NCBI RefSeq assembly: GCF_900100665.1
Contig: NZ_FNCS01000011.1
Span: 1-64,000, forward strand
Source: Pelagibacterium luteolum
GTDB taxonomy: Bacteria; Pseudomonadota; Alphaproteobacteria; Rhizobiales; Devosiaceae
DNA length: 64,000 nucleotides
Direction: 5' to 3'
Under the pieces are notes generated by a model. The model was not told the DNA's origin. It worked only from the letters and a program-made list of their open reading frames with translations, and ran no database searches. Positions 1 through 64,000 of the stretch are shown here, piece after piece (position 1 is the first letter of the stretch; each line of letters begins with the position of its first letter). Position numbers and translations under genes: made by a program.

Positions 1-238
1 CGGAAACCGTGCTGTTGATCGTCGCCGGACCCACACCGGTCTCATGCTGATGCAGTTGGTAATGCCGTATGTCTTTGGCGGTAGCGCTGTCGGGAGGACG
101 CCCGAGGAAGGCAGCAAAGTTCCGGACGTGCCGCACATAATCCTGCTGCGTATGGGCGCCCAGGCCCCGCATCACCATATCTTGCTGCATGCGTTGACGC
201 AGCGGTGTGATCGGGGCATTGGCCTGATAGGTCGTCAT
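1..238 (-). CDS. Tyrosine recombinase, IS91-associated type (N-terminal part, cut by window edge)
   Basis: Only the first 79 codons are present; the gene continues past base 1. The protein opens MTTYQANAPITPLRQRM and continues through a helical core-binding (SAM-like) domain of the phage integrase family. That opening is typical of the recombinases that accompany IS91-family transposases in proteobacteria. The start is the ATG at 236-238, preceded by a strong AGGAGG ribosome site. The catalytic Arg/His/Tyr domain lies outside the window, so activity cannot be judged. It would cut and rejoin DNA in the cytoplasm; the link to IS91 is by family resemblance, since no transposase is visible here. 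Confidence 0.75.
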   Translation of the reverse strand, partial: MTTYQANAPITPLRQRMQQDMVMRGLGAHTQQDYVRHVRNFAAFLGRPPDSATAKDIRHYQLHQHETGVGPATINSTVS

Positions 239-622
239 GGTGAGTTCCTCCTGTTGAAAGGAACTCCATGTTCGGACCCCAGCCTCTAGCTGCCCAGAGC
301 CTCAGACGAATCCATCAAGTCTCACCACGCGCGTCCCTCCCGCGAAGCGGGTTCGTGCATGGGGCACAAAGCGGACCGCCCAATGATCGATTGCTCGCCT
401 CGATCGATCGAACCTGTTCTCGCAACTCAAACGCACCATCCATTGCGGCTCGCTAGCTAATGGACACAAGCGTCATTAATTCAGCCGGCACGCTTTCGAA
501 GGCGAACGGGTTGAGAAATTGCCGCCGCCAGAGAAGGTCGCGGTCGACCTCACTGAGGCCTGCCTCATCGCACACGTCGCCATAATGCGACATGATCACC
601 TCGATTTGCACCCGCGCGATTT

Positions 623-627
623 CAAGC
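623..627. repeat. Target-site duplication, left copy (CAAGC)
   Basis: CAAGC directly abuts the left end of the IS21-type element at 628. It is repeated at 1601-1605 directly after the right end. IS21-family elements make 4-8 bp duplications, so this fits a true transposition event. Removing the element and one copy restores the hipA frame across the junction. Confidence 0.85.
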
Positions 628-685
628 TGTCATCGGTCCTGCAATTCTCCCTAAAAGTGGGCTTTGAAAATTCCCTAGTTGGCGG
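628..685 (+). repeat. IS21-type terminal inverted repeat, left
   Basis: Begins TGTCATCGG and matches the reverse complement of 1543-1600 with scattered mismatches. The shared core AAAAGTGGGC is at about 653-662. It marks the outer boundary of the element next to the CAAGC duplication. Confidence 0.8.
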
Positions 686-696
686 CCCATCTGCTC

Positions 697-726
697 CATT
701 GTGCTGCGGTTAACCGCAGCACAATG
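697..726. repeat. Perfect 30-bp palindrome upstream of istA
   Basis: Each arm is CATTGTGCTGCGGTT or its reverse complement, with no spacer, centred between 711 and 712. It sits between the left inverted repeat and the truncated istA start at 776. Plausible roles are a transposase or repressor binding site, or a hairpin that limits read-through from outside into the transposase. The role is inferred only from position. Confidence 0.7.
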
Positions 727-775
727 AAGCCAGCCGATATCGGCCCTGTGCTCGCTGTGGCGAGGGGGTGGGCTG

Positions 776-1462
776 ATGATCCGACTTGGAGAACTCATGA
801 TGATTTTGGAATTGCATCGACAGGGTCTGACGATCACTGCCATTGCGCGGCGAACCGGTCGCGACGCCAAAACGGTTCGCAAATATATTGAACGCGGAAT
901 TGAAGCGCCTGCCTATGGGCCCCGCTCTGTGGGCCGGCCGAGCAAGCTGGCGCCGTTTCGGGATTTCCTGACCGAGCGCATCACGACCTTTCCCGAACTC
1001 AGTGCGGCGCGCCTGACCCGGGAAATTCGCGAATTGGGCTACACCGGTGCCTATACGGCGGTGAAGCGCTATCTCGCGGCAATTCGACCAGAGGGGCAGC
1101 CCAAGCCCTATGAGGTCCGCTTCGAGACCCCGCCCGGCGTGCAGGCCCAAGTGGATTTTGCCCGCTTCGTTGTCGAGTTCGCAGACGAGCCAGGGGTCAG
1201 CCGGATCGTTTGGTTGTTCAGTCTGGTGCTCGGGCACTCCCGCTTCCTGTTCGCCCGCTATGTGCTGCACCAGGACCTGCAGACCCTGCTGCGTTGCCAC
1301 ATGCAGGCGTTTGACATGCTGGGAGGCGTGCCGCTCGAAATCCTCTACGATCGCATGAAAACTGCGGTGACCGGTGAGGATGGCTCCGGGTACATCATCT
1401 ACAACCGCGTCCAGCCTTCTCCCCGACAACATGAGAACCACCTCTCACATCACCTCACCTAA
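776..1462 (+). pseudogene. istA: Truncated IS21-family transposase IstA
   Basis: IstA is the DDE transposase of IS21 elements, usually about 500 residues; this reading frame has 228. Residues 1-45 form the typical helix-turn-helix (LHRQGLTITAIARRTGRDAK). A second region, AQVDFARFVVEF with VWLFSLVLGHSRF, is the start of the integrase core with its first acidic residue. The match ends at YDRMKTAVTGEDGSGYIIYNR, after which the deletion junction adds an unrelated tail. Later catalytic residues and the IstB helper are absent, so the product cannot be a full transposase. Confidence 0.85.
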
Positions 1463-1542
1463 CCCGCCGAAACGGCGCGGTCGGCCACCAGCCAAAGAGA
1501 AACACGATCAAGATCAGGGCTGATTACCCGTCCCTCTCACCG

Positions 1543-1605
1543 CTGCAAACCAGGGATTTTTAAACGCCCACTTTTGCGGAAACTTCGGTGCCCGTTGACA
1601 CAAGC
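1543..1605 (-). repeat. IS21-type terminal inverted repeat, right, plus right target duplication
   Basis: 1543-1600 is the inverted copy of the left end and terminates in TGACA at 1600. Bases 1601-1605 (CAAGC) are the second copy of the target-site duplication. hipA sequence resumes immediately afterwards on the minus strand. Confidence 0.8.
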
Positions 1606-2709
1606 GCCTGTTGACGAGAAAGCTGGAACCGCGGGGCAGCATTGACAGCACTCATGATGCGGCTCATCCGATCATCCCTCATGATCAGCATGGCCTGCGT
1701 TGCTTCGTTACCGGCCCGGTCCTGGGGCAAATATCGTAGGCGGGGGTGAGGGTGAGCGCTTGACCATCCCAAAAACGCGGCATGATTGCGGGCGTGGTCG
1801 TCTGTGTTGCCGACGAGGATGCTGAACATCAGCCGCCCGTACAGCTCGTGGAGGGTCGCGCGCGGATCTTGGAAATGCAGCCGGATAATTCGGCGAGGTC
1901 TTGATAAGAAGCGTAGCGCGTCATCATTTCATCAAGGCCAAGAAGTGTTAGGCCTGAGGCCATGGCCCGCCGTGTCCACCCCTCCCCCACCCACTGACGG
2001 TCAAAGCGCTCAACGAGAAGCGAGTGCTTTCCGGAAGCCTGGATCAGCTGCGTCGACGCGACGTTTAGCCCCGCATGCGACGCGAGCCGCATTGCCACAA
2101 ACTTCGCCTTAACAACGCTGTAGACATCAGCCTGCGCCGAGAACTTGGCGATGTATTTGGTCTGCCCATCTGTGATGTTCGCCTTGGGGCGTGCGCCGCC
2201 GATCGAGCTGCCGTGGAACAGCGCAGCATCAAGGGCTTTAGGCAGTTTCACGCCCCGCTGCACAAGCTCCGCCGCTTCCTGCATCTGCGCAATCGATGAA
2301 GCCTGTTCGTCGCGCGAAACGTAAATCGTCGCTGACTGCTGAAAATCCGGCGCGCCGATGCGATCTGACCCCGACTGAAGTAAATATGTCAGTTCATCGA
2401 TATCTGTCGGATCTGCATCTCTGCCTGGTGGCCCAGCATGCGATTGATGATCACACGGCGCCCCCACGCGGCAGGCGCGGCATCGCGGATCGAACGCCGC
2501 ATCATCAGTCCGCTCTGCAGCGGCAATGCGCCAGCTCTTAACGGCAGCTCAGGCGCGTATATAGATATCGCATCCGGCCGGGCAAGATAGGAACGTCCGT
2601 AATTGAAGACGATCTGGCCCCGACGTGCGTGGGCAGGCCGGCGACGACAGGTTCCGTCTTCTTTGGTAGCCATACCCAGACATATGCTTGGTTTGGTGTA
2701 TCGCTTGGC

Positions 2710-3060
2710 CTAGAAATCATCATCCACTTGAGCACTTGATGCGCGTACGGTCTGCGGCAGCAAAGTGTTGACGGATCGAGCCTCAGTGGCTCTGAAAGTA
2801 ATGCCCCGTCCATCTAAATCGAACAGGCGCAGGCCCAAAACTGCCGCTACCTCGAACGCCGCGCCGATCGAGGTACCAAGATCGCCTTTTTCGATGCGGG
2901 ATACGAGCCCGCGCGACATGCCCGCTCTTTCAGCTACTTCTTGAGCCGTCATCTTGCGAGCGATGCGTGCGTGTCGGATCAGCAAGCCGAGCAGTTCTGC
3001 GGCTTCCGTGGCATACCGGGAGGTCGGACGATTAGCCGGCTTAGGCAAGCTTTGCTCCAT
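2710..3060 (-). CDS. hipB: HipB-like XRE-family antitoxin/repressor
   Basis: A 116-residue DNA-binding protein. Residues about 25-80 form a classic XRE/Cro helix-turn-helix (ARKMTAQEVAERAGMSRGLVSRIEKG). Members placed directly before hipA bind the toxin and repress the hipBA promoter. Its last codons overlap the hipA start (ATG inside GATGATGATTTC), so the pair was translationally coupled. It is intact although hipA is broken. Retention of an antitoxin after loss of its toxin could reflect a regulatory role or protection against related toxins; that is inference. The start ATG at 3058-3060 lies within one of the proposed operator half-sites. Confidence 0.8.
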   Translation of the reverse strand: MEQSLPKPANRPTSRYATEAAELLGLLIRHARIARKMTAQEVAERAGMSRGLVSRIEKGDLGTSIGAAFEVAAVLGLRLFDLDGRGITFRATEARSVNTLLPQTVRASSAQVDDDF

Positions 3061-3179
3061 AAATTGATCACAAATGAAGGCTCTGTGTCATTTATGGAAA
3101 AATCATACTCTAAACAGCACGTAAGGTCGACCAGATGTTCCATAAGTGGAGCATAAAGGGCTTTGTGCGCTTTTTATGG
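3057..3179. promoter_or_regulatory. Candidate HipB operator region with four CCATAA half-sites
   Basis: Half-sites occur as CCATAAA (3057-3063), TTTATGG (3091-3097), CCATAAG (3140-3146) and TTTATGG (3173-3179). They form two inverted pairs with inner spacings of 27 and 26 bases. The first overlaps the hipB start codon, where autorepression would be effective. Paired inverted sites upstream of hipB are the known mode of HipB autoregulation, but the exact motif differs between species, so binding is inferred. Confidence 0.4.
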
Positions 3180-3698
3180 TACAAACATTGGGGTATTCAG
3201 ACGGCTCGGCAAGCGTTGGTGACCTAACACTTGCTTTGGGTAACGGCAGGATGATCTTGAGGTAGCGCTCGACGACAAGAACCGCCCGCCGTAGAAACGA
3301 CGAGCGGCTAGGCAGGAGCACATTTTTTGAGCTGTGCCTTTGGCAATGGAGGGTAGAAAGGAACACAACGCTCGCCAAACGCCTGCGACGCTGGTTTGTT
3401 CCAAGTTGGCGTGGCGAATAGACGCTCTCTATCATGCCGCCGGCGGCATGCCCAAACATGTCGTTTCAAGAGCTATTAATACCCCCGTCGCCGGAAGGCG
3501 GCTATCCCTACGTTCTGCTGTCTGCGTGAAATGATCCTGTGACACCCCTTGCGATAGACGACCCGAAATGACTCGCTATCGCCACGTTTGAGATATAGCC
3601 TGGCTTAATCGCCAGCCCCTAATGTGGCCGACTGGCGCAGAGCGACAGAGGTCCTTTAAGAGGCTTGAGCTTTCGCCGTAACAGCGGGAGGACACGCT
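3180..3698. other. Intergenic region without a supported gene
   Basis: Open frames here show no recognisable domain and overlap on both strands. The only clear structure is a perfect 18-bp palindrome at 3433-3450 (arms CATGCCGCC), which lacks a following T-run and so is not a clear terminator. Confidence 0.5.
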
Positions 3699-3899
3699 AT
3701 GGCTTATGCAATATTGATAGACCGAGTTATCAAGTGCCCTGGATGTCTCACAGATAATGAGATTATCGGTAGCGACCTTGCCCCTGGCACAGAGATTTGT
3801 TGCTCTAGCTGCGGGCGGATGATCGACAGGTGGTCGGAAGCCAAAGATCGGTTTCCCTCAGTGGTCGACGACGTTGAAGACTTCGAAAATTACGGATGA
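3699..3899 (+). CDS. Small zinc-ribbon-like protein, 66 aa
   Basis: A short acidic protein with CPGC at residues 13-16 and CCSSC about 20 residues later. This spacing can form a four-cysteine zinc ribbon. The start ATG has a good ribosome site (GGGAGGACAC). No neighbour shares its direction, so it seems monocistronic. Such proteins often bind nucleic acid or act as small adaptors, but nothing here fixes a function. Confidence 0.6.
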   Translation: MAYAILIDRVIKCPGCLTDNEIIGSDLAPGTEICCSSCGRMIDRWSEAKDRFPSVVDDVEDFENYG

Positions 3900-4045
3900 G
3901 CAAGTGACGTCGACCCACGAATAGAGGGGATCGACCCTGGGTTTCAGACATACTGTCTACTGGATATGCCAGTGCATATCTTAGCGACGGCCGTAAAGAA
4001 CCCCGGCAGTTGACTGCCCGGCCGCCGCTCCAGCAATCAAACCAG

Positions 4046-4387
4046 TCAACTCTCGCGCATCTGGCCCGTAAATTCCCCGGTCAGGCTGTTGCTCGACGCA
4101 CTCCCGCTCTCGATGTTGAAGCTGGAAGCGAACCCACTGCCAGCGAGCTGTCCGGACCCCGAGCCGATATTTCCGTTCGCGTCGTTAACTTCAAAACGAA
4201 CTGATCCCCCCAAAGTAGACGTCAGCAACAAACGAGCCCGACTGAGAGGTGGCCTGCGACTCCAGCATCCAGCGATCTTCGTATTGCGCAAGTTCACGGA
4301 GCAAAATGATGATCGCTGTCTCTTGTCCGGCCAAGACGCTGATCACCGTGTCGTCGCTGCGGCACAAGGTCTGCAAGCGCCGCACGG
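4046..4387 (-). pseudogene. Remnant of an unrecognised protein gene, frameshifted in a G-run
   Basis: Downstream of the LysR gene the minus strand reads RWMLESQATSQSGSF in one frame. Past a run of six G (near 4209) it continues in another as SVRFEVNDANGNIGSGSG and ends LTGEFTGQMRES. Removing one G would join them smoothly. The glycine/serine-rich C-terminal part resembles a beta-strand-rich secreted or surface domain. There is no good start, and upstream sequence merges into the LysR gene, so this is best seen as a fragment. A sequencing error in the homopolymer is an alternative. Confidence 0.3.
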
Positions 4388-4389
4388 TT

Positions 4390-5268
4390 TTATCGGATTG
4401 ACCGCGCCATCTCGACAATCTCGTCCCGGTTTGCCGTTGGGTCTTCCTTATTCCAGGCAATCGAGAGACCAACGCTAAAGTCGACGCCCTCGACCTTTCG
4501 AAACACGAGGTTTCTGTCAGCTAACTCACTGGTCCATTCTGGCACAAACCCGATCCCCAGTCCCGCATCGATCATTGAAACCAGCGACAGCGTGTCATCG
4601 CACGTATAGGCCAGGCTCGACAAAAGCCCATGCTCGCGGAATAGCTGATAAAAATGGCTTTCAGTGTGGGACAGATTTGAGCGCGAAAAAGCGATGATTT
4701 TCTCGCTTCGCAGATCGGCTAGGCTGATAGTCTTTTTGTCCGCCAAGGGCGAATTGTTGGTCATCGCCAAAAGATAGCTTTCGTTGCCAATACCAAGACA
4801 ACGAAGGGACCCAATGTTTTCCAGCGGACGGATAAAACCTAAATTGATGTGTCCGAGCTCAATCTCGCGCACGATCATTTCGCTAGTGCCGGTGCGCACA
4901 TGCACTTTGATGTCCGGGAATCTGCGCGAGATTTTGGCGAGAAAATTGGGCAAGACGCCAAATGTCGCCGGATAGATCGTGCCGATCGTGAGCTTTTTTA
5001 TATCCTTACCGGCAATGGCGCGAACGACCGTGCACGAATTGTCCAGATCCGACAGCAATCTCTGGCTGCGCTCGTAAAAGACCGTCCCAGCCTTGGTGAG
5101 CTGAACGCGTCGGGTGGTTCGGGTAAGCAGTTGGACGCCGAGGTCTCGCTCAAGGGCCTGGATTTGAACGCTCAGCGCTGGCTGGGCAATATTGAGCTTG
5201 GCGGCAGCGCGGCCAAAGTGGAGCTCTTCAGCCACTGCCACAAAGAGCGAAAGCTGTCTCAGTTCCAA
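4390..5268 (-). CDS. LysR-family transcriptional regulator
   Basis: A 292-residue protein of normal LysR length. Residues 1-60 are the winged helix-turn-helix, starting MELRQLSLFVAVAEELHFGR and followed by AQPALSVQIQALERDLG. The remainder is a two-lobed effector-binding domain. The start ATG is the conserved family start. LysR genes usually regulate a divergent neighbour, but the plus-strand DNA beyond 5330 has no intact gene. A decayed copy of this gene's 5' end and upstream region lies at 14.7-14.86 kb. Its target and inducer are unknown. Confidence 0.9.
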   Translation of the reverse strand: MELRQLSLFVAVAEELHFGRAAAKLNIAQPALSVQIQALERDLGVQLLTRTTRRVQLTKAGTVFYERSQRLLSDLDNSCTVVRAIAGKDIKKLTIGTIYPATFGVLPNFLAKISRRFPDIKVHVRTGTSEMIVREIELGHINLGFIRPLENIGSLRCLGIGNESYLLAMTNNSPLADKKTISLADLRSEKIIAFSRSNLSHTESHFYQLFREHGLLSSLAYTCDDTLSLVSMIDAGLGIGFVPEWTSELADRNLVFRKVEGVDFSVGLSIAWNKEDPTANRDEIVEMARSIR

Positions 5269-5292
5269 AAGCGTTGCCTACCAAAGGAGGGT

Positions 5293-5353
5293 TAATCTTT
5301 CTCCAAACAGTATGAAATCAGAAAATTGATAAAGCAATGCCCATCAACGTGTT
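5293..5353. repeat. Duplicated LysR upstream region, copy 1
   Basis: 61 bases beginning TAATCTTTCTCC and ending CATCAACGTGTT match 14799-14859 at about 52 of 61 positions, in the same orientation. It lies immediately upstream of the LysR start. It probably contains the LysR operator/promoter and, on the plus strand, the start codon of a lost divergent gene (ATG followed by CCCATCAACGT). Confidence 0.7.
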
Positions 5354-6196
5354 CCCGCATCCGGTTGCTGGTATTGTCTTCATCGGCTTCAAGGAGTCCG
5401 TGGCCCAGGCCAACGATTATGTGGGCGATGATTCGGCCCCCAAGTTCATCATACGGCCCCTCGGCCCGTCTCTGCGACGGCCAGCATCAAAGCGCACTCT
5501 GCGACCACGTCAGCGTGCTTGCGAAAGATCTCAGGCCCAGGCTGGGATCAATGGATATTGCCCAGCCATCGCTCAAACTCGGTAATGTTTCTAACGATAT
5601 GGCACGCGATTTCGCGCGAAACACCTTTCGGTCCTTCCACCGTCCGTCAACTTGAGTGAGACGTCGCACAATCGTGCCCATTGCCGTCCCGCTTTGTACC
5701 AGAGATAGGGACAAGCGGCGGCATGTAAGCCATTTGATTTCATGATTTCCCAACGCCGGCGAAGGCCTAGGAAGATGATGGTGCCCAGAAGACGACTGGG
5801 CTGGGCTTCCTGAGGAATATGCTTTGAGGGTGGGACGTGATGGAGCGTATCTGGCTGAAGAATGGGTCGATCAGAGAGGCGACCAGTGGTTCGCTCGCCT
5901 TATTGAAGAAGGAAAGTGCGACCGGTAAAAGCTAGGTCAGCGCTATACCGGCGGATCGCTGCTCAAGCAGCGCCTCTACTTAATGGACTGCGCGCGTTTT
6001 TGATGAGCCCGCAGTCCCTTTTTGAGACCCGCCTTTCGTGCCTGTTCGCACTCTAGCACTCTGTGGGGGCGGTCAAGAGGGGTTCCCTTTTAACCGCGGC
6101 TGCTGACACAAATAAATGCCCGGTAAAGACCGGACCGGCGGCTTGTGGCCCTCCTGACACTGGGCTATCGTCATTTAATCGAAGGAGCCGTACTCA
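5354..6196. other. Intergenic/decayed region between LysR and a small gene
   Basis: Plus-strand frames starting near 5337 (MPINVFPHPVAGIVF...) look like the truncated start of the gene once divergent from LysR. They have no recognisable continuation. A 31-codon frame at 5840-5935 has no further support. A terminator-like hairpin is at 5985-6024. Nothing else is supported. Confidence 0.45.
5985..6024 (+). terminator. Terminator-like hairpin with T-run
   Basis: Perfect 8-bp stem GGACTGCG (5985-5992) with CGCAGTCC (6010-6017), followed by CTTTTTG. A second hairpin, CGCTGC-TCAA-GCAGCG, precedes it at 5957-5972. It would end plus-strand transcription before the small gene at 6197. Confidence 0.5.
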
Positions 6197-6385
6197 ATGT
6201 CGAATGATAATCAAAAAGTCCAAGTTGTCGTACAGTCCGATGACAAAGGACATTGGGTCCTTTGGGACCACGACGGCAATCCGGGAGTGCTTGGCCCCTA
6301 TGAAGACGTCGCTATGGCTGAACACGTTAGGGCTGCGAAAGAGCGCGAGCTCGCTGAGAACGAGCAAAACATCAGCGAGTTATAG
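6197..6385 (+). CDS. Small hypothetical protein, 62 aa
   Basis: A polar, acidic protein opening MSNDNQKVQVVVQSDDKGHW. It has a beta-strand-like first half with WVLWDHDGNPGVLGPYED and a charged helical tail rich in Glu and Ala. The ribosome site GAAGGAG lies at good spacing before the ATG. It has no recognised domain and stands alone between non-coding stretches. The half-strand/half-helix layout is seen in many small rhizobial hypothetical proteins, but no function can be given. Confidence 0.55.
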   Translation: MSNDNQKVQVVVQSDDKGHWVLWDHDGNPGVLGPYEDVAMAEHVRAAKERELAENEQNISEL

Positions 6386-7456
6386 GCCCCAGCTCTTTCA
6401 AATACCGAAGCTAACCGGCCCCTTTGCTGCCACTTCTCCCTAGCGTATTAAAACGGTTAACCTTGCGGTTTAGGTAAATAAAGGGTTACCCCGCCCTTTC
6501 GCTTTTCCACCGTATAATGGGAAATAAAACAAGGCGCTGCGCGATGGCGTACAAATTAGGTGACGTTGTATAAATTAAATCGGGCGGCCGGCTATGACCG
6601 TGGTCAGCGAAGCCGGCAACGACAACAAAATCGATCGCCAGTGGGTCAAGGAGGATCGCTCACGCTAGTGCAGCGCGTAGCCATAACCCCGAGACGTTTA
6701 TCAGCCATTTCTATTGCACAGCCTTTCCTCACCAAACACCGACCTCGGTGCTAAACGATTTTACCATGACGGCCATCACCGCTACGTAATACAACGAAGA
6801 CCATATGTGTTCGCTCAACCTTGGGCGCGGCGCTCAGCGCATGGCTAAGAGTTGGTTCAACAGGGATATCGAGATAATGGCGGGAAGTGCCGAGGCTGAA
6901 AGGCCGGCTGCGCTAAAGACTATTGAACGAACTGTAGACCGAGCGGCGCGTTGCGGCGTCTGCCGCTCGGTCCTTGCGTTGCCTAAGCACGCGCAGCGAT
7001 ATAGTGCACCTATGCTAAATGAACGCGACCTTAACGTTGCGAGTACCTTAAGTGCCATGGCTGAGAACGATGGAGAATTAATGTAATTTTGTCCTCTTAG
7101 GGTCGCTCTCAATATTGTTTCGTTGGAGGACACTCGTGGCGAAGCCGGGGAGTAGCTGGGAAGTCCTGCTGCGGCGGTTGAGACGGCCCGGTCGGCCGAG
7201 GCCATCTCGATCTTGTCATCCACCCTTATCAAGGAGAGGCGTAGCTTCACAAAATGAAGCAACCGCCTCAGCACGGCACGCTAATACCTTTCAGGAAGAG
7301 TGCAGCCCAATGTTGTGAGCCGGGAGAGAGCCGCCTGCGCGGAAACAGGAGGAAAGGACGCAGACGACTCCACGGCCATTAGTGGCCTAACGGGCCGCAA
7401 ATCAGAAGTATCATAGAACTGCGTCTGTTGGGAGGGGTGCCGCCTGCTGCTAGCGA
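6386..7456. other. Long intergenic region, possible decayed ORF
   Basis: About 1.07 kb with no confidently supported gene. It includes the palindrome GGTTAACC near 6457 and a small hairpin CACCGACCTCGGTG near 6738. The plus-strand frame 6805-7257 is open apart from two stops and is listed separately. The minus-strand frame 6834-7274 has no recognisable features. Confidence 0.4.
6805..7257 (+). pseudogene. Possible decayed gene with two in-frame stops
   Basis: One frame runs 151 codons from ATG 6805 to TGA 7255-7257, interrupted by TAA at 7084-7086 and TAG at 7153-7155. The C-terminal part reads like a helical protein tail (AAAVETARSAEAISILSS, then TLIKERRSFTK), which is why a broken gene is considered. 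The N-terminal part is not recognised. This could equally be chance in G+C-rich DNA. Confidence 0.2.
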
Positions 7457-8332
7457 TCACTCGCCCGAGTATTCCTTTTCCAGAGCATCAAAGAAGTCTT
7501 TGCGCACCAGTCGCTGCCGCTCGCGAAACGGTGCGACCGGAGCTGACTCGTCCAGACGGCCCCCTGCCTTGAGCTGACCCAAAGCCGTTTGCATACCGTG
7601 CATCGCGCCTTGCAATGCGACGTTTGCATAGAGCACCAGCGAAAAGCCCATATCCTCTAATTCCGCAAAATCCATGATTGGGGTTTTGCCTCCCACAACC
7701 AGATTGACGAGCTGAGGTGTGCCCTTAAGAGCCTCCGGAATAGCTCTCACCTCATCGATTGTTTCGGGCGCTTCAACAAATGTAATATCCGCGCCGTCCT
7801 CGATCATGGCATGGGCGCGATCGAGCGCCGCTGACAAGCCTTGTGTGGCGCGGGCATCAGTGCGTGCGATAATTAAGAGATTGGGATCCTGGCGCGCATC
7901 GACCGCAGCCTTTACCCGGGAGCGCGCTTCTTGGAGATCAACCACGTCCTTGCCCGCAAAGTGACCGCAGCGCTTGGGATTGACCTGATCCTCAAGCTGA
8001 ACTGCGCTAGCCCCTGCACGCTCGAGCGTCCTGATTGTATGGCGCACGTTCAATGCATTGCCAAATCCGGTATCGGCATCGACCACGATCGGCAGATCGG
8101 TCGCGTCGCGCATAGTGGCAGTGTGCTGAGCGATTTCAGCAAGGCCGACAAAGCCGAGGTCCGGCATGGCGAAATATGTGTTGGTGAGGCCCGCACCCGA
8201 AAGGTAGATCGCTTCAAACCCTAAATCATCAATGATCCGTGCGGCAAGCGCGTTGGCCGCACCGGGCATAAGTACCGCTCCACCCGTTTTCAGACGTTCG
8301 CGGAAGCGGCGGTTAATTTCGTGGCTCAGCAA
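7457..8332 (-). CDS. Isocitrate lyase/PEP mutase superfamily lyase (2,3-dimethylmalate or methylisocitrate lyase-like)
   Basis: A 291-residue TIM-barrel enzyme. Visible motifs are VDADTGFG (84-91) and LEDQ (113-116), which hold the Mg-bound substrate, and KRCGH (120-124), whose cysteine is the catalytic acid of the lyases. Retention of this cysteine argues for C-C bond cleavage rather than phosphonomutase activity. Length matches the short lyases (methylisocitrate, dimethylmalate, oxaloacetate-type), not true isocitrate lyase. It is the last gene of gntR-prpF-lyase on the minus strand, opposite a tricarboxylate transporter. It therefore probably cleaves a branched C4-C7 acid to pyruvate plus a second acid. 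Substrate is inferred. Confidence 0.85.
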   Translation of the reverse strand: MLSHEINRRFRERLKTGGAVLMPGAANALAARIIDDLGFEAIYLSGAGLTNTYFAMPDLGFVGLAEIAQHTATMRDATDLPIVVDADTGFGNALNVRHTIRTLERAGASAVQLEDQVNPKRCGHFAGKDVVDLQEARSRVKAAVDARQDPNLLIIARTDARATQGLSAALDRAHAMIEDGADITFVEAPETIDEVRAIPEALKGTPQLVNLVVGGKTPIMDFAELEDMGFSLVLYANVALQGAMHGMQTALGQLKAGGRLDESAPVAPFRERQRLVRKDFFDALEKEYSGE

Positions 8333-8378
8333 GGGCTACTCCTTTTTCTTTTTGATTGGCATTGAGGGCAAGCTCAAC

Positions 8379-9545
8379 TCATTGGGTGTGGTGGGGATCC
8401 GGGATTGTGATGCGGCCTTCAAAGAGCCGGCGCTGCGTGCGCAGGATCGAAGCGGAGCCGATCGCAGGTATGGATTTGCCGTCGGGTCCATCGACCTGAG
8501 CGCCGACAGCGATAACGCCGCTGGGCGTTCCCAGCCGAAGATTGGTGAGGTCAGCTCCGGGCTTTAGGCATTTTGCGACCGTGCTTTCACGAACTGCCGC
8601 CGCACTGGCCAGGGCCAGCGAGCCGGTAATGGGAAAAGCCCTGTGCGCCTGCCCGGCCGAAACCATGCGCACGCAAAGATCTAGCTCAGATGATGCGATC
8701 AGATCGCCCGACAATGTGCGAAAGGTTGTGGGGGCCCCCACAAGGGCAATCTTGGGAATTGCGATGCGCGCCGCAGCGGTGGCGAGATCCTCGGCAAGCC
8801 CCATCTTAACCGATGCCTGCTGCCGAATATGCTCAAGGCGTCCCATCAGCGCCGTGTCGGCATCCATCGCGTTTGGCATCATGTCAGGTGCAATGCCCAG
8901 ATCATCGGCCCGCACGAAAACGCTTGGGATGGCCGCATCGATCAGGCTCGCTTCGATCGACAGACCGGGCTCTATTTCCAAGGTCTCTATGGCACTGTCC
9001 GTCGGGAGCAGGCCGCGTCCAGTCGTGCCGGCCGGATCTAGAAAATCAAGCCGCACGGGCGCGCCGCGCGTTGAGATGCCGGGAAGACCCACCTCCCCCG
9101 TAACCACAGCCTCGCCGTCCCGGACCGCAAACCGAGAATGAATGATTTTGCCAGAATTGGTGTTGAAGATCCGTACGAGGACCTCGCCATCGTTTGGCGC
9201 AGAAACCAGGCCCTCATCGACTGCAAACGGGCCAACCGCAGAGCTCATATTGCCGCAATTGCCGCTGAAGTCGACCTGGCGACCAGTGACCGATACCTGG
9301 GCAAAGGTATAATCAACGTCAGCATCGACGCGATCGGAAGGCGCAAGAATACAGATCTTGCTCAATGACGATATCCCGCCACCCATGCCATCAAGTTGAC
9401 GTCCGTAAGAGTCGGGACTGCCCAACATGGCCAGAAATATATCGGGCCAAAGACCCTCGTCAGAGGGAAGATCGGCGCGCTTAAGCATCACCGCCTTGGA
9501 CGTTCCGCCGCGCATAAAAACCGCCGGAATGCGACGCTGAGCCAT
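8379..9545 (-). CDS. prpF: PrpF-family isomerase/tautomerase
   Basis: A 388-residue protein of the diaminopimelate-epimerase fold. It opens RIPAVFMRGGTSKAVMLK, the PrpF/4-oxalomesaconate tautomerase signature, and contains SGNCGNMSSAVGPFA around residue 97 with the conserved Cys. Family members move double bonds in unsaturated tricarboxylates or dicarboxylates: methylaconitate, oxalomesaconate, or methylitaconate to dimethylmaleate. The start ATG overlaps the gntR stop in TGATG, so the two are coupled. Next to a dimethylmalate/methylisocitrate-type lyase, a methylitaconate or methylaconitate substrate is plausible. The hydratase such a route needs is not in the window. Confidence 0.85.
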   Translation of the reverse strand: MAQRRIPAVFMRGGTSKAVMLKRADLPSDEGLWPDIFLAMLGSPDSYGRQLDGMGGGISSLSKICILAPSDRVDADVDYTFAQVSVTGRQVDFSGNCGNMSSAVGPFAVDEGLVSAPNDGEVLVRIFNTNSGKIIHSRFAVRDGEAVVTGEVGLPGISTRGAPVRLDFLDPAGTTGRGLLPTDSAIETLEIEPGLSIEASLIDAAIPSVFVRADDLGIAPDMMPNAMDADTALMGRLEHIRQQASVKMGLAEDLATAAARIAIPKIALVGAPTTFRTLSGDLIASSELDLCVRMVSAGQAHRAFPITGSLALASAAAVRESTVAKCLKPGADLTNLRLGTPSGVIAVGAQVDGPDGKSIPAIGSASILRTQRRLFEGRITIPDPHHTQ

Positions 9546-10216
9546 CAGCCTTCCCCTTCTGATGCCATTTGCCGCTCAAGAGAGGTCCAGCTCTCCCTGA
9601 TGTGCCTCCGCATAAGCATTCCAGCGAGTTCAGGTTCGCCCTGAGAGATCGCTTCGGCGATCCGCTCGTGCTCATGAAGTGCCTCGACCCCGCGCCCGCG
9701 CACGTTCTGGTGCTGCTGGCGCAGCAACAGCAGTTGCGGATAGAGCTCCTCAAAAAGCAGCCGCGTGATCAACCGATTGTCGCTCAATCGCGAAATGACG
9801 GCGTGGAAATCTGTGTCCCCGCCCCCTTGAAGATAGGCGCCGTGCGGATGGGCCCGTACAACCGGCTCCTGGTTCACCAAAAGGTCGATGAGTTGGCGCG
9901 CATCGTCTTTGCTGGCGCGCGAGGCGGCCAGCCGCGCAGCTTCAGATTCCAGAGCAGCGCGCACTTCATAGAGCGCGCGGGCGTCCTCGATCGTCATGCG
10001 GCGGACGCGCGCGCCCACATTGGGTGCAAAGCTGACCAGGCCAGCGTCGGCGAGCGAGCGGAGCGCCTCACGGATCGGACCGCGGCTCACTGAAAACCGC
10101 TCGGCCAGAGCCATCTCGCCCAACCGCTCTCCCGATTGCAGATGTCCGGAAATGATTTCATTGCGCAGCTCGTCAACGATCGATTTCGCCGCGCTGCCAT
10201 GACCTGATATTGTCAA
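9545..10216 (-). CDS. GntR-family (FadR subfamily) transcriptional regulator
   Basis: The N-terminal winged helix-turn-helix reads LAERFSVSRGPIREALRSLAD after SIVDELRNEIISGHLQSGERLG. It is followed by an all-helical FCD ligand domain with metal-binding histidines (DFHAVISRL). I chose the TTG at 10214-10216, which has the strong ribosome site GGGGAGGG about 6 bases upstream; a GTG at 10237 would add seven residues but has only a weak site. It likely controls both its own operon and the divergent tctCBA genes through two palindromic sites in the shared promoter. The ligand is probably the transported acid. Confidence 0.88.
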   Translation of the reverse strand: MTISGHGSAAKSIVDELRNEIISGHLQSGERLGEMALAERFSVSRGPIREALRSLADAGLVSFAPNVGARVRRMTIEDARALYEVRAALESEAARLAASRASKDDARQLIDLLVNQEPVVRAHPHGAYLQGGGDTDFHAVISRLSDNRLITRLLFEELYPQLLLLRQQHQNVRGRGVEALHEHERIAEAISQGEPELAGMLMRRHIRESWTSLERQMASEGEG

Positions 10217-10220
10217 CAAT
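10209..10220. promoter_or_regulatory. Candidate GntR operator 1
   Basis: ATTGT-CA-ACAAT matches the FadR-subfamily consensus TNGTNNACNA. It overlaps the start of gntR, a position suited to autorepression. A related site lies at 10326-10339. Confidence 0.5.
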
Positions 10221-10325
10221 AACCCTCCCCAAAGCACCTCGAGCCGAACTCATCCCTAGCTTATATGGCGGATTAACGGGGTTGACAACCATTTGAAATA
10301 GCTGTTTGCCTAATGCCATTCAAAA

Positions 10326-10339
10326 GATTGTAAACAATC
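10326..10339. promoter_or_regulatory. Candidate GntR operator 2
   Basis: GATTGT-AA-ACAATC is a perfect 6-bp inverted repeat fitting TNGTNNACNA. It lies 34 bases upstream of the tctC start, so the regulator can act on the transporter operon. A third palindrome, GGTTGACAACC (about 10280-10290), lies between the two but does not fit the consensus. Confidence 0.55.
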
Positions 10340-10372
10340 AAAGAGAATTCACGTTCGGAGGAGATCAGAAAT

Positions 10373-11353
10373 ATGAAAAGCAAATTCAAGCCTATCGCGG
10401 CAAGCGTTCTCGCGATCGCACTGGGGTCAACGGGTGCCGTTTCGGCGCAGGACGCGGCGTGGCCGACCTCGCAGATCACGTTCGTGGTTGCACTGGGCAC
10501 TGGTGGCTCGGCAGACCGCACCGCGCGGCTCGTCGCTCAGGAAATGCAAGAAGAGTTGGGCGTGCCCATCCGCGTTATCAACCAGGAAGGTGGCGGCGGC
10601 CACGTCGGTCACACCTACTTTATGAACATGCCTGCCGATGGTTCGTACTTTCTGGCAAGCTCGATCCACCCCTATATCTCGAGCGCCATCTTGGATTTTA
10701 ATGCCGACTACAGCCTGGACGACTTTGCGTTCGTCAACGGCCAGTGGACCGACATTGACCTGTTTGGGCTAAGCGCTGACCTGCCGTTCGAGACGCTTGA
10801 GGAATTTATGGACGCCATCGCCCAAGAGCCGGGCCGCTACCGTATTTCGGTGGTTCCAGGTTCGACCGGGTTGATCAATACGATCATGATGCTCGAAGCG
10901 TTTGGCCTTTCGGAAAGCGATGTCAATATCGTTACCTATGAATCAGGGAACGCTGCCCGCACAGCCGCCGCCGGCGGACAGGTCGACATGACCGTGCTTG
11001 GCGCAGAAGGCACCCTTCCGATCGCCGAATACATCAAGCCATTGGCCGTCGCGTCCGATGAACGGCTTCCCACCTGGGACGCACCAACGCTCAACGAAGT
11101 CCTCGCTGAACGCGGTATCGAAGTTCCGCCCCTGGTCGGATCCATGCGCGGCATCGCTGCGCACGCCGAGTTCCGCGACAATCATCCCGAGCTCTTTGAG
11201 CGGTTCACCGCTGCCTACCAGGCGGTTCTCGAAGACGAGGAATTTGCTGAAAGCCTTGCCTCGCAAGGGATCGGCGCTGAATGGCTGGGCCCGGATCGCA
11301 CAACCGCGATCATTGAATCCAACCTCGAAATCCTCGAGCGCTTTCAAGACTAA
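10373..11353 (+). CDS. tctC: TctC-type periplasmic substrate-binding protein of a TTT transporter
   Basis: A 326-residue extracytoplasmic receptor of the tripartite tricarboxylate transporter family (Bug proteins). Residues 1-25 are a Sec signal peptide ending near AVSAQ|DAAW. The mature protein begins WPTSQITFVVALGTGGSADRTAR, the family's strand-loop that coordinates carboxylates through water molecules. The ribosome site GGAGGAG precedes the ATG. It captures carboxylic acids in the periplasm and hands them to TctAB. It is the first gene of a plus-strand operon divergent from gntR-prpF-lyase. A stable hairpin follows it. Confidence 0.92.
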   Translation: MKSKFKPIAASVLAIALGSTGAVSAQDAAWPTSQITFVVALGTGGSADRTARLVAQEMQEELGVPIRVINQEGGGGHVGHTYFMNMPADGSYFLASSIHPYISSAILDFNADYSLDDFAFVNGQWTDIDLFGLSADLPFETLEEFMDAIAQEPGRYRISVVPGSTGLINTIMMLEAFGLSESDVNIVTYESGNAARTAAAGGQVDMTVLGAEGTLPIAEYIKPLAVASDERLPTWDAPTLNEVLAERGIEVPPLVGSMRGIAAHAEFRDNHPELFERFTAAYQAVLEDEEFAESLASQGIGAEWLGPDRTTAIIESNLEILERFQD

Positions 11354-11385
11354 TTTGGCGCCGCATTGAGCGGTATCGGAAAAAC

Positions 11386-11414
11386 GCGAGAAGTCCTTTC
11401 AAAGGGCTTCTCGC
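11386..11414 (+). promoter_or_regulatory. Stable intercistronic hairpin between tctC and tctB
   Basis: GCGAGAAG-T-CCTTT pairs with AAAGG-G-CTTCTCGC to make a 14-bp stem (one T-G pair) with a tiny loop. No T-run follows, so it is not a simple terminator. Such hairpins protect the upstream receptor mRNA from 3' exonucleases and let the binding protein be made in excess over the membrane subunits. Confidence 0.6.
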
Positions 11415-11433
11415 ACGGGTTTTGGAAGGCGCG

Positions 11434-11889
11434 ATGACCTCTAAAATTGCTCCCACACATCTCATATTTCTCGCCATAGCAGCCGTTGTTACGGCGTTTA
11501 TTAGCTCGAGTGCGGTGTCGGCATCAGCCCAGCTCCACAATCTCGTGATTGTCGCGCCCGTGGCAGCAGCCATAGCAGTGCTTGTCGTCTTTATTGCGAT
11601 CCGCGCCCTTCGCCAGCCGCGCGAGCCTCAGACCGAAAGTGACAAAGCCAGCGATCTTGCATCCACTTTCGCAGATCTGGGATTGCTCGCCCTATTTGCG
11701 CTATTTTGCATTGCCCTCACACCCATCGGATTTGACGCCGCGACATTTCTGTTTGTCTGGATTGGCGTCGTCTTGGGCGGAGAGCGCAGATGGTGGCTGC
11801 CACCCCTGTATTCGGCCGCGTTCACACTGCTGCTGGTCTTTGGCCTTGGTTCGCTCTTTCCCTTCCCCATGCCAATGCTGGTGCTCTAA
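11434..11889 (+). CDS. tctB: TctB-type small membrane subunit of the TTT transporter
   Basis: A 151-residue protein with about four transmembrane helices (LIFLAIAAVVTAFISSSA near the N-terminus, LVIVAPVAAAIAVLVVFIAI next, two more in the C-terminal half). TctB proteins are the poorly conserved small subunits paired with TctA. The ATG at 11434 follows GGAAGG at good spacing, so I prefer it to the TTG at 11422. tctA begins in the base after the stop. Confidence 0.88.
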   Translation: MTSKIAPTHLIFLAIAAVVTAFISSSAVSASAQLHNLVIVAPVAAAIAVLVVFIAIRALRQPREPQTESDKASDLASTFADLGLLALFALFCIALTPIGFDAATFLFVWIGVVLGGERRWWLPPLYSAAFTLLLVFGLGSLFPFPMPMLVL

Positions 11890-13401
11890 ATGATCGACAC
11901 CTTCGCTTTAGGCCAAGCCTCCAGCCTGTTGCTCAGCATCGAGCCCTGGCTATTCGTCATCCCGGGCCTGCTCATCGGGTTGATTTTTGGTGCCATCCCG
12001 GGCCTCCAGATCTCCATGGCCATGGCGGTGTTTTTGCCCGTCACATTCGGCATGGAGTTCTTGCAGGCAATCCTTTTTCTGACAGCGATATTTACCGGCG
12101 GCGCCTATGGCGGCGGCGTTACCGCGATCTTGATGAATATTCCCGGATCGTCCTCGTCAGTCGCGACCGCGTTTGACGGTTACCCGATGGCTCAAAAAGG
12201 TCAGCACAATCAAGCGCTCGGCATAGGGCTTGGCGCATCCGTCATCGGGGCCTTTGTCGGCTATTTCCTCTTGCTACTGCTCATCCAGCCCCTGGCCGGT
12301 TTTGTCTTGCGGCTCGGCCCACTCGAAATGGTCGTGATCGTCCTTTGGGGACTAACCCTCATTGCAACGCTCAATGATGGTGCAGTCTCAAAAGGCCTGC
12401 TCGCGGGCATGTTTGGCTTGATCCTCAGCCAGGTCGGAATGTCGACGACCGGCACCATGCGCACAACGATCGGAATGCCCTATCTAATCGATGGCATCCC
12501 CGTTGTGCCCGCAATGATCGGCATCTTTGCCGCCTCTGAACTCTTGCGCGTGCGCAGCAAAGCCTTCCTGGTCGATGATACCAAACTCAATCAGATCTCG
12601 TTTGCCGGCATTTTGAGTGGCTTTGTGCAGACCTTTAAGTATCCGGTTGGCGTGCTCAAGGGCAGCCTAATTGGGGCTTTGGTTGGTGCAGTGCCCGGCG
12701 TTGGATCGTCAGTGGCAAATCTGGTCGCTTATGGCGAGGCCAAGCGGTCGTCTAAGACACCCGAAGCCTTTGGAAAAGGTGCGCCCGAGGGCCTGGTGGC
12801 AGCTGAATCGTCCAATTCGAGTTCAGAGGGCGGCTCGATGACGGCCCTTCTCGCTTTGGGTATCCCAGGTGGCGCTGCGACAGCTGTTTTGCTTGCCGCG
12901 TTTTCGTTTCACAACGTTGTTGGTGGCCCGAGCTTCATCCGCGAACAGACTGATCTGGTCTACGCGATCATTTTGGGAAATATCGGCCAGGTCGTACTGC
13001 TCGCAATCGTCGGGCTGCTCGTCATCCGCATTCTCGGTCTCGTGATCCGGGTTCCAGTCAGCTACCTCGTTCCGAGCGTTCTCGCGCTTTGCGCCTGGGG
13101 CGGATACGGGATCACCGGAACAATTGCCGGACCAATCACTGTCGGCGTTTTCGCCGGGCTCGGCTGGCTGATGCGGCGGCACGGCTATCCCGTCGCAGCA
13201 ACGGTGATCGGGCTCTTGCTCGGTCGCATGGCGGAAGGGGAAATCGTGCGCACGCTTCAGATCTCAGGCGGAAACGTCGGAAACTATCTGTTCGAGCGAC
13301 CCATCGCGATCGTGTTCTTTGCCCTGTTCTTGCTCACCTCAGGGGCGCTCCCACTGTTAAAGCTCTACAGGCAAAAACGCGCAGGCGGTAAAGCCGCTTG
13401 A
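11890..13401 (+). CDS. tctA: TctA-type large membrane subunit of the TTT transporter
   Basis: A 503-residue polytopic membrane protein with about 12 helices, the expected size for TctA. Family motifs seen are PGLLIGLIFGAIPGLQ near the N-terminus, GGAYGGGVTAILMNIPGSSS, and the repeat ALVGAVPGVGSSVANLVAYG in the middle. They reflect the internal duplication of the family. It forms the cation-driven permease for the acid bound by TctC. The start immediately follows the tctB stop, indicating coupled translation. Confidence 0.93.
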   Translation: MIDTFALGQASSLLLSIEPWLFVIPGLLIGLIFGAIPGLQISMAMAVFLPVTFGMEFLQAILFLTAIFTGGAYGGGVTAILMNIPGSSSSVATAFDGYPMAQKGQHNQALGIGLGASVIGAFVGYFLLLLLIQPLAGFVLRLGPLEMVVIVLWGLTLIATLNDGAVSKGLLAGMFGLILSQVGMSTTGTMRTTIGMPYLIDGIPVVPAMIGIFAASELLRVRSKAFLVDDTKLNQISFAGILSGFVQTFKYPVGVLKGSLIGALVGAVPGVGSSVANLVAYGEAKRSSKTPEAFGKGAPEGLVAAESSNSSSEGGSMTALLALGIPGGAATAVLLAAFSFHNVVGGPSFIREQTDLVYAIILGNIGQVVLLAIVGLLVIRILGLVIRVPVSYLVPSVLALCAWGGYGITGTIAGPITVGVFAGLGWLMRRHGYPVAATVIGLLLGRMAEGEIVRTLQISGGNVGNYLFERPIAIVFFALFLLTSGALPLLKLYRQKRAGGKAA

Positions 13402-14462
13402 GTGTACAGAAGCAATCTGCGGTTTTAGCGGGCTTGGCCACGCTGGCAACCGGGGCCATCGGGGGCGGGATATTTCTCCTGGCCTCGATCCCTTTGCCAT
13501 GGGTTCTCGGAAGCCTTGCGGCAACCGCTTTGATCTCGCGTACCCCTGTTCGCCAGACCATGCCGCCAAGCTGGCGGGGCATAGCCATGGTTATCGTGGG
13601 CACCATGCTTGGCGCTGGGTTTAACAGCGATGTTGCCCAATCGGCGGTGCTATGGCTGCCGAGCGTCATCGTGATGTGCGTCCTATCGGTCGCCTTCTGG
13701 GTTATCTCGCTCGCCATTTTCAGCCGGTGGTCAGATATGGATCCGGCGACAGCCCTTTTGTCGTCGGTTCCAGGCGGTCTTTCGGTCGTGACCTCGATCG
13801 CTGACGACTACAACGCCGACACAAGGCGTATAGCCCTGTCTCACACGGCCCGGCTCGTCATTTTGCTCGTCCTCACCCCGATCATGCTTCAAGGCGTGTC
13901 CGATTACGATCTGACCGCCGCGGCCCGCCAGAGCCTGTTCGTCGAAGAGGCACTGGATCTTTCCCAATCGCTGATGCTTTTTGGCTGCGCGCTGCTGGGT
14001 TTCCTCATTGCCAAACTGATCCGGCTCCCATCGGGCTTGCTGGTCATCCCGCTCGTACTGTCAGCTCTCGCACACGCAACGGGCCTGATCACCATGCACG
14101 TTCCCGGGCCACTTTCTATTCTGGCGCAAGTCATCATTGGATGTAGCGCAGGGGTGAAGTTTTCGGGCTATCGCTTTGCCGATATCGCACGCGACGGCTG
14201 GCTGTCCTTCGTCGTAGGGGCGCTGCTCTCGATAACCTCAATGGCCTGCGCATGGGGCATGGCTGCCGCATTGGATTTGTCACTGGCGCCCTTGCTGCTG
14301 AGCTACCTTCCCGGCGGCGCACCCGAACTTGGCGTCGTATCACTGGCGGTTCAGGCAGACCCGGCCATGGTTGCGGTGCACCATGTCGCGAGGGTCTTTT
14401 TGATCATCGGGCTGATACCGTTTGTTATGCGCTTTGCCCTCGGGGATAAAAAGTCACGGTGA
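13398..14462 (+). CDS. AbrB-family membrane protein
   Basis: A 354-residue polytopic protein with two related halves, each with about five helices. WVLGSLAATALISRTPV and VVGTMLGAGFNSDV in the first half parallel IPLVLSALAHATGLI and VIIGCSAGVKFSGY in the second. This matches the AbrB/ammonia-monooxygenase-like duplication family, which is often found beside TTT transporters. Function is not established; it may be an auxiliary permease. The TTG start overlaps the tctA stop as TTGA, so it is the fourth gene of the operon. Confidence 0.8.
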   Translation: MSVQKQSAVLAGLATLATGAIGGGIFLLASIPLPWVLGSLAATALISRTPVRQTMPPSWRGIAMVIVGTMLGAGFNSDVAQSAVLWLPSVIVMCVLSVAFWVISLAIFSRWSDMDPATALLSSVPGGLSVVTSIADDYNADTRRIALSHTARLVILLVLTPIMLQGVSDYDLTAAARQSLFVEEALDLSQSLMLFGCALLGFLIAKLIRLPSGLLVIPLVLSALAHATGLITMHVPGPLSILAQVIIGCSAGVKFSGYRFADIARDGWLSFVVGALLSITSMACAWGMAAALDLSLAPLLLSYLPGGAPELGVVSLAVQADPAMVAVHHVARVFLIIGLIPFVMRFALGDKKSR

Positions 14463-14689
14463 TGACATAGGGATTGGCAACCGCGACACCAGCGCTTGTC
14501 CTTCCATCATAGAATCTCCAACTCAGTTTTATGCTGTTCGAATGTTTGGTGGCCCTCGGCATCTCGATGGCTGCGGGGACGTATCGGGCGACGGCTCGGC
14601 GTCTAATACGGCTTGGCCACTGCGATCTGTACTGGTCGCAGCCGACCTTCGTCACAAGTCCGATACGCAGCTAGTCCCAATGCGCCGCC

Positions 14690-14798
14690 GCTGATCCTGC
14701 CGTCAACGTGCAGCTTGGCAGGATGGCGAAGTGGCGCTCCTCAGCTACCGCGACGAAGGCCGTCTCAGTCCAAAGCGGTGCTCTCAACCGGCAACAGC
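14690..14798 (-). pseudogene. Decayed 5' end of a second LysR-family gene
   Basis: Minus-strand sequence here aligns with the beginning of the intact LysR gene at 4390-5268. GGACTGAGACGGCCTTCG matches GGAACTGAGACAGCTTTCG, and GCGGTAGCTGAGGAGCGCCACTT matches the VAVAEELHF coding stretch. Small indels destroy the frame and no further LysR sequence follows. Together with the matching upstream 61 bp, this is a relic of a duplicated regulator. Confidence 0.6.
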
Positions 14799-14859
14799 TA
14801 ATCTTTCTCCAAACACTATGAAATTGGGCAATTGATAAATCGATGGCCATCAACGTATT
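14799..14859. repeat. Duplicated LysR upstream region, copy 2
   Basis: Matches 5293-5353 at about 52 of 61 bases, same orientation. After ATGGCCATCAACGT the plus strand soon meets a stop, so the divergent gene start is dead here too. The two copies bracket about 9.5 kb containing the prpF/tct locus. Confidence 0.7.
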
Positions 14860-14932
14860 GCCACGGAGTCGGGGCGTTGGCATACTTTGAATCGGAGATT
14901 GCGCAGCGCTGCTGACGATGGAGGATGTTGAG

Positions 14933-15847
14933 ATGAAATCAAGTCTGGAACATCTGCCAGAACGCAAGCTGCGTGAAATCGCACGCATCGTTGAGATCAT
15001 TCATCAAGAGTTTGAAGACGCTTTAACCGAAGCCACGTCCGAAACACGCCGGCGTGGGCGGATCCTGAAAATCATTCTCTTCGGATCATACGCGAAGGGC
15101 ACTTGGGTGGACGAGCCCCACACAATGAAAGGCTATCGATCCGATTACGATATCCTGGTGATCGTCAATGAACGTCGATTTGCAGATTATAGCTATTGGG
15201 ACAGAGCCACCGATCGGCTCAATCGCGACCCGGACGTAGGCGTGCCGGTCGGGCTGATCGTCCACTCGGCACGTGAGGTGAACAACTTTTTGCGCAATGC
15301 GCAGTACTTCTTCACCGACATCCGCAAAGAGGGGATCGTTCTTTATGAGATGGACGATCGGGAGTTGGCAGAGCCCGGCATACTTACGTCGAAGCAGGCG
15401 GCGGAGGTAGCGGCGGAGCACTTTGATCAGCGGTTCCCCTCCTCGAAACATCTGATGAAACTCGCCGCCGCTTCCATTGATGACCGAATGCTAAATAATG
15501 CGGCCTTTCTTCTGCATCAATCGGTGGAAAGGGCCTACTCTGCGCTTCTGCTAGTACTTACCAACTACAGCCCTCCATCCCATAACTTAAAGTTTCTTCG
15601 CACCCTGGCTGAGGATCGGGATCGACGGCTAGTGGCGGCGTGGCCTCGAGATCAGCACCGTTATGAGGCTTGGTTTAATATTCTGAATGAAGCATACGTG
15701 AAGGCCCGCTATTCCAAGCAATACCAGGTCAGTGAAGAGGCGCTGCGGTGGCTGATCGAATGTGCGGGAGATTTGCATGTAGTCGTGAACCTGATCTGCG
15801 TTGAACGGCTCAGTCTACTGACGGGAGATGCCGAAGAGGAGGCGTAG
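14933..15847 (+). CDS. Nucleotidyltransferase (MNT-like) fused to a HEPN-like helical domain
   Basis: A 304-residue protein. Residues about 30-110 form a polymerase-beta-type nucleotidyltransferase: GSYAKGTW gives the GS motif and SDYDILVIV the paired acidic residues that bind metal. Residues about 165-300 are helical (FLLHQSVERAYSALLLVL) and resemble a HEPN domain. In bacteria MNT and HEPN usually form a two-gene toxin-antitoxin pair in which MNT modifies HEPN; here both lie in one chain. The clear RX4-6H ribonuclease motif of toxic HEPN proteins is not obvious. The ATG at 14933 follows GGAGG at good spacing; an upstream ATG (14918) has none. Confidence 0.7.
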   Translation: MKSSLEHLPERKLREIARIVEIIHQEFEDALTEATSETRRRGRILKIILFGSYAKGTWVDEPHTMKGYRSDYDILVIVNERRFADYSYWDRATDRLNRDPDVGVPVGLIVHSAREVNNFLRNAQYFFTDIRKEGIVLYEMDDRELAEPGILTSKQAAEVAAEHFDQRFPSSKHLMKLAAASIDDRMLNNAAFLLHQSVERAYSALLLVLTNYSPPSHNLKFLRTLAEDRDRRLVAAWPRDQHRYEAWFNILNEAYVKARYSKQYQVSEEALRWLIECAGDLHVVVNLICVERLSLLTGDAEEEA

Positions 15848-16402
15848 TGGACTTCGGGTAAACAATCAGTAACCCCCAGCGTCGCAAGCGTTATCGCAGA
15901 TCCTCCCCGTTTCCGGGCCTTTCCAAGGGCCAAAATTGACACATGTTGTCTACGCGAATGCCACCGGACGACGCCCAAAAGCGTCTCTCCGTACGCACCC
16001 TGCACGTCCCCGCCTGCTAGAGCCCGGAGATCGAGCTCGGTCATTTTCTGTTCATGATGGAAATTGTTCGGTCTTGGTTTTGCATCACTCTCATGCCACC
16101 ACTCTCCTCAAGGCTGGACGTGATCTCTCCAGGGCTTTTGCCGCTTTGGCGGCTGACAATGCTGTGCCGCTCCGGCGGCTGATAATTCTGTGCCGCTCCG
16201 GCGGCGCCGCTTCGGCGGCTTATCCTTTTGTGCCGCTGCGGCGGCTGACACCGATCAGCGTCTTGTCACAGGTGATCCCTGGGGCATGGCTTGCCATGGC
16301 TCATAGAGGGGCGCGCCTTTCCGCATCGACATCGATCGGTCCACGCCGGCTGGCGGATGCGCCAGGCCCGGTGCCCTTTTGTCTGGCCATGGAGAGATTT
16401 TC
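15848..16402. other. Intergenic region holding a hairpin array
   Basis: No supported gene. The first 290 bases show nothing definite; 16137-16245 carries five tandem hairpins, listed separately. The plus frame across it owes its VPLRRL repeats to the hairpin repeats. Confidence 0.5.
16137..16245 (+). repeat. Tandem array of five GCCGC-UNCG-GCGGC hairpins
   Basis: Five 14-nt perfect hairpins at 16140-16153, 16166-16179, 16192-16205, 16206-16219 and 16232-16245. All have the stem GCCGC/GCGGC closed by C-G. The loops are TTTG, TCCG, TCCG, TTCG and TGCG; four fit the very stable UNCG tetraloop class and the fifth (UUUG) differs at one base. Spacing is 26, 26, 14 and 26 bases, with linkers such as CTGACAAT and CTGATAAT. 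It lies about 160 bases upstream of the gene at 16403. Changes confined to loop positions that keep the class suggest an RNA-level role. Confidence 0.75.
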
Positions 16403-17028
16403 ATGCCGAAAACCAAATCGTTGCCGTCCCAATCCGTTGTGGTTGCGGACATCACTACAAAGACCATCCATGGGGGTGATAGCGTCCGTGCCGAATTGTC
16501 ATCACTCTGGAAGAGGACGGCTTTGTGACCATCGGCGTGCGCTCGGTGCCCAACAACAGCTGGATCGAGAACAAGGCCGCCGAGCTCGGTCTCGAGATCG
16601 AGTGGACGGCGCGGGCCCGCGGCCAGGACCGCGTCCGGCCCGCCCCTCTTGCGATCACGGCATTGATCGAGGAGATCACGCCGCTGCTCGATATCGTCCA
16701 TGCCGGTCACACGGTGATCGAAAATGGGTTTGCTGAAGACAAGGGCCATTTGAGTCCCGCCGCACAAGAGGCCCGTGAAGCGATCCAGGAGATCGTTGAG
16801 GAGGCCCAGTGGTGGACCACCGAAGGGATCGCTGACGCCCACGACTGGCTCGCGTATATCGATTTTGCGGGCGTGCCCGTCACGGCCAATTCGACGGACG
16901 CTGAACTCAGAGCCCTGGTCGATCCTCTGACCCAGCGCGCCCTTGATGAAGACGACGTCATGATCGAGGGCGTTTATGATGCGCTTTTCAGTCGGCGCGA
17001 AGACCTGCTGGACGCCGAGGTCGCCTAG
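16403..17028 (+). pseudogene. Unrecognised soluble protein gene with a single-base frameshift
   Basis: The ATG at 16403 follows GGAGAG and reads MPKTKSLPSQSVVVADIT..., but a shift near 16494 sends it to a stop at 16526-16528. Adding one A after GCCGAA would make AEIVITLEEDGFVTIGV and join the second frame, which runs to 17028 as an acidic protein (WIENKAAELGLEIEWTARAR and on to LLDAEVA). Restored, it is about 209 residues. Alternatively the downstream frame starts at GTG 16525, overlapping the first stop as GTGA and preceded by GAGGA. Pseudogene, sequencing indel, or two overlapping genes are all possible. No domain recognised. Confidence 0.5.
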
Positions 17029-17061
17029 GTCGTTTCCCTAACGCATACCCACAATAACCAC

Positions 17062-17095
17062 ACGGGCCCGAAGGCGATCTTTGGGCCCGTTCTGT
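17062..17095 (+). terminator. Strong hairpin terminator
   Basis: ACGGGCCC (17062-17069) pairs perfectly with GGGCCCGT (17083-17090) around a 13-base loop, followed by TCTGT. It lies 34 bases after the stop at 17028 and probably ends that transcript. Confidence 0.65.
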
Positions 17096-17223
17096 ATTGC
17101 ACCCCACCCAACGGTCAGTCCGCACACCGGAAATTAACCATAGCGAAACTTGGGGTTTGCACTTTGTGAATTAGCCCTTATTTTGGCACAATCGCATCGA
17201 CCTCGGTGCGTGGATGGTCTGCC

Positions 17224-17273
17224 CGTTAGGGCGGCCCAGGGGAAGTGCTTGCAACACCTCCCAAGGGCCTAAC
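17224..17273 (+). ncRNA. Structured leader/ncRNA candidate (possibly C4-antisense-like)
   Basis: Nested pairing is GTTAG (17224) with CTAAC (17269), then GCCC/GGGC, GGG/CCC and GTG/CAC around the loop CTTGCAA, giving a nearly continuous 50-base hairpin. The 3' half, CTTGCAACACCTCCCAAGGG, reminds me of the phage/plasmid C4 antisense RNA group, but I cannot verify that by search. It sits in the 575-bp gap after the 17062 terminator, ahead of a 37-codon ORF and the PD-(D/E)XK/protease/recombinase genes, where it could act as an attenuator. Confidence 0.35.
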
Positions 17274-17303
17274 CGACCACCTTGGTGAGAAGGAAAATCG
17301 GCT

Positions 17304-17417
17304 ATGAAGAGCCATATCAAAACCGACCTGCGTCGGAAATCCCCCAAATTTCATTTTTGTGATTGTCTTGCGCTGCCCGTCCGGCACGTGAGCCCGTCGA
17401 TCGTTTCCAAACCCTAA
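17304..17417 (+). CDS. Possible small peptide, 37 aa
   Basis: The frame reads MKSHIKTDLRRKSPKFHF, then CDCLALPV and on to VSKP. It starts 30 bases after the hairpin at 17224-17273 and has GAAGGA about 8 bases upstream of ATG. Basic N-terminus, no recognised family. It could be a leader peptide for the downstream genes or a chance frame. Confidence 0.25.
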   Translation: MKSHIKTDLRRKSPKFHFCDCLALPVRHVSPSIVSKP

Positions 17418-17603
17418 TTTTCCACGGGCTGCATCAGCCAGGGAAGATCAGGTGTCCGTCGCGTTAACGCGCGGTCCTGAAACGCTCGAAATCTGTTCCC
17501 AGCACGCGTTTAAACCCTGCCGCACCCTCGGCCGGGCGTGAGAACTGCTGGCTTCAGATTACGGCTCTTTCCTTGCCTGCAGTCCTTTTCCAAAGGACCA
17601 AAC

Positions 17604-18365
17604 ATGTCTCATCTTTTTTCCACGCGCGGCAGCGACACCCCGCGTTCTCTTGATCTTGAAGACCTCGCCCGTCGGACTGTCACTGAGATCACTTTCGACC
17701 TCAATCGCCGTGACGATGTGCTCGGCCTCTGGGCACCCCTCGATGGTGTGATGCGCGCGGTCACATCTTATGATGGCGGTGCGCTGGAGAACGCCGCCAG
17801 GACGATCCTGAGTGCCAACGAAAATTTTGTGGTCTTTAACGCCGGCCTCCAGATGGGCATCACCGGTTCCGGCGCCGTTCGTAGCGAGCGGTATCGGCCC
17901 GATCTGGTTGCGATCAATAAGTCCACCGGCGTCCTGGTGATTTCCGAATTCAAGCGTCGCGGCGGCAACCATCCGACAAATCGGCTGAATGGGCTTGGCA
18001 CCAAGCTCGAGCGTGCCGCGGCGAACGCCAGGACCGTTCTTGCTTCGCATGCGCAGAGCTTCGAGGTCATCAAACTCGCGATCGTCGATATCGACGGCGA
18101 CGACGTCCGCCCGCTCACTGTCAATCTTGAGCAGTTCGAGGAGATCCTGGGCGCGCCCGGGTTTGCAAAATCGATGGCCCGGTTCCGCTTGGCATTTGGC
18201 CAGTATTCCCGGCCGATCATTGCCCAGCTCGCCAAGCAGCTGGTCGAGACCGAATTTGCCACCGAGGTCCGGACCGATCGCCGCGCCATAGAGCCCGCCT
18301 CCCTCAACCAAGGGCCCAAGATTGAATTCTGCCGTGCGCCGCGCAAGACGTCTGGGGGGCTCTGA
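17604..18365 (+). CDS. PD-(D/E)XK-like protein of unknown role
   Basis: A 253-residue protein. Residues 98-119 read RPDLVAINKSTGVLVISEFK, which fits the PD...ExK core of restriction-enzyme-like nucleases (Asp100, Glu115, Lys117). A preceding helix with Glu62 or Glu73 could complete the site. The ATG at 17604 is chosen because the upstream extension (to 17538) has no ribosome site. It is the first of four closely packed plus-strand genes leading to the AAA+/M41 protease and a recombinase. The fold is inferred from a short motif; non-catalytic members exist, so nuclease activity is a prediction. Confidence 0.6.
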   Translation: MSHLFSTRGSDTPRSLDLEDLARRTVTEITFDLNRRDDVLGLWAPLDGVMRAVTSYDGGALENAARTILSANENFVVFNAGLQMGITGSGAVRSERYRPDLVAINKSTGVLVISEFKRRGGNHPTNRLNGLGTKLERAAANARTVLASHAQSFEVIKLAIVDIDGDDVRPLTVNLEQFEEILGAPGFAKSMARFRLAFGQYSRPIIAQLAKQLVETEFATEVRTDRRAIEPASLNQGPKIEFCRAPRKTSGGL

Positions 18366-18367
18366 TC

Positions 18368-18679
18368 ATGGATATGGAACGGATCCGCTTTACCCGGCCG
18401 CCGCTGTGGTGGCGCCTGGCCAATGCAAACGCCGCCCTTGAAGGGACGGTCACCAGTCGTCCCCTGCCCGCACCCGAGATGGGCCGCACCGACCCCGCGG
18501 CCCTGATTGCGCTCGCTGTTCGGCACCAGGCGATTGGTGCTGTCGATGGTGCGCCCATCCCCAATTTCATCCGCGCCGGGCTGCGCGAACATGCCGATCA
18601 CGGCCACCTCGGCGCCCGCACAACGCTCGATTGGCTTGATGAATGCCTTTCTGGCCAACTCGAAACGCCAGGAGAATAA
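18368..18679 (+). CDS. Hypothetical protein, 103 aa
   Basis: Begins 2 bases after the previous stop and ends 1 base before the next start, so it belongs to the same operon. The sequence (MDMERIRFTRPPLWWRLANA..., HGHLGARTTLDWLDECLSG) is mostly helical with no transmembrane segment or recognised domain. Its position between a PD-(D/E)XK-like protein and an AAA+ protease suggests an adaptor or substrate-specificity factor; this is only contextual. Confidence 0.6.
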   Translation: MDMERIRFTRPPLWWRLANANAALEGTVTSRPLPAPEMGRTDPAALIALAVRHQAIGAVDGAPIPNFIRAGLREHADHGHLGARTTLDWLDECLSGQLETPGE

Positions 18680-18680
18680 A

Positions 18681-20591
18681 ATGTCGAAATCCAAACTCTC
18701 CAAACTCGGCAATCCCGCAGTGGACGACCTTCCCGCCTCCTCGGCCCTCCTCGCCGAAGCCATGGTCAGGTCCGCTCTTACGCCCGGGGCGCGGCGCTTG
18801 CTCAAAGCCCGTGCGAAAGCGATCCTGTTTTTGACCCCCTCGCCTTCTGCCTCTCTTGCCATCGAGAACTATCTCGACGGATTGCCCGATGCGCCGCGGG
18901 TTCAGGCGATCACAGAGCTGCGCAAACGCAGCAGCGCTTCTGGCTGGACAAACAGCAATCATCTGGCGCCTTTGCTGATGGGGCAGAGCGTTGTGCTGGT
19001 GACACATGACAAGGCGATGATCCTTGATGACGAGCTGGCAGCGCTCGATGGCGCAATCTTGGTGGCGATGCCGCGCGCCCACCACCTGCGGGGCGTCATC
19101 AAACGCGTCACTGGCGAGAACGCCACGGGCCTTGGGCAACACGTTGTGGACAAGCTCGAGTTCACCGACATCGTCAACGCGATCCGCCCAGGTCAAAAAG
19201 CCAGTGCCTGCGTTGCCAATCTCAAGCGCGCTGCGAAAGCTCGGACCCGGGACCCGAGCATCAATCCGGCACCCCTTTTGAGTTCGATGGCTTTGACCGA
19301 GGAGGTCAAATCTTGGACCGACGACATGTTGGTCGCGATGAAGTCTGCACAAAGCAGTCATGCCTGCGATCTGCCGTTCAGTCTGCTGGGCGGCGCTCCT
19401 GGCACCGGCAAGACGACGATTGCGGCAAGCCTTGCGAAATCGGCGGGTTGGGACTTCCTTGAAACCTCAGTGGGCAAATGGTTCGAGACCTCCGACGGGA
19501 ATCTCGGCGGCGTCTCGCAAGCATCCGGAGCATTTTTCACCGAACTCGCGAAATCCAAACGCCCGGTTGTGGGCTTGATCGATGAGATCGACGCGATCCC
19601 GAACCGGGCCAGCCTTGCGCCCCGCGACCTGCAATGGTGGACGCCAGTGGTCACACTCGTTCTGCTGCATATCGACAAGCTCAAAAAGCTCGGCAAACCG
19701 ATCCTGCTCGTTGGGGCGAGCAATTTTCCAGAGCGTCTGGATGGCGCCCTGGTGCGGCCAGGACGGCTTGAGCGCCGCGTTCAGTTTAACCTACCCAATC
19801 AATCTGAACGTTACGCGATGCTCAAACGGTTTCTGGCGGGCACCATGAGCGATTCCGAGGTGTCGATCATCGCAGATCTGACAGCCGGTGCGACACCAGC
19901 GCGCCTGAAGGGGTTGGCCAAAGCCGCCCTCGACAGCGCAACCAACGAGGGTCGGGTTGTTCAATTCAGCAATCTCCGGGAGCTGATTGTTGGCAATGAC
20001 AAGCCAGAAGATCTTCGCGGCGTGGCCATCCACGAGGCTGGCCACGCAGTCGTAGCTCTCGAACTCGGGTTCGAGATCGAAACGGCATCCATTTTGAAAT
20101 CGGCCATCATCGACGGCCATGTGAAAATCAAACCCGATAAAACTCCCCTCAACCGCCTCGGGGTCGAGCGGCTGGCCGTGGTGATGCTCGCAGGACGCGC
20201 AGCTGACGTTTCGTTGGGAAATGGTGCAGATGCGGGCGCAGCGGCCGATCTGGACTCTGTCAACAGGCTCCTGCTCGACGGCCTTTTGGGTTTTGGCCTG
20301 TTTGGCACGCTTCAGACCCGTCACACCATCGATATCAAGGATATCGACGGGAGCGGACAGAACCTGAGCCGCTGGGTGGGCTCGATGTTGCAGAGGCTCG
20401 AGCGCCGAGCAGAAGAGATCATCGAGATGAGACAAAAGGACGTTCGCAAGCTTGCCGATGCGTTGATTGACGAACGCGTCATGGATGGTGATCGGGTGCG
20501 AGCCATCCTCGGGCCAAACGAGACACCGCAGCTGTCGCTTGTATCGAACGCGCCCAAAGACGGCCCGTTTGAAGGAGGGACGAATGGCTGA
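18681..20591 (+). CDS. Soluble AAA+ ATPase fused to an M41 (FtsH-like) metallopeptidase
   Basis: 636 residues from ATG 18681 (ribosome site CAGGAGA). An N-terminal domain of about 225 residues is not recognised. The AAA+ module has Walker A GAPGTGKT (238-245), Walker B VVGLIDEID (296-304) and arginine-finger region ALVRPGRLERRV (356-367). The peptidase has the zinc motif HEAGH (451-455) and a downstream AAADLDSVNRLL offering the third, acidic ligand. Unlike housekeeping FtsH there are no transmembrane helices, so it should act in the cytoplasm as an ATP-driven protease. Its stop overlaps the start of the recombinase gene. Substrate unknown; defence, replication control or mobile-element maintenance are possible. 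Confidence 0.88.
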   Translation: MSKSKLSKLGNPAVDDLPASSALLAEAMVRSALTPGARRLLKARAKAILFLTPSPSASLAIENYLDGLPDAPRVQAITELRKRSSASGWTNSNHLAPLLMGQSVVLVTHDKAMILDDELAALDGAILVAMPRAHHLRGVIKRVTGENATGLGQHVVDKLEFTDIVNAIRPGQKASACVANLKRAAKARTRDPSINPAPLLSSMALTEEVKSWTDDMLVAMKSAQSSHACDLPFSLLGGAPGTGKTTIAASLAKSAGWDFLETSVGKWFETSDGNLGGVSQASGAFFTELAKSKRPVVGLIDEIDAIPNRASLAPRDLQWWTPVVTLVLLHIDKLKKLGKPILLVGASNFPERLDGALVRPGRLERRVQFNLPNQSERYAMLKRFLAGTMSDSEVSIIADLTAGATPARLKGLAKAALDSATNEGRVVQFSNLRELIVGNDKPEDLRGVAIHEAGHAVVALELGFEIETASILKSAIIDGHVKIKPDKTPLNRLGVERLAVVMLAGRAADVSLGNGADAGAAADLDSVNRLLLDGLLGFGLFGTLQTRHTIDIKDIDGSGQNLSRWVGSMLQRLERRAEEIIEMRQKDVRKLADALIDERVMDGDRVRAILGPNETPQLSLVSNAPKDGPFEGGTNG

Positions 20592-21477
20592 CTGGCGCCC
20601 GTCCCTCCGGCGTCTTGAGGGCGCTTATGCCGAGGCGACAATTTCGAGCTATCGCTGTGACTTCGAAAAATTTGCGGCCTGGTGCCGCCGGAGGCGCCTT
20701 CGGGCGCTCCCGGCAAAGCCAGAAACCGTTGCTGCCTATATCGAAGTGTCAAGCGAAGAAGTAAAACCCACCACGTTGAAACGGCGTTTGTCGGCGATTG
20801 CGAAGGTGCATCGGATCGCCGGTCACGTCTCGCCCACCGACGACGAGGCCGTTGCACTTGCGATCCGCCGCGCGAAACGTTCCAAGCCTGGGCGACCGCA
20901 GCAAGCGCTTGGCGTGACAGCGGAGCGACGTGACCGGCTCATGTCGGCATGCAGCGATGATCTCGCGGGCCTCCGCGATAAGGTTCTGGTTGCGGTAGGT
21001 TTCGATACCCTGTGTCGCCGCGCTGAACTCGTGGCGCTGCGTGTTGAAGATTTTACCCGAGCGGCCGATGGGACCTACAATGTGTTGGTCAGGCGGGCCA
21101 AGAATGACCAGGCTGGACTTGGTCGCATCGCCCGCCTCTCGCACGCCACCAGCAGATTGGTTGATCAATGGCTGGCAACCACAGCAATCCAGAGAGGCCC
21201 CCTACTCCGCCCCGTCTACCGGACGATCCTCGCATCGCGCTATCTGCACCCTTCATTTGTCGGTGCGACGCTCAAGCGCCTCAGCAGAGCAGCAGGTTAT
21301 CCGGCAGAGGAGTCTTGCCGAACGAGTGGGCATTCCCTTAGAGTCGGCGCGGCCCAGGAGCTGACAGTGATGGGGCACGGGCTCCTCCCTATAATGTCTG
21401 CTGGCGGCTGGAAATCGACTGCGGTGGTCGCTCGGTACATCGAGAATGTCGAAATGAATGTGTGGGCTGGAAAGTGA
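20584..21477 (+). CDS. Tyrosine recombinase
   Basis: A 297-residue phage-integrase-family protein. Residues 1-100 form the core-binding domain. The catalytic set is visible: Arg in LCRRAEL (145/146), Lys173 in RRAKND, HSLR (250-253), Trp276 in GGWKS and Tyr285 in ARYIEN. All required residues are present, so it should be active. The ATG overlaps the end of the protease gene by 8 bases, and the close packing implies that both belong to one functional unit. No attachment site could be identified by eye. Confidence 0.9.
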   Translation: MADWRPSLRRLEGAYAEATISSYRCDFEKFAAWCRRRRLRALPAKPETVAAYIEVSSEEVKPTTLKRRLSAIAKVHRIAGHVSPTDDEAVALAIRRAKRSKPGRPQQALGVTAERRDRLMSACSDDLAGLRDKVLVAVGFDTLCRRAELVALRVEDFTRAADGTYNVLVRRAKNDQAGLGRIARLSHATSRLVDQWLATTAIQRGPLLRPVYRTILASRYLHPSFVGATLKRLSRAAGYPAEESCRTSGHSLRVGAAQELTVMGHGLLPIMSAGGWKSTAVVARYIENVEMNVWAGK

Positions 21478-21545
21478 TGGCTCGGACATGAGCTTGGCGT
21501 GCAACATTGCTGAGCCGCACGGCGGTCGGGCCAACAACAGTGCAA

Positions 21546-22100
21546 TCAGCCGAAAACCTGGGCTTCAGCGAAGCCCGGTGCGTTTCTGTCCTTGTCGGAA
21601 AGCTGCATACTCACAGGCTCGAGCGGCCAATCTATCCCGATATCGACATCATCGAACCGTATGCCCCTATCATGCTCGGGTGAATAGACGTCCGTCACCT
21701 TGTAAACGACCTCGGTATCGGGCTCCAGCGTCAGGAAACCGTGTGCAAAACCCTTCGGCACGAGAATCTGGTTCCATTTGGCTGCCGATACCTCGAGTCC
21801 CACCCAGCGCCCGAAGGTAGGAGAGCTGCGGCGGATGTCGACGGCGATATCGAATATCGCACCTTTGACCACCCGCACCAGCTTGTCTTGCGCCCTTGGC
21901 GGAAGTTGGTAATGCAGGCCGCGCAGCACGCCTTCGGCCGCCGAAAGGGAATGATTGTCCTGCACAAAGACAAGATCGATACCTGCCGCAGCGAATTTTT
22001 CGGCATTGTAGGTCTCGGAGAAAAACCCGCGGTTATCGCCGAATTTGGGCGGCGTGATTTCAAGGACTTCAGGGAGAGCCAGAGAGCGAACTTCAACCAC
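21546..22100 (-). CDS. rfbC: dTDP-4-dehydrorhamnose 3,5-epimerase
   Basis: A 184-residue RmlC cupin enzyme of normal length. It contains [16 protein letters not shown] near the N-terminus, [19 protein letters not shown] with the catalytic His, and [20 protein letters not shown]. It epimerises C3 and C5 of dTDP-4-keto-6-deoxyglucose, the third step to dTDP-L-rhamnose. GTG is the only good start and overlaps the 3' end of rfbA by 8 bases. The other two pathway genes lie 17-20 kb away at the far end of the polysaccharide locus. Confidence 0.95.
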
Positions 22101-22971
22101 GCGACACCTCAGTCAATCGACGCAAATAAGCCCCGTATTCGGTTTTGCCGAGACTGTCGGCGCGTTTCAGGAGATGGGCATCATCGACATAGCCGAGTTC
22201 GTAGGCGATCTCTTCGAGGCACATGATCTTGGCGCCCTGGCGATGCTCGATCGTGCGCACAAAAGACGAAGCCTCGTGCAGGCTGTCATGTGTCCCCGTA
22301 TCGAGCCAGGCATAGCCACGTCCGAGCTTTGCAACATTGAGCGCGCCGCGTTCGAGATAGGCGTTGTTGATATCGGTAATTTCCAGTTCGCCTCGTGCCG
22401 AGGGCTGAACGTTTGCGGCGATGTCGAGCACGTCGTTGTCGTAGAAATAGAGCCCAGTTACCGCCCAATTAGACTTGGGCCGTTCGGGCTTTTCCTCGAT
22501 CGACAGGGCCCGCTGGGTCTGCGGGTCGAACGAAACGACGCCGTAGCGCTCAGGGTCGCTGACCCAATAGGCAAAAACGGTCGCGCCCGCTTTGCGCGCG
22601 CGCGCTTCGGCGCACAGTCGGACAAGTCCGGCGCCATAAAAAATGTTGTCGCCCAGAATGAGTGCAACACTGTCATTGCCGACGAACTCGCGGCCAATGA
22701 TGAACGCCTCGGCCAGCCCATTGGGCTCCTCCTGGATGGCATAGGAAATCTCGATACCGAAATCGGACCCATCCCCAAGCAAGGCCCGGAACGCGGGCAG
22801 ATCACGTGGCGTGGAGATGATCAGCACCTCCCGGATACCCGCCAGCATCAACACCCCAAGCGGATAATAGACCATCGGCTTGTCATAGATAGGCAGGAGC
22901 TGCTTGGAGATCGGCAAAGTTACGGGATACAGGCGCGTACCGCTCCCCCCTGCAAGGATGATGCCCTTCAC
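22093..22971 (-). CDS. rfbA: Glucose-1-phosphate thymidylyltransferase
   Basis: A 292-residue RmlA. The nucleotide-binding signature [16 protein letters not shown] is at the N-terminus, followed by [16 protein letters not shown] and LGDNIFYG. It makes dTDP-glucose from dTTP and glucose-1-phosphate, the first step to dTDP-rhamnose. The start is GTG at 22969-22971 (VKGIILAGG), at the conserved family position and preceded by GGAG. It is the first gene of the two-gene rfbA-rfbC unit. Its promoter lies in the 170-bp gap shared with the divergent glycosyltransferase pseudogene. Confidence 0.95.
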
Positions 22972-23141
22972 ACTACACTCCAACCCATTCCATACGAATC
23001 GCAAAATGTTGCAAGCCGCCATTCATGTCAATGCAGGGCTCAGCCCGCCTCTCAGAAATAACGACATTTGCCACAGACATTCATGTTTACTTTTATGGAC
23101 ACTGGCCACCAGCTTGGCTAAACACGACGCAACATGGTTGC

Positions 23142-24191
23142 ATGGAATCCAGGAACACTCTTTTGGCCGTTGATGACAGCGCATCGAGCACCGATACTCG
23201 CAATGCATCCGTGTTAGTTAGCCTTATCGTAGTATCACCCTCGGGTCTTGCGGAGATCGAGCATGACATTGAAGCGGCGGTACGCTCACTAAATGCGAGC
23301 TACAGTTTCTTTGAGGTGTTACTCATCACGTCGTCGGAAGATGAGGCGGTTCGCGGTGTAATTGGAAGGCTGGCGAAGTGCGCGCCGCAAATTCGTGCGC
23401 TTCAGCTTGAAAGCTCGGATGATTTCGACCGTATGGCGATGCAAGGGTACCAGTAGAGCATTGGCGACATTATCGTTGTTTCATCTGACGATGAGCTGGC
23501 GAACATTGACGTGCTGAGTATTGCCGATCGAATTTATAACGGCGAAAGTCTGGTTCGGATCCGGCGCAAGTCATCGTCACTTTTTGAGCGCATGGGGTCA
23601 TTTATGGTCCGATCAATAACCGGCTTGCAGGTCGACACCCGATTTTTGCGTACTTTGGGACTGGATAGACGGCTACTTAGCGAGCTGCTCTCACGCCCTT
23701 CAGAGATGCACCTGTTCCGCTTCACCGCCCATTCCATGTTTGGGCCGCAAACAATTATTTCCGTTGAAATGGAACAGCCACGTCGAGGTTTTGGTTTGAT
23801 AGCGCGACGAGTCGACCTTGTCACTCGTCTGCTGGCCACTTCTGCCCCAAGGCTACTGCGAATCGCGAGTGCGGCTTGTCTGGCTTTGTCGGTGGCAGCA
23901 ATGTTTCTGGTTTTGTATGTCTTAGCCATCTGGCTCGTACATGACGAAGTAGCCGAGGGCTGGACCACAACGACTTCGCTTCTTGCCTTTTGGATGTCCG
24001 CTCAACTTGCCGCCACCTCGGTGGTATGTCTTGGCATCTCAAGGGCATTGGATACTCAAGAGCGCGCGCGTATGCCGCGTTTGATTGAAGAGACGACAGT
24101 CAGCGACCTATTTTCGCTTTCGGGAGTGCTCAACGTTGAGAACGGCGCCGACAGCGCCGCGGCGCATCCGCCTGAAGTTCAAGGGCGCTGA
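23142..24191 (+). pseudogene. GT2-type glycosyltransferase interrupted by one in-frame TAG
   Basis: One frame of 349 sense/stop positions runs from ATG 23142 to 24191, broken only by TAG at 23454-23456 (…RMAMQGYQ stop SIGDIIVVSSDDELAN…). The sequence before and after the stop reads as one GT2-like protein: SASVLVSLIVVSPSGL-type N-terminus, SSDDEL acceptor-site motif, then two C-terminal transmembrane helices (LALSVAAMFLVLYVLAIWLV and AQLAATSVVCLGI). This is the layout of GtrB/DPM-synthase-like enzymes. A point mutation (for example CAG to TAG) explains the break; a sequencing error or amber read-through are alternatives. Confidence 0.65.
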
Positions 24192-24223
24192 TGCTTTGTT
24201 TTTATGATTGAGGCGAAACAAGT

Positions 24224-25012
24224 TTGAAACCCACACTGGCACGTGCTGTTCCGTTACATGAAACGGCAGAGTTTTTCGACAAGCGCACCCGCTACTGTTT
24301 GGTAGTTCCCGTGATCAACGAAGGCGAACGCATTGCCATCCAACTGCGGGCAATGCGCGCAGCCAATATACCCGACCTATTGGATGTTGTGATAGCAGAC
24401 GGCGGCTCCACGGACGGCTCCTTGCATGCTGATCTGCTACGCGAGACTGGTGTCCGTACACTGTTGACCAAAACTGGTCCAGGCAAGTTGTCTGCACAGT
24501 TGCGGATGGGTTATGCTTACGCCCTTGATCAAGGTTACGATGGTGTCGTGACGATTGATGGCAATGGCAAGGATTCTGTGAAGACCATTCCGCTTTTTGC
24601 CCAGGCGCTAGATGAAGGCATCGACTATGCTCAGGCGTCCCGCTTCATCCCAGGTGGCCAAGCAATCAATACACCGCATATCCGGACATTGGGGATAAAG
24701 CTAGTTCATGCACCTGTTCTCAGCATAGCAGCACGCCGCCGCTTCACCGATACCACACAAGGCTTCAGGGCCTACAGCGCAAGATACCTTACGCACCCCC
24801 AAGTTCAACCGTTTCGCGACATATTTGAGACATACGAACTCTTGGCCTACCTCACGGTTCGGGCCTCACAGCTCGGCTTGCGCACACGGGAAATTCCAAG
24901 CACGCGCACCTATCCTGCTGACGGCTCGATTCCCACCAAACTCAATGCCCGTGGCAATATTGACCTTATCAAGATCTTGGTCGCAACCTTGACGGGGCGA
25001 TATAATCCATGA
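24224..25012 (+). CDS. GT2 family glycosyltransferase (DPM-synthase-like)
   Basis: A 262-residue soluble GT-A enzyme. VVPVINEGERIAIQLRAM opens the fold, VVIADGGSTDGS is the nucleotide-sugar site and GYDGVVTIDGNGKD carries the DxD-like metal motif. It lacks the C-terminal membrane helices of GtrB, so it may act on a soluble or peripheral acceptor, or use a partner. The start is TTG with GAGGCG upstream. Its stop overlaps the next gene's start as ATGA, indicating a coupled pair with the FAD oxidoreductase. Confidence 0.85.
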   Translation: MKPTLARAVPLHETAEFFDKRTRYCLVVPVINEGERIAIQLRAMRAANIPDLLDVVIADGGSTDGSLHADLLRETGVRTLLTKTGPGKLSAQLRMGYAYALDQGYDGVVTIDGNGKDSVKTIPLFAQALDEGIDYAQASRFIPGGQAINTPHIRTLGIKLVHAPVLSIAARRRFTDTTQGFRAYSARYLTHPQVQPFRDIFETYELLAYLTVRASQLGLRTREIPSTRTYPADGSIPTKLNARGNIDLIKILVATLTGRYNP

Positions 25013-26118
25013 TTGAAACGAGGAGCAAGCCCGCCTCGTATCGCTATGATGCAATCATCATTGGAGCGGGCTTTTACGGTTGTGCCTTAGCCGTCCATTT
25101 GGCCCAAAAGGGGCAGAAAGTGCTCGTCTGCGAGATTGGATCAGCGGCTATGTTGCGCGCATCCAAAGTCAATCAGGCTCGGGTCCATACCGGCTTCCAC
25201 TATCCGCGATCTTTTGCAACCTCAATGCGCTCCCGCCACAGCTTCGAACGTTTCGCTTACGATTACGCAGGGGCAATCAAGACAGACTTTCAGATGCTAT
25301 ACGCAATCGCGCGGTATCGTACGAAAGTCAACGCACGGCGGTTCGAAGGAATGTTTCGCTCGATGAACGCACCTCTAGAGCGCGCCACGATGGCACAACG
25401 GGCGTTGTTCTCGGCTGAACTCGTCGAAGATGTATTCAGTTGCACCGAATACGCCTTCGACTATTCGAAAATAAAGGATATACTGTTCGAACGCCTTGCA
25501 CGTCTGGACGTAGAAATATCATTTCAGACAAAAGTCGAGCGGGTTGAGCCACATGGAGATGAAATCGCGGTTCGACTGGCGGGTGGTGCGACTGCAGTCG
25601 CGCCCCACACCTACAATATTGCCTATTCACAGATAAACAGCCTGCTCAAAGCAAGCGGACTCAAAACACTAAGCCTGAAGCACGAACTCGTTGAGATCGC
25701 GCTGATCCAGCCTCCTCCGGCAATGGAAAATTTGGCAGTCACATTGATGGACGGTGCCTTTTTCTCTTCAATGCCATATCCCTCAGCGAACGCCTATTCG
25801 CTTACTCATGTTCGCTATACACCTCACTTCGGCTGGACCGATGACACATCTAGCCTCGACGCGTATGCCACTCTTGAGCGTCTCCCTCGCGAAACGCGCT
25901 GGCGGCATATGATTAACGACGCCCGACGATATGTGCCAGCTTTGGACGAAGCGAAATGGCGCACTTCGCTGTTCGACGTCAAGACCGTGCCTGTCAAGAA
26001 CGAGCACGATGACGGCCGCCCCATCCTCCTGCATGCTCACGCAGATATTCCGGGATTCTGGTCGATCTTGGGCAGCAAGATAGACAACATATACGACCTG
26101 TACGAGGCGGTCGGCTAG
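25009..26118 (+). CDS. FAD-dependent oxidoreductase (DAO-type fold)
   Basis: A 369-residue flavoprotein. DAIIIGAGFYGCALAVHLAQ (about 14-33) is the dinucleotide-binding loop, followed by VLVCEIGSAAMLRASKVNQ and RVHTGFHYPRS, features of the D-amino-acid-oxidase/glycine-oxidase group. It may oxidise an amino or hydroxyl group of a sugar intermediate or nucleotide sugar in this locus. The substrate is not identifiable. It overlaps the GT2 gene before it by 4 bases and is followed one base later by the GtrA-like gene. Confidence 0.8.
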   Translation: MIETRSKPASYRYDAIIIGAGFYGCALAVHLAQKGQKVLVCEIGSAAMLRASKVNQARVHTGFHYPRSFATSMRSRHSFERFAYDYAGAIKTDFQMLYAIARYRTKVNARRFEGMFRSMNAPLERATMAQRALFSAELVEDVFSCTEYAFDYSKIKDILFERLARLDVEISFQTKVERVEPHGDEIAVRLAGGATAVAPHTYNIAYSQINSLLKASGLKTLSLKHELVEIALIQPPPAMENLAVTLMDGAFFSSMPYPSANAYSLTHVRYTPHFGWTDDTSSLDAYATLERLPRETRWRHMINDARRYVPALDEAKWRTSLFDVKTVPVKNEHDDGRPILLHAHADIPGFWSILGSKIDNIYDLYEAVG

Positions 26119-26119
26119 A

Positions 26120-26563
26120 ATGCCCGCCAAGCGCCCATTGCCCTTTGCCGCTCTTTTCGACGGATCGTTCTTACGCTTTTTCGGCGCCAGTCTTTTCGGA
26201 CTGGCCTTAGATCTCGCGCTCGCGGCCGCACTACACCATCTGCTGGGGCTTTCCCTGATCGCCTCGGCCGCAGTGTCGCTTCTAGCCGCCGCAGTTCTGA
26301 CGTATGGCATCCACGAGTTTTGGACGTTCAATTCCAACGCCCCCCGGTTTTCGATTGCCCGTATGGCAGGCACCGTTGCTTCGGCGCTGATGGCGCTGGC
26401 GGTGCGCTCGAGCTTTCTTTATGCAACGACAGAATTCGTCGGTCTGGGAGAGCGCCATGCACTGGTTCAACTGGTCGCGGCCACAGGGCTGTCCTTCATA
26501 GTCAACTACGTTCTAGTACGAAGGATCATCGGTGGGCGCACGACTCCGGGCACAACAACCTGA
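26120..26563 (+). CDS. GtrA-like membrane protein (polyprenyl-sugar flippase)
   Basis: A 147-residue protein with four transmembrane helices (LRFFGASLFGLALDLALAAA, LIASAAVSLLAAAVLTYGI, a third near residue 90 and a fourth ending FIVNYVLVRRI). The fold and the sequence HEFWTFN between helices two and three are typical of GtrA proteins. These flip polyprenyl-phosphate-linked sugars to the periplasmic face. With DPM-synthase-like GT2 genes before it and large membrane proteins after it, it suggests a Gtr-style glycan-decoration module. Confidence 0.85.
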   Translation: MPAKRPLPFAALFDGSFLRFFGASLFGLALDLALAAALHHLLGLSLIASAAVSLLAAAVLTYGIHEFWTFNSNAPRFSIARMAGTVASALMALAVRSSFLYATTEFVGLGERHALVQLVAATGLSFIVNYVLVRRIIGGRTTPGTTT

Positions 26564-26596
26564 TCCGGCATCTCGAACCAGCGGAGACTTACCCAC

Positions 26597-27385
26597 ATGA
26601 AACGCGCACTCATCGGATACACCGGATTTGTCGGGTCCAATCTCCGTCGATGCGGCCATTACACCGAGCTGTTCAACTCCTCGAATTTCCGCGAGATGGC
26701 TGGCCAGCGTTTCGATGAAGTGGTGTGCGCGGGGGTGTCAGCCGTCAAATGGCTGGCCAACAAGGAACCCGAACGCGACTGGAAGGAAATCTCCGCGCTC
26801 CTCGACGTGCTGGCCGAAGTCGAGACGCCCCGGTTCACGCTGATCTCCACCATCGACGTCTATCCCGATCCGGCGCGGACGGTGGACGAATTCCATGTCG
26901 TCGCCGAAGGGGAGGGCCAGCCCTATGGCCGCCATCGGCGGGCGATCGAGCGCTTCGTCGCCGAACAGTTCGACGACGTTCTCGTAGCGCGCCTGCCGGC
27001 GCTTTTCGGGACGGGCCTGAAAAAGAACGTCATCTACGATCTCCTGGTCGACAACCAGACCGACAAGATCAATCCCGCAGCGGTCTTCCAATGGTATCCG
27101 CTCGACAGGCTCGAGGGCGATCTGGCGCGCGCCCGGGCGGCGGGCCTGACCATGGTCAACCTCTTTCCAGAGCCGGTCGCCACCGCCGATATTTTGGCGT
27201 CCCATTTCCCCGACGCCATCGTCGGCGCGCCGGTCGTGCCTGCGCCTCATTACCGGCTGGGCACGGCGCATGCCGAACTGTTCGGCGAAACATCGCCTTA
27301 CATCATGTCGAACGCGGCCGTCAGGGAGGCCCTGGACGCGTTCATCGAGGCCGCGCGGCGCGACCCGGAGACCATGCTCGCATGA
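26597..27385 (+). CDS. NAD-dependent epimerase/dehydratase-like protein
   Basis: A 262-residue short-chain (extended SDR-like) protein. The N-terminal loop GYTGFVGSNL replaces the usual GxxGxxG. It has TLISTIDVYPDP in the serine position and PYGRHRRAIERFV, where Tyr and the +4 Arg stand in for YxxxK. The missing lysine makes classical dehydrogenase activity doubtful; it may be a binding or non-canonical epimerase. Its stop overlaps the next gene's ATG as ATGA, so it is coupled to a sugar isomerase-like gene. Confidence 0.75.
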   Translation: MKRALIGYTGFVGSNLRRCGHYTELFNSSNFREMAGQRFDEVVCAGVSAVKWLANKEPERDWKEISALLDVLAEVETPRFTLISTIDVYPDPARTVDEFHVVAEGEGQPYGRHRRAIERFVAEQFDDVLVARLPALFGTGLKKNVIYDLLVDNQTDKINPAAVFQWYPLDRLEGDLARARAAGLTMVNLFPEPVATADILASHFPDAIVGAPVVPAPHYRLGTAHAELFGETSPYIMSNAAVREALDAFIEAARRDPETMLA

Positions 27386-28206
27386 TGAGGCCCCGCGCAG
27401 CCATCTCCAACATCGCCTGGCCCGCCGAGGCCGACGACGAAGCCCTCGACCTCGCAGTGACATTGGGTTTTTCGGGCATCGAACTGGCGCCGGCCAAGGT
27501 GTTTGGCCCGCCCGATACCGCCGATCCCGACGCGGTGGAGCGCTATCGCGAGGCGCTGCAGGCGCGCGGACTGACGGTGCCGGCGTTGCAGGCGATATTG
27601 TTCGGCGTCGCCGATGCCCATCTCTTTGGAAGTCCGGAAGCCCGTGAGCGGCTTGCCGTACGCCTGGCCCGGGTGGCCGAAATCGCCGGCGCGCTGGGCG
27701 CGGGTGCCTGCGTGTTCGGTTCGCCCGGCCTGCGCGATCCCGGCGACAGGCCGGCGGAAGACGCTATGGCGATCGCGATGGAGTTCTTCGCCGAGATGGC
27801 GCCCCGGTTCGATGCCAACGATACGACGCTGGCCTTCGAAGCGAATGCCACGATCTACGATTGCCGGTTCATCACCCACACGCACGAGGCGATGCGCCTC
27901 GTGTCGGAGGTAGATCGCAAAGGTTTTGGCCTTCAGCTCGACCTAGGCACAGTCTTTGCCAATCGGGAAGACACCGACACCCTCATCGCGGCGGCACGCC
28001 TGGCCGCCCACTGCCACGCCAGCGAACCCCACCTCGTGCCCCTCGGCTCCGGCGGCCACGACCACGCCCGCGCCGGCGATGCGCTGAGGCAGGCGGGTTA
28101 TGACGGCTGGATCTCGGTGGAAATGAAGGCCACCCCCGACTGGCAAACCGCCATGCGCGCCGCCGCGCACGTGCTCGATCGGCACTATGGCGCGGGAGGT
28201 TCCTGA
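27382..28206 (+). CDS. Sugar phosphate isomerase/epimerase (xylose-isomerase-like TIM barrel)
   Basis: A 274-residue protein of the AP endonuclease 2/xylose isomerase-like family. AISNIAWPAE opens the barrel, LGFSGIELAPAKVFG follows, then LAFEANATIYDC and GLQLDLGTVFA with acidic metal ligands and CHASEPHLVPLG with His/Glu. It could isomerise or epimerise a keto-sugar. It forms a translationally coupled pair with the epimerase-like gene and is followed 2 bases later by a large membrane protein gene. Confidence 0.8.
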   Translation: MMRPRAAISNIAWPAEADDEALDLAVTLGFSGIELAPAKVFGPPDTADPDAVERYREALQARGLTVPALQAILFGVADAHLFGSPEARERLAVRLARVAEIAGALGAGACVFGSPGLRDPGDRPAEDAMAIAMEFFAEMAPRFDANDTTLAFEANATIYDCRFITHTHEAMRLVSEVDRKGFGLQLDLGTVFANREDTDTLIAAARLAAHCHASEPHLVPLGSGGHDHARAGDALRQAGYDGWISVEMKATPDWQTAMRAAAHVLDRHYGAGGS

Positions 28207-28208
28207 CA

Positions 28209-31200
28209 ATGACTGCGCTCACCGCTGCAAAGAAACGCATTTTGCCATCGCTCGAGCGGGCAAGGCAACTCCACCACGAAGTCTTCACGAGGGGCCCGGG
28301 ACCATCGGTTGCGCTGGTCGCGCTTTCACTGGTCTTGGCAGGATGCGTCGCGCTTGCCTACTACGAACTCGCGGCGGGCGCCGAGGCCTATGAACAGTTC
28401 CTGGTGGGGGGAATAACGTTTACGGACGGCGCCAAGGCACGCGATTTTAACGTGGTTTTCGTCTTCATGGCCGCGACGGTTGTCTGCCTGCTGCTGGCTG
28501 CGGCAATGTCGTCTTACGTGCACCGACGGCTTGGCGATGCCAGACCCTTGGACAACATTGTTCTTCTTTCGCTGCTGCCCGCCGCATTGGCTTTTGGACC
28601 CCTGCTGACCGGGGGTGCCACAGCCATCCATATGCTGGTCATTGGGGCCGTGATGGGTCTGTTGGGAGTCGTGTTCGCCGCGTTGGCGGCCTGGCGCGCA
28701 CCGGACTGGATCGGGCCATCGGACCCATCGGCGTTGTGGAGCGCCGTGGCGGCGTCAGCCGTCGTTCCTGGTCTTGCGTTCGCCGTGCCGTTTGCGATCA
28801 ACGTCGCGACGGGCAAGCTGGGAAACATGCCGACCGGCAATGCAACGCTGGAGGCCGGCCTCGCATTTGCCGCCGTTACATGCGCCATCGTCGCGATCCT
28901 GTGGGTGCGGGCTGGCCGATCCGTGGTCGGGCGCCTGCAAGGCGTGCTGCTGGCGCTTCAGGTCCCGCTTCCTCTCTTTTTTCTGATCTTCATCCCGCCA
29001 CGCCTGGTCTCGCCGGAAGGGCCGGCCCCGCAGCCTCAGGCCGGGCCAGTCCTGTACATTCTCGTTGGCTGTCTGATAATCATCGCCATGGCCGACCTTG
29101 CACGGCGCGCGCTGCAGTCGAGGTCTGCATTGTCGCCGTGGGCACTCGGAGGGCTGCTCATATGCCTCGCAATCCCCGCAAGCTTCCTGCCATACCTTCC
29201 CATCGATGATTACCATTTCGGCGAGTACATCTATCCATGGTGGGCGCTGACGACATTTGGTCAGCTACCCTATGTCGACTACACCCCTGCGCATGGTCTG
29301 GTGAATTATCTGGCGGGTGCCATTTCCGACCTGCTGTTCGACGGATCGGTGGCGGCCCAGCATGCATCCTCCACAATCGCAATCAGCCTGCTTGCCCTTC
29401 TCCTGTTCGTGTTCTTAACGCCAACGATCGGCCTCGGGCTTGCCTGGGTACCGGTCTTTTTCGTTCCGCTTCTGGCGCCAATCAGTTGGCTGTGGATCGC
29501 TGTGTTTGTTGCCGCGATGACAGTGCCTTCGTTGCTCGATCGGAAAGTATTGTGGCTGGTCTTATGGGTGGGGCTTGGGACATTGACCGTCCTGGCGGCT
29601 CCCGCTCAGGGGGCTGCTGCTGTGCTGGCCAGCATCCCTGCCGGAATCCTGATGTTCGTCCTGGCTTTGCGGGACAATTTCAGAACCACGGTCATGGCGC
29701 TTTGCGGCATACTCGCCGTGCTGCTCCTACTGGCACTCACGACGCCGATGATCCCGATCATTGTCGGTGCCCTGACCTATGTGCTGGAAAACAGCGGCAT
29801 CAACGCGATCGCCTATGGCATCCCGTGGACGGCAACAGCCACCGGATCCGCATATGAAATCCTGAGGGCAGGATGGGTTGCGGTGCCGCTCCTTGGTATT
29901 TTCATTACCATTGCGCGACCATCACTGGTTCGTGAGCCTTTCGCGCTGCTCGCTTTGGGCGGCGCCATCGTTTTTCCGTTGACAATTTCAGGCTACACCA
30001 TGGGCCGCATTGATCCAGGGATAACGCGCATGGGGTTCGTCACCCTTTGGCTGGCACTTATTGCATTGCCCTTGATGTTGGTCATCTTCAGCCGGCAGCG
30101 TCTTTTGATGGTGATGCCGGTAATGGTCGTTGTATGTGCGGCGCTGCTGCCGCGCCCCATTTCACACAGCCCCCTTCTTGAAGCCGCCGTCCCTGAGATC
30201 GACATCCCTAACCTGGTCGACGGGCAAACCGTCGGCGTGCCCCGGGTCGGTCATGTCATCGCCGACACCGGGCACCTCTTTCGCCTCGCGGCTGTCGTCA
30301 ACCGGTTGGACTCGCTGCTGGCGCCCGACGAAACGTTTCTGGATTTGACGGGACACGGGGCGGACTATTTCTATGCGGGGCGCCGCATGCCTGTCACGAT
30401 CGCCGCGCCCTACAACATGGCTCATGTCGCGCAACAAAGGCGCACGATCCAGGCGCTGGAAGCCAACCCGCCCCCGGTGGTCCTTCTGTTGGCCGCAAAC
30501 CTGAATTTCGAAGGTCAATCGACTGCGTTGCGGGCGCACAATGTCTACAGATGGGTTGTCCAGAACTATCGGACCGTCGAGTTCGATGATTTTGTTTACG
30601 GCGTGATGCCAACCGATCCGGCGGTCGAGGACGAGTCGACCATCCAGACAGCCGATCACACCGGTGAAAACTGGACGAATGGTGTATCGGTCTTGAACGA
30701 CGTCTTCTTTCTCGATAACGAGAGGCTGGCCGGTTTGTTGGCGCCAGGCGACGTGCTTACGTTCGCCGGGAGCGGTGACCGCACGATCGTCGGCATCGAT
30801 GGCGTCAACGTCTCTCTCGACGCGATGATCGATCCCCTAAGAGATGGTTACCCCAATACCATAGATGTTCCCAAACGTCTGCGCAGTGCCGTGGCTGCCG
30901 AGCAGGAGCTTGCGCTTTTGGATCTGGCGTTCCGCGTTTCCGATGTCGGCAATCTGGCCGTTTCATGGGGACGATCGATCGCCAGCCTGGCCGAACAGAT
31001 GACCAGCATCCTGGACGTGGACCTGAGTACGCAAGTTCTCAACGATCTGGAGTGGAATGAAGATGGATGGCTGGTTCCGACGGGGCTTGACCCCTATCTG
31101 ATCGTGGAACTGCCCGGCATTGCGGGCGCGGACGGCGGCCTGCTCGTTACCGAGTTCGAATGTCGAGACGGCGGGCGGGCGCCCCTGCAATTGTTTTGGA

Positions 31201-31406
31201 CAAGTGAGCTCAACCCGACATTCGTCGAGGAGGCCAGCGTGTCGTTTAACGCCGAAAATGGCTGGCTTATTGCGCCTCTGGACGCCCAGCCGAGGTGGCT
31301 GTTGGCAAGTGCGATCACCCAGTTGAGGCTCGATCTAAACGATCCGGCCGCGTGCCCGGCCTTTCGGGTGAACCAACCCTATCTAGCCCAGCGCAACGGG
31401 CTTTGA
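28209..31406 (+). CDS. Large polytopic membrane protein (GT-C-like), 1065 aa
   Basis: The first about 630 residues contain roughly 15 transmembrane segments. A loop with PIDDYHFGEYIYPWWALT and YVDYTPAHGLVNYLAG resembles the acidic first periplasmic loop of GT-C glycosyltransferases, which use polyprenyl-linked sugars. The remaining about 430 residues are soluble and probably periplasmic (SVLNDVFFLDN, DVLTFAGSGDRTIVG). Adjacent GtrA-like and GT2 genes fit a Gtr-type transferase, which decorates polysaccharide in the periplasm. The family assignment rests on topology and motif shape rather than a clear homologue. Ribosome site GGGAGG. Confidence 0.6.
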   Translation: MTALTAAKKRILPSLERARQLHHEVFTRGPGPSVALVALSLVLAGCVALAYYELAAGAEAYEQFLVGGITFTDGAKARDFNVVFVFMAATVVCLLLAAAMSSYVHRRLGDARPLDNIVLLSLLPAALAFGPLLTGGATAIHMLVIGAVMGLLGVVFAALAAWRAPDWIGPSDPSALWSAVAASAVVPGLAFAVPFAINVATGKLGNMPTGNATLEAGLAFAAVTCAIVAILWVRAGRSVVGRLQGVLLALQVPLPLFFLIFIPPRLVSPEGPAPQPQAGPVLYILVGCLIIIAMADLARRALQSRSALSPWALGGLLICLAIPASFLPYLPIDDYHFGEYIYPWWALTTFGQLPYVDYTPAHGLVNYLAGAISDLLFDGSVAAQHASSTIAISLLALLLFVFLTPTIGLGLAWVPVFFVPLLAPISWLWIAVFVAAMTVPSLLDRKVLWLVLWVGLGTLTVLAAPAQGAAAVLASIPAGILMFVLALRDNFRTTVMALCGILAVLLLLALTTPMIPIIVGALTYVLENSGINAIAYGIPWTATATGSAYEILRAGWVAVPLLGIFITIARPSLVREPFALLALGGAIVFPLTISGYTMGRIDPGITRMGFVTLWLALIALPLMLVIFSRQRLLMVMPVMVVVCAALLPRPISHSPLLEAAVPEIDIPNLVDGQTVGVPRVGHVIADTGHLFRLAAVVNRLDSLLAPDETFLDLTGHGADYFYAGRRMPVTIAAPYNMAHVAQQRRTIQALEANPPPVVLLLAANLNFEGQSTALRAHNVYRWVVQNYRTVEFDDFVYGVMPTDPAVEDESTIQTADHTGENWTNGVSVLNDVFFLDNERLAGLLAPGDVLTFAGSGDRTIVGIDGVNVSLDAMIDPLRDGYPNTIDVPKRLRSAVAAEQELALLDLAFRVSDVGNLAVSWGRSIASLAEQMTSILDVDLSTQVLNDLEWNEDGWLVPTGLDPYLIVELPGIAGADGGLLVTEFECRDGGRAPLQLFWTSELNPTFVEEASVSFNAENGWLIAPLDAQPRWLLASAITQLRLDLNDPAACPAFRVNQPYLAQRNGL

Positions 31407-31421
31407 AGCGAGACGCATCGC

Positions 31422-32786
31422 ATGACACGAAAACGAACATCAGCAGACCGTTCAATGCGCCATCGTCGGATCGGCTACATCGCCCTGCTACTTCTATTTG
31501 TAATTGCGACCCTGATTGCGTTTCTGCGCAATCCGCTTGCTCTTTCGGACCCGACCATGTTTACCGAGGATGGTAGCTGGAGCGCCATGCTTTATACGCA
31601 CGGCCCGCTTGTCACCTACCTGGAAGCGCGGTCAGACTATCTGGTGGTCGCAAACATCGCGCTGCTACATCTGGCGACCGCAATTTCAGAAGTGATCGGA
31701 ACAGGATTGATTGGCACACCGCCTGTCATCGCCGTCCTGTCGTATTTGTTCTACGGCGCCGTTGCTACGTTCGCTGCGGTAGCGCTCAGGGATCATCTGC
31801 CGCTGTGGGCAAGGACGATGATTGTCATCCTGATCGCAGCCGTGCCTGTCGGTCATCCTCAATCGGCAGCGGAAATATGGGGGCGTGCCTCCAATATCGG
31901 ATTTGCCTTCGCCTTTATCGCGCCTCTGGCCATGATCTGGCGGGAATCGGCGATCGAAAAAGGCAGGCGACTGATGCGATTTGCCGCCGAAGGCGTGATC
32001 GTATTGAGCTGCGCCACCAACCCAATCGGCATCCCTCTGGTTTTCGCATATCTGGGAGCGCGCCTGTTGAGAGAACGGTCGCGCGAAACCTGGCGGCGTG
32101 ATCTGCCTCTCATCGTCATGATCGTCGTGCTCTCTGCCTTTATGGCCTTCGGCGTTCATTCGACCGTTCGGCCTCAAGAGGAAATCGCTGCCGAGCGAAC
32201 GTGGCAGGGTGCGTTGCTCTCGGGGGTCGCGCGTCCTTTGCTGTATCCTTTCGTCTTTCCAGTATACAACAATCTCAACAATGCGTGGGCCATCGGCCTC
32301 GCCGCTGTATTGTTTAGTGTACTAGCATATGCGCTAGCATTGGCGAGACAGAAAGCTGCCTTTGCGTTTTTCCTTTCATGCATGCTCTTGGTGACTGTGG
32401 CGATCGCCATTCAACGGCCGCTTCTGCCCACTCAGATGGGAGGGTACACCGGCACCTACCCCGATCGCTATTTTTACGCCCAGAACGTGATGGTCATTGC
32501 CGCCGTCGTCTGGGCTCTGGCAATCATACGCGAGCGGTTCCGTGAGCACCTTTGGTCCGCAGGCCCACCGATCGCCTTCACTCTGCTTTTCGCCTTCAAC
32601 CTGCCGACAATATTTATCTCCACCCAAGTCACCTGCGCGCCGGCGGGAACCGATTTCGGCGATCAGGTTACGGCGGCACTCGTCATCGAAAGTCGACCTG
32701 AGGTCGTGTCCGTCGAGATTTGCCCGCCCACCTGGTTCATAGAGTTTCCAGCCAGCGAAGTTCCGGGGAGATCGGAAAGCAAGTGA
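31422..32786 (+). CDS. Polytopic membrane protein (GT-C-like), 454 aa
   Basis: About 10-11 transmembrane segments, beginning YIALLLLFVIATLIAFL. The first external loop holds FTEDGSWSAML, an acidic motif in the place where GT-C enzymes have their catalytic Asp/Glu. It starts 15 bases after the previous gene. Likely a second periplasmic glycosyltransferase or a specificity subunit for the Gtr-like module; the exact donor cannot be read from sequence. Confidence 0.6.
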   Translation: MTRKRTSADRSMRHRRIGYIALLLLFVIATLIAFLRNPLALSDPTMFTEDGSWSAMLYTHGPLVTYLEARSDYLVVANIALLHLATAISEVIGTGLIGTPPVIAVLSYLFYGAVATFAAVALRDHLPLWARTMIVILIAAVPVGHPQSAAEIWGRASNIGFAFAFIAPLAMIWRESAIEKGRRLMRFAAEGVIVLSCATNPIGIPLVFAYLGARLLRERSRETWRRDLPLIVMIVVLSAFMAFGVHSTVRPQEEIAAERTWQGALLSGVARPLLYPFVFPVYNNLNNAWAIGLAAVLFSVLAYALALARQKAAFAFFLSCMLLVTVAIAIQRPLLPTQMGGYTGTYPDRYFYAQNVMVIAAVVWALAIIRERFREHLWSAGPPIAFTLLFAFNLPTIFISTQVTCAPAGTDFGDQVTAALVIESRPEVVSVEICPPTWFIEFPASEVPGRSESK

Positions 32787-32807
32787 ACGCCAAATGCCGT
32801 TCCCGGC

Positions 32808-33776
32808 ATGGGTGACATGGTCGAACTGAATTTGGGACAATCAATGCCTGCCACCACCACGAGTTCTGTCGCCGTTCTGCTGGCGACCTATAACGGCGCG
32901 AGATTTCTCGATGACCAGCTCGCTTCGATGCGGGACCAGACGCATGACCAGATCGACGTTTTCGTCAGTGACGATGGATCGACCGACGCAACAGGTGAAA
33001 TGCTCTCCCGATGGTCTCGCGCCTGGACCAAGGGGAAATTCTCGGTCGCACAAGGCCCAAGAAAGGGCTTTTCGGAAAATTTCCGCACGCTCGTCACCGC
33101 CGCGCCGACCGGGTACGCGGGCTATTGTTTCGCCGATCAGGACGATGTCTGGCTTGTCGACAAGCTCGAACGGGCGCTGGCTGCGATCAAGGCGGCAGGG
33201 CCGAGACCCGTTCTCTACGGTGCGCGTACCAGGCTCATCGATCAGGCCGGTGCATACATAGGGCTGTCGCCACTCTTCGAACGCCCCATGTCGTTCTCCA
33301 ATGCCCTCGTTCAGAGTATGGCGGGCGGAAACACCATGATGCTCAATGGGCAAGCATTCGCGCTCTTGGCCGAAAGCGCCCGGCGCACTAGCTTTCTCAC
33401 ACACGATTGGTGGGCATATATTATGGTCACGGCCTGCGGAGGAGAAGCGATATATGACCCTGTCCCCTCACTGCTGTACCGCCAGCACGAGACAAATATC
33501 GTCGGCAAGAACAGCGGCCTTCGCGCGACAGCGCGCCGCATTCAGGGAGTAGCGAATGGCAAGTTTCGCTCGTGGGCTCAAACCAATATCGAAGGCTTGG
33601 AAACATGTAGTGACATGATGACTCCCGAAGCGCGTGACATCCTCGAGCGATGGAAAGCGGTGCACAACGCTCCGCCGCCGCTCGGGCTGTTGCGATTGCC
33701 CCGCTCGGGCGTTTACCGGCAGAATCTGCGCGGAAATGCGATGCTATACCTCGCAAGCGTCATGGGATGGCTTTGA
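32808..33776 (+). CDS. GT2 family glycosyltransferase (rhamnosyltransferase-like)
   Basis: A GT-A enzyme of up to 322 residues. SVAVLLATYNGARFLDDQLAS starts the fold, DVFVSDDGSTDAT is the nucleotide site and GYCFADQDDVWL is the DxDD motif common in rhamnosyltransferases. GGNTMMLNGQA and LTHDWWAYIM give the acceptor and catalytic base regions. The start may be ATG 32808, 32817 or 32844; none has a strong ribosome site, and the conserved fold begins after 32844. dTDP-rhamnose made by the flanking rfb genes is a likely donor. Confidence 0.85.
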   Translation: MGDMVELNLGQSMPATTTSSVAVLLATYNGARFLDDQLASMRDQTHDQIDVFVSDDGSTDATGEMLSRWSRAWTKGKFSVAQGPRKGFSENFRTLVTAAPTGYAGYCFADQDDVWLVDKLERALAAIKAAGPRPVLYGARTRLIDQAGAYIGLSPLFERPMSFSNALVQSMAGGNTMMLNGQAFALLAESARRTSFLTHDWWAYIMVTACGGEAIYDPVPSLLYRQHETNIVGKNSGLRATARRIQGVANGKFRSWAQTNIEGLETCSDMMTPEARDILERWKAVHNAPPPLGLLRLPRSGVYRQNLRGNAMLYLASVMGWL

Positions 33777-33853
33777 GCCGCTCAAACATGCGCATTGTTT
33801 CCACAATCGTGTTCCACTAGAACCACCGCTCATGAAGCGTGCCCTGGATAGAC

Positions 33854-34648
33854 ATGTCGTCAATGATTAACCACATACCACTGATACGTAAGCTCGCCAG
33901 GCGCGAGTTTGACCAACGGTTCCGTGGGTCCATTCTTGGCTGGTTCTGGGCTTTGATAGCGCCTCTGGCGATGTTGACCGTCTTCTCTCTCGTCTTTGGT
34001 GTGATCTTTGAAGCACGCTGGCAAAGGCCGGGCACGAATGTGGAATCCGAATACGGCTTTCCGCTGCTGCTGTTTTCGGGTCTGATCATGTTCAATTTCT
34101 TTGGGGATCAGTTCAATCGCGCGCCAAGCCTCGTGCTCGAAAACGTCTCCTACGTCAAAAAGGTGGTCTTTCCGCTCGATATCATACCGATCGTGAGCAT
34201 GCTGACCGCCTTGGCAACGGCCGCAATCTCGTTTGTCGCCTTTTTCGCTATCTACATCTTCTTTCACGGCCTGCCCCCAGTGACCGTTCTGCTGCTTCCC
34301 CTGGCGCTTCTTCCCCTGGCGATGATCACCATGGGCATCAGCTATTTCTTCGCCTCGCTGGGCGTCTTCCTGCGCGATCTCAAGCACGTCACGCCTCCAC
34401 TTTCGACGGCGATGCTGTTCATGTCCTCGGTGTTCTACGATCCCGCCAGCCTCCCCGAATCCTATCGCTGGATCATCTCGCTCAATCCGTTGACGCCAGC
34501 GGTCAACTACATGCGCGATGTCGTGTTCTGGGGGCGGGTGCCAAACGTTCTCGAATATACCGCATATCTGGTTTTCGCAGCAATCGTATTGATGCTGGGG
34601 CATCTGTGGTTCCAGCGCACGCAGAAAGCTTTTGCCGATGTCATCTGA
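33854..34648 (+). CDS. wzm: ABC-2 type polysaccharide exporter permease
   Basis: A 264-residue membrane protein with six helices. It opens with the amphipathic REFDQRFRGSILGWFWALIAPL typical of Wzm/KpsM/TagG permeases and ends with a helix before ADVI. It exports undecaprenyl-linked polysaccharide across the inner membrane with the Wzt ATPase, whose start overlaps its stop. I took ATG 33854 rather than the GTG at 33839 because the conserved sequence begins just after it. Confidence 0.92.
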   Translation: MSSMINHIPLIRKLARREFDQRFRGSILGWFWALIAPLAMLTVFSLVFGVIFEARWQRPGTNVESEYGFPLLLFSGLIMFNFFGDQFNRAPSLVLENVSYVKKVVFPLDIIPIVSMLTALATAAISFVAFFAIYIFFHGLPPVTVLLLPLALLPLAMITMGISYFFASLGVFLRDLKHVTPPLSTAMLFMSSVFYDPASLPESYRWIISLNPLTPAVNYMRDVVFWGRVPNVLEYTAYLVFAAIVLMLGHLWFQRTQKAFADVI

Positions 34649-35951
34649 AGCTGTGATCGAAGCCGGTGGTCTGGGCAAGGCCTACCAAATCTACAAAAGC
34701 CCTCAGGACCGGCTCAAGCAGATGCTGTTCCGCAATCGCCGGTTTTTCACCGAGTACTGGGCGGTTCAAAACGTGGATCTGCGGATCGGTCGCGGCGAAA
34801 CCGTCGGGATCGTGGGACGCAACGGGTCGGGCAAATCGACGCTTTTGCAGATGATTGCCGGCACGCTCCACCCCAATTCGGGGACTCTTCGGGTTGAGGG
34901 ACGCGTGGCCCCCCTGCTGGAGTTGGGGGCAGGGTTCAACCCCGAATTCACCGGCCGCGAAAACGTTCGGCTTTCCGCCGCCATCCTTGGCCTGTCCAAT
35001 GGCCAGATCGAAGAGCGCGAACCGGCCATTCTCGAATTTGCCGGCATTGGCGATTTTGTCGACCAGCCAGTCAAGACCTATTCTTCGGGCATGTACGCGC
35101 GGCTCGCCTTTGCGGTTGCCGCCCACGTCGATGCCGATATTCTCATCGTTGACGAAATTCTGGCCGTAGGCGATGCCGCCTTTACCCAAAAGTGCATGCG
35201 CTTTATCCACCGGTTCAAGGAGCACGGCACCATTTTGTTCGTTTCGCACGACACGGGCTCGGTCAACGCCTTATGCGATCGCGCCATCTGGATGGAAGGC
35301 GGGCAGGTCCGCGCCGAGGGTAAAGCGAAAGACATTTCACTCGCCTACCAGGCAGCATTACACGGCGAAGCCGACGGCAAGTCCTTCTCTCTCACCGGCC
35401 GCCGGCGGGAAACGCCAAGGCAGCGTCAGGACGTGCGGCACGAAGCCATCAGCAACTCGACCAAGCGCAATGAGATCGAAGTCTTCGAATTTGACCCCGA
35501 CGCGCCTTCATATGGAGCCGGGGGAGGTCGGATTGTCAAAGTGAGTGTCGAAAGTCCCTCCGGCGCAACATCCGTTCTTGAGGGTGGCCATGAAGTTGCG
35601 CTCAGAATTACCGCCGAAACTTCCAGTCCCCTGTATGGACCTATTATTGGCTTTTTCGTCCGTGACAGGCTTGGTCAAAACCTTTTTGGCGACAATACCT
35701 TCATTTCCTATGCTCACACACCGTTAGATGCGCAACCGGGCGAACAGTTCGAAGCGGTGTTCCGTTTTCAACTGCCATACCTACCCGAGGGTGACTATTC
35801 TGTTGCAGTCGCGCTTGCTGCAGGGTCACAGTCCGATCATGTGCAGCATCACTGGATCGATGATGCATTGACGTTTCGGGCTGTCGGCGGGGCGCACGAA
35901 AAGGGTCTTCTGGGGATTCCGATGCACGCAATTGAATTGACCAAGTACTAG
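34638..35951 (+). CDS. wzt: ABC exporter ATPase with Wzt-type C-terminal domain
   Basis: 437 residues from ATG 34638 (the ORF could extend to TTG 34632). The nucleotide-binding domain has Walker A GRNGSGKST, the signature YSSGMYARLAFA (in place of LSGGQ, as in this family), and Walker B ADILIVDEILAVGDAAF. Residues about 275-437 form a beta-sandwich like the O-antigen-binding Wzt domain (SYGAGGGRIVKVSVES, GFFVRDRLGQNLFGDN). Such domains recognise a capped glycan end before export, which suggests a terminal modification. It overlaps wzm by 11 bases. Confidence 0.93.
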   Translation: MSSEAVIEAGGLGKAYQIYKSPQDRLKQMLFRNRRFFTEYWAVQNVDLRIGRGETVGIVGRNGSGKSTLLQMIAGTLHPNSGTLRVEGRVAPLLELGAGFNPEFTGRENVRLSAAILGLSNGQIEEREPAILEFAGIGDFVDQPVKTYSSGMYARLAFAVAAHVDADILIVDEILAVGDAAFTQKCMRFIHRFKEHGTILFVSHDTGSVNALCDRAIWMEGGQVRAEGKAKDISLAYQAALHGEADGKSFSLTGRRRETPRQRQDVRHEAISNSTKRNEIEVFEFDPDAPSYGAGGGRIVKVSVESPSGATSVLEGGHEVALRITAETSSPLYGPIIGFFVRDRLGQNLFGDNTFISYAHTPLDAQPGEQFEAVFRFQLPYLPEGDYSVAVALAAGSQSDHVQHHWIDDALTFRAVGGAHEKGLLGIPMHAIELTKY

Positions 35952-35960
35952 GAGGGGGAG

Positions 35961-37400
35961 ATGTCATATGCCAACAGGGCATCGTTCATGGAGCCGCGCC
36001 GGGTTGTTGAACCGCTGGCCTGGGCAGGCCATATCCCTTTTGCCTTCTGGCTTGTGGAAGTTCTGCGACCCAAATGCATAGTCGAATTGGGAACGCACAC
36101 CGGCAATTCGTTCTGTGCTTTCGCCCAGGCCGTCGAAGCCTTTGAGATCGATGCAAAGGTATTTGCCGTTGACCATTGGCAGGGCGATGAGCACGCCGGA
36201 GCCTATTCCAAAGACGTTTTCGCCGAACTGTCACAATACATCGAAACGCTCTACCCGCAGATCGCTTCAATGGTTCGTTCATCATTTGATGAAGCTCTGC
36301 CAGAATTTGCCGACAAGAGCATCGACCTTTTACATATCGATGGCATGCACACCTACGAAGCTGTCCGGCAGGATTTTCTCGCATGGTTGCCCAAGGTAGC
36401 AAGCAACGGAATAGTCCTTTTTCACGATACCGCCGTGACTGAGCGCAATTTCGGGGTTGGCGCGTTTCTCAAAGAATTGTCGGCCGACTACCAAGTTTTT
36501 GATTTTCACCACTCTCACGGCCTCGGCGTTGTGGCGATTGGCGCAGTCCCACAAGCCCTCGCACCACTGTTTAACAATTTGTCAGATTCCGATGGCCTCG
36601 ACGCAGCGACTGTATTTGAAATGCTGGGGAATGGGGTTTTGACCCGAGCCCATGCTGATCGTTTTTCCACTCACTCTGACGTGCGGATATGCCGACCGGG
36701 CCCAGCGCAAGAAAACCCAAAAATGCGCGAACGGCTTGATCTGATCGCCAACTTTTTTCATCGCCAGAACGAACTGAGAAGTTCGTATCGATCTCCCTTC
36801 GTTGCGACGGAGCAGGCATATGATTTGTTGGTGGCCAGAATACTCTCGAGCGGTTATTTCTCACCACGATTTTACGCTTCCCAACTCGGATCGACCGATC
36901 TCAGCGATCGTGAATTGTGCCGCCACTACCTTTCACTGGGAGAAAAAGAAGGCCGCTTACCTTCCCATAGGTTCAATCCCTCATACTACGCTGAGGCCAA
37001 TCCGGACGTTGCTTCGAGCCGTTACGGTCTTCTTGAGCATTTCGTCTTATTGGGTCGGCTCGAAGGGCGCCATGGCGTTGGCGAGGACTCGCAGGTCATC
37101 GATGCTGCGAAGCTGTCAGCACACAGCCAATCGCAAATGAAGGCGCAAATTCCGGAGGATACCATTGGCGCTGGCGAACCCATAGAATTGGCCTTCGAGC
37201 AATTGTCCAACGAAATGTCTCGCGCCCAGGATCAATTGACACAGGCACGAGAACAGCTCGAACAAACGCGCCAGTCCGAACAAGCCGCCAAAGACGCGCT
37301 CGAAAATACCAGCCAAAGATTGCGGGCGATCGAAAACTCGCGGCTTTGGCGCATGACGGCCGGCCTGCGCGCCGTTATCCACAAAATGCGGGGCAACTGA
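35961..37400 (+). CDS. Class I methyltransferase fused to a linker and coiled coil
   Basis: 479 residues after a strong ribosome site (AGGAGGGGG). Residues about 20-200 are a Methyltransf_24-type SAM enzyme: IVELGTHTGNSF (40-51) binds SAM and LHIDGMHTYE (124-133) is the family motif. A middle segment has FNPSYYAEANPDVA, a motif found repeatedly in large glycan-synthesis proteins. Residues about 405-465 are a coiled coil (RAQDQLTQAREQLEQTRQS) ending SRLWRMTAGLRAV. A chain-terminating methyltransferase with a coiled-coil ruler, as in WbdD, would suit the Wzt with its C-terminal domain; that functional analogy is inference. Confidence 0.75.
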   Translation: MSYANRASFMEPRRVVEPLAWAGHIPFAFWLVEVLRPKCIVELGTHTGNSFCAFAQAVEAFEIDAKVFAVDHWQGDEHAGAYSKDVFAELSQYIETLYPQIASMVRSSFDEALPEFADKSIDLLHIDGMHTYEAVRQDFLAWLPKVASNGIVLFHDTAVTERNFGVGAFLKELSADYQVFDFHHSHGLGVVAIGAVPQALAPLFNNLSDSDGLDAATVFEMLGNGVLTRAHADRFSTHSDVRICRPGPAQENPKMRERLDLIANFFHRQNELRSSYRSPFVATEQAYDLLVARILSSGYFSPRFYASQLGSTDLSDRELCRHYLSLGEKEGRLPSHRFNPSYYAEANPDVASSRYGLLEHFVLLGRLEGRHGVGEDSQVIDAAKLSAHSQSQMKAQIPEDTIGAGEPIELAFEQLSNEMSRAQDQLTQAREQLEQTRQSEQAAKDALENTSQRLRAIENSRLWRMTAGLRAVIHKMRGN

Positions 37401-37523
37401 AGGTCATTCAGAACGCTTTTGCAAGGCGGGTGCGTGCGATGGCCACAGCCTCCTCCACTGGCAGGGAGGAGTTAAACGATCTGTTGGTGAAACCGCCATC
37501 AACCAAACATTTTTCGAAGCCGC

Positions 37524-39830
37524 TCAATCGCTAGATTGCACCGGTACGGTTTGCGGCAATTTGGAAACGCGGGGAGGAAAAGCTAGCGAGAAGTTTACCG
37601 CGGAAATGGTCAGGTTGGGTGAGTAAAACGGGTCTTCTTTGAGCTGCGTTCTCCATGATTTCATCATATACTCAACTTCGTTCCGAAATCGTTCGTATTT
37701 CTCGGGCGTATCTTCCGCTCCCCGTGATACACTTTCAAGATGATACAAAGTTGCAAACGGTGTGAAAACGTTTCTTAAACCGAGGTCACGCACACGAATG
37801 CAAAAGTCAACATCATTGAAAGCTATAGCTAGGTCAGCTTCATTGAGCCCCCCGATTATCTCGAACGTCTCTTTCCTGACTAACATGCAGGCCGCGGTGA
37901 CGGCAGAGTAGTTCGACGCAACGGCGAGCCGACCGAAGTATCCCGCGTCCAGGTCGCTGGTAGCGCCATGCGAATGCGCGGCCACGCCGCCAACGCCAAG
38001 GATGACACCGCCATGCTGCAAGGTTCTGTTCGCATAGAGCAGCTTTGCGCCAACGCATCCAATCTCAGGGTCCGTGGCAAAGGATACCATTTCATCCAGC
38101 CAGTCGGGACTAATGACTTCAATGTCATTATTGATCAGGCCAAGAATCTCGCCCCTGGCGAAACCTGCCGCGTAATTGTTTATCGCCGAATAATTGAACG
38201 GATGATCATAGGAAAGATTTCGGACACGCGACTCATCGGAGAGGCTTTCGAAATAAGCAAGGGTGTCGGGATCAGTTGATCCATTGTCCACGATCAGGAT
38301 TTCATAGTTGGAATAGATGGTCTTTTCGAGAATCGAATCCACACATCCTTTGATCAATTCAAACCGATCGCGCGTCGGTATGATGAGTGAGACAAGGGGC
38401 TCAGGCTGGGGAATGTGTGGCCGGTACCGGTAAAATGGCAGCCCGGCCACCTCCTCGACCCGCGCACCACTGCCCAACCGCTTGGCATGGTCTTCCAGCG
38501 CCCGAAATCCGGCGCTATAGGCATAGCCTTTCTCACTGCCGGCACTTGCGGTAGATCCCGCTGCCGCCCGCCAATGGTAAAGAATTTTGGGGATGTGGCG
38601 AATTGCTGCGATCGGCTGCGTCTCGATCACCCGTAAATTGAGATCGTAATCCTGGCTGCCCTCATAGCCCTTTCGCCATCCCCCAAGGGAGCGGACTAGC
38701 GCGGTCTTATGAACCGTCAGGTGATTGAAATAGTTATGAGCCCGAAACATTTCCAGCGAAAAATTGGGCTTGAAAAAGGGATCGTAACGCTCCCCTTTGC
38801 CATCAATCTTGTCCTCGTCTGAGTAGATCAGTGCGGCATCGGGATGGCGGCTGATTTCCAGTGCAACTTCAAGCAACGCGTTGGGCCGCAAGAGGTCGTC
38901 ATGATCGAGCAAGGCAAACCAGTCACCCTTGACCAGGGCCAGAGCGGAATTGGACGCCTCGGAAATATGTCCATTTTGCTCGCGGAACACCACCTCGATG
39001 CGCGAATCCAGCGCTGAGAACTCTTCGAGCACCGTCCGAACGCGCCGATCGGTGGACGCATCATCGGCAATGCACAACTGCCAGTTCTGATAAGCTTGCC
39101 CTCTCACGCTTTCTATCGCCTCGCGGAGCAGATCTTCGGGCGCATTATAGACCGGCATGACCACCGAAATCAGGGGCGGATCGACAAGGTCCAGCGCCAT
39201 CTGGCGCATTGTTTCGATCTCGTCAGCCGTAAACGTATCATAGCGCCGGACCCACTCGGCATAGCTTGCACCAGTTATCTCTCTCGCTTCGCGCGCAAGC
39301 GACCGGCCCAGGGCTTGCCGTAGCCCAACAATGCCGTCTTTTTTAAGCACGCTATAGGACTTGCCGAGCAGCCGCCGCACATCATCGAGCGAATTGACCC
39401 GATTGGCGGCAGCCCGAGAGACGCGCGCAATTTTACTGAATGGCGTCGAGAGACGCGACAAGCTGATCATGCCAACACTCAAGGCTCCCGGAGCGTCGTG
39501 CGGGTCGAGACGGAGTCTGTGCACCGGCCTCTCTATCTCGAAGATACAGTACGGCACATTTTCGCTAAGCCGAAACGACACAATCTCGACTTCGGAGAAG
39601 TCACTACCCGTATCCAGATACAACTTGACGTTGAGACCATCAGTTTCGATCTCTGGATCTACTAAATCAAGCCTGTACTGCCCTGGAACGAGGGGGCGTC
39701 TGAGGCGAACAATAAAACTTGGATCACTCCCCGTAAAACGCCATGAGGTTCGCCTGGCCGATTTCTCGACAATTTCAACATCGCCCAGAGGAGAAAGTTT
39801 TAGAGCGGACATCCTCGACAACAATTGCAT
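37524..39830 (-). CDS. Two-domain GT2 glycosyltransferase, 768 aa
   Basis: Contains two complete GT-A domains. The first, about residues 218-440, has ISVVMPVYNAPEDLLREAI and WFALLDHDDLLRPNAL. The second, about 480-720, has VSLIIPTRDRFELIKGCVDS, ILIVDNGSTDPDT and LGLINNDIEVI. An N-terminal beta-rich region of about 120 residues resembles sugar-binding or adaptor domains. Tandem GT2 proteins often add alternating sugars in rhamnan-type chains. The ATG overlaps the rfbD stop (TGATG), making it the third gene of rfbB-rfbD-GT on the minus strand. Confidence 0.9.
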   Translation of the reverse strand: MQLLSRMSALKLSPLGDVEIVEKSARRTSWRFTGSDPSFIVRLRRPLVPGQYRLDLVDPEIETDGLNVKLYLDTGSDFSEVEIVSFRLSENVPYCIFEIERPVHRLRLDPHDAPGALSVGMISLSRLSTPFSKIARVSRAAANRVNSLDDVRRLLGKSYSVLKKDGIVGLRQALGRSLAREAREITGASYAEWVRRYDTFTADEIETMRQMALDLVDPPLISVVMPVYNAPEDLLREAIESVRGQAYQNWQLCIADDASTDRRVRTVLEEFSALDSRIEVVFREQNGHISEASNSALALVKGDWFALLDHDDLLRPNALLEVALEISRHPDAALIYSDEDKIDGKGERYDPFFKPNFSLEMFRAHNYFNHLTVHKTALVRSLGGWRKGYEGSQDYDLNLRVIETQPIAAIRHIPKILYHWRAAAGSTASAGSEKGYAYSAGFRALEDHAKRLGSGARVEEVAGLPFYRYRPHIPQPEPLVSLIIPTRDRFELIKGCVDSILEKTIYSNYEILIVDNGSTDPDTLAYFESLSDESRVRNLSYDHPFNYSAINNYAAGFARGEILGLINNDIEVISPDWLDEMVSFATDPEIGCVGAKLLYANRTLQHGGVILGVGGVAAHSHGATSDLDAGYFGRLAVASNYSAVTAACMLVRKETFEIIGGLNEADLAIAFNDVDFCIRVRDLGLRNVFTPFATLYHLESVSRGAEDTPEKYERFRNEVEYMMKSWRTQLKEDPFYSPNLTISAVNFSLAFPPRVSKLPQTVPVQSSD

Positions 39831-40720
39831 CAGTCCCGTGTCTTTCCGTGAGCCTGATCACAAAACCGGATCACGCCTTCCCGCCAATCGGGCAATGTGT
39901 GGCTGAACACATTTGTAAACTTCGCTGTATGGAGCCGCGAATTGGCGGGCCGTTTTGCGGGTGTCGGATAATCGGCGGTCGTGATCGGCTCAACGCCGGC
40001 AGACGCTCCACCGCGCTCGGACGAGCGGGCAAAAATCTCCTCGGCAAAGCCCGCCCAGCTCGTCGCACCGGAATTTGTCATGTGAAAGACGCCGCGCCAG
40101 TCACTCGCTTCTTTTTCGGCCAGCATCTTGCGCGCAACGGCGAGGATGCCATCAGCGATATCGGGCGCATAGGTCGGCGTGCCATGCTGGTCCGCCACCA
40201 CACGCACCACATCACGATCCCCCGCCAGCCGCAGCATGGTTTTGGCAAAATTGTTGCCCCAGGGCGCATAGACCCAGGCCGTCCGCAATATGGAGTGCGT
40301 GGGATTGGCTGCTGCAACAGCCTGCTCCCCCGCCAGCTTGGACGCCCCATACGCCCCTTGCGGATCGGTGGCGTCGTCCTCGGTATAGGGCGAGGGCTTG
40401 TCACCGCGAAAGACATAATCGGTCGAAATCTGAATAATCGGCACCCCGATCCGCGCCGCAGCTTCGGCGACATATCCGGCACCATCGCGGTTGATCGCAC
40501 AAGCCAGCTCGGGCTCGCTCTCGGCCTTGTCCACGGCGGTATAGGCCGCCGGATTGATCACCACGTCAGGGCGATGGGCTTCGACCTGTGTTTTTATCGA
40601 AGCCGGATCGAGCAGATCAAGCTCGGGCCGTCCGACACATACGATTTCAACCGTATCGCTCGCACATTTCGACAGCGCCTGTGCGACCTGGCCGTCGCGG
40701 CCGGTGACAAGAAGTTTCAT
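39830..40720 (-). CDS. rfbD: dTDP-4-dehydrorhamnose reductase
   Basis: A 296-residue RmlD. MKLLVTGRDGQVAQAL carries the GxxGxxG NADPH loop; VVINPAAYTAVDKAESEP and STDYVFRGD with GASKLAGE (YGASK catalytic pair) follow. It performs the last step to dTDP-L-rhamnose. ATG 40720 with GAGGGG upstream is the family start; a GTG 12 bases earlier overlaps the rfbB stop as GTGA and is an alternative. The gene order rfbB-rfbD is compact. Confidence 0.95.
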   Translation of the reverse strand: MKLLVTGRDGQVAQALSKCASDTVEIVCVGRPELDLLDPASIKTQVEAHRPDVVINPAAYTAVDKAESEPELACAINRDGAGYVAEAAARIGVPIIQISTDYVFRGDKPSPYTEDDATDPQGAYGASKLAGEQAVAAANPTHSILRTAWVYAPWGNNFAKTMLRLAGDRDVVRVVADQHGTPTYAPDIADGILAVARKMLAEKEASDWRGVFHMTNSGATSWAGFAEEIFARSSERGGASAGVEPITTADYPTPAKRPANSRLHTAKFTNVFSHTLPDWREGVIRFCDQAHGKTRD

Positions 40721-40728
40721 GTATCCCC

Positions 40729-41787
40729 TCACGCGCTCTGCCCGAGCCGCTCACCGGCATAATTTTTCTCGCGGATCGGCCGCCACCAGGCCTCGTTATC
40801 CAGATACCAGTCGATGGTCTTTGACAGACCGCTGTCGAAGGTTTCCACAGGGCGCCAGCCCAGCTCGCGCTCGGCCTTTGACGCATCGATCGCGTAGCGC
40901 CGATCATGTCCGGGCCGGTCGGCTACGAAGCCGATGAGATCGCGATAGCTCTGCCCACCAGCGCGCGGGCGCTTGGTATCGAGCAGATCGCATACCGTTT
41001 CGACAACCGAAAGATTGGTGCGCTCTGCGTTGCCGCCGATATTGTAGCTCTCACCGGGCACACCCTTTGTGACCACAAGCTCGAGCGCTCTTGCGTGATC
41101 TTTCACATAGAGCCAGTCGCGCACATTGGCGCCCTTGCCATAAACGGGAAGGGGCTTTTCGTGCAGCGCATTGAGGATAACCAGCGGGATGAGCTTTTCG
41201 GGAAAGTGATACGGTCCGTAATTGTTCGAGCAGTTGGAAACTACAGTCGGCAGCCCATAGGTATGGTGCCAGGCGCGAACCAGATGATCCGACCCCGCTT
41301 TGGAAGCTGAATAGGGCGACGAGGGCGCATAAGGTGTATCTTCGGTGAAAATGCCGCTATCGAACGGGAGGTCGCCAAAAACCTCATCTGTGGAAATGTG
41401 GTGAAAGCGAAATTCGGCCCGTGCATCTTCTGAAAGTTCGCGCCAGTAGCTCAGCGCCGCATTGAGCATCCGGAAGGTGCCCACCAGATTTGTTTCGATA
41501 AATGCCGCTGGACCGTCGATGGACCGGTCCACATGACTTTCAGCGGCCAGATGCATTACATGGGTCACCTGCTCGGTCCGCAATATGTCGAGGATCCGCG
41601 CCTCGTCGCAAATGTCGACCTGATGAAAACTGTAGCGATCCGATGCTGCCGCCCGAGCAATCGAAGAAAGGTTACCCGCATATGTCAGCTTGTCGACATT
41701 GACGACGCTAGCGGCCGTATTTTCGATAAGGTGACGAACCACCGCCGAGCCGATAAAGCCCGCTCCCCCGGTGACAAGTATTTTCAT
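40729..41787 (-). CDS. rfbB: dTDP-glucose 4,6-dehydratase
   Basis: A 352-residue Rml[20 protein letters not shown] holds the NAD loop, [15 protein letters not shown] is the family signature, STDEVFGDL gives the active-site Thr-Asp-Glu, and [15 protein letters not shown] the YxxxK pair. It removes water from dTDP-glucose, the second step to dTDP-rhamnose. I prefer ATG 41787 (GAGGT at 9-base spacing) to 41796. It is the first gene of the minus operon and diverges from the glycosylphosphotransferase gene. Confidence 0.95.
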
Positions 41788-41849
41788 TTCGGTCATACCT
41801 CGTTGGACAGGTTTGGACTATTTGAATTCGGCGCGAAGGTAAAGCAATT

Positions 41850-41910
41850 GCATTGCGGCACAAGATCGACAACGTGATGACAATGCAGAGCTACCCCGGC
41901 ACCGCATTGT
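41850..41910. promoter_or_regulatory. Repeated GCATTG motifs in the rfbB/phosphotransferase divergent promoter
   Basis: GCATTG occurs at 41850-41855, as its complement CAATGC at 41881-41886, and again at 41904-41909. The last two form a 7-bp inverted repeat, ACAATGC/GCATTGT, with a 17-base spacer. The 184-bp gap must hold promoters for both strands, so this is a plausible regulator site. No regulator is identified. Confidence 0.3.
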
Positions 41911-41971
41911 CCCCCAGCTGCATTTTCTGCATGCATGTCCGAAAAAACGTTTTCATGAGCAAGGGGTCGGC

Positions 41972-43321
41972 GTGACCAGCAAACTCAAAAAGGCGGAACG
42001 CGAGAAGACCAACTCTGTGCGCACCCGCGGCAGATCGGCTCGCCGCCGCGCCGATCTGTCCGATGTGCTGGAGAGGGGCGCAGGCATACGCCCTCACAAG
42101 TTCATGGCCGACTTTGGGGCGATGCTTCCTATCGCCCTGGCATCGGGTGCTCTTCAGTCGACTGTCTATATCGCGGTCCTGCTCCAGGATGGGCGCAACG
42201 ACTGGCACAATACAGTCTTTGTATGCACGCTTTTGATTCTAGGGTCGATATTTGGTCCGGCAACTACGGCCGCTCTGCGGACGCGGGAATTTCCGTTCAC
42301 GCTGTCGGTGCTGATTGCAATCTTTGCGTTCAACATCGTCATTGTCGTGCCCTCAGCCTTGCGCGTGCCGGTCAGCTATACGGGATTTCTCGCAGCTGCG
42401 CCTATCGCCGTTCTTTTCGCAATCATCGCCGCAACGCGGCTGCGGGCCAAAACGGGCCCCGTTGCCATCCTGGACTTTCCAGGTGCCGACCAGATCGACC
42501 GGCGCGTTGAGGGGACGATCATAAAGCGGGCGGATGTTACTGACACAGAACACCTTTGGTCATTCAATCATCTGCTCATCGATCCCCAGACCCACTACCT
42601 GCCCGAATGGCAAACCTTCCTGGTGGGCGCCCAGTTGCGTGGAATTCAGATCGAGCCCTGGTTTTCTTATACCGAAAGCGTTACGCACAAGACCGATCCC
42701 AAGCGCTTCAATATCGCCCACCTGGCGTTCACTCCTTCGCAAATTCTCTATGTCCGACTGCGCCGGGGACTGGATCTCTTTTTGCTCGTCCTGGCAGCTC
42801 CAATCATTTTGCCGCTCATGGCAATGATTTGGGCCTATATCCAGGTGCTTGACGGATCACCGAGCATCTTCGTGCAAACGCGGCGCGGCTATCTGGGCCA
42901 GAGCTTCCGCATGCTGAAGTTTCGGACCATGCGGCGCGGAACGCATGGCGGTGCGACGGCCAAGAACGACAACAGAATCATACCTGGCTGCGGATTGCTG
43001 CGGAAATTTCGTCTTGATGAGCTTCCGCAGAGCATAAATATACTTAGAGGGGAAATGAGCTGGATCGGTCCGCGACCAGTTTCACTCGAAGTTGCCCGCG
43101 CCTGCGAGGTATCCGAGCCGACCTATACGGCACGCTATCTGGTGCCTCCTGGAATATCGGGTTGGGCACAGGTCAAGATGGGATATGCCGAAAACTTCGA
43201 TGCCGAGATCGAAAAGCTCGCCTACGATCTGTACTATCTCAAGCGCATCTCGCTTGACCTGGACCTGGAGATTACGCTGCGAACATTCCAGACGTTGTTT
43301 CTGCGCAAAGGCGCGCAGTAA
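41972..43321 (+). CDS. Polyprenyl glycosylphosphotransferase (initiating sugar-phosphate transferase)
   Basis: A 449-residue membrane enzyme starting at GTG. About four N-terminal helices and a CoA-binding-like fold segment precede a fifth helix (LDLFLLVLAAPIILPLMAMI) and the C-terminal catalytic domain. That domain has MLKFRTMRRG, FRLDELPQSINILRGEMSWI and GPRP. It transfers a sugar-1-phosphate from a nucleotide sugar to undecaprenyl phosphate, the first step in building the polysaccharide that wzm/wzt export. It is divergent from rfbB and followed by non-coding DNA, so it is monocistronic. Confidence 0.93.
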   Translation: MTSKLKKAEREKTNSVRTRGRSARRRADLSDVLERGAGIRPHKFMADFGAMLPIALASGALQSTVYIAVLLQDGRNDWHNTVFVCTLLILGSIFGPATTAALRTREFPFTLSVLIAIFAFNIVIVVPSALRVPVSYTGFLAAAPIAVLFAIIAATRLRAKTGPVAILDFPGADQIDRRVEGTIIKRADVTDTEHLWSFNHLLIDPQTHYLPEWQTFLVGAQLRGIQIEPWFSYTESVTHKTDPKRFNIAHLAFTPSQILYVRLRRGLDLFLLVLAAPIILPLMAMIWAYIQVLDGSPSIFVQTRRGYLGQSFRMLKFRTMRRGTHGGATAKNDNRIIPGCGLLRKFRLDELPQSINILRGEMSWIGPRPVSLEVARACEVSEPTYTARYLVPPGISGWAQVKMGYAENFDAEIEKLAYDLYYLKRISLDLDLEITLRTFQTLFLRKGAQ

Positions 43322-43694
43322 GTCCGGGTTCCGCCCACATGAGCCGGAACGCCGCACATTCGCCGGCTCCGATCTGTGACAATTCACAGCCAGAGCGTTG
43401 GCGGTGCAGGACGGCGCTTCTGGTTTGCGAATCCGGATTCGCAATTGCAGGTGTCATATCTGCCCATCATGCGCGAGCAACAATCCTCGACAAGCCGCTG
43501 CCAATCGGCGGCCCGTTGCCGGTGCCGGCCCCGGATCAGCCGAATAGCCTTTAGGCCGGGGGCCCCGCACCTGGGGCGCGTCAGCAAGAAGTGGAAACTG
43601 TTCTGCGGTTCGTGACGCCAATGAAACGAGAACAGAGATCAAGCCCACAATTACAGGCCCCCAAAGGGATCCGGACGTGAGTAGCGGATCAAAT
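43322..43694. other. Intergenic region with a perfect 20-bp palindrome
   Basis: No supported gene between the phosphotransferase and the DUF3102-like gene. A spacer-free palindrome with arms TTGCGAATCC lies at 43425-43444. A short minus-strand frame (SLWGPVIVGLISVLVSLAS) has one hydrophobic stretch but no good start. The region marks the border to the next accessory cassette. Confidence 0.45.
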
Positions 43695-44333
43695 CTAAAG
43701 CGCGAGTTCGTGGCTGGGGGCCAGTGGCGACGTTGCGACATCCTCAAGCATTTTCGCAAGGGGGGCCATGTTGGCCTGCCGGAGCAGGTCGATCAGATCA
43801 CCGATCTGATCCCCCGCAAGCTCGTGTACAAAATTTGCAGCCTTTATCTGCGCTTGTTTGACTTCCGCTTGGCGCCGCGTTCTGGCTTCCTGCCCCTCTG
43901 ATCCCAAAACGATGTCGGCCACGCGCTTGCAGATCAGCGCATCGGTCTCGAGCTTGCCATCCTCGATGTCACCAACAATCTCATCACGCAATACATCGCT
44001 CAACTCCTCCGAAGACAGTGCCTTGAGCGTCTTGAGCTGCAAGACCAGCAATTTTGGCTGATCATTCGGCAGCGTGGCGGCAATGCGCATATAGATCTGG
44101 GCGCTTCGGCGCCCAAACGGCAGATTCTTGTCGACCCAGCTACAAAACAGACCATGCTCCATGTTTCCCTTGGCGTCAGTCAACAACTGCCCGACATCAA
44201 AATAGTACTTTCCCATCGCCTTGAGAGCCTTGTCGATCAGAGGCTTGTGCTGCTTGAGACGCGCGGCATCTTCAGGCGCAATCTTGCTTGGCATCACGGC
44301 TGCCGGGCGTTTTTCAGATTTATTATCAGTCAT
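43695..44333 (-). CDS. DUF3102-like protein
   Basis: A 212-residue soluble protein. Residues about 30-90 (DKALKAMGKYYFDVGQLLTD, FCSWVDKNLPFGRRSAQIYM) match the DUF3102 pattern of a helical domain ending in an aromatic/Gln-Tyr helix. This domain is found on plasmids, prophages and integrative elements. The rest is helical and charged. The ATG has GAGGAC upstream. It diverges from the gene at 44461 across 127 bases. Role unknown; DNA binding or plasmid/phage maintenance is suspected from distribution. Confidence 0.7.
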   Translation of the reverse strand: MTDNKSEKRPAAVMPSKIAPEDAARLKQHKPLIDKALKAMGKYYFDVGQLLTDAKGNMEHGLFCSWVDKNLPFGRRSAQIYMRIAATLPNDQPKLLVLQLKTLKALSSEELSDVLRDEIVGDIEDGKLETDALICKRVADIVLGSEGQEARTRRQAEVKQAQIKAANFVHELAGDQIGDLIDLLRQANMAPLAKMLEDVATSPLAPSHELAL

Positions 44334-44460
44334 GATCGATAGTCCTCTCGATTGATCAGCGCTTTTTGCAAGACGCCCCTAAGTGTGTAATACTGTCTAA
44401 CACGTTTGACAAGGGCTAAAATTCCCGCCATCTCTCAGTGAGCTAATCAGGACAAACACC

Positions 44461-45336
44461 ATGACCGTCAACGGGTCCTGGCACGAGCGTGCGCTCGAGC
44501 TTCGCAAAGCGCTTGCCGACCAGCCTCAGGCAGGGAAACTCTATTTGATCGAGCGGGCTTCAGATCGGCTCGGCATTGCCGCGCAGACCGCCGCACAGCT
44601 CATTCGGGCCTCGGAGTTTCTCGATCGGCTCAACGATCCGGCGCTGGGAACGATGATCGCAGCAATGCCATATCAATCGGTTATTGCGATCGAGCGCTGG
44701 TATCTTCGCGATCCAAATGGACTGAAAACCTTTCTTGAGATCACTCCATCCCCTTCCGTGCGCCAGATCATCGCGGCCGAGCGCGCATCGCGTGCAACAG
44801 TGGATTTACCACCCCACCGCGGGAACCCGGCTCAGCACTTAATCGCGCATTTCTCGCAATACGATCACATACAGGCCGGACCGACTTTGCGCCGGCTCCT
44901 AGACCACTGGAGCATTTCCGCCCCCGATCTTGGACGCGCGGTCTGGTCCCAAAGCACCGGCTATGCCCGCGATGTTGGCCTTGAATGGCAAACCCGCACG
45001 CCAGAGGGAACGACGATCGCCCTCGCTACCGGCCCGACATCTCTTACTCTGGGTCGATACTCCCGTAGCGCCAAAACAATCTGGTTTGAAGCATCACACG
45101 CGGCAACACTGTGCGACATCATCTTTTATCTGTTGCCAAACGATGCCGCACGGGACGCCTGTCTGTCCGGCATGCCTCTGCCGCCCACTGGTCTCCAGCA
45201 ATGGCCAGAGTGGAACGATATCAAAAATTCCAAACGCGGCGCGCCACGATCAGGGCCATTGCGTCCAGCCTCACCACGCGGCGGCGTTGCAATTTTCACG
45301 ACGCCGGAGCGGGCCGTCATGGACTTCCAGACATGA
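44461..45336 (+). CDS. Hypothetical protein, 291 aa
   Basis: No recognised domain. The first about 110 residues are helical (ASDRLGIAAQTAAQLIRASEF looks helix-turn-helix-like). The C-terminal half has mixed strands (TTIALATGPTSLTLGRYS) and a basic tail. Its stop overlaps the next start as ATGA, so both form an operon. The neighbouring DUF3102 and recombinase genes suggest a mobile or integrated element. A DNA-binding role is possible but unproven. Confidence 0.6.
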   Translation: MTVNGSWHERALELRKALADQPQAGKLYLIERASDRLGIAAQTAAQLIRASEFLDRLNDPALGTMIAAMPYQSVIAIERWYLRDPNGLKTFLEITPSPSVRQIIAAERASRATVDLPPHRGNPAQHLIAHFSQYDHIQAGPTLRRLLDHWSISAPDLGRAVWSQSTGYARDVGLEWQTRTPEGTTIALATGPTSLTLGRYSRSAKTIWFEASHAATLCDIIFYLLPNDAARDACLSGMPLPPTGLQQWPEWNDIKNSKRGAPRSGPLRPASPRGGVAIFTTPERAVMDFQT

Positions 45337-46313
45337 CGGCCTTTGACATCGTAAAGGCGCCGATCTTTTTTCGCGATATCGTCAAACGCAAACGGCGACG
45401 CGTCATGGAGCCGGTAAACGTGCTCATGCGCGTGCCGATCAAACTGCCGCCGCTGGATCCGGACAGGCTCTCCACCCCGCAAGAGTTCGGCGAACAAGAT
45501 GGGCTCTTTCTGCATTCCACTGAGATAATGGCCCGGTGCAGCCAGCCATCCGGCCAAGCATACACTCTGGAGGACTTGCGAGAGCTCGAACGCTGCTCCG
45601 CAGAGGATCTCGTCGATGCTTTGGTGAAATCGCCCCGGCACCCCTATGCACCAGTTCTTGACGACGAAATGCGCAATCTCGCGGTCATCGAGCGCGACTG
45701 GGGGTCCCAATGCGACAAGGCATTGGCCTGGCTGCAAAAGCTGGCAAGTGTGGAGGGCGACATTTATGCACCCATTCCCTATCCATGCCTTGCGATATCG
45801 CTCGATACTGCCTCGCATCAACTGAAAGGTCAGGCGGTCCCCACGCCCAGGCAGTCTCCCGCCTTATTGCTGCCCACGCTCTACCTGCCTCTCGACATGC
45901 CCGCCTCGGTCCCGGACGACATCAGACGCGTCATAGACCTGCCCTGGGCCGGACGCGGAATCCCTCACAGCCCATCACGGCAGGGGTTAGGCCTGCCACC
46001 CTCCGACCGTAATTATTGGGCCGTCCGAACGTTTGCCGGGCTCTTCGATTATCTGGAACTCAAAGGGTCAGAACTCTGGCCAGGCGAGCTTCCTTATGGT
46101 GAGCTGGCGGCAGCCAATGCAGCGCTGAGACGCGTTGAGCGCCACGAGGTTTCACACGACTGGATCGGCCTTTTCCTCGGCGCCGAGCCCGATCGTTTCG
46201 GATCAAACAGCCAATATATTCAAGCGCTGCAATCTCTGTTGCGGGCATACTACGCCGCCCTGGACGAACCCGTGCCGCCCGACGCATCCGAGCTGTCCGG
46301 TCTTACGCTGTAG
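45333..46313 (+). CDS. Hypothetical protein, 326 aa
   Basis: Starts inside the stop of the preceding gene (ATGACGG). An N-terminal basic stretch (VKRKRRRVMEP) is followed by helical and proline-rich segments (PTLYLPLDMPASVPDDIRRV). No catalytic motif or membrane helix was found. It should be co-translated with the preceding unknown protein, implying a joint function. Confidence 0.6.
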   Translation: MTAFDIVKAPIFFRDIVKRKRRRVMEPVNVLMRVPIKLPPLDPDRLSTPQEFGEQDGLFLHSTEIMARCSQPSGQAYTLEDLRELERCSAEDLVDALVKSPRHPYAPVLDDEMRNLAVIERDWGSQCDKALAWLQKLASVEGDIYAPIPYPCLAISLDTASHQLKGQAVPTPRQSPALLLPTLYLPLDMPASVPDDIRRVIDLPWAGRGIPHSPSRQGLGLPPSDRNYWAVRTFAGLFDYLELKGSELWPGELPYGELAAANAALRRVERHEVSHDWIGLFLGAEPDRFGSNSQYIQALQSLLRAYYAALDEPVPPDASELSGLTL

Positions 46314-46526
46314 AGCGCCCCCACAATAAGAGGGCGCCACTCGCCCGGCCCAAAAAGCGCGACACGGCATGGATCGTCCATCATTTTCATTGGAACCAAG
46401 ACATGATCTCGCTGCGCGAAACGGCTGTCCAAAGATACGCATGTCAACGCCTCTTCGAACCGCCGGTGAGCGCGTCCAGAGAGCGTGGAAACGGCGTTTG
46501 AACAAGCGGACTATACGCTTCCCTCT

Positions 46527-47693
46527 CTATACCCCTCCCTTGAACCCCTTGTCTGGCCGTTCCCTGGCAGGTGATTGCTTTTGGAACCGAGCCGGCACGC
46601 CCCCGTGCGCATCCCTCTCCTTTTCAAATTTTTCCCAAAGCTCTGCGCCCGATGGCTCTGCGACAGGCTTGCGGGTTGCCGCTTCGCCAAAGAACCGCTC
46701 AGCTTCCGCTGCGGTCGCAGACACTGCGTCGCCAACATCAGGCGTGCCGCTCTTATCGGGCGCCGGCTGCCAGTGTTCGGCAATAAAAACAGCGGCTGCC
46801 CTGCGTTCGTCTTCGGTGACCCAGTGGACAATGATGCCACCCGCGCCCTGCCCGTAACCCATTTGGCTCTTAAGGCCCAGATGTCCCGCCAGAAGCCGGA
46901 TCTGTTCCATGCTCAAGCCCAACTCCCGCCACCGCGCAACAGCAACGTGCCGCCCGAAATAAAGACTGATCCGCTTCTTGCACGCCGCCAATGATGCGCG
47001 CGCCAACATCGAGGCAAGCGCATTCCGCCAGGCGACGAAATCACCGGTGTCGATCGCGTTCGATGTCAGACAAATGAGCAAATCGAGCGCAACGAGATCT
47101 TCGGGCCCCCAACCCAGCAACGGGATTGACCGCTCCGGATTGCCCGTCAGCTTTGCCGTTTGAACAATGCACACATGGCCCTGTCGCCGCATCCCGATCA
47201 ATTCGATCGGACGAATACCCAACCGCGGCGCGCACAGCAGATACAACAGCAAGACGATTTCCCGCCTGTCTTTTGGACGCGTGACAAGTTTGGCGTTCGC
47301 CTGGGCGCTGCGCGCCCGCTTGAGGACCCTTGCCGCAAGCCGATCGCGCGTCTTCCTGATATCGCTATAGCGCGGCATTGTGATCTTGAGCCTGCTCGTC
47401 CGATCCTCATCGGGTGTGCCGCTGCGCTCATTGAGCCAGGTCAGCATTCTCTCTTGCGCTACCGCGACCCGGTCCACATCGACCCCCTTTTTGGCGAAGG
47501 TCTTGCAGACCCGCTTGATGGCCTGGCGATAGACCAGCACCGTCCCCGGACACAGGATATGGTCCTGGCGGAGCTGATGCCGGCAAAAGGCGTCAAGTGC
47601 GCTTTCATAGGATGCAACGCCCGCAGCAAAAGCGTGCCGCGACAGCTGCCGGGCCGTTTGGGCGTAAAAGAGGGTTGTCGAGGGCTTTCTCAT
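46527..47693 (-). CDS. Divergent tyrosine-recombinase-like protein
   Basis: 388 residues with the layout of a phage integrase. An N-terminal helical domain includes VLVYRQAIKRVCKTFAKKG; LGIRPIELIGMRR supplies the first Arg. GRHVAVARWRELGLSMEQIR and LLAGHLGLKSQMGYG correspond to the HxxR...GH...Y region. The spacing of His and Arg is unusual, so activity is uncertain. A polar tail of about 80 residues follows. It converges with the unknown gene pair and may serve the same element. The inverted repeat CCGTAT/ATACGG (47701-47731) lies just upstream of its start. Confidence 0.7.
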   Translation of the reverse strand: MRKPSTTLFYAQTARQLSRHAFAAGVASYESALDAFCRHQLRQDHILCPGTVLVYRQAIKRVCKTFAKKGVDVDRVAVAQERMLTWLNERSGTPDEDRTSRLKITMPRYSDIRKTRDRLAARVLKRARSAQANAKLVTRPKDRREIVLLLYLLCAPRLGIRPIELIGMRRQGHVCIVQTAKLTGNPERSIPLLGWGPEDLVALDLLICLTSNAIDTGDFVAWRNALASMLARASLAACKKRISLYFGRHVAVARWRELGLSMEQIRLLAGHLGLKSQMGYGQGAGGIIVHWVTEDERRAAAVFIAEHWQPAPDKSGTPDVGDAVSATAAEAERFFGEAATRKPVAEPSGAELWEKFEKERDAHGGVPARFQKQSPARERPDKGFKGGV

Positions 47694-48412
47694 TGGGGGT
47701 CCGTATATTAGTCGACGTTTTTATCATACGGAGATGTCCTGGTCAAGTTATTGTTTTTGTGGGTGTTTCTCCTCGTCACTCCCGCGTTTCGTTACGTTGC
47801 GAGTTTTCCCGGTCTATTGCGCTTGCGGCGCGGCGTGGGCCCGAAACAGGTGGGGCGGGTAACGGAAATATAGAACCAGGGGCAAAATCATTGAGACTCG
47901 TGGCGCCAGGGCCGAAACAGCGCGCCATTTGCCCAGTCGCGGCCATGCAGATGCCTCGTCGCGCCGCAAGATGGGGGGGAAGCAATGCCGTTTTTGCCGG
48001 GCTAGAGGGAACCGGACATTCGATCAGCAAGCGGTCGCGCCTGTTCGAGCGGCGGGCGCAAAGACAAAATCCGGTTGCAGCCAAAGGCAGCATTGGTCGG
48101 CTTCGGCCTCCGGAGACACCCGGAAACGGGGAGGTTGTGCGATAACGCTACAGGGCGATGAGTACGCGTATTAGCACTCAAGCTCGCCTATCCAACAAAC
48201 TCGATTGGCCCATCATACAGTGCGATCTGGCCAGGATCATCCCCTCAGAACCGATGTCACGCGAGCGGTACAAACGTCTGGAGTGAACTCTGGGCGGCGC
48301 TTAGGTTTGGCGATGCGAGCACGCAAAGAACATCGTGCCGGAATTCATCGCCCCCATGCATCACAGCGCTTAAGGCTCTACGATAACGAAAGTGCCATTA
48401 TGCGTTCCGATC
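47694..48412. other. Intergenic region between recombinase and GT8 genes
   Basis: About 720 bases with no supported gene; the plus-strand frames are low-complexity and lack ribosome sites. CCGTAT (47701-47706) and ATACGG (47726-47731) form an inverted repeat beside the recombinase start and could be its operator or an accessory site. Confidence 0.4.
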
Positions 48413-49300
48413 TCACGGACGTTTTGGCCGTAGAAATGGAAGATGCTTTTCAAACCTCTGACGAACCCGGAAACGCAGATAGCTGTAATACAGTTCGTTC
48501 GTCATGACGTGCCGGTATGAGCGCGCGAAGGCAACGCGGGACGTTAGGTTCCAGGGTTTGCGTTCACCTGTGTAGTGAAGGACGAATGGGTCCAGAGCCA
48601 TGTGCACACGGCGTGGGCCGATGAAATTCCATCTGGGTTCGAGGAGCAACACTTCATCTTTGAAGACGATATTGAGCAGGTCCTGATCATAATAGATCCG
48701 GCTCATCGTCCCATCTGCGGTAAAGCGCGCGAGCCGTCCAGGTATATCGGCGTCGCGCCATTTTGCCCTGTCGATCACGATAAGGCCTGCATTGAAATAG
48801 GGATCCGCTGGATCGATCAGGTCTCGGTTTTCCCTTGCATCGCGACGATTGGCAATCTGGAGCGCTGTGGGGTCGGGCACGGCGCCAATGGAGTTGCCCT
48901 CGAGATCTAGCTCCGCAAGCTTTTCGATTGGCGCCATGACCATCATGTCGCAATCAAGATAGATGACGCGCACTACATCGGTGGGCAGCAGCTTGTCCAA
49001 CATGAGGCGCGCATAGACGATGTTGGTCATGCGCGGATGGTAGGGCAATCCGGCGACGAGTTCAGCAAATTCTCTGTTGGTGCCCAGATCGTAAAAGAGC
49101 AGCGAAGCGCCGAATTCCTCTTCGATCTTCAAGAGGTCGTTTCGGTGATCTGCCGTGAGCGGACGGTGGCAGAGATGAAAGACGAGATCGTTGCGCCTCT
49201 TTGTATGGAGGCAGATCGACCTCATCACCGCATAGGCCGGCGCCCAATAGCTATCGTCAAAGGTCAGCGCAACGTGAATGGATTTGTCCTGGGCGATCAT
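48413..49300 (-). CDS. GT8 family glycosyltransferase (copy 2)
   Basis: A 295-residue cytoplasmic GT-A retaining enzyme. HVALTFDDSYWAPAYAVMRS opens the fold, VIYLDCDMMVMAPIEKL carries the DxD metal motif (116-118), and YFNAGLIVID and FVLHYTGERKPW are typical GT8 sites. Such enzymes add galactose or glucose to LPS cores. It is a clear paralogue of the gene 3 bases upstream (same length and motifs), so a tandem duplication followed by divergence is likely. Confidence 0.9.
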   Translation of the reverse strand: MIAQDKSIHVALTFDDSYWAPAYAVMRSICLHTKRRNDLVFHLCHRPLTADHRNDLLKIEEEFGASLLFYDLGTNREFAELVAGLPYHPRMTNIVYARLMLDKLLPTDVVRVIYLDCDMMVMAPIEKLAELDLEGNSIGAVPDPTALQIANRRDARENRDLIDPADPYFNAGLIVIDRAKWRDADIPGRLARFTADGTMSRIYYDQDLLNIVFKDEVLLLEPRWNFIGPRRVHMALDPFVLHYTGERKPWNLTSRVAFARSYRHVMTNELYYSYLRFRVRQRFEKHLPFLRPKRP

Positions 49301-49303
49301 TGT

Positions 49304-50191
49304 CTATCGGGGAGCGAGAAAGGGGAGGAATTTGGCGAGGCGCTTTTGCGTACGATAACGCAAGAACCGATAGAAGAGCGCGTTCGTCATAACGTGACGA
49401 TACATCCGCGCATATCCCGCACGTGACAGAAGCTGCCAAGGGCGGTTGCGACCGGTGAAATGGAGATTGAACGGGTTGAGCGAAACATGTGCGGGTTCCG
49501 GGTCCACGACATTCCAAAGCGTGTCCAGACGCTCCCAATTGTTCTTCATGATCAAGTTGATGACGTTCTGGCTGTAGCTGAGTTTCTCCACAGTTCCCTC
49601 AGCTATGAGCTTCTCAAGATGCTCGGCGACGTTCTGTTCGCGCCACCTATCAACGTCGATAACCATCAGACCCGCATTGAAATAGGGATCGGCCGGGTGA
49701 AGGATATTGTCGCGTTCTTTTATGTCTCTGCCGGAGCCGATCAACTTCCCCCAAGGGTCCTCCACGGCGGCTAGGGGCTTTCCGTTCAACTCGACGTTCC
49801 AGAGGTTTTCAATAGGGGCCATGACCATCATGTCGCAATCGAGATAGATCAGGCGCTGGACATCCTGAGCGATGAACCGGTCAATCACGAAACGCGCATA
49901 AACGATGTCGGTCAGACGCTTATGGTTGGGGACGCGTCCCGCCAATTCCTTGAACTTTTCGGTTTTTGTCAGGTCGTAATAGCGCAGCGCTGCGCCGAAC
50001 TCTTTGGCAATGCAGTCTAGGTCCGCGCGATGGTCGTCGCTGAGCGGCCGATGGCAGAGGTGAAATATCAAGTCTTTGCGTCGATGCGTGGCCAGGCAGA
50101 TGGAGCGCATCAGCGCATACGCAGGCGCCCAGAAGCTGTTGTCGAACGTCAAGGCAATATGGATCGCACCCGTGCTTGGCGGATTGGTCAT
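49304..50191 (-). CDS. GT8 family glycosyltransferase (copy 1)
   Basis: 295 residues from ATG 50191, chosen for its ribosome site GAAGGAAGAG; the longer frame has none. Motifs parallel copy 2: HIALTFDNSFWAPAYALMRS, LIYLDCDMMVMAPIENL, YFNAGLMVIDVDRW and FNLHFTGRNRPW. It transfers a hexose from a nucleotide sugar in LPS or capsule assembly. The O-antigen ligase-like gene lies upstream on the same strand. Confidence 0.9.
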   Translation of the reverse strand: MTNPPSTGAIHIALTFDNSFWAPAYALMRSICLATHRRKDLIFHLCHRPLSDDHRADLDCIAKEFGAALRYYDLTKTEKFKELAGRVPNHKRLTDIVYARFVIDRFIAQDVQRLIYLDCDMMVMAPIENLWNVELNGKPLAAVEDPWGKLIGSGRDIKERDNILHPADPYFNAGLMVIDVDRWREQNVAEHLEKLIAEGTVEKLSYSQNVINLIMKNNWERLDTLWNVVDPEPAHVSLNPFNLHFTGRNRPWQLLSRAGYARMYRHVMTNALFYRFLRYRTQKRLAKFLPFLAPR

Positions 50192-50273
50192 CTTGGCTCT
50201 TCCTTCGTCGAAATCTCTGGCGCGCGGTGTCGGCCGATAAACAGCGGGTCCATTGCACGGCACTTATGATGGG

Positions 50274-51545
50274 TCAATGATCCTGCGCCGGTTCACTTCG
50301 TCCGAGAAACTGCGCCTGGCCATCAGGATCGTCCTTGCAATAGCCCAGCAGGACCGCAGTAAACACCGGCCCGAAGCACAACAGCATTTCCGCAGCGAAC
50401 GCCGAGCCGAACATGCCATAAATCGCGTAGCATGCGACCATGACAAAGGCTCCGTAGAGACGCTCATGGAACTGGCTGTCACGGATCGACCTCCAGGTCG
50501 CGATGATCGGAACGAGGAGGTAGATGAAATATGCCAGCAGGCCGAACACACCGGCGAGTGCGGCAAAATTTATGTAGTCGTTGTGCAGGTGCGACCAGCC
50601 GGCAACGTCGTCTGCGATTGTTGTGTCGATCATGAAAGGGCGCGCCGCCTCAACATGATGGCGCCAGCCATGCCCAAAGATGGGTTCCTGCAGAAACGCA
50701 AGAATGCCACCTCTAAAAAGTTCGAGACGCATCGCCACAGAACGATCGATCGCCTCGCCTTCGGCGACGAAGAGATAAATTGATTCCAGTGCGCGAAATG
50801 CGCGCACATTTTCTCCAAGAACAATAATCGCAGCCACCGCCAACCCAGCGCCGGCAATCGCCGCCCCTGCCAGTATGATGCGCGCTCGCGGAGCCAATCT
50901 AACGGCTACGAAGACTATGAAAATTGCCGCAAGCGCCATGACAATCATCAGGACCGATCGTGTGCCCGCCAGAACGGTGGCGTAAAGGCCAGCCACCGGC
51001 CCAATAAAAAACACATACCGACGCCAGCCGCTGAAGGCCCAAAACCCCATCAGCGCGAGAAAGCCGAGCATAATGCACATCACTGCGAAAGGATTTGTCG
51101 TGTTGACCCACCCTACAGCTCGCGGCAGGCCAGATATGCTCACGTCATAAAGCGCCATTCCTAAAGACATGATCGCGCCCACAAGTGCCAGGATCGCGAT
51201 CACCTTGGTATGCCCATGCCCAGCTGACTTATTCATCAGTCCGATGGCTGGGATAAAGAGCAGGAAGGGCAGAAAATTCCCAACATTGTTGAAGTGTTCC
51301 CACCCGCCGGCTGCGAATGTGAAGGCAATGAGAAGGCCGAGAAACGCTAAAAGATACGCGTAGCTCTCCCAGCGATTCATCGAACGGCGAACCTCACCGT
51401 CCAGAAGGAGCACCGGCCAAGCGGCAACCAAGACTGCAAGATAGATGTAGGGCGATGCGTTCCCGAAAAGATTGGCTAGAGCCAAGAGCGCTACCAGCAC
51501 TATCCATGTTGCCAGCACATGTGTGCGGCCGAGTTCCGCCATCAT
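50274..51545 (-). CDS. O-antigen ligase/polymerase (WaaL/Wzy-like)
   Basis: 423 residues with about 11 membrane helices. The large periplasmic loop has EPIFGHGWRHHVEAARPF followed by WSHLHNDYINFAALAG, the HN-containing Wzy_C motif shared by ligases and polymerases. A conserved Arg loop (GTRSVLM) precedes it. I use ATG 51545 (ribosome site GGAGAAC); the longer frame to 51623 adds a non-conserved extension. It either joins O-antigen to lipid A-core or polymerises repeats; sequence alone does not separate them. Confidence 0.87.
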   Translation of the reverse strand: MMAELGRTHVLATWIVLVALLALANLFGNASPYIYLAVLVAAWPVLLLDGEVRRSMNRWESYAYLLAFLGLLIAFTFAAGGWEHFNNVGNFLPFLLFIPAIGLMNKSAGHGHTKVIAILALVGAIMSLGMALYDVSISGLPRAVGWVNTTNPFAVMCIMLGFLALMGFWAFSGWRRYVFFIGPVAGLYATVLAGTRSVLMIVMALAAIFIVFVAVRLAPRARIILAGAAIAGAGLAVAAIIVLGENVRAFRALESIYLFVAEGEAIDRSVAMRLELFRGGILAFLQEPIFGHGWRHHVEAARPFMIDTTIADDVAGWSHLHNDYINFAALAGVFGLLAYFIYLLVPIIATWRSIRDSQFHERLYGAFVMVACYAIYGMFGSAFAAEMLLCFGPVFTAVLLGYCKDDPDGQAQFLGRSEPAQDH

Positions 51546-51701
51546 ATTGTTCTCCAAGCAGTTTGGCCCGATGTTGCAGTTTTCCGTCAGTTGCGTGACA
51601 CTGGAAAAGGCGAGATATTTCAATTGACGCCGCCAGACTTGATCGCGGCTGGTTCGCTATTCTGATACCCGTCCAGTGAACCCTAAATCAATGGTCCAAT
51701 C

Positions 51702-52232
51702 ATGGTAACGATATCGGCGGTATCCGACACTTTGCATCCCCAGCACGACCAAACCGATGGTTCGGAAAGCTACAGAAACCGCTTCCCAGACATAACGGTC
51801 GGGTTCAATTGGCAGCGTTTTGAGACCGAGCAGTGGCCCGTCGAGCGACAGGTCGTAGTTGATAGGGGCCAGATTCTGAGTTTTCATACCTTTTTTCGCT
51901 ACAGCCTCGGTCGCATCAACGGCCATTTTTTGCACTGGCTAAATATGCGACTGATGACCGTCGGTGAAGTGCTGAAAAAACTCGACCGCGTGCCGAAGAC
52001 TGATCAGGACAGCATCAGATATTTTGCATCCCTCTATGACGCGGCAAACGAGCCGGTAGAACTATCGATCCCGACATTCGCGTTACCTCATGGGGGACAG
52101 TATCTCATGGATTTCAATCATCGCGTCTGCGGCCTTGCGCTTTCCGGTGTCGAGTTCCGACTTGATGTCCATTCCATCAAAGGGCCGTTGTCAGCGGAGG
52201 TCCTCAAGGATGCGACGCACTGCAAACCTTAA
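51702..52232 (+). CDS. Hypothetical protein, 176 aa
   Basis: A soluble protein with strand-rich beginning and end (FALPHGGQYLMDFNHRVCGLA, FRLDVHSIKGPL) and a central helical part (NMRLMTVGEVLKKLDRV). It is not a recognised family. It starts at ATG 51702 without a strong ribosome site. The opposite strand also has an open frame (51657-51935), which looks less protein-like. It sits between divergent glycan genes, so a part in polysaccharide assembly is possible. Confidence 0.5.
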   Translation: MVTISAVSDTLHPQHDQTDGSESYRNRFPDITVGFNWQRFETEQWPVERQVVVDRGQILSFHTFFRYSLGRINGHFLHWLNMRLMTVGEVLKKLDRVPKTDQDSIRYFASLYDAANEPVELSIPTFALPHGGQYLMDFNHRVCGLALSGVEFRLDVHSIKGPLSAEVLKDATHCKP

Positions 52233-52326
52233 GCCTCGCATGTGTGTAGGCCATATTGCGGTTCTGGCGAAACCGCGGCAGGTGCTATAGACCGGCGTGA
52301 CCCTGCCCTTCCCGCGGAGCTGACGC

Positions 52327-53139
52327 TTGCCTGAACTGCCCCCGATCTGCTCGTTCTGGTACGGAGACCTGAGCTATCTGGCCCGCTTGTGCCTCGCGTC
52401 CTTTGTCGAGAAGGGGCACAAGGTGACGCTATTTTCCTATGATGATCTCGGGGGTCTGCCGCCCGGCGTTCATCTCGCAGATGCCAGCGAAGTGCTGCCA
52501 CGCGAAAAGATGTTTTTTTATAAGGGCACACGAACCCCGGCTGTCTTTTCCGACCTCTTTCGGCTGGAACTGATGGCACAGAACCGCGGGATATGGGTCG
52601 ATTGTGACGTGTACTGCGTCCGGCCTTTCGACAGCCTTCCTCCCTATGTCTTTGGCTATGAGAATTATCCGACGCTGCGAAATGGCTTTGCCGCGCAAGT
52701 CAATCAGGCGGTCTTCGCATGCCCGGCGCACAGCGAACTGCTCGCCGCTCTCAAAGCTGTTTTCACCAGCGGCAATATCCCCCCTGGCCTGGCACCGTGG
52801 CGTCATGCCGAAGTTGTCGTTCGGCGGGCGCTGGGCGAAGATTTGCCGGTCCACCATATGCAATTTGGTGCGACCGGGCCGGTGCCGCTCAACCACTATA
52901 TCAAGGCCATGAACCTGACGGGTTATGTCCAGCCAAAAACTGTATTTTACCCCGTGGATTACGGCACCGCCGACAGACTCTTGCAGAAAGGGAGCCGCAT
53001 CGAGGACTTCGTCGCGCCCGACACGCTTGCCGTCCATATCTGGAACAGCGCGTTGACCGCGCGCGCATCGGGAACTCTCGCACGACCGGAGCCCGACAGC
53101 TTCATTTACAATGAATTGCATCGCCTGGGTCTCGTTTAG
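52327..53139 (+). CDS. GT32-like glycosyltransferase
   Basis: 270 residues from a TTG start. CSFWYGDLSYLARLCLASF opens the protein, and FSDLFRLELMAQNRGIWVDC with DCD at 92-94 is the DxD region of the GT32/Gly_transf_sug (Och1-like, capsular) family. HIWNSAL near the end is the conserved HxW motif. It likely adds a hexose to a surface glycan. The next gene starts 3 bases after its stop. Confidence 0.82.
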   Translation: MPELPPICSFWYGDLSYLARLCLASFVEKGHKVTLFSYDDLGGLPPGVHLADASEVLPREKMFFYKGTRTPAVFSDLFRLELMAQNRGIWVDCDVYCVRPFDSLPPYVFGYENYPTLRNGFAAQVNQAVFACPAHSELLAALKAVFTSGNIPPGLAPWRHAEVVVRRALGEDLPVHHMQFGATGPVPLNHYIKAMNLTGYVQPKTVFYPVDYGTADRLLQKGSRIEDFVAPDTLAVHIWNSALTARASGTLARPEPDSFIYNELHRLGLV

Positions 53140-53142
53140 GCG

Positions 53143-54297
53143 ATGATCGCGCAACCAGACAGACGCTTTCCAGCATCGAGCGCAGCATTTCTCCCGGACA
53201 ACGGGCCGTTGCGCCGTGAACCTATTGCGCCGCAGCGAAAGCGGCCGCATATGTTTCTTGAAAGCTTCGAAGCGCTCGCTCTCGTCTATGACTGCTTTTG
53301 GGATCACAAAGGTGAGGCGGTTATCCTCGTTGGGCCGCCAGCGATCAATCTCGCCGCGGCATGGGATAACGCACGGTTTCGCGTTGATGGACCCAAACTT
53401 CAGGCGTCCCATTTTCCGTCACGATCCACGCAAGTGATCACGCTGTCCGGTGTCCCGGCACGTGCATCTGAAATCACCCTCGAATTCGGCGACAACCGGT
53501 TCACCCTGCCCATCAGGGAAAATGAGGCGGACGATCTGGCCGGGCTCAATGTGCTGGTTACGATGAACAAGGATAACGACCTCGCTTGGATCGAAGCGTG
53601 GGCGCGATGGCATGTCGTGATGCATGGCGCCAATGCGTGCCTGTTCTTCGACAACGGCTCGACGCGCTATGGGACGGCCGAGATTGCCGACAGGTTGGCA
53701 GCGGCCGGCATCACGCATCCCCGCGTACTCTCTTGGCCGTATAAATATGGACGGAAGGACCCCGCGATCCTTGACCGCCCCCACTATCCCCATTTTCTAC
53801 AGGTCTCGAGCCTGAACGTCGCCCTGCGCCGTTTCGGCATGCGCGCCAACGCGATCCTCAATTGCGATATCGATGAATTGGTGAGCGCAAAAGGTGGCAG
53901 CGTTTTCGACGCCGCGCGATCTAGTCCCCAAGGCATCGTGACCCTCAAGGGAAATTGGGTCGAACCCGTGGGCGAAAATCTCACTTATGGCATTCCGCAT
54001 CTGGCGCAGCGCCATGCCCACCGCCTGCCGCTGCTCGCACGATGCGCAAACAAATGGGCACTGGACCCAAGTCGCGACTGGGTGGACGATCTGACAGCAA
54101 AGCCGAGCGTGCACAGGATGTACGACGTTCCGAAAGCGATTTGGGCCGATGCGCCAATTCGTCACTTCTGGCACTTCAAGGCCATCAATACGGGCTGGAA
54201 AGAGCATCGGAACGACAGCCGACCAAACGCATGGCTGGTGAGACGTCTTCCGGAACTTGACGCTGAGGCCCAGATATATGCTGGCGCCAAATCCTAG
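53143..54297 (+). CDS. Glycosyltransferase (GT92/DUF23-like)
   Basis: 384 residues. VLVTMNKDNDLAWIEAWARWH, LFFDNGSTRYGT and AILNCDIDELVSAKGG (DxDE) are the pattern of GT92-type and related GT2-clan enzymes. WHFKAINTGWKEHR follows as the C-terminal motif. The first about 140 residues form a separate beta-rich domain. The gene follows the GT32-like gene closely and converges on the GT25 gene with a 4-base overlap. Confidence 0.75.
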   Translation: MIAQPDRRFPASSAAFLPDNGPLRREPIAPQRKRPHMFLESFEALALVYDCFWDHKGEAVILVGPPAINLAAAWDNARFRVDGPKLQASHFPSRSTQVITLSGVPARASEITLEFGDNRFTLPIRENEADDLAGLNVLVTMNKDNDLAWIEAWARWHVVMHGANACLFFDNGSTRYGTAEIADRLAAAGITHPRVLSWPYKYGRKDPAILDRPHYPHFLQVSSLNVALRRFGMRANAILNCDIDELVSAKGGSVFDAARSSPQGIVTLKGNWVEPVGENLTYGIPHLAQRHAHRLPLLARCANKWALDPSRDWVDDLTAKPSVHRMYDVPKAIWADAPIRHFWHFKAINTGWKEHRNDSRPNAWLVRRLPELDAEAQIYAGAKS

Positions 54298-55196
54298 CCT
54301 GACGGCTTGTCGATGTGACCTTCCTTGCCCTCAACGACTGGCCCTCCCGGTTGCTTTTGGTCGATCTGGCAATATGGGCTGTCACCTTTGAAGTACACTC
54401 GGGTCGACTTGAGGCCTTTGGGCAATAGGATCAGGTGATCCAACGCGTTTCTTATGCCCCGAGCGAAAGCAGATATAGACGTTCTCGTATTTGCTATCCG
54501 ATGCCGGGGCTTGTGTGACGACACAATTTTTCGAACCGGCGGGGGATCGATATCGCTCAACCCTATACCCGAATTCTCGCGAGATTCGCCGCGGCTCGCA
54601 AACTGAACCACGAGTGCCGGATTGACGTTGGCGCGCGTTAAGAGATTGCCGGGACGAGAAAACGGATCGTAAAGCGCGTGGTCAAAGACACGATCACCCC
54701 AACCGTTGTAGGCCGCGAGCTTTAAGGCAGCATCGCGCGTGAGCAGATATCCTGCAGCTCCAGTCAGAGTGGACCGAAACTCGTGAATCGCTATTTGGGT
54801 GGACGTAGTCTGTGACGCCGGAAACAATCGGACTCGCCGCGCATGGTCGAGGCGAATGAGGTCATATCCAAAACCACCGCTGTCCTCGTAGTCCTCAAGG
54901 AACTGCGGAAGTGTATCGGAGAGGAGAGCATCATCCTCAAAGAACGCCCCGAGCGCCTTGCCGGTCGAAACGAAGTCCTCGATCATCGCCAGGTGGCTCT
55001 TGATGCACGCAAGCTCGACCGGCCGAATGCCCTGGCCCGCCGCGCAGAACCTAGCGATCTCATCGGGCGTTAGATCAGCCGGGGTTATTGCGCTTTGGCG
55101 TTTGAAGTCCAAACCCAGGCGCCGCGTTTGCTCTTCGAAGAATTCGCGGCGATCGGCACGTGTGTCGAGGTTTATATAGCTCAGGGTGACGGTCAT
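54294..55196 (-). CDS. GT25-family LPS glycosyltransferase
   Basis: 300 residues from ATG 55196. LSYINLDTRADRREFFEEQ, ACIKSHLAMIEDFV and GAFFEDDALLSD are the hallmarks of GT25 (LPS beta-galactosyltransferase LgtB-like) enzymes. A basic C-terminal region could associate with the membrane. It probably adds galactose or glucose to LPS. Its 3' end overlaps the convergent GT92-like gene by 4 bases. Confidence 0.87.
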   Translation of the reverse strand: MTVTLSYINLDTRADRREFFEEQTRRLGLDFKRQSAITPADLTPDEIARFCAAGQGIRPVELACIKSHLAMIEDFVSTGKALGAFFEDDALLSDTLPQFLEDYEDSGGFGYDLIRLDHARRVRLFPASQTTSTQIAIHEFRSTLTGAAGYLLTRDAALKLAAYNGWGDRVFDHALYDPFSRPGNLLTRANVNPALVVQFASRGESRENSGIGLSDIDPPPVRKIVSSHKPRHRIANTRTSISAFARGIRNALDHLILLPKGLKSTRVYFKGDSPYCQIDQKQPGGPVVEGKEGHIDKPSG

Positions 55197-55521
55197 TGGG
55201 CGTCTCGGATGTTTCTCGCGGCGTGCAAGTCCGGCCCAGCACAATCGGACCGCCGAACGCCCGCAACCATATAGACCTTGACCGGCAGCAAAGCTATTCT
55301 GCCTTGCCAGGTGGAGGCCTTTTTCTCAAGGAAAGCTCAACGGTCGCGCGGTACAATCTCCCGATGCGCGCTTAAGCTTTGCCTGACTTTGCTTGCAATG
55401 CTGAATTTTCCGTACAAGGAATGACTCCTTCAAGACGACCTGAAACCTTCGTCAGCGCCTTGCGGCGTCAGTCGCGCTTCTAGTCGTCAGAGAGCAATGT
55501 GCGCGCGAATAACGAAATGCA
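55197..55521. other. Intergenic region, border of glycan and phosphate loci
   Basis: About 325 bases separating the GT25 gene (transcribed away) from the 3' end of the TetR gene. No supported ORF, RNA or clear terminator is seen. Confidence 0.4.
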
Positions 55522-56181
55522 TCACCGCGCCTGCAACTCGTGCTTGGATACGTTTCCATGCTGAGATGCACGGGGACTGGCGATGCCATATCCATTGGAC
55601 ATCGTATGATTTTGTTGCCGGCCGAGGTCATAGAGCATGCTGAGCCCGCGCCTTCCGACCAAAACAAGCCCATTCCTCCCACTTCCTAGGGCAGCCTCTA
55701 GTGCGATTTCATCAAGTAGAGCAATCACCTGGTTCGATAAGCCCTCACGCCGACGCTCAGCTTTCAGCCGACTTTCACAAGCGCTCACGATAGTGTGCAT
55801 TTGGGCCCGGTGCGCCTTCCATTTTAGGGAGGAGGCTTGCGTCTGGTGGGCTCCAGTAAGGCTAAAGACGCACCCCTGAGGCGCAAATATGACGAGCTGC
55901 AATGCAACGATGTCGACGAGGTGTTTGAGAGCGTCCCAACCGTCTTTTTCCTTTAAAGCCATCGATGCAGCAGTGAGAAGGCGCTCAGAGGCGCGATCGA
56001 GAACGAGGTGATATAGGTTTTCCTTCGACGAGAAGGCGGAATAATAACTCCCGGCACCGATCTTCATTGCGGCCATCAATGCCGTCGTTCCGGCACCCGA
56101 GAAGCCTTTTAACCGAAACACGCCTTCTGCGGCGTCCAGTGCGGCCTCATAATCGAACCCGCGCGCCCTACCCTTTTTCAT
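55522..56181 (-). CDS. TetR-family transcriptional regulator
   Basis: 219 residues. Residues 1-60 form the TetR DNA-binding domain (FDYEAALDAAEGVFRLKGFS, then TTALMAAMKIGAGSYYSAFS, SKENLYHLVLD). The rest is the helical ligand/dimer domain. It is the fourth gene of the minus operon: its ATG overlaps the phosphoesterase stop as TAATG. It may sense a compound produced or exported by that operon. The ligand is unknown. Confidence 0.88.
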   Translation of the reverse strand: MKKGRARGFDYEAALDAAEGVFRLKGFSGAGTTALMAAMKIGAGSYYSAFSSKENLYHLVLDRASERLLTAASMALKEKDGWDALKHLVDIVALQLVIFAPQGCVFSLTGAHQTQASSLKWKAHRAQMHTIVSACESRLKAERRREGLSNQVIALLDEIALEAALGSGRNGLVLVGRRGLSMLYDLGRQQNHTMSNGYGIASPRASQHGNVSKHELQAR

Positions 56182-57809
56182 TACACCGCCTCGCGCGCAG
56201 TCGCGTCAGCACCCAGATATCGCGCCATCATATCCAAGAACAGTTTGACCTGCGATTGCAGGCACGCTGGATCCGCCCATTGTCGGCAGCCATATTCGGC
56301 GATGAGCTTGAAATAGAGCTCAAGCCGATTGCTGGGAATAAACTGGAGCGCAAATTCGCTCCCTTTTCGCACAGCGTACCAGTCAACCACCAGATCAATG
56401 GCGCTCAATCCACCAACTCGCTGAGAGACAAAATCGCCTGCCGCAACCGGCTCGGCAATTTTAGCAAGTGCAAAGAGGTCTTCCAGCGAGGCCTGGTTGA
56501 AAACCCGCGCCAAATCAGTCGGCCATTCGTGGGGTAAATAACGGTTTCGGACGAGTTGAGCCACATGTCCGTAGAGAAACTGCCCATATGAGCTCGCTTC
56601 AATCCACGAACTATCGGCCTTTGCATCGTTTCGGTAAAAGGGAAAGAATGCATCAAAACGATCAAACTCTACGCGCCGCAGATCCGCGCTCACGCCTCTG
56701 AAGTCTCCAGTCACCACCGCAAAGCCAGGCGGAAATGCCACAGGCGAGGGCAATGCGACATTGGTCAACCTCGTACCGTCCACCTCAATCGTGCTGGTAT
56801 CGGCGACGTGCAGGTGCCCGGAAAAATGTATGCCGATGCCCGTGCGTGCCACGGCATTTGAGGTCATCGTCCAGGGGGTACGCCGCACCGCCTGCGTCGC
56901 ACCGAACAAAAAATCCTCATCGGCGACCGTACCGTCATAGGTGTCGATCGCTGGATAGTGTGAAAAGCACACGAGCGTTTTGCCTTGTATCTTGGCCCGC
57001 GCCGAAACGTTTGCCAGCCAATCAAGAACAAACGGCTTGAGCCGCACGAGCGAATTCCATCCCGCATCGGTTGAATCCGAGACGGCGTCAAAGTGTGAAC
57101 CGTCCTTGCATCCCTTGCGCGGTTCAAAGACGTTTGCGTCTACCGCCACCAGCCACAGACCGGGTTCGGGCTCGACCAGGTAGCTCAGGTCGAGCTGCCG
57201 ATGGATGACCGAACCGTCCCGAGACGCGATCTCAAACATGCGCTTGTCGAATGCGTCATCAACGCCAAACGGGCACTCCCAATAGTGATCCTTCTCCTGG
57301 CGCTGGATTCCATAGGGCGCCCATAACGGCGCCAAGTCGGAGTATGAGCGGCAAAACATTCGCTCCTCGAGCACTGCCCCTTCCCCCTGCACCAGTTGCC
57401 GATTACTCGTTACAGACGCGATGCCGCCATCTTTTGTATAGAACGCTTTGGTGTGGTGCCGGCCGCTCATGGCGAAGACGTCGTGATTGCCCGGTGTCAG
57501 AAAGAACCGAACCCCATGAGTTTCGCTATAGTGCTGGAGCAGGGCTAGTGCCCCGTCCATGGTTGCGACCTGCCCGTCGTCGGTCAAATCCCCGGCAATG
57601 GCGATCGTTTTAATTCCGTCTTTGACGCACGCATCAAGTACAGCAGGAAACGCGAAATAACTTTCGTTGAAAATGCGGGTCGAGGCCGCGCTATCGGTTC
57701 GCGTCCTGATTGCCGCCATCGGCTTTCCATCAAAATCTGGGCCATCAAACCGATAACCTGGAAACACCTCATGATAATGGGGGTCGGCGATAATCGCGAT
57801 CTTATGCAT
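56181..57809 (-). CDS. Calcineurin-like metallophosphoesterase
   Basis: 542 residues from ATG 57809 (MHKIAIIADPHYH). The two-metal site is complete: ADPHYH (D, H), AIAGDLTDDG (GD), FFLTPGNHDVF (GNHD), LVCFSHYP (H) and FSGHLHVADT (GHxH). A C-terminal extension of about 200 residues is helical and unrecognised. It hydrolyses phosphomonoesters or diesters in the cytoplasm; no signal peptide is present. It overlaps the Na/Pi symporter by 8 bases and tetR by 1, in a compact phosphate-related operon. Confidence 0.88.
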   Translation of the reverse strand: MHKIAIIADPHYHEVFPGYRFDGPDFDGKPMAAIRTRTDSAASTRIFNESYFAFPAVLDACVKDGIKTIAIAGDLTDDGQVATMDGALALLQHYSETHGVRFFLTPGNHDVFAMSGRHHTKAFYTKDGGIASVTSNRQLVQGEGAVLEERMFCRSYSDLAPLWAPYGIQRQEKDHYWECPFGVDDAFDKRMFEIASRDGSVIHRQLDLSYLVEPEPGLWLVAVDANVFEPRKGCKDGSHFDAVSDSTDAGWNSLVRLKPFVLDWLANVSARAKIQGKTLVCFSHYPAIDTYDGTVADEDFLFGATQAVRRTPWTMTSNAVARTGIGIHFSGHLHVADTSTIEVDGTRLTNVALPSPVAFPPGFAVVTGDFRGVSADLRRVEFDRFDAFFPFYRNDAKADSSWIEASSYGQFLYGHVAQLVRNRYLPHEWPTDLARVFNQASLEDLFALAKIAEPVAAGDFVSQRVGGLSAIDLVVDWYAVRKGSEFALQFIPSNRLELYFKLIAEYGCRQWADPACLQSQVKLFLDMMARYLGADATAREAV

Positions 57810-59424
57810 CGGGTGCCGGGCGAAGCCGCGTCTCGCGAAGCGCTCCGATATCATCGAGAATTGGGTAAGCAACGGAAATCAAATGCGCATTGACGCGCTT
57901 GAGATCGCGCAAAATGTCCAGGTGCAGCCCTGAGGTTTCCATGGTCTGAGTTCTCCGTTCGCGTAGGCGCTCCATATGGCGCTCCGCGCTTTCCGACTCC
58001 AGCCGCCGCACGTCCAATTTGCAGCTTACCAATTGCCGTGCCAGATCCGGATCACGTGAGAGGAAAACCGATTGCGCGATCTGTAAGATTTCCAACGTTC
58101 GATCATAGAAGGCCACGATCTCGGCCAGACCTTCCGGCGAAAATGCAAGCTTGCGCTTTGACTTTTTTGCGGCCAGTTCAGATAGCCCACTGTCGATGAT
58201 GTCCCCGATATGTTCGAGATTGACCGCATAGGACATAATCTCGGTTGCGCGCTGCGTGTCATCCTCATCGAGCTCCTCTCGTCCTAACCGCGATAGGTAG
58301 GATTTGATTTCGCCGTGAACCCGGTCGATGTCATTTTCGATCGCACCAAGCTGGCTGCGCACGTTCGGGTCAGAAGTCTTGAGCGCGCTCATCGAGGCTT
58401 CCAACATGTCGCGCACCATATCGCCGAGCCTTAACGTTTCGCGCGCCGCCGCAGAAAGTGCGATAGCCGGGGTCGAGAGCGCACTTTCGTCAAGATAGTG
58501 CGGCGAAGTTTTGCCATCGGCTGGTTCCGGCATGAGCTTTTTGACAAGACCTATGATCGGGCCAAGCAAGGGCAAAAACACCACCAGAAGCACAAAGGAG
58601 AATGCGATATGGGCGCTGAGCGCGAGCGTTCCGGTCTCTGGAACTGCAATCGCCAACCAAGGGGCGATCAGTCCCGCAGTGAAGGTCAAGACGATGGCCC
58701 CAAAGGCTCTGATGGCGAGATTGGTAAGCGCTAGCCGCCGCGCCTCGATCCCTTCGCCGAGCACAGCAAGATAGGGCGGAATGGCGCCACCCAGATTGGC
58801 GCCCGCAACCAAGACAAGCGCCAGTTCGGGCGAAATGACGTTAGCCTGCCCCAACAGCACCACAAACAACACGACCGCTAAGCTCGAAGACGCGAAAAAT
58901 GCCAAGCCAGTGGCAAATAGCAACGCAAAGACGGGAGCACTTGCCAGCCCCGAAAGGATCAGGATCACTGTTTCCGACGATCGGACCGGTTCGGTTGCCT
59001 GACCCAGAAGCGTCAGGGCCAATAGCATCAATCCCAAACCCAAAATGGCGCGACCAATGCCCTTCCCGCTCGCATGTCGCGATCGCGAAAACGTCACCAC
59101 ACCGACAAGTATCAAGATCGGTGAAAGCCAATGAAGGTCGAGCGAAAGGATAAGCGCCGCAAGGCTGGTTCCCACATTGGCGCCCAGCATGATGGCCTGT
59201 GCCATAATACCCGAAACAAGGTCCCGCGCTGCAAACGAGGCTGTTATCACCGCAGTGGCAGTGCTCGATTGCACGGCCAGCGTAGCCACAATCCCCACAA
59301 TTACTGCCATCACACGATTGCGCGTGCTGTTGCCGATCCAAATGCGAAGAGAGGTGCCAAAAGCACGCAGCATGCCGGTCTTGATAAGACGGAGCCCCCA
59401 GACCAAAAGCGCGCCGGCTCCCAA
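57802..59424 (-). CDS. Na/Pi cotransporter with PhoU-like C-terminal domain
   Basis: 540 residues or slightly more. The membrane part has two inverted repeats with the family QSST motif (TLAVQSSTATAVITASF) and GANLGGAIPPYL. Residues about 320-540 are PhoU-like helices. Homologues (NptA/YjbB) move phosphate, YjbB outward. TTG 59424 is the first usable conventional start, but homologue-like sequence (STLVLIDLL) continues upstream in frame to an ATT at 59460 that overlaps the preceding stop as ATTGA. The true start may therefore be non-standard. Confidence 0.88.
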   Translation of the reverse strand: MGAGALLVWGLRLIKTGMLRAFGTSLRIWIGNSTRNRVMAVIVGIVATLAVQSSTATAVITASFAARDLVSGIMAQAIMLGANVGTSLAALILSLDLHWLSPILILVGVVTFSRSRHASGKGIGRAILGLGLMLLALTLLGQATEPVRSSETVILILSGLASAPVFALLFATGLAFFASSSLAVVLFVVLLGQANVISPELALVLVAGANLGGAIPPYLAVLGEGIEARRLALTNLAIRAFGAIVLTFTAGLIAPWLAIAVPETGTLALSAHIAFSFVLLVVFLPLLGPIIGLVKKLMPEPADGKTSPHYLDESALSTPAIALSAAARETLRLGDMVRDMLEASMSALKTSDPNVRSQLGAIENDIDRVHGEIKSYLSRLGREELDEDDTQRATEIMSYAVNLEHIGDIIDSGLSELAAKKSKRKLAFSPEGLAEIVAFYDRTLEILQIAQSVFLSRDPDLARQLVSCKLDVRRLESESAERHMERLRERRTQTMETSGLHLDILRDLKRVNAHLISVAYPILDDIGALRETRLRPAPDA

Positions 59425-59455
59425 AAGATCGATCAGAACCAGGGTCGAGGAAATT

Positions 59456-60058
59456 TCAATGTCCTTCCAATATGTCTATTGCGCGTCCCGCCTGTCGCGC
59501 AGCTTCCACCAGCATGGGCTTTGGCGTCTCGAACCATTCCGCCCGCTGGAGCTCACGCTTCTCGCGCACATGGGTGAGCGCATCATCAAAGCTTGCGAAC
59601 TTTTCGGGTTGGTTCTTGGACAAATAAAGTGCCGTTAGCGCTACCGACCTGCTTCGGCCCCCACGGCAGTGAACCAAAATGTTGCCACGTTCACGATTGG
59701 GGTAAGTCTCTCGCTCAGGCAGCCTTTGTTTAAGCGCACCATCGAGAATGTAATACCCAGCCAACATCATGCGCGAGGGATTACCGTCGCCGTCGATCAG
59801 CCCGATCTTATAGGCGCGAATGGCGCCAAAACCGGTTGCGACCTTTCCGGCATCAGCGGCAAGAATCGGATCGAGCACATAATTGAAATCGAGATTGACC
59901 GCGCAGTTCACCACCGTCGAAATACCATGAAGGCGCAAAAGCTCGAGATCACGCGCTCCCTCGGCACCCCCGATGTAAAGTGAGACCTTGTCCTCACCCA
60001 AATCGGTGCAGATAAGGCTAATGGGAGGGCGATCGTAGTGTGGGGCAATCTGGGCCAT
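59456..60058 (-). CDS. Dual-specificity/tyrosine phosphatase-like protein
   Basis: 200 residues with the PTP signature HCRGGRSR (His130-Cys131-x5-Arg137), so the catalytic Cys and Arg are intact. An upstream loop (YKIGLIDGDGNP) could supply the general-acid Asp. It dephosphorylates protein tyrosine/serine or small phosphoesters such as inositol phosphates. It is the first gene of a minus operon with a Na/Pi symporter and a phosphoesterase, which makes a small-molecule phosphate substrate attractive. A palindromic LacI-type operator lies 63 bases upstream of its start. Confidence 0.85.
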   Translation of the reverse strand: MAQIAPHYDRPPISLICTDLGEDKVSLYIGGAEGARDLELLRLHGISTVVNCAVNLDFNYVLDPILAADAGKVATGFGAIRAYKIGLIDGDGNPSRMMLAGYYILDGALKQRLPERETYPNRERGNILVHCRGGRSRSVALTALYLSKNQPEKFASFDDALTHVREKRELQRAEWFETPKPMLVEAARQAGRAIDILEGH

Positions 60059-60120
60059 GCGCTATCCTTGTTATCGATGGTGAATCGTTGGGCACCACCA
60101 CCATACCTCTATTCCAAACC

Positions 60121-60138
60121 ATTGCACAGCTGTGCAAT
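60121..60138. promoter_or_regulatory. LacI-type operator 1
   Basis: Perfect 18-bp palindrome ATTGCACAGCTGTGCAAT, centred on the odd-free axis typical of LacI-family sites. It lies between the divergent phosphatase operon and lacI-type gene, and shares the 12-bp core GCACAGCTGTGC with the site at 60237-60248. Confidence 0.75.
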
Positions 60139-60236
60139 GCGCAAATTCGCGTAGCCAAGCCCTCACGCGTTTGCCACGGAGTACGATTATGGCGTATTAA
60201 GTATGTGATCGCGATCATGGGGTTCTTGAACTCTGC

Positions 60237-60248
60237 GCACAGCTGTGC
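60237..60248. promoter_or_regulatory. LacI-type operator 2
   Basis: The 12-bp core GCACAGCTGTGC recurs here, 113 bases from site 1 and 38 bases before the regulator start. Only one flank extends the match (CAA on the right). Two sites at this spacing could allow looping and control of both promoters. Confidence 0.7.
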
Positions 60249-60285
60249 AACCTGCGTCGCGATGACATGACGCAATAGGAACACG

Positions 60286-61311
60286 ATGAAAAACGCGGGC
60301 CGGACCATAGGTAAAACCTTCGTCTCCGCCCAGCAGGTCGCGGAACGTGCAGGGGTGTCGCGGTCGGCCGTGTCGCGCACATTCACCGATGGAGCCAGCG
60401 TTTCCCCTACCACCCGCAAGCGTGTCCTTGAGGCCGCCGAGGCGTTGGGCTACCACGTCAATCATCTCGCCCGGGGGCTCATCCGAGACAGCTCTAACAT
60501 CGTCTCTTTGATCGTTGCCGACATCAACACACCCTATCAAGCCAAGATGATCGAAGCTTTGACGCGGCGCCTGCAGGCCGCAAATAAGATTGCCATGGTC
60601 ATCAACACGTCGGGCCAGAACGCCAATGTCGAGGCGGCGCTGCGACAGACACTCCATTACCGCGCGGACGCCACGATCGTGCTCTCGGGCCAGCCCGCCG
60701 CCTCGCTTATCGAAACCTGCCTCAACAATGGACAGCACGTCATCTTGGTCAACCGAGACGACCCCGTCCCAGGGCCCGAAACCATTGTTGTTACCAACCG
60801 TACTGCAGCACGCCAAGCATTCGACATGCTGTTTCGCGCTGGCTGCCGCGATCTTGCGGTTGTCGCCTCGGCTGTGGGCTCGGCCTCGCTTGCTGCCCGC
60901 GAGAAAGCCTTCGCCCTTGCCGCGGAAGAGGCTGGGGTAAACGTCAACGTCATTCGCTTTGGCCCCACGGCCTACGCCTCGGGTGCGGAAGCCGCCCGTG
61001 CGGTGCTTTCGAAATCGGACCGTCCAGATGGCGTTTTTTGCGTCACTGATCTGCTTGCATGCGGTTTTATGGACGTCGCCCGTAACGAATTTGGGCTCAC
61101 AATCCCGGAAGAAATCTGCGTCGTCGGATTTGACGACATCGAGCAGGCAAGCTGGTCCTCCTATGATTTGACGACCTTCCGCCAGCCCGTCGACCAGATC
61201 GCCGATCACGTGGTCGGTCTTATTGACCATCATCCTCATCTCCACACCGTTCAAGCCCCCACGCGCTTTTCCGCCGAGCCCGTCTGGCGCAAATCGGTCC
61301 GGCCGCGCTGA
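60286..61311 (+). CDS. LacI-family transcriptional regulator
   Basis: 341 residues. Helix-turn-helix SAQQVAERAGVSRSAVSRTF and hinge VNHLARGLIRDSSNIV are followed by a periplasmic-binding-like effector domain (LIVADINTPYQAKMIEAL to CVVGFDDIEQASW). It binds palindromic operators as a dimer; two such palindromes sit directly upstream. It likely represses itself and the divergent phosphatase operon, and perhaps the convergent/adjacent phosphatase and ABC genes. The effector is probably a sugar or sugar phosphate. Confidence 0.92.
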   Translation: MKNAGRTIGKTFVSAQQVAERAGVSRSAVSRTFTDGASVSPTTRKRVLEAAEALGYHVNHLARGLIRDSSNIVSLIVADINTPYQAKMIEALTRRLQAANKIAMVINTSGQNANVEAALRQTLHYRADATIVLSGQPAASLIETCLNNGQHVILVNRDDPVPGPETIVVTNRTAARQAFDMLFRAGCRDLAVVASAVGSASLAAREKAFALAAEEAGVNVNVIRFGPTAYASGAEAARAVLSKSDRPDGVFCVTDLLACGFMDVARNEFGLTIPEEICVVGFDDIEQASWSSYDLTTFRQPVDQIADHVVGLIDHHPHLHTVQAPTRFSAEPVWRKSVRPR

Positions 61312-61337
61312 TAGCGCCCGGCCATCCGCGCGCACCG

Positions 61338-62165
61338 CTAGGCTCTTTCGATGCCGCTGGCTGCAATCATCAAATCCGCAACGCCGGGAGCCGCGGCAAG
61401 AACTGCGCCACCGCTTTCCAGCCCATCTCTGCCCAAAAAGTCGCAAACAACCCCGCCCGCTTCCCTCACAAGCAATAGCCCTGCAAGACAATCCCACGGA
61501 TGCATGTGCAATTCCGCATAAGCGTCTGAACGCCCGTCCGCGACATAGGCCAATCCGAGTGCTCCCGTCGCTGCGCGGCGCACATTGGCGCCAGTGCCTA
61601 AAATCTTGCTCAGGACGTCGAGATAGACCCCATTGCTAATACGCGTTGACCAACCGAGCTCAACGCATGCCGACCCCGCAGCCGCAGTCGGCGCCACGCG
61701 GATTTCCATTCCGTTTCGAAACGCGCCCCGACCCGCCCGCGCAAAATAGAGTTCGTCATGAACCGGATCGTAAATTGCCCCCAAAAGCATCTCATTGCCG
61801 CCCACAAATGCGATAGAGACGCAATAGTGGGGAATTCGGCGCGCAAAATTGGCCGTCCCATCAATGGGATCAACAACCCAAACAGCCTCGCCTGGCGTTC
61901 CGCCCGACTCCTCGCCAAGAAATCCGTCTTCTGGAAAAAGTCTTTTCAGTCGCTCCCGCACCAGTGTTTCCACGGCGGCATCTGTCACGGTCAAAAAGTC
62001 CTGCGGCCCCTTCATCTCAAATCCGCCTTCGATGGCAAACGCTCTTTGCGCCAAAGCTCCGGCCTCCCGAATGAGCGCCACCAATGTCTTCTCGCGCCGA
62101 TCAAGGTCTTCGGAGGTCATGGTCATAGGGGAAGGAGTGCTGTGAGATATCGCTGACATAATCAT
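61338..62165 (-). CDS. Inositol monophosphatase family protein (downstream copy)
   Basis: 275 residues. Metal/phosphate motifs are FLGEESGG (Glu), WVVDPIDGTANFARRI (DPxDGT) and MHPWDCLAGLLLVREAGG (WD). The family removes phosphate from inositol-1-P, sugar phosphates, or PAP. Its ATG overlaps the stop of the upstream copy (ATGA). The two copies may act as partners or on different isomers. It converges on the lacI-type gene. Confidence 0.9.
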   Translation of the reverse strand: MIMSAISHSTPSPMTMTSEDLDRREKTLVALIREAGALAQRAFAIEGGFEMKGPQDFLTVTDAAVETLVRERLKRLFPEDGFLGEESGGTPGEAVWVVDPIDGTANFARRIPHYCVSIAFVGGNEMLLGAIYDPVHDELYFARAGRGAFRNGMEIRVAPTAAAGSACVELGWSTRISNGVYLDVLSKILGTGANVRRAATGALGLAYVADGRSDAYAELHMHPWDCLAGLLLVREAGGVVCDFLGRDGLESGGAVLAAAPGVADLMIAASGIERA

Positions 62166-63073
62166 GACTCTGCGTTGAAAGCTGTTGGAGACCCAATTTG
62201 ATAGACTCGGCGTTCAATACGATGCGCCGATACCCTCTCGGCTATCGTTCCGAGTGTTGGATAATTGCCGTTGGCGCCCACAGCGACATAGCCGGGGCAT
62301 GAAAACTCTGCTGCGTTGGGCTCTACCTTGCCCAGACCATAGGCATCATAGCGCCCCCCAGCTTGTCTCAGGATCAGTATGGCCGCTGCCACATCCCAGG
62401 CATTGACCCCAAATCCGATCGCCGCATCGCACCAGCCTGCGGCCACATGGCAAAGACTTAACGCCGCACTGCCCGTGCGCCGAACCGTGCAAAACCGCTC
62501 GGCAAGCGTTGCAAAATTATCCAACGCATGCGTCCGCCCATCTAGGCGGAAATCGCGCGCCACTGGATAGCTCGTCACGACCATCGCGTCGCTCTCACCG
62601 GGACGGGCCCGAGAGCGCAGTCGCTCTCCATTGAGCCACGCTCCAGATATGTCGGCGGTAAACACATTTCCCGTGACCGGGTCGAGTACGACGCCAGCCA
62701 AGATCTCGCCATTGACCACTGCTCCAATCGAGACACACCAAAACGCCAGCCCAGCGGCGAAATTCGCCGTTCCATCGATTGGATCGATATACCAGTGGAT
62801 GGGGCCGTCCCCCGACGCCCCGCCCTCTTCGCCTATAAAGCGCGATCCCCCAACCCGCTCACCGATATAGCTTTTGAGCATCTCTTCGGTCTGACGGTCG
62901 TGAATGGTCACGATGTCGTGGAAATCCACCTTGGTGTCTGCGACCATAGGTTGCCGAAACGCCGCCAACAGTGGAGCTCTCACCGAAAGGGCCGCGCCCA
63001 TAGCGACCTCACGCAGACTGCTCGAAAGCGCTGAAACATCGAGTTCGGCGGAAGAAGCTTCAAAAAATTGCAC
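62162..63073 (-). CDS. Inositol monophosphatase family protein (upstream copy)
   Basis: 303 residues. Motifs FIGEEGGA, YIDPIDGTANFAAGL and VNAWDVAAAILILRQAGG show an intact Mg-dependent phosphatase. It is more distantly related to the next gene than a recent duplicate would be. It follows the ABC substrate-binding protein gene by 64 bases, so the imported compound may be its substrate. Confidence 0.9.
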   Translation of the reverse strand: MQFFEASSAELDVSALSSSLREVAMGAALSVRAPLLAAFRQPMVADTKVDFHDIVTIHDRQTEEMLKSYIGERVGGSRFIGEEGGASGDGPIHWYIDPIDGTANFAAGLAFWCVSIGAVVNGEILAGVVLDPVTGNVFTADISGAWLNGERLRSRARPGESDAMVVTSYPVARDFRLDGRTHALDNFATLAERFCTVRRTGSAALSLCHVAAGWCDAAIGFGVNAWDVAAAILILRQAGGRYDAYGLGKVEPNAAEFSCPGYVAVGANGNYPTLGTIAERVSAHRIERRVYQIGSPTAFNAES

Positions 63074-63137
63074 CGTGTTGGTCCTTGCCCGAAACGATGG
63101 CGACCGATGCCGCCATCACGTTGTGATGTGGCCCGTA

Positions 63138-64000
63138 CTACCGACTGAAGTTGACGCGCCAGAGGTCCTGCCAGTCCTGGCGCGCATCCCAGTCTTCAAG
63201 CGCCGTTGCAGCGTCGTAACCAAACACCCGATCGGCAACGTCCATGATCCCCGACGGCTCGTCAGCCGGCATCGAAATGTCGGTATTGGTGGGGATCTTG
63301 CCATCCACCATCTGGGGCATGATGCCCTCTTCAGTCAGCGTGTAATGGATAAACAGCCGCGCTAGGTTCGGACTGTCAGTGCCCGAAGCGATCAAACCGA
63401 GCTTAGTGTAGCTCCATCCAACCCATGGCCTGAGCTCTGTACATAGCCCCAGCGCATAGCCTAAATCATCGTTATCCCGAAACTTGGCTGAACTCATCAG
63501 CCCAACGAACGGATTGTCCTGCCCCCTCACCCCTACCGCTTCAGAAACAGCGTCATCGCCGTCTGTGATCAAGGGCGCGCTCTCGGCGAGCGCCACAACC
63601 CAGGCCGCCGTCGCGCTTGGCTGGTCGGTTTCAAGCGAGACGCCATAATGATCCTCATAGGCTTGGGCCACTTGATCGTCGGCATAGGTCTCCATCTGAT
63701 TAAACCAGTCCGAATAGGTTCCCTTCGTTAAGGGGTCCACCATTGCAAACCGACCCTCCCATTCGGGATCAGTTAACTGCCAAATATTGGTGACCGGGCA
63801 TGTTTCATGCGCCTCGGTATTGTACGCAAACACATTGGCATTGGTGGTTATCGCGAGCGGGCTCTGGAACTGAGAGGGGATTTTGTCTTCCATATCCGGT
63901 GGCAGCCAGCTTTCCACGTAGCCTTGTGGCATGAGCTGGGCAACCGCGGCTGGCGTATCGGTAATCAGCGCGACGTCGCCCTGAACGTTTCCGGCCTGCG
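63138..64000 (-). CDS. ABC transporter substrate-binding protein (Fe3+/AfuA-like class), N-terminus outside window
   Basis: The frame is open from the window end through AQLMPQGYVESWLPPDME to the stop at 63138; the signal peptide and N-terminal lobe are missing. SPLAITTNANVFAYNTE and WQLTDPEWEGRFAMVDP are typical of the class that includes iron-, 2-aminoethylphosphonate-, thiamine- and hexose-phosphate- (AfuA) binding proteins. Linkage to two phosphatases and a sugar-type LacI regulator favours a phosphorylated sugar or polyol over iron, but this is inference. Confidence 0.8.
   Translation of the reverse strand, partial: QAGNVQGDVALITDTPAAVAQLMPQGYVESWLPPDMEDKIPSQFQSPLAITTNANVFAYNTEAHETCPVTNIWQLTDPEWEGRFAMVDPLTKGTYSDWFNQMETYADDQVAQAYEDHYGVSLETDQPSATAAWVVALAESAPLITDGDDAVSEAVGVRGQDNPFVGLMSSAKFRDNDDLGYALGLCTELRPWVGWSYTKLGLIASGTDSPNLARLFIHYTLTEEGIMPQMVDGKIPTNTDISMPADEPSGIMDVADRVFGYDAATALEDWDARQDWQDLWRVNFSR

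Follow-up and report, generated by a model that had tools for sequence, protein, structure and literature searches.

A compact cassette of nuclease, small partner protein and soluble AAA/M41 protease with a tyrosine recombinase, possibly a virus-fighting mobile gene set

Comparison of gene order across loci shows a core made up of a predicted nuclease, the small protein P0002 and an FtsH-like AAA/M41 protease that by prediction has no membrane anchor. In the window (the whole stretch of 64,000 nucleotides of Pelagibacterium luteolum DNA analysed here) a tyrosine recombinase completes the cassette, for which the searches made found no earlier description, and which is possibly a mobile gene set that fights viruses. 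All coordinates given here are on the plus strand. The translated ORFs encode a PD-(D/E)XK-type nuclease (P0001, 17604..18365, 253 aa), its small partner (P0002, 18368..18679, 103 aa), a soluble AAA/M41 ATP-dependent protease (P0003, 18681..20591, 636 aa, assigned by Pfam and Foldseek) and the recombinase (P0004, 20584..21477, 297 aa, assigned by Pfam). By ORF coordinates the first two gaps are 2 bases and 1 base, and the end of the protease gene overlaps the start of the recombinase gene by 8 bases (20584..20591). ORFs and translations thus confirm the tight packing of four genes at 17604-21477 reported in a preliminary description of this DNA, and its assignments of a PD-(D/E)XK-like nuclease, a soluble AAA/M41 protease and an intact recombinase hold. 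Its recurrence in other loci shows the arrangement to be more than chance. Outside the cassette, a nucleotidyltransferase-HEPN gene (14918..15847) matches the candidate-defence family PDC-S09.

A conserved nuclease and protease unit

A search with the nuclease only gave 30 named loci, mostly from Rhizobiaceae. The order nuclease, P0002-like protein, AAA ATPase, M41 protease is complete in 24 of them, while five others are cut by contig ends and one is apparently interrupted; the preliminary description would have been refuted had the genes never been found together elsewhere, and for these four parts that is not so. Of nine Rhizobiaceae plasmid loci, eight show the same order on six-frame reading, and the record of the ninth (L222) ends inside the AAA gene. 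AAA and M41 are separate genes in the 24 quartets and in Rhizobiaceae-type loci. A P0002-like gene occupies the same position in all nine plasmid loci and all 24 complete quartets; in L046 and L047 the match to P0002 falls in the C-terminal portion of the nuclease ORF, so the two are fused there, and L043 and L044 gave no match to it. Nuclease, P0002 and AAA/M41 protease form a real conserved unit. The P0001-family profile finds only the window's own genome among 289 genomes of the class; the profile or the sample must be insensitive, because a plasmid search with another family member found the Rhizobiaceae copies (P0001 itself matched no plasmid). A protease profile at 1e-60 finds 16 of the 289 genomes, a scan of genome contigs for close relatives of P0003 gave no match, and none of the 35 phage records that match P0003 covers more than 80% of it.

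P0001 is best described as a predicted PD-(D/E)XK-type nuclease, a reading on which motif, model and Foldseek list agree. The PD motif lies at 17898-17903 and the E-x-K motif at 17946-17954. E62, P99, D100, K117 and R118 are invariant in 14/14 relatives, and residue 115 is D or E in all of them; loss of the PD/ExK residues in homologues would have counted against the earlier view of this protein. PD-(D/E)xK is found in 28 of the 30 nuclease ORFs from the nuclease-only search, and the two exceptions, of 176 and 66 residues, are truncated by contig ends. An AF2 model (mean pLDDT 76.7, with low confidence in the tail beyond residue ~225) retrieves mostly PD-(D/E)XK nucleases in Foldseek (the best hit at E 1.5e-3, nothing below 1e-3), and model and hit list together suggest, with moderate confidence, a PD-(D/E)XK alpha-beta core fold. 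Pfam offers only Hjc (E 0.19, below cut-off), and the P0001 profile has only four PDB matches, all to unrelated enzymes at E 0.5 or worse. Behind the low-confidence stretch, a C-terminal tail motif is common to most relatives of this nuclease, and it could be a degron. P0002 matches no Pfam family, and neither it nor P0001 has a curated family in Pfam or NCBIfam.

P0003 matches the Pfam families AAA (6e-19) and Peptidase_M41 (4e-10). Its Walker A motif (residues 237-245) lies at 19389..19415, the zinc-binding HEAGH (451-455) at 20031..20045, and D523, conserved in the protease alignment and presumably the third zinc ligand by analogy with FtsH, at 20247-20249. K244 of Walker A, E302, H451, E452, H455 and D523 are invariant in an alignment of 42 proteases, and D301 is kept in 98% of them, so that the Walker and zinc sites described earlier are complete and kept in homologues. 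The AF2 model has an FtsH fold (best Foldseek E 7e-23), and all 50 PDB matches listed for the whole protein are FtsH-type; ahead of this fold lies an N-terminal alpha/beta domain (~residues 18-205, 18732..19295). That the protease has no membrane helix, also claimed earlier, is borne out by hydropathy, since the 19-residue maximum is 1.41, whereas an FtsH-like protein encoded in this genome reaches 2.39. Among the 42 relatives, 14 reach 1.6 or more somewhere (highest 2.04).

Exchange of nucleases and movement of the cassette

The nuclease beside this protease is replaceable. Upstream of the 42 near-branch protease genes stand a GIY-YIG-type protein (34), a PD-(D/E)XK protein (6), a winged-helix-type protein (1) or a contig end (1). 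In a tree of 38 rows the six PD-(D/E)XK-linked proteases do not form one clade (AU p 0.0002). The nuclease was exchanged, because the tree places the window protease within the branch that is usually found behind a GIY-YIG nuclease (AU p = 0.0002). The GIY-YIG and PD-(D/E)XK nucleases, as predicted, are unrelated to each other, and this comparison shows parts swapped between cassettes. The GIY-YIG catalytic residues (Y, Y-x-G, R, E) are kept in 31/31 aligned proteins, and two Rhodococcus matches are annotated as GIY-YIG nuclease family. The Pfam GIY-YIG model reached one of three proteins tested, at E 0.31 (below cut-off); a profile of the GIY-YIG protein has no match in PDB and finds 4 of the 289 genomes of the class.

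P0004 carries Phage_integrase (6e-13) and an N-terminal SAM-like domain (4e-7) in Pfam. R145, R146, K173, H250, R253, W276 and Y285, which we take to be the catalytic R, K, HxxR, W and Y of tyrosine recombinases, are invariant in 13/13 aligned proteins. Two loci, L059 and L064, are 91.5% identical over 4.7 kb up to the recombinase stop codon and have flanks that cannot be aligned; the alignment shows one nuclease-protease-recombinase unit of 4.7 kb at unrelated sites in two genomes. An inverted 13-8-13 core site at the left end was rejected as a rule: among eight loci only L064 has it (11/13), the seven others tested falling below 9/13. Within the stretch scanned, another shared left-end motif occurs without mismatch at 6 of 16 loci with a recombinase and at none of 24 further loci, a pattern built from these same loci; the window itself gave no match to it, and it is a lead only. 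All four outside matches that reach the end of the L064 left flank stop at this motif. At the L081 left flank one of two outside matches (G078, probably a decayed copy of L081's insertion) stops at the motif, and the other ends earlier. Joined flanks of two loci matched nothing across the junction. No empty window site was found in 12 other genomes of the genus, because the two genes that flank it have best relatives there of no more than 33% and 49% identity.

What the cassette may do

The maintenance or defence role put forward earlier is inferred, and an accessory role in DNA mobility rivals it. That the cassette is a compact mobile conflict system (anti-phage or anti-plasmid defence, or addiction) is the likeliest of the readings weighed here and strikes us as an evenly balanced proposition. 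The AAA/M41 protein would assemble as a hexamer, contact the nuclease via P0002 or via the nuclease's own C-terminal tail, and hold, unfold or trim the nuclease. This control would be upset, and the nuclease left to cut DNA, when the N-terminal domain of the protease reads a signal from an invader or when the cassette is lost; the recombinase would spread the cassette. To control DNA cutting by joining an AAA proteolytic machine to a nuclease that can be swapped would be unusual, and because the quartet is conserved in named rhizobial genomes the idea can be tested directly. A bolder proposal, which we hold only tentatively, is a new immune class in which a soluble FtsH-type protease is regulator or sensor, an interchangeable nuclease (PD-(D/E)XK or GIY-YIG) is effector, and a recombinase of their own turns the 4-5 kb set into a self-moving element; the same protease lineage would also serve Tn7-like transposons. 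The genomic surroundings are mixed. P0001, P0002 and P0004 match no family among the PADLOC 2.0 models; the best PADLOC match of the AAA domains tested is IetA. At 1e-15, 21 PADLOC families occur among 120 neighbour ORFs and 6 among 120 control ORFs (raw counts of families rather than proteins, without a significance test). A defence-island reading is weakened because the most frequent Pfam families of the neighbour ORFs belong to ordinary metabolism and transport, and most cassette copies do not look like defence islands.

Protease and nuclease might instead belong to the recombination machinery, the protease, like ClpX/ClpXP in Mu, remodeling or clearing a recombinase, a transposase or a repressor, and the nuclease helping integration. 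This reading also fits, because Tn7-like genes lie beside a distant protease branch and the recombinase is directly downstream here, although we consider it rather unlikely. A recombinase stands directly behind 16 of the 42 protease genes of the near branch, with three or more of them broken. Recombinases of 44% identity or higher number 27, of which 17 follow a protease gene or a fragment of one; on the tree, linked and solo recombinases separate with a support of only 51/90. Of 40 distant-branch loci, 21 have a TnsA- or TnsB-like gene nearby, and all 10 regions followed contain a TnsB-like gene; one protease lineage is so linked to two unrelated DNA-moving machineries, whether as defence cargo or as a mobility part. 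Tsy transposition, too, is impaired without its GIY-YIG nuclease, though that nuclease is not essential, as the text of PMC10293859 describes. However, the core persists without a recombinase, since 26 of the 42 near-branch proteases have none behind them and none of the P0004 family was detected in the examined stretch of 24 complete quartets; ten recombinases of the family, for their part, have no adjoining protease gene. The recombinase of the four-gene set first described is intact, and an optional passenger or mover rather than core.

A strict addiction module, in which the protease is an antitoxin that destroys a nuclease toxin and loss of the cassette frees the nuclease, would serve to keep plasmids or islands. 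The candidate degron in the nuclease tail would suit it, as would repABC within ~2.3 kb of three Rhizobiaceae plasmid copies (L222, L225 and L227; in L225 a transposase gene lies between), but two of the three are closely related (nucleases 90% identical), and we judge this version improbable. That the genes are ordinary neighbours and no functional unit, to which the missing curated families of P0001 and P0002 might point, is scarcely credible given an order conserved across genera and unrelated nucleases swapped beside the same protease; for nuclease, P0002, AAA and M41 it is refuted, the recombinase excepted.

Comparison with known systems

The earlier remark that this is not a standard operon stands for the family libraries and papers searched, and no description of the cassette was found in literature searched by titles and abstract starts (few subscription journals). 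Like FtsH and other M41 AAA proteases, P0003 combines AAA and M41, HExxH, a conserved third aspartate and the FtsH fold; it differs in having no membrane helix by hydropathy, in an N-terminal domain of another kind and in a score of 108.3 bits against TIGR01241 (curated cut-off 600), and in Rhizobiaceae-type loci AAA and protease are encoded separately. The best defence-model match of its AAA domain is IetA (PADLOC E 1.9e-16; NCBIfam IteA 3.6e-14, 52.7 bits, below the curated cut-off of 510). IetAS pairs an AAA ATPase with a subtilisin-type protease, whereas the protease here is M41 and the cassette adds a nuclease; Pfam finds no serine protease among P0001, P0002 and P0004. P0001 shares the PD-(D/E)XK fold of Shedu SduA (8ps4 is Foldseek hit 4, E 5.4e-3), but SduA is a single-gene system, and P0001 matches nothing in PADLOC and no Pfam family above cut-off. 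The GIY-YIG protein that takes P0001's place in most relatives matches PDC-S14, which we take to be a phage defence candidate family (4e-18 for the L058 protein, the one member tested); P0001 itself does not.

Tsy (Faure et al. 2023, PMC10293859), as its text describes it, likewise has a tyrosine recombinase and, in one branch, a GIY-YIG nuclease, further carries an HTH protein and TnsF (which has a recombinase domain itself), and targets comM; a word search of the main text returned neither FtsH nor M41. Tn7-like transposons differ from the window cassette, as TnsA/TnsB-type queries gave no match in the surrounding 20 kb or in L043-L082; the distant protease branch, however, often lies upstream of tnsA-tnsB-tnsC-tniQ-like genes.

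Four packed genes and their proteins

The preliminary description had placed four genes in a packed row on the plus strand, and their positions are borne out: a predicted PD-(D/E)XK-type nuclease (P0001, 17604-18365), a small partner protein (P0002, 18368-18679), a protein with AAA and M41 domains (P0003, 18681-20591) and a protein with both domains of a tyrosine recombinase (P0004, 20584-21477). A search of Pfam and NCBIfam gave no curated family above cut-off for P0001 or P0002. The PD-(D/E)XK-like character suggested for P0001 is supported as a prediction by its conserved residues (E62, P99, D100, K117 and R118 invariant in 14 of 14 relatives, with D or E at position 115 in 14 of 14) and by its predicted structure (mean pLDDT 76.7). 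Foldseek matches to that model are mainly nucleases of the PD-(D/E)XK fold (R2 endonuclease, cap-snatching endonucleases, SduA, Bax1, Can2, McrBC); none scores below E 1e-3, the best being 1.5e-3. P0001 and most of its relatives carry a short C-terminal tail motif, about V-x-F-A-R, behind a variable stretch, possibly a docking site or degron.

The description of P0003 as a soluble protease with complete motifs also stands, as hydropathy gives no membrane helix and the AAA and M41 catalytic residues are kept in 42 of 42 aligned proteases (D301 in 98%). Its model has the FtsH fold by Foldseek and shows an N-terminal domain; a hydropathy stretch of at least 1.6 occurs in 14 of 42 relatives. An FtsH-annotated gene is carried in several records by Pseudomonas phages such as PA5oct, about 285 kb in size. 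P0004 was rightly called intact, its catalytic residues being invariant in 13 of 13 aligned recombinases. P0002 has its own gene in the window and is fused with the nuclease in the relatives L046 and L047; nothing in L043 and L044 matched it. At 16140-16248 a GCCGCTTTGGCGGCTGA-type repeat occurs in three near-copies.

A conserved gene unit

The nuclease, P0002-like, AAA and M41 genes form a conserved unit with intact catalytic residues. Within the family, P0001 relatives turned up in 6 genomes out of 136, counting the window's own, and an AAA/M41 gene follows the P0001-type nuclease at five loci (L043-L047) from four other genomes; at L048, another P0001-type locus, the contig stops ahead of the expected protease position.

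A plasmid search with the L045 nuclease matched 10 records, nine with Rhizobiaceae taxonomy and the tenth a second plasmid of one of the same organisms. The annotated genes gave the gene order partially; six-frame reading gave nuclease and P0002-like gene in all nine Rhizobiaceae loci, then a complete AAA gene and a separate M41 gene in eight, the record of the ninth (L222) ending inside the AAA gene. A profile built solely from the window's family detected the P0002-like gene in five of these loci (E 2.6e-9 to 6e-6); the profile applied in the six-frame reading contains those five, so its independent finds are the other four (L218, L223, L224, L225).

Scanning contigs, one genome per species, with five Rhizobiaceae nucleases as queries gave 30 loci, some sharing a genome, and 24 of these have nuclease, P0002-like, AAA and M41 genes in the same order and strand. 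Because the loci were retrieved by the nuclease alone, presence of the other three genes was not built into the search; since all queries are from Rhizobiaceae, the scan carries little information on other groups. For the nuclease, P0002 and protease components, the co-occurrence elsewhere that the preliminary description had proposed to look for is found in both collections. Four contig loci stop within or just past the nuclease, and L268 stops about 1.1 kb past P0002. At L276, P0002 is followed by genes that by eye resemble an IS21-type insertion, in the expected place of AAA and M41. In 19 loci of L248-L277 the four genes are preceded on the same strand by an extra gene of median length 362 aa, mostly about 0.5 kb away among the loci listed.

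Exchanged nucleases and a mobile unit

Unrelated nucleases have been exchanged beside related proteases. The near protease branch, close to P0003, was sampled as 40 regions (the first six picked through P0001 matches, the rest through protease similarity), and its counts are based on the 42 protease genes that exceed 500 aa. The upstream gene is of GIY-YIG type in 34 of the 42 and PD-(D/E)XK in six; the remaining positions hold a winged-helix-type protein (L080) and a contig end (L079). GIY-YIG residues are kept in all 31 aligned proteins of the 34; outside the alignment are L068, which is split between frames, L082, which matches more weakly, and the L081 second gene, seen in part. Run on three proteins of this type, Pfam gave DUF4357 below cut-off each time and a single GIY-YIG match at E 0.31.

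In the protease tree the window's protease groups with GIY-YIG-linked proteases (support 100/99), on a long branch that adjoins another long branch, which calls for caution. The AU test rejects a single clade for the proteases linked to PD-(D/E)XK nucleases (p 0.0002). Taken alone, the AAA/M41 part agrees with support of 99 and the N-terminal part with 91. The AU test and these part-wise analyses covered 38 of the 42 rows, without L079, L080, L082 and the L081 second gene. P0004 groups with the recombinases of L062, L046 and L047. From these two placements, the window cassette is a mosaic.

L059 and L064 show one mobile unit: they are 91.5% identical across 4.7 kb, from about 0.3 kb ahead of the nuclease gene to the recombinase stop codon, with no alignment beyond.

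Possible roles and kinship with known systems

We consider the chances about even that the AAA/M41 machine would control the cassette nuclease and that the purpose would be conflict. That the cassette is instead an accessory to mobility seems to us fairly unlikely, and a strict addiction module we regard as quite improbable. The recombinase lies directly downstream of the protease in 16 of 42 near-branch genes, at least three of these copies being broken (L069, L076, L077). Of the 27 family recombinases with at least 44% identity, 17 follow a protease or protease fragment and 10 do not. In the plasmid loci L222 and L227, an annotated integrase gene within the first 0.6 kb is separated from the cassette by repABC and is weakly matched by the recombinase profile (16 and 39 bits).

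In a distant protease branch (40 loci), DUF6634 and a small winged-helix protein are often encoded next to the protease. A TnsA- or TnsB-like gene lies within the fetched stretch in 21 of the 40, by queries comprising annotated TnsA and TnsB (L139) and two TnsA-looking clusters drawn from the 40 loci themselves; three loci match annotated TnsA itself. Ten regions extended downstream, eight of them picked for an already seen TnsA-like cluster gene, hold by cluster TnsB-like genes in 10, TnsC-like in 7 and TniQ-like in 8. Single cluster members match TniQ (1.5e-10), AAA_22 (1.7e-7) and, below cut-off, Mu-transpos_C (9e-4); the TnsA-like members tested match no Pfam family. At L145-L194, distant proteases precede tnsA-tnsB-tnsC-tniQ-like genes, and an XRE-like gene, a winged-helix protein and DUF6634 are often present as well. 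DUF6634 also stands beside AAA/M41 in different bacteria (L050, L054, L056, L070, L072, L073, L139, L141); the term does not occur in the literature searched.

The reading of nuclease control in conflict may be set beside known defence systems. At 1e-15, 21 PADLOC families are found in 120 of 179 neighbour ORFs (20 cassettes) vs 6 in 120 of 191 control ORFs (20 regions), figures that are raw tallies of families rather than of proteins; the commonest Pfam families of the neighbour ORFs are ordinary among the first 25 of 119 listed. A nucleotidyltransferase-HEPN gene matching the candidate-defence family PDC-S09 (E 4e-7) lies at 14918-15847, 1.8 kb upstream of the window cassette. On plasmids, TIR and 3'-5' exonuclease genes occur in the vicinity of protease relatives, and on the Thioclava plasmid p5 (L143) an integrase and AAA/M41 gene are followed by opposite-strand SAVED and nucleotidyltransferase genes. 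The L058 GIY-YIG protein, the single member tested, matches the candidate-defence family PDC-S14 (4e-18), and the best PADLOC match of the AAA domains tested is IetA.
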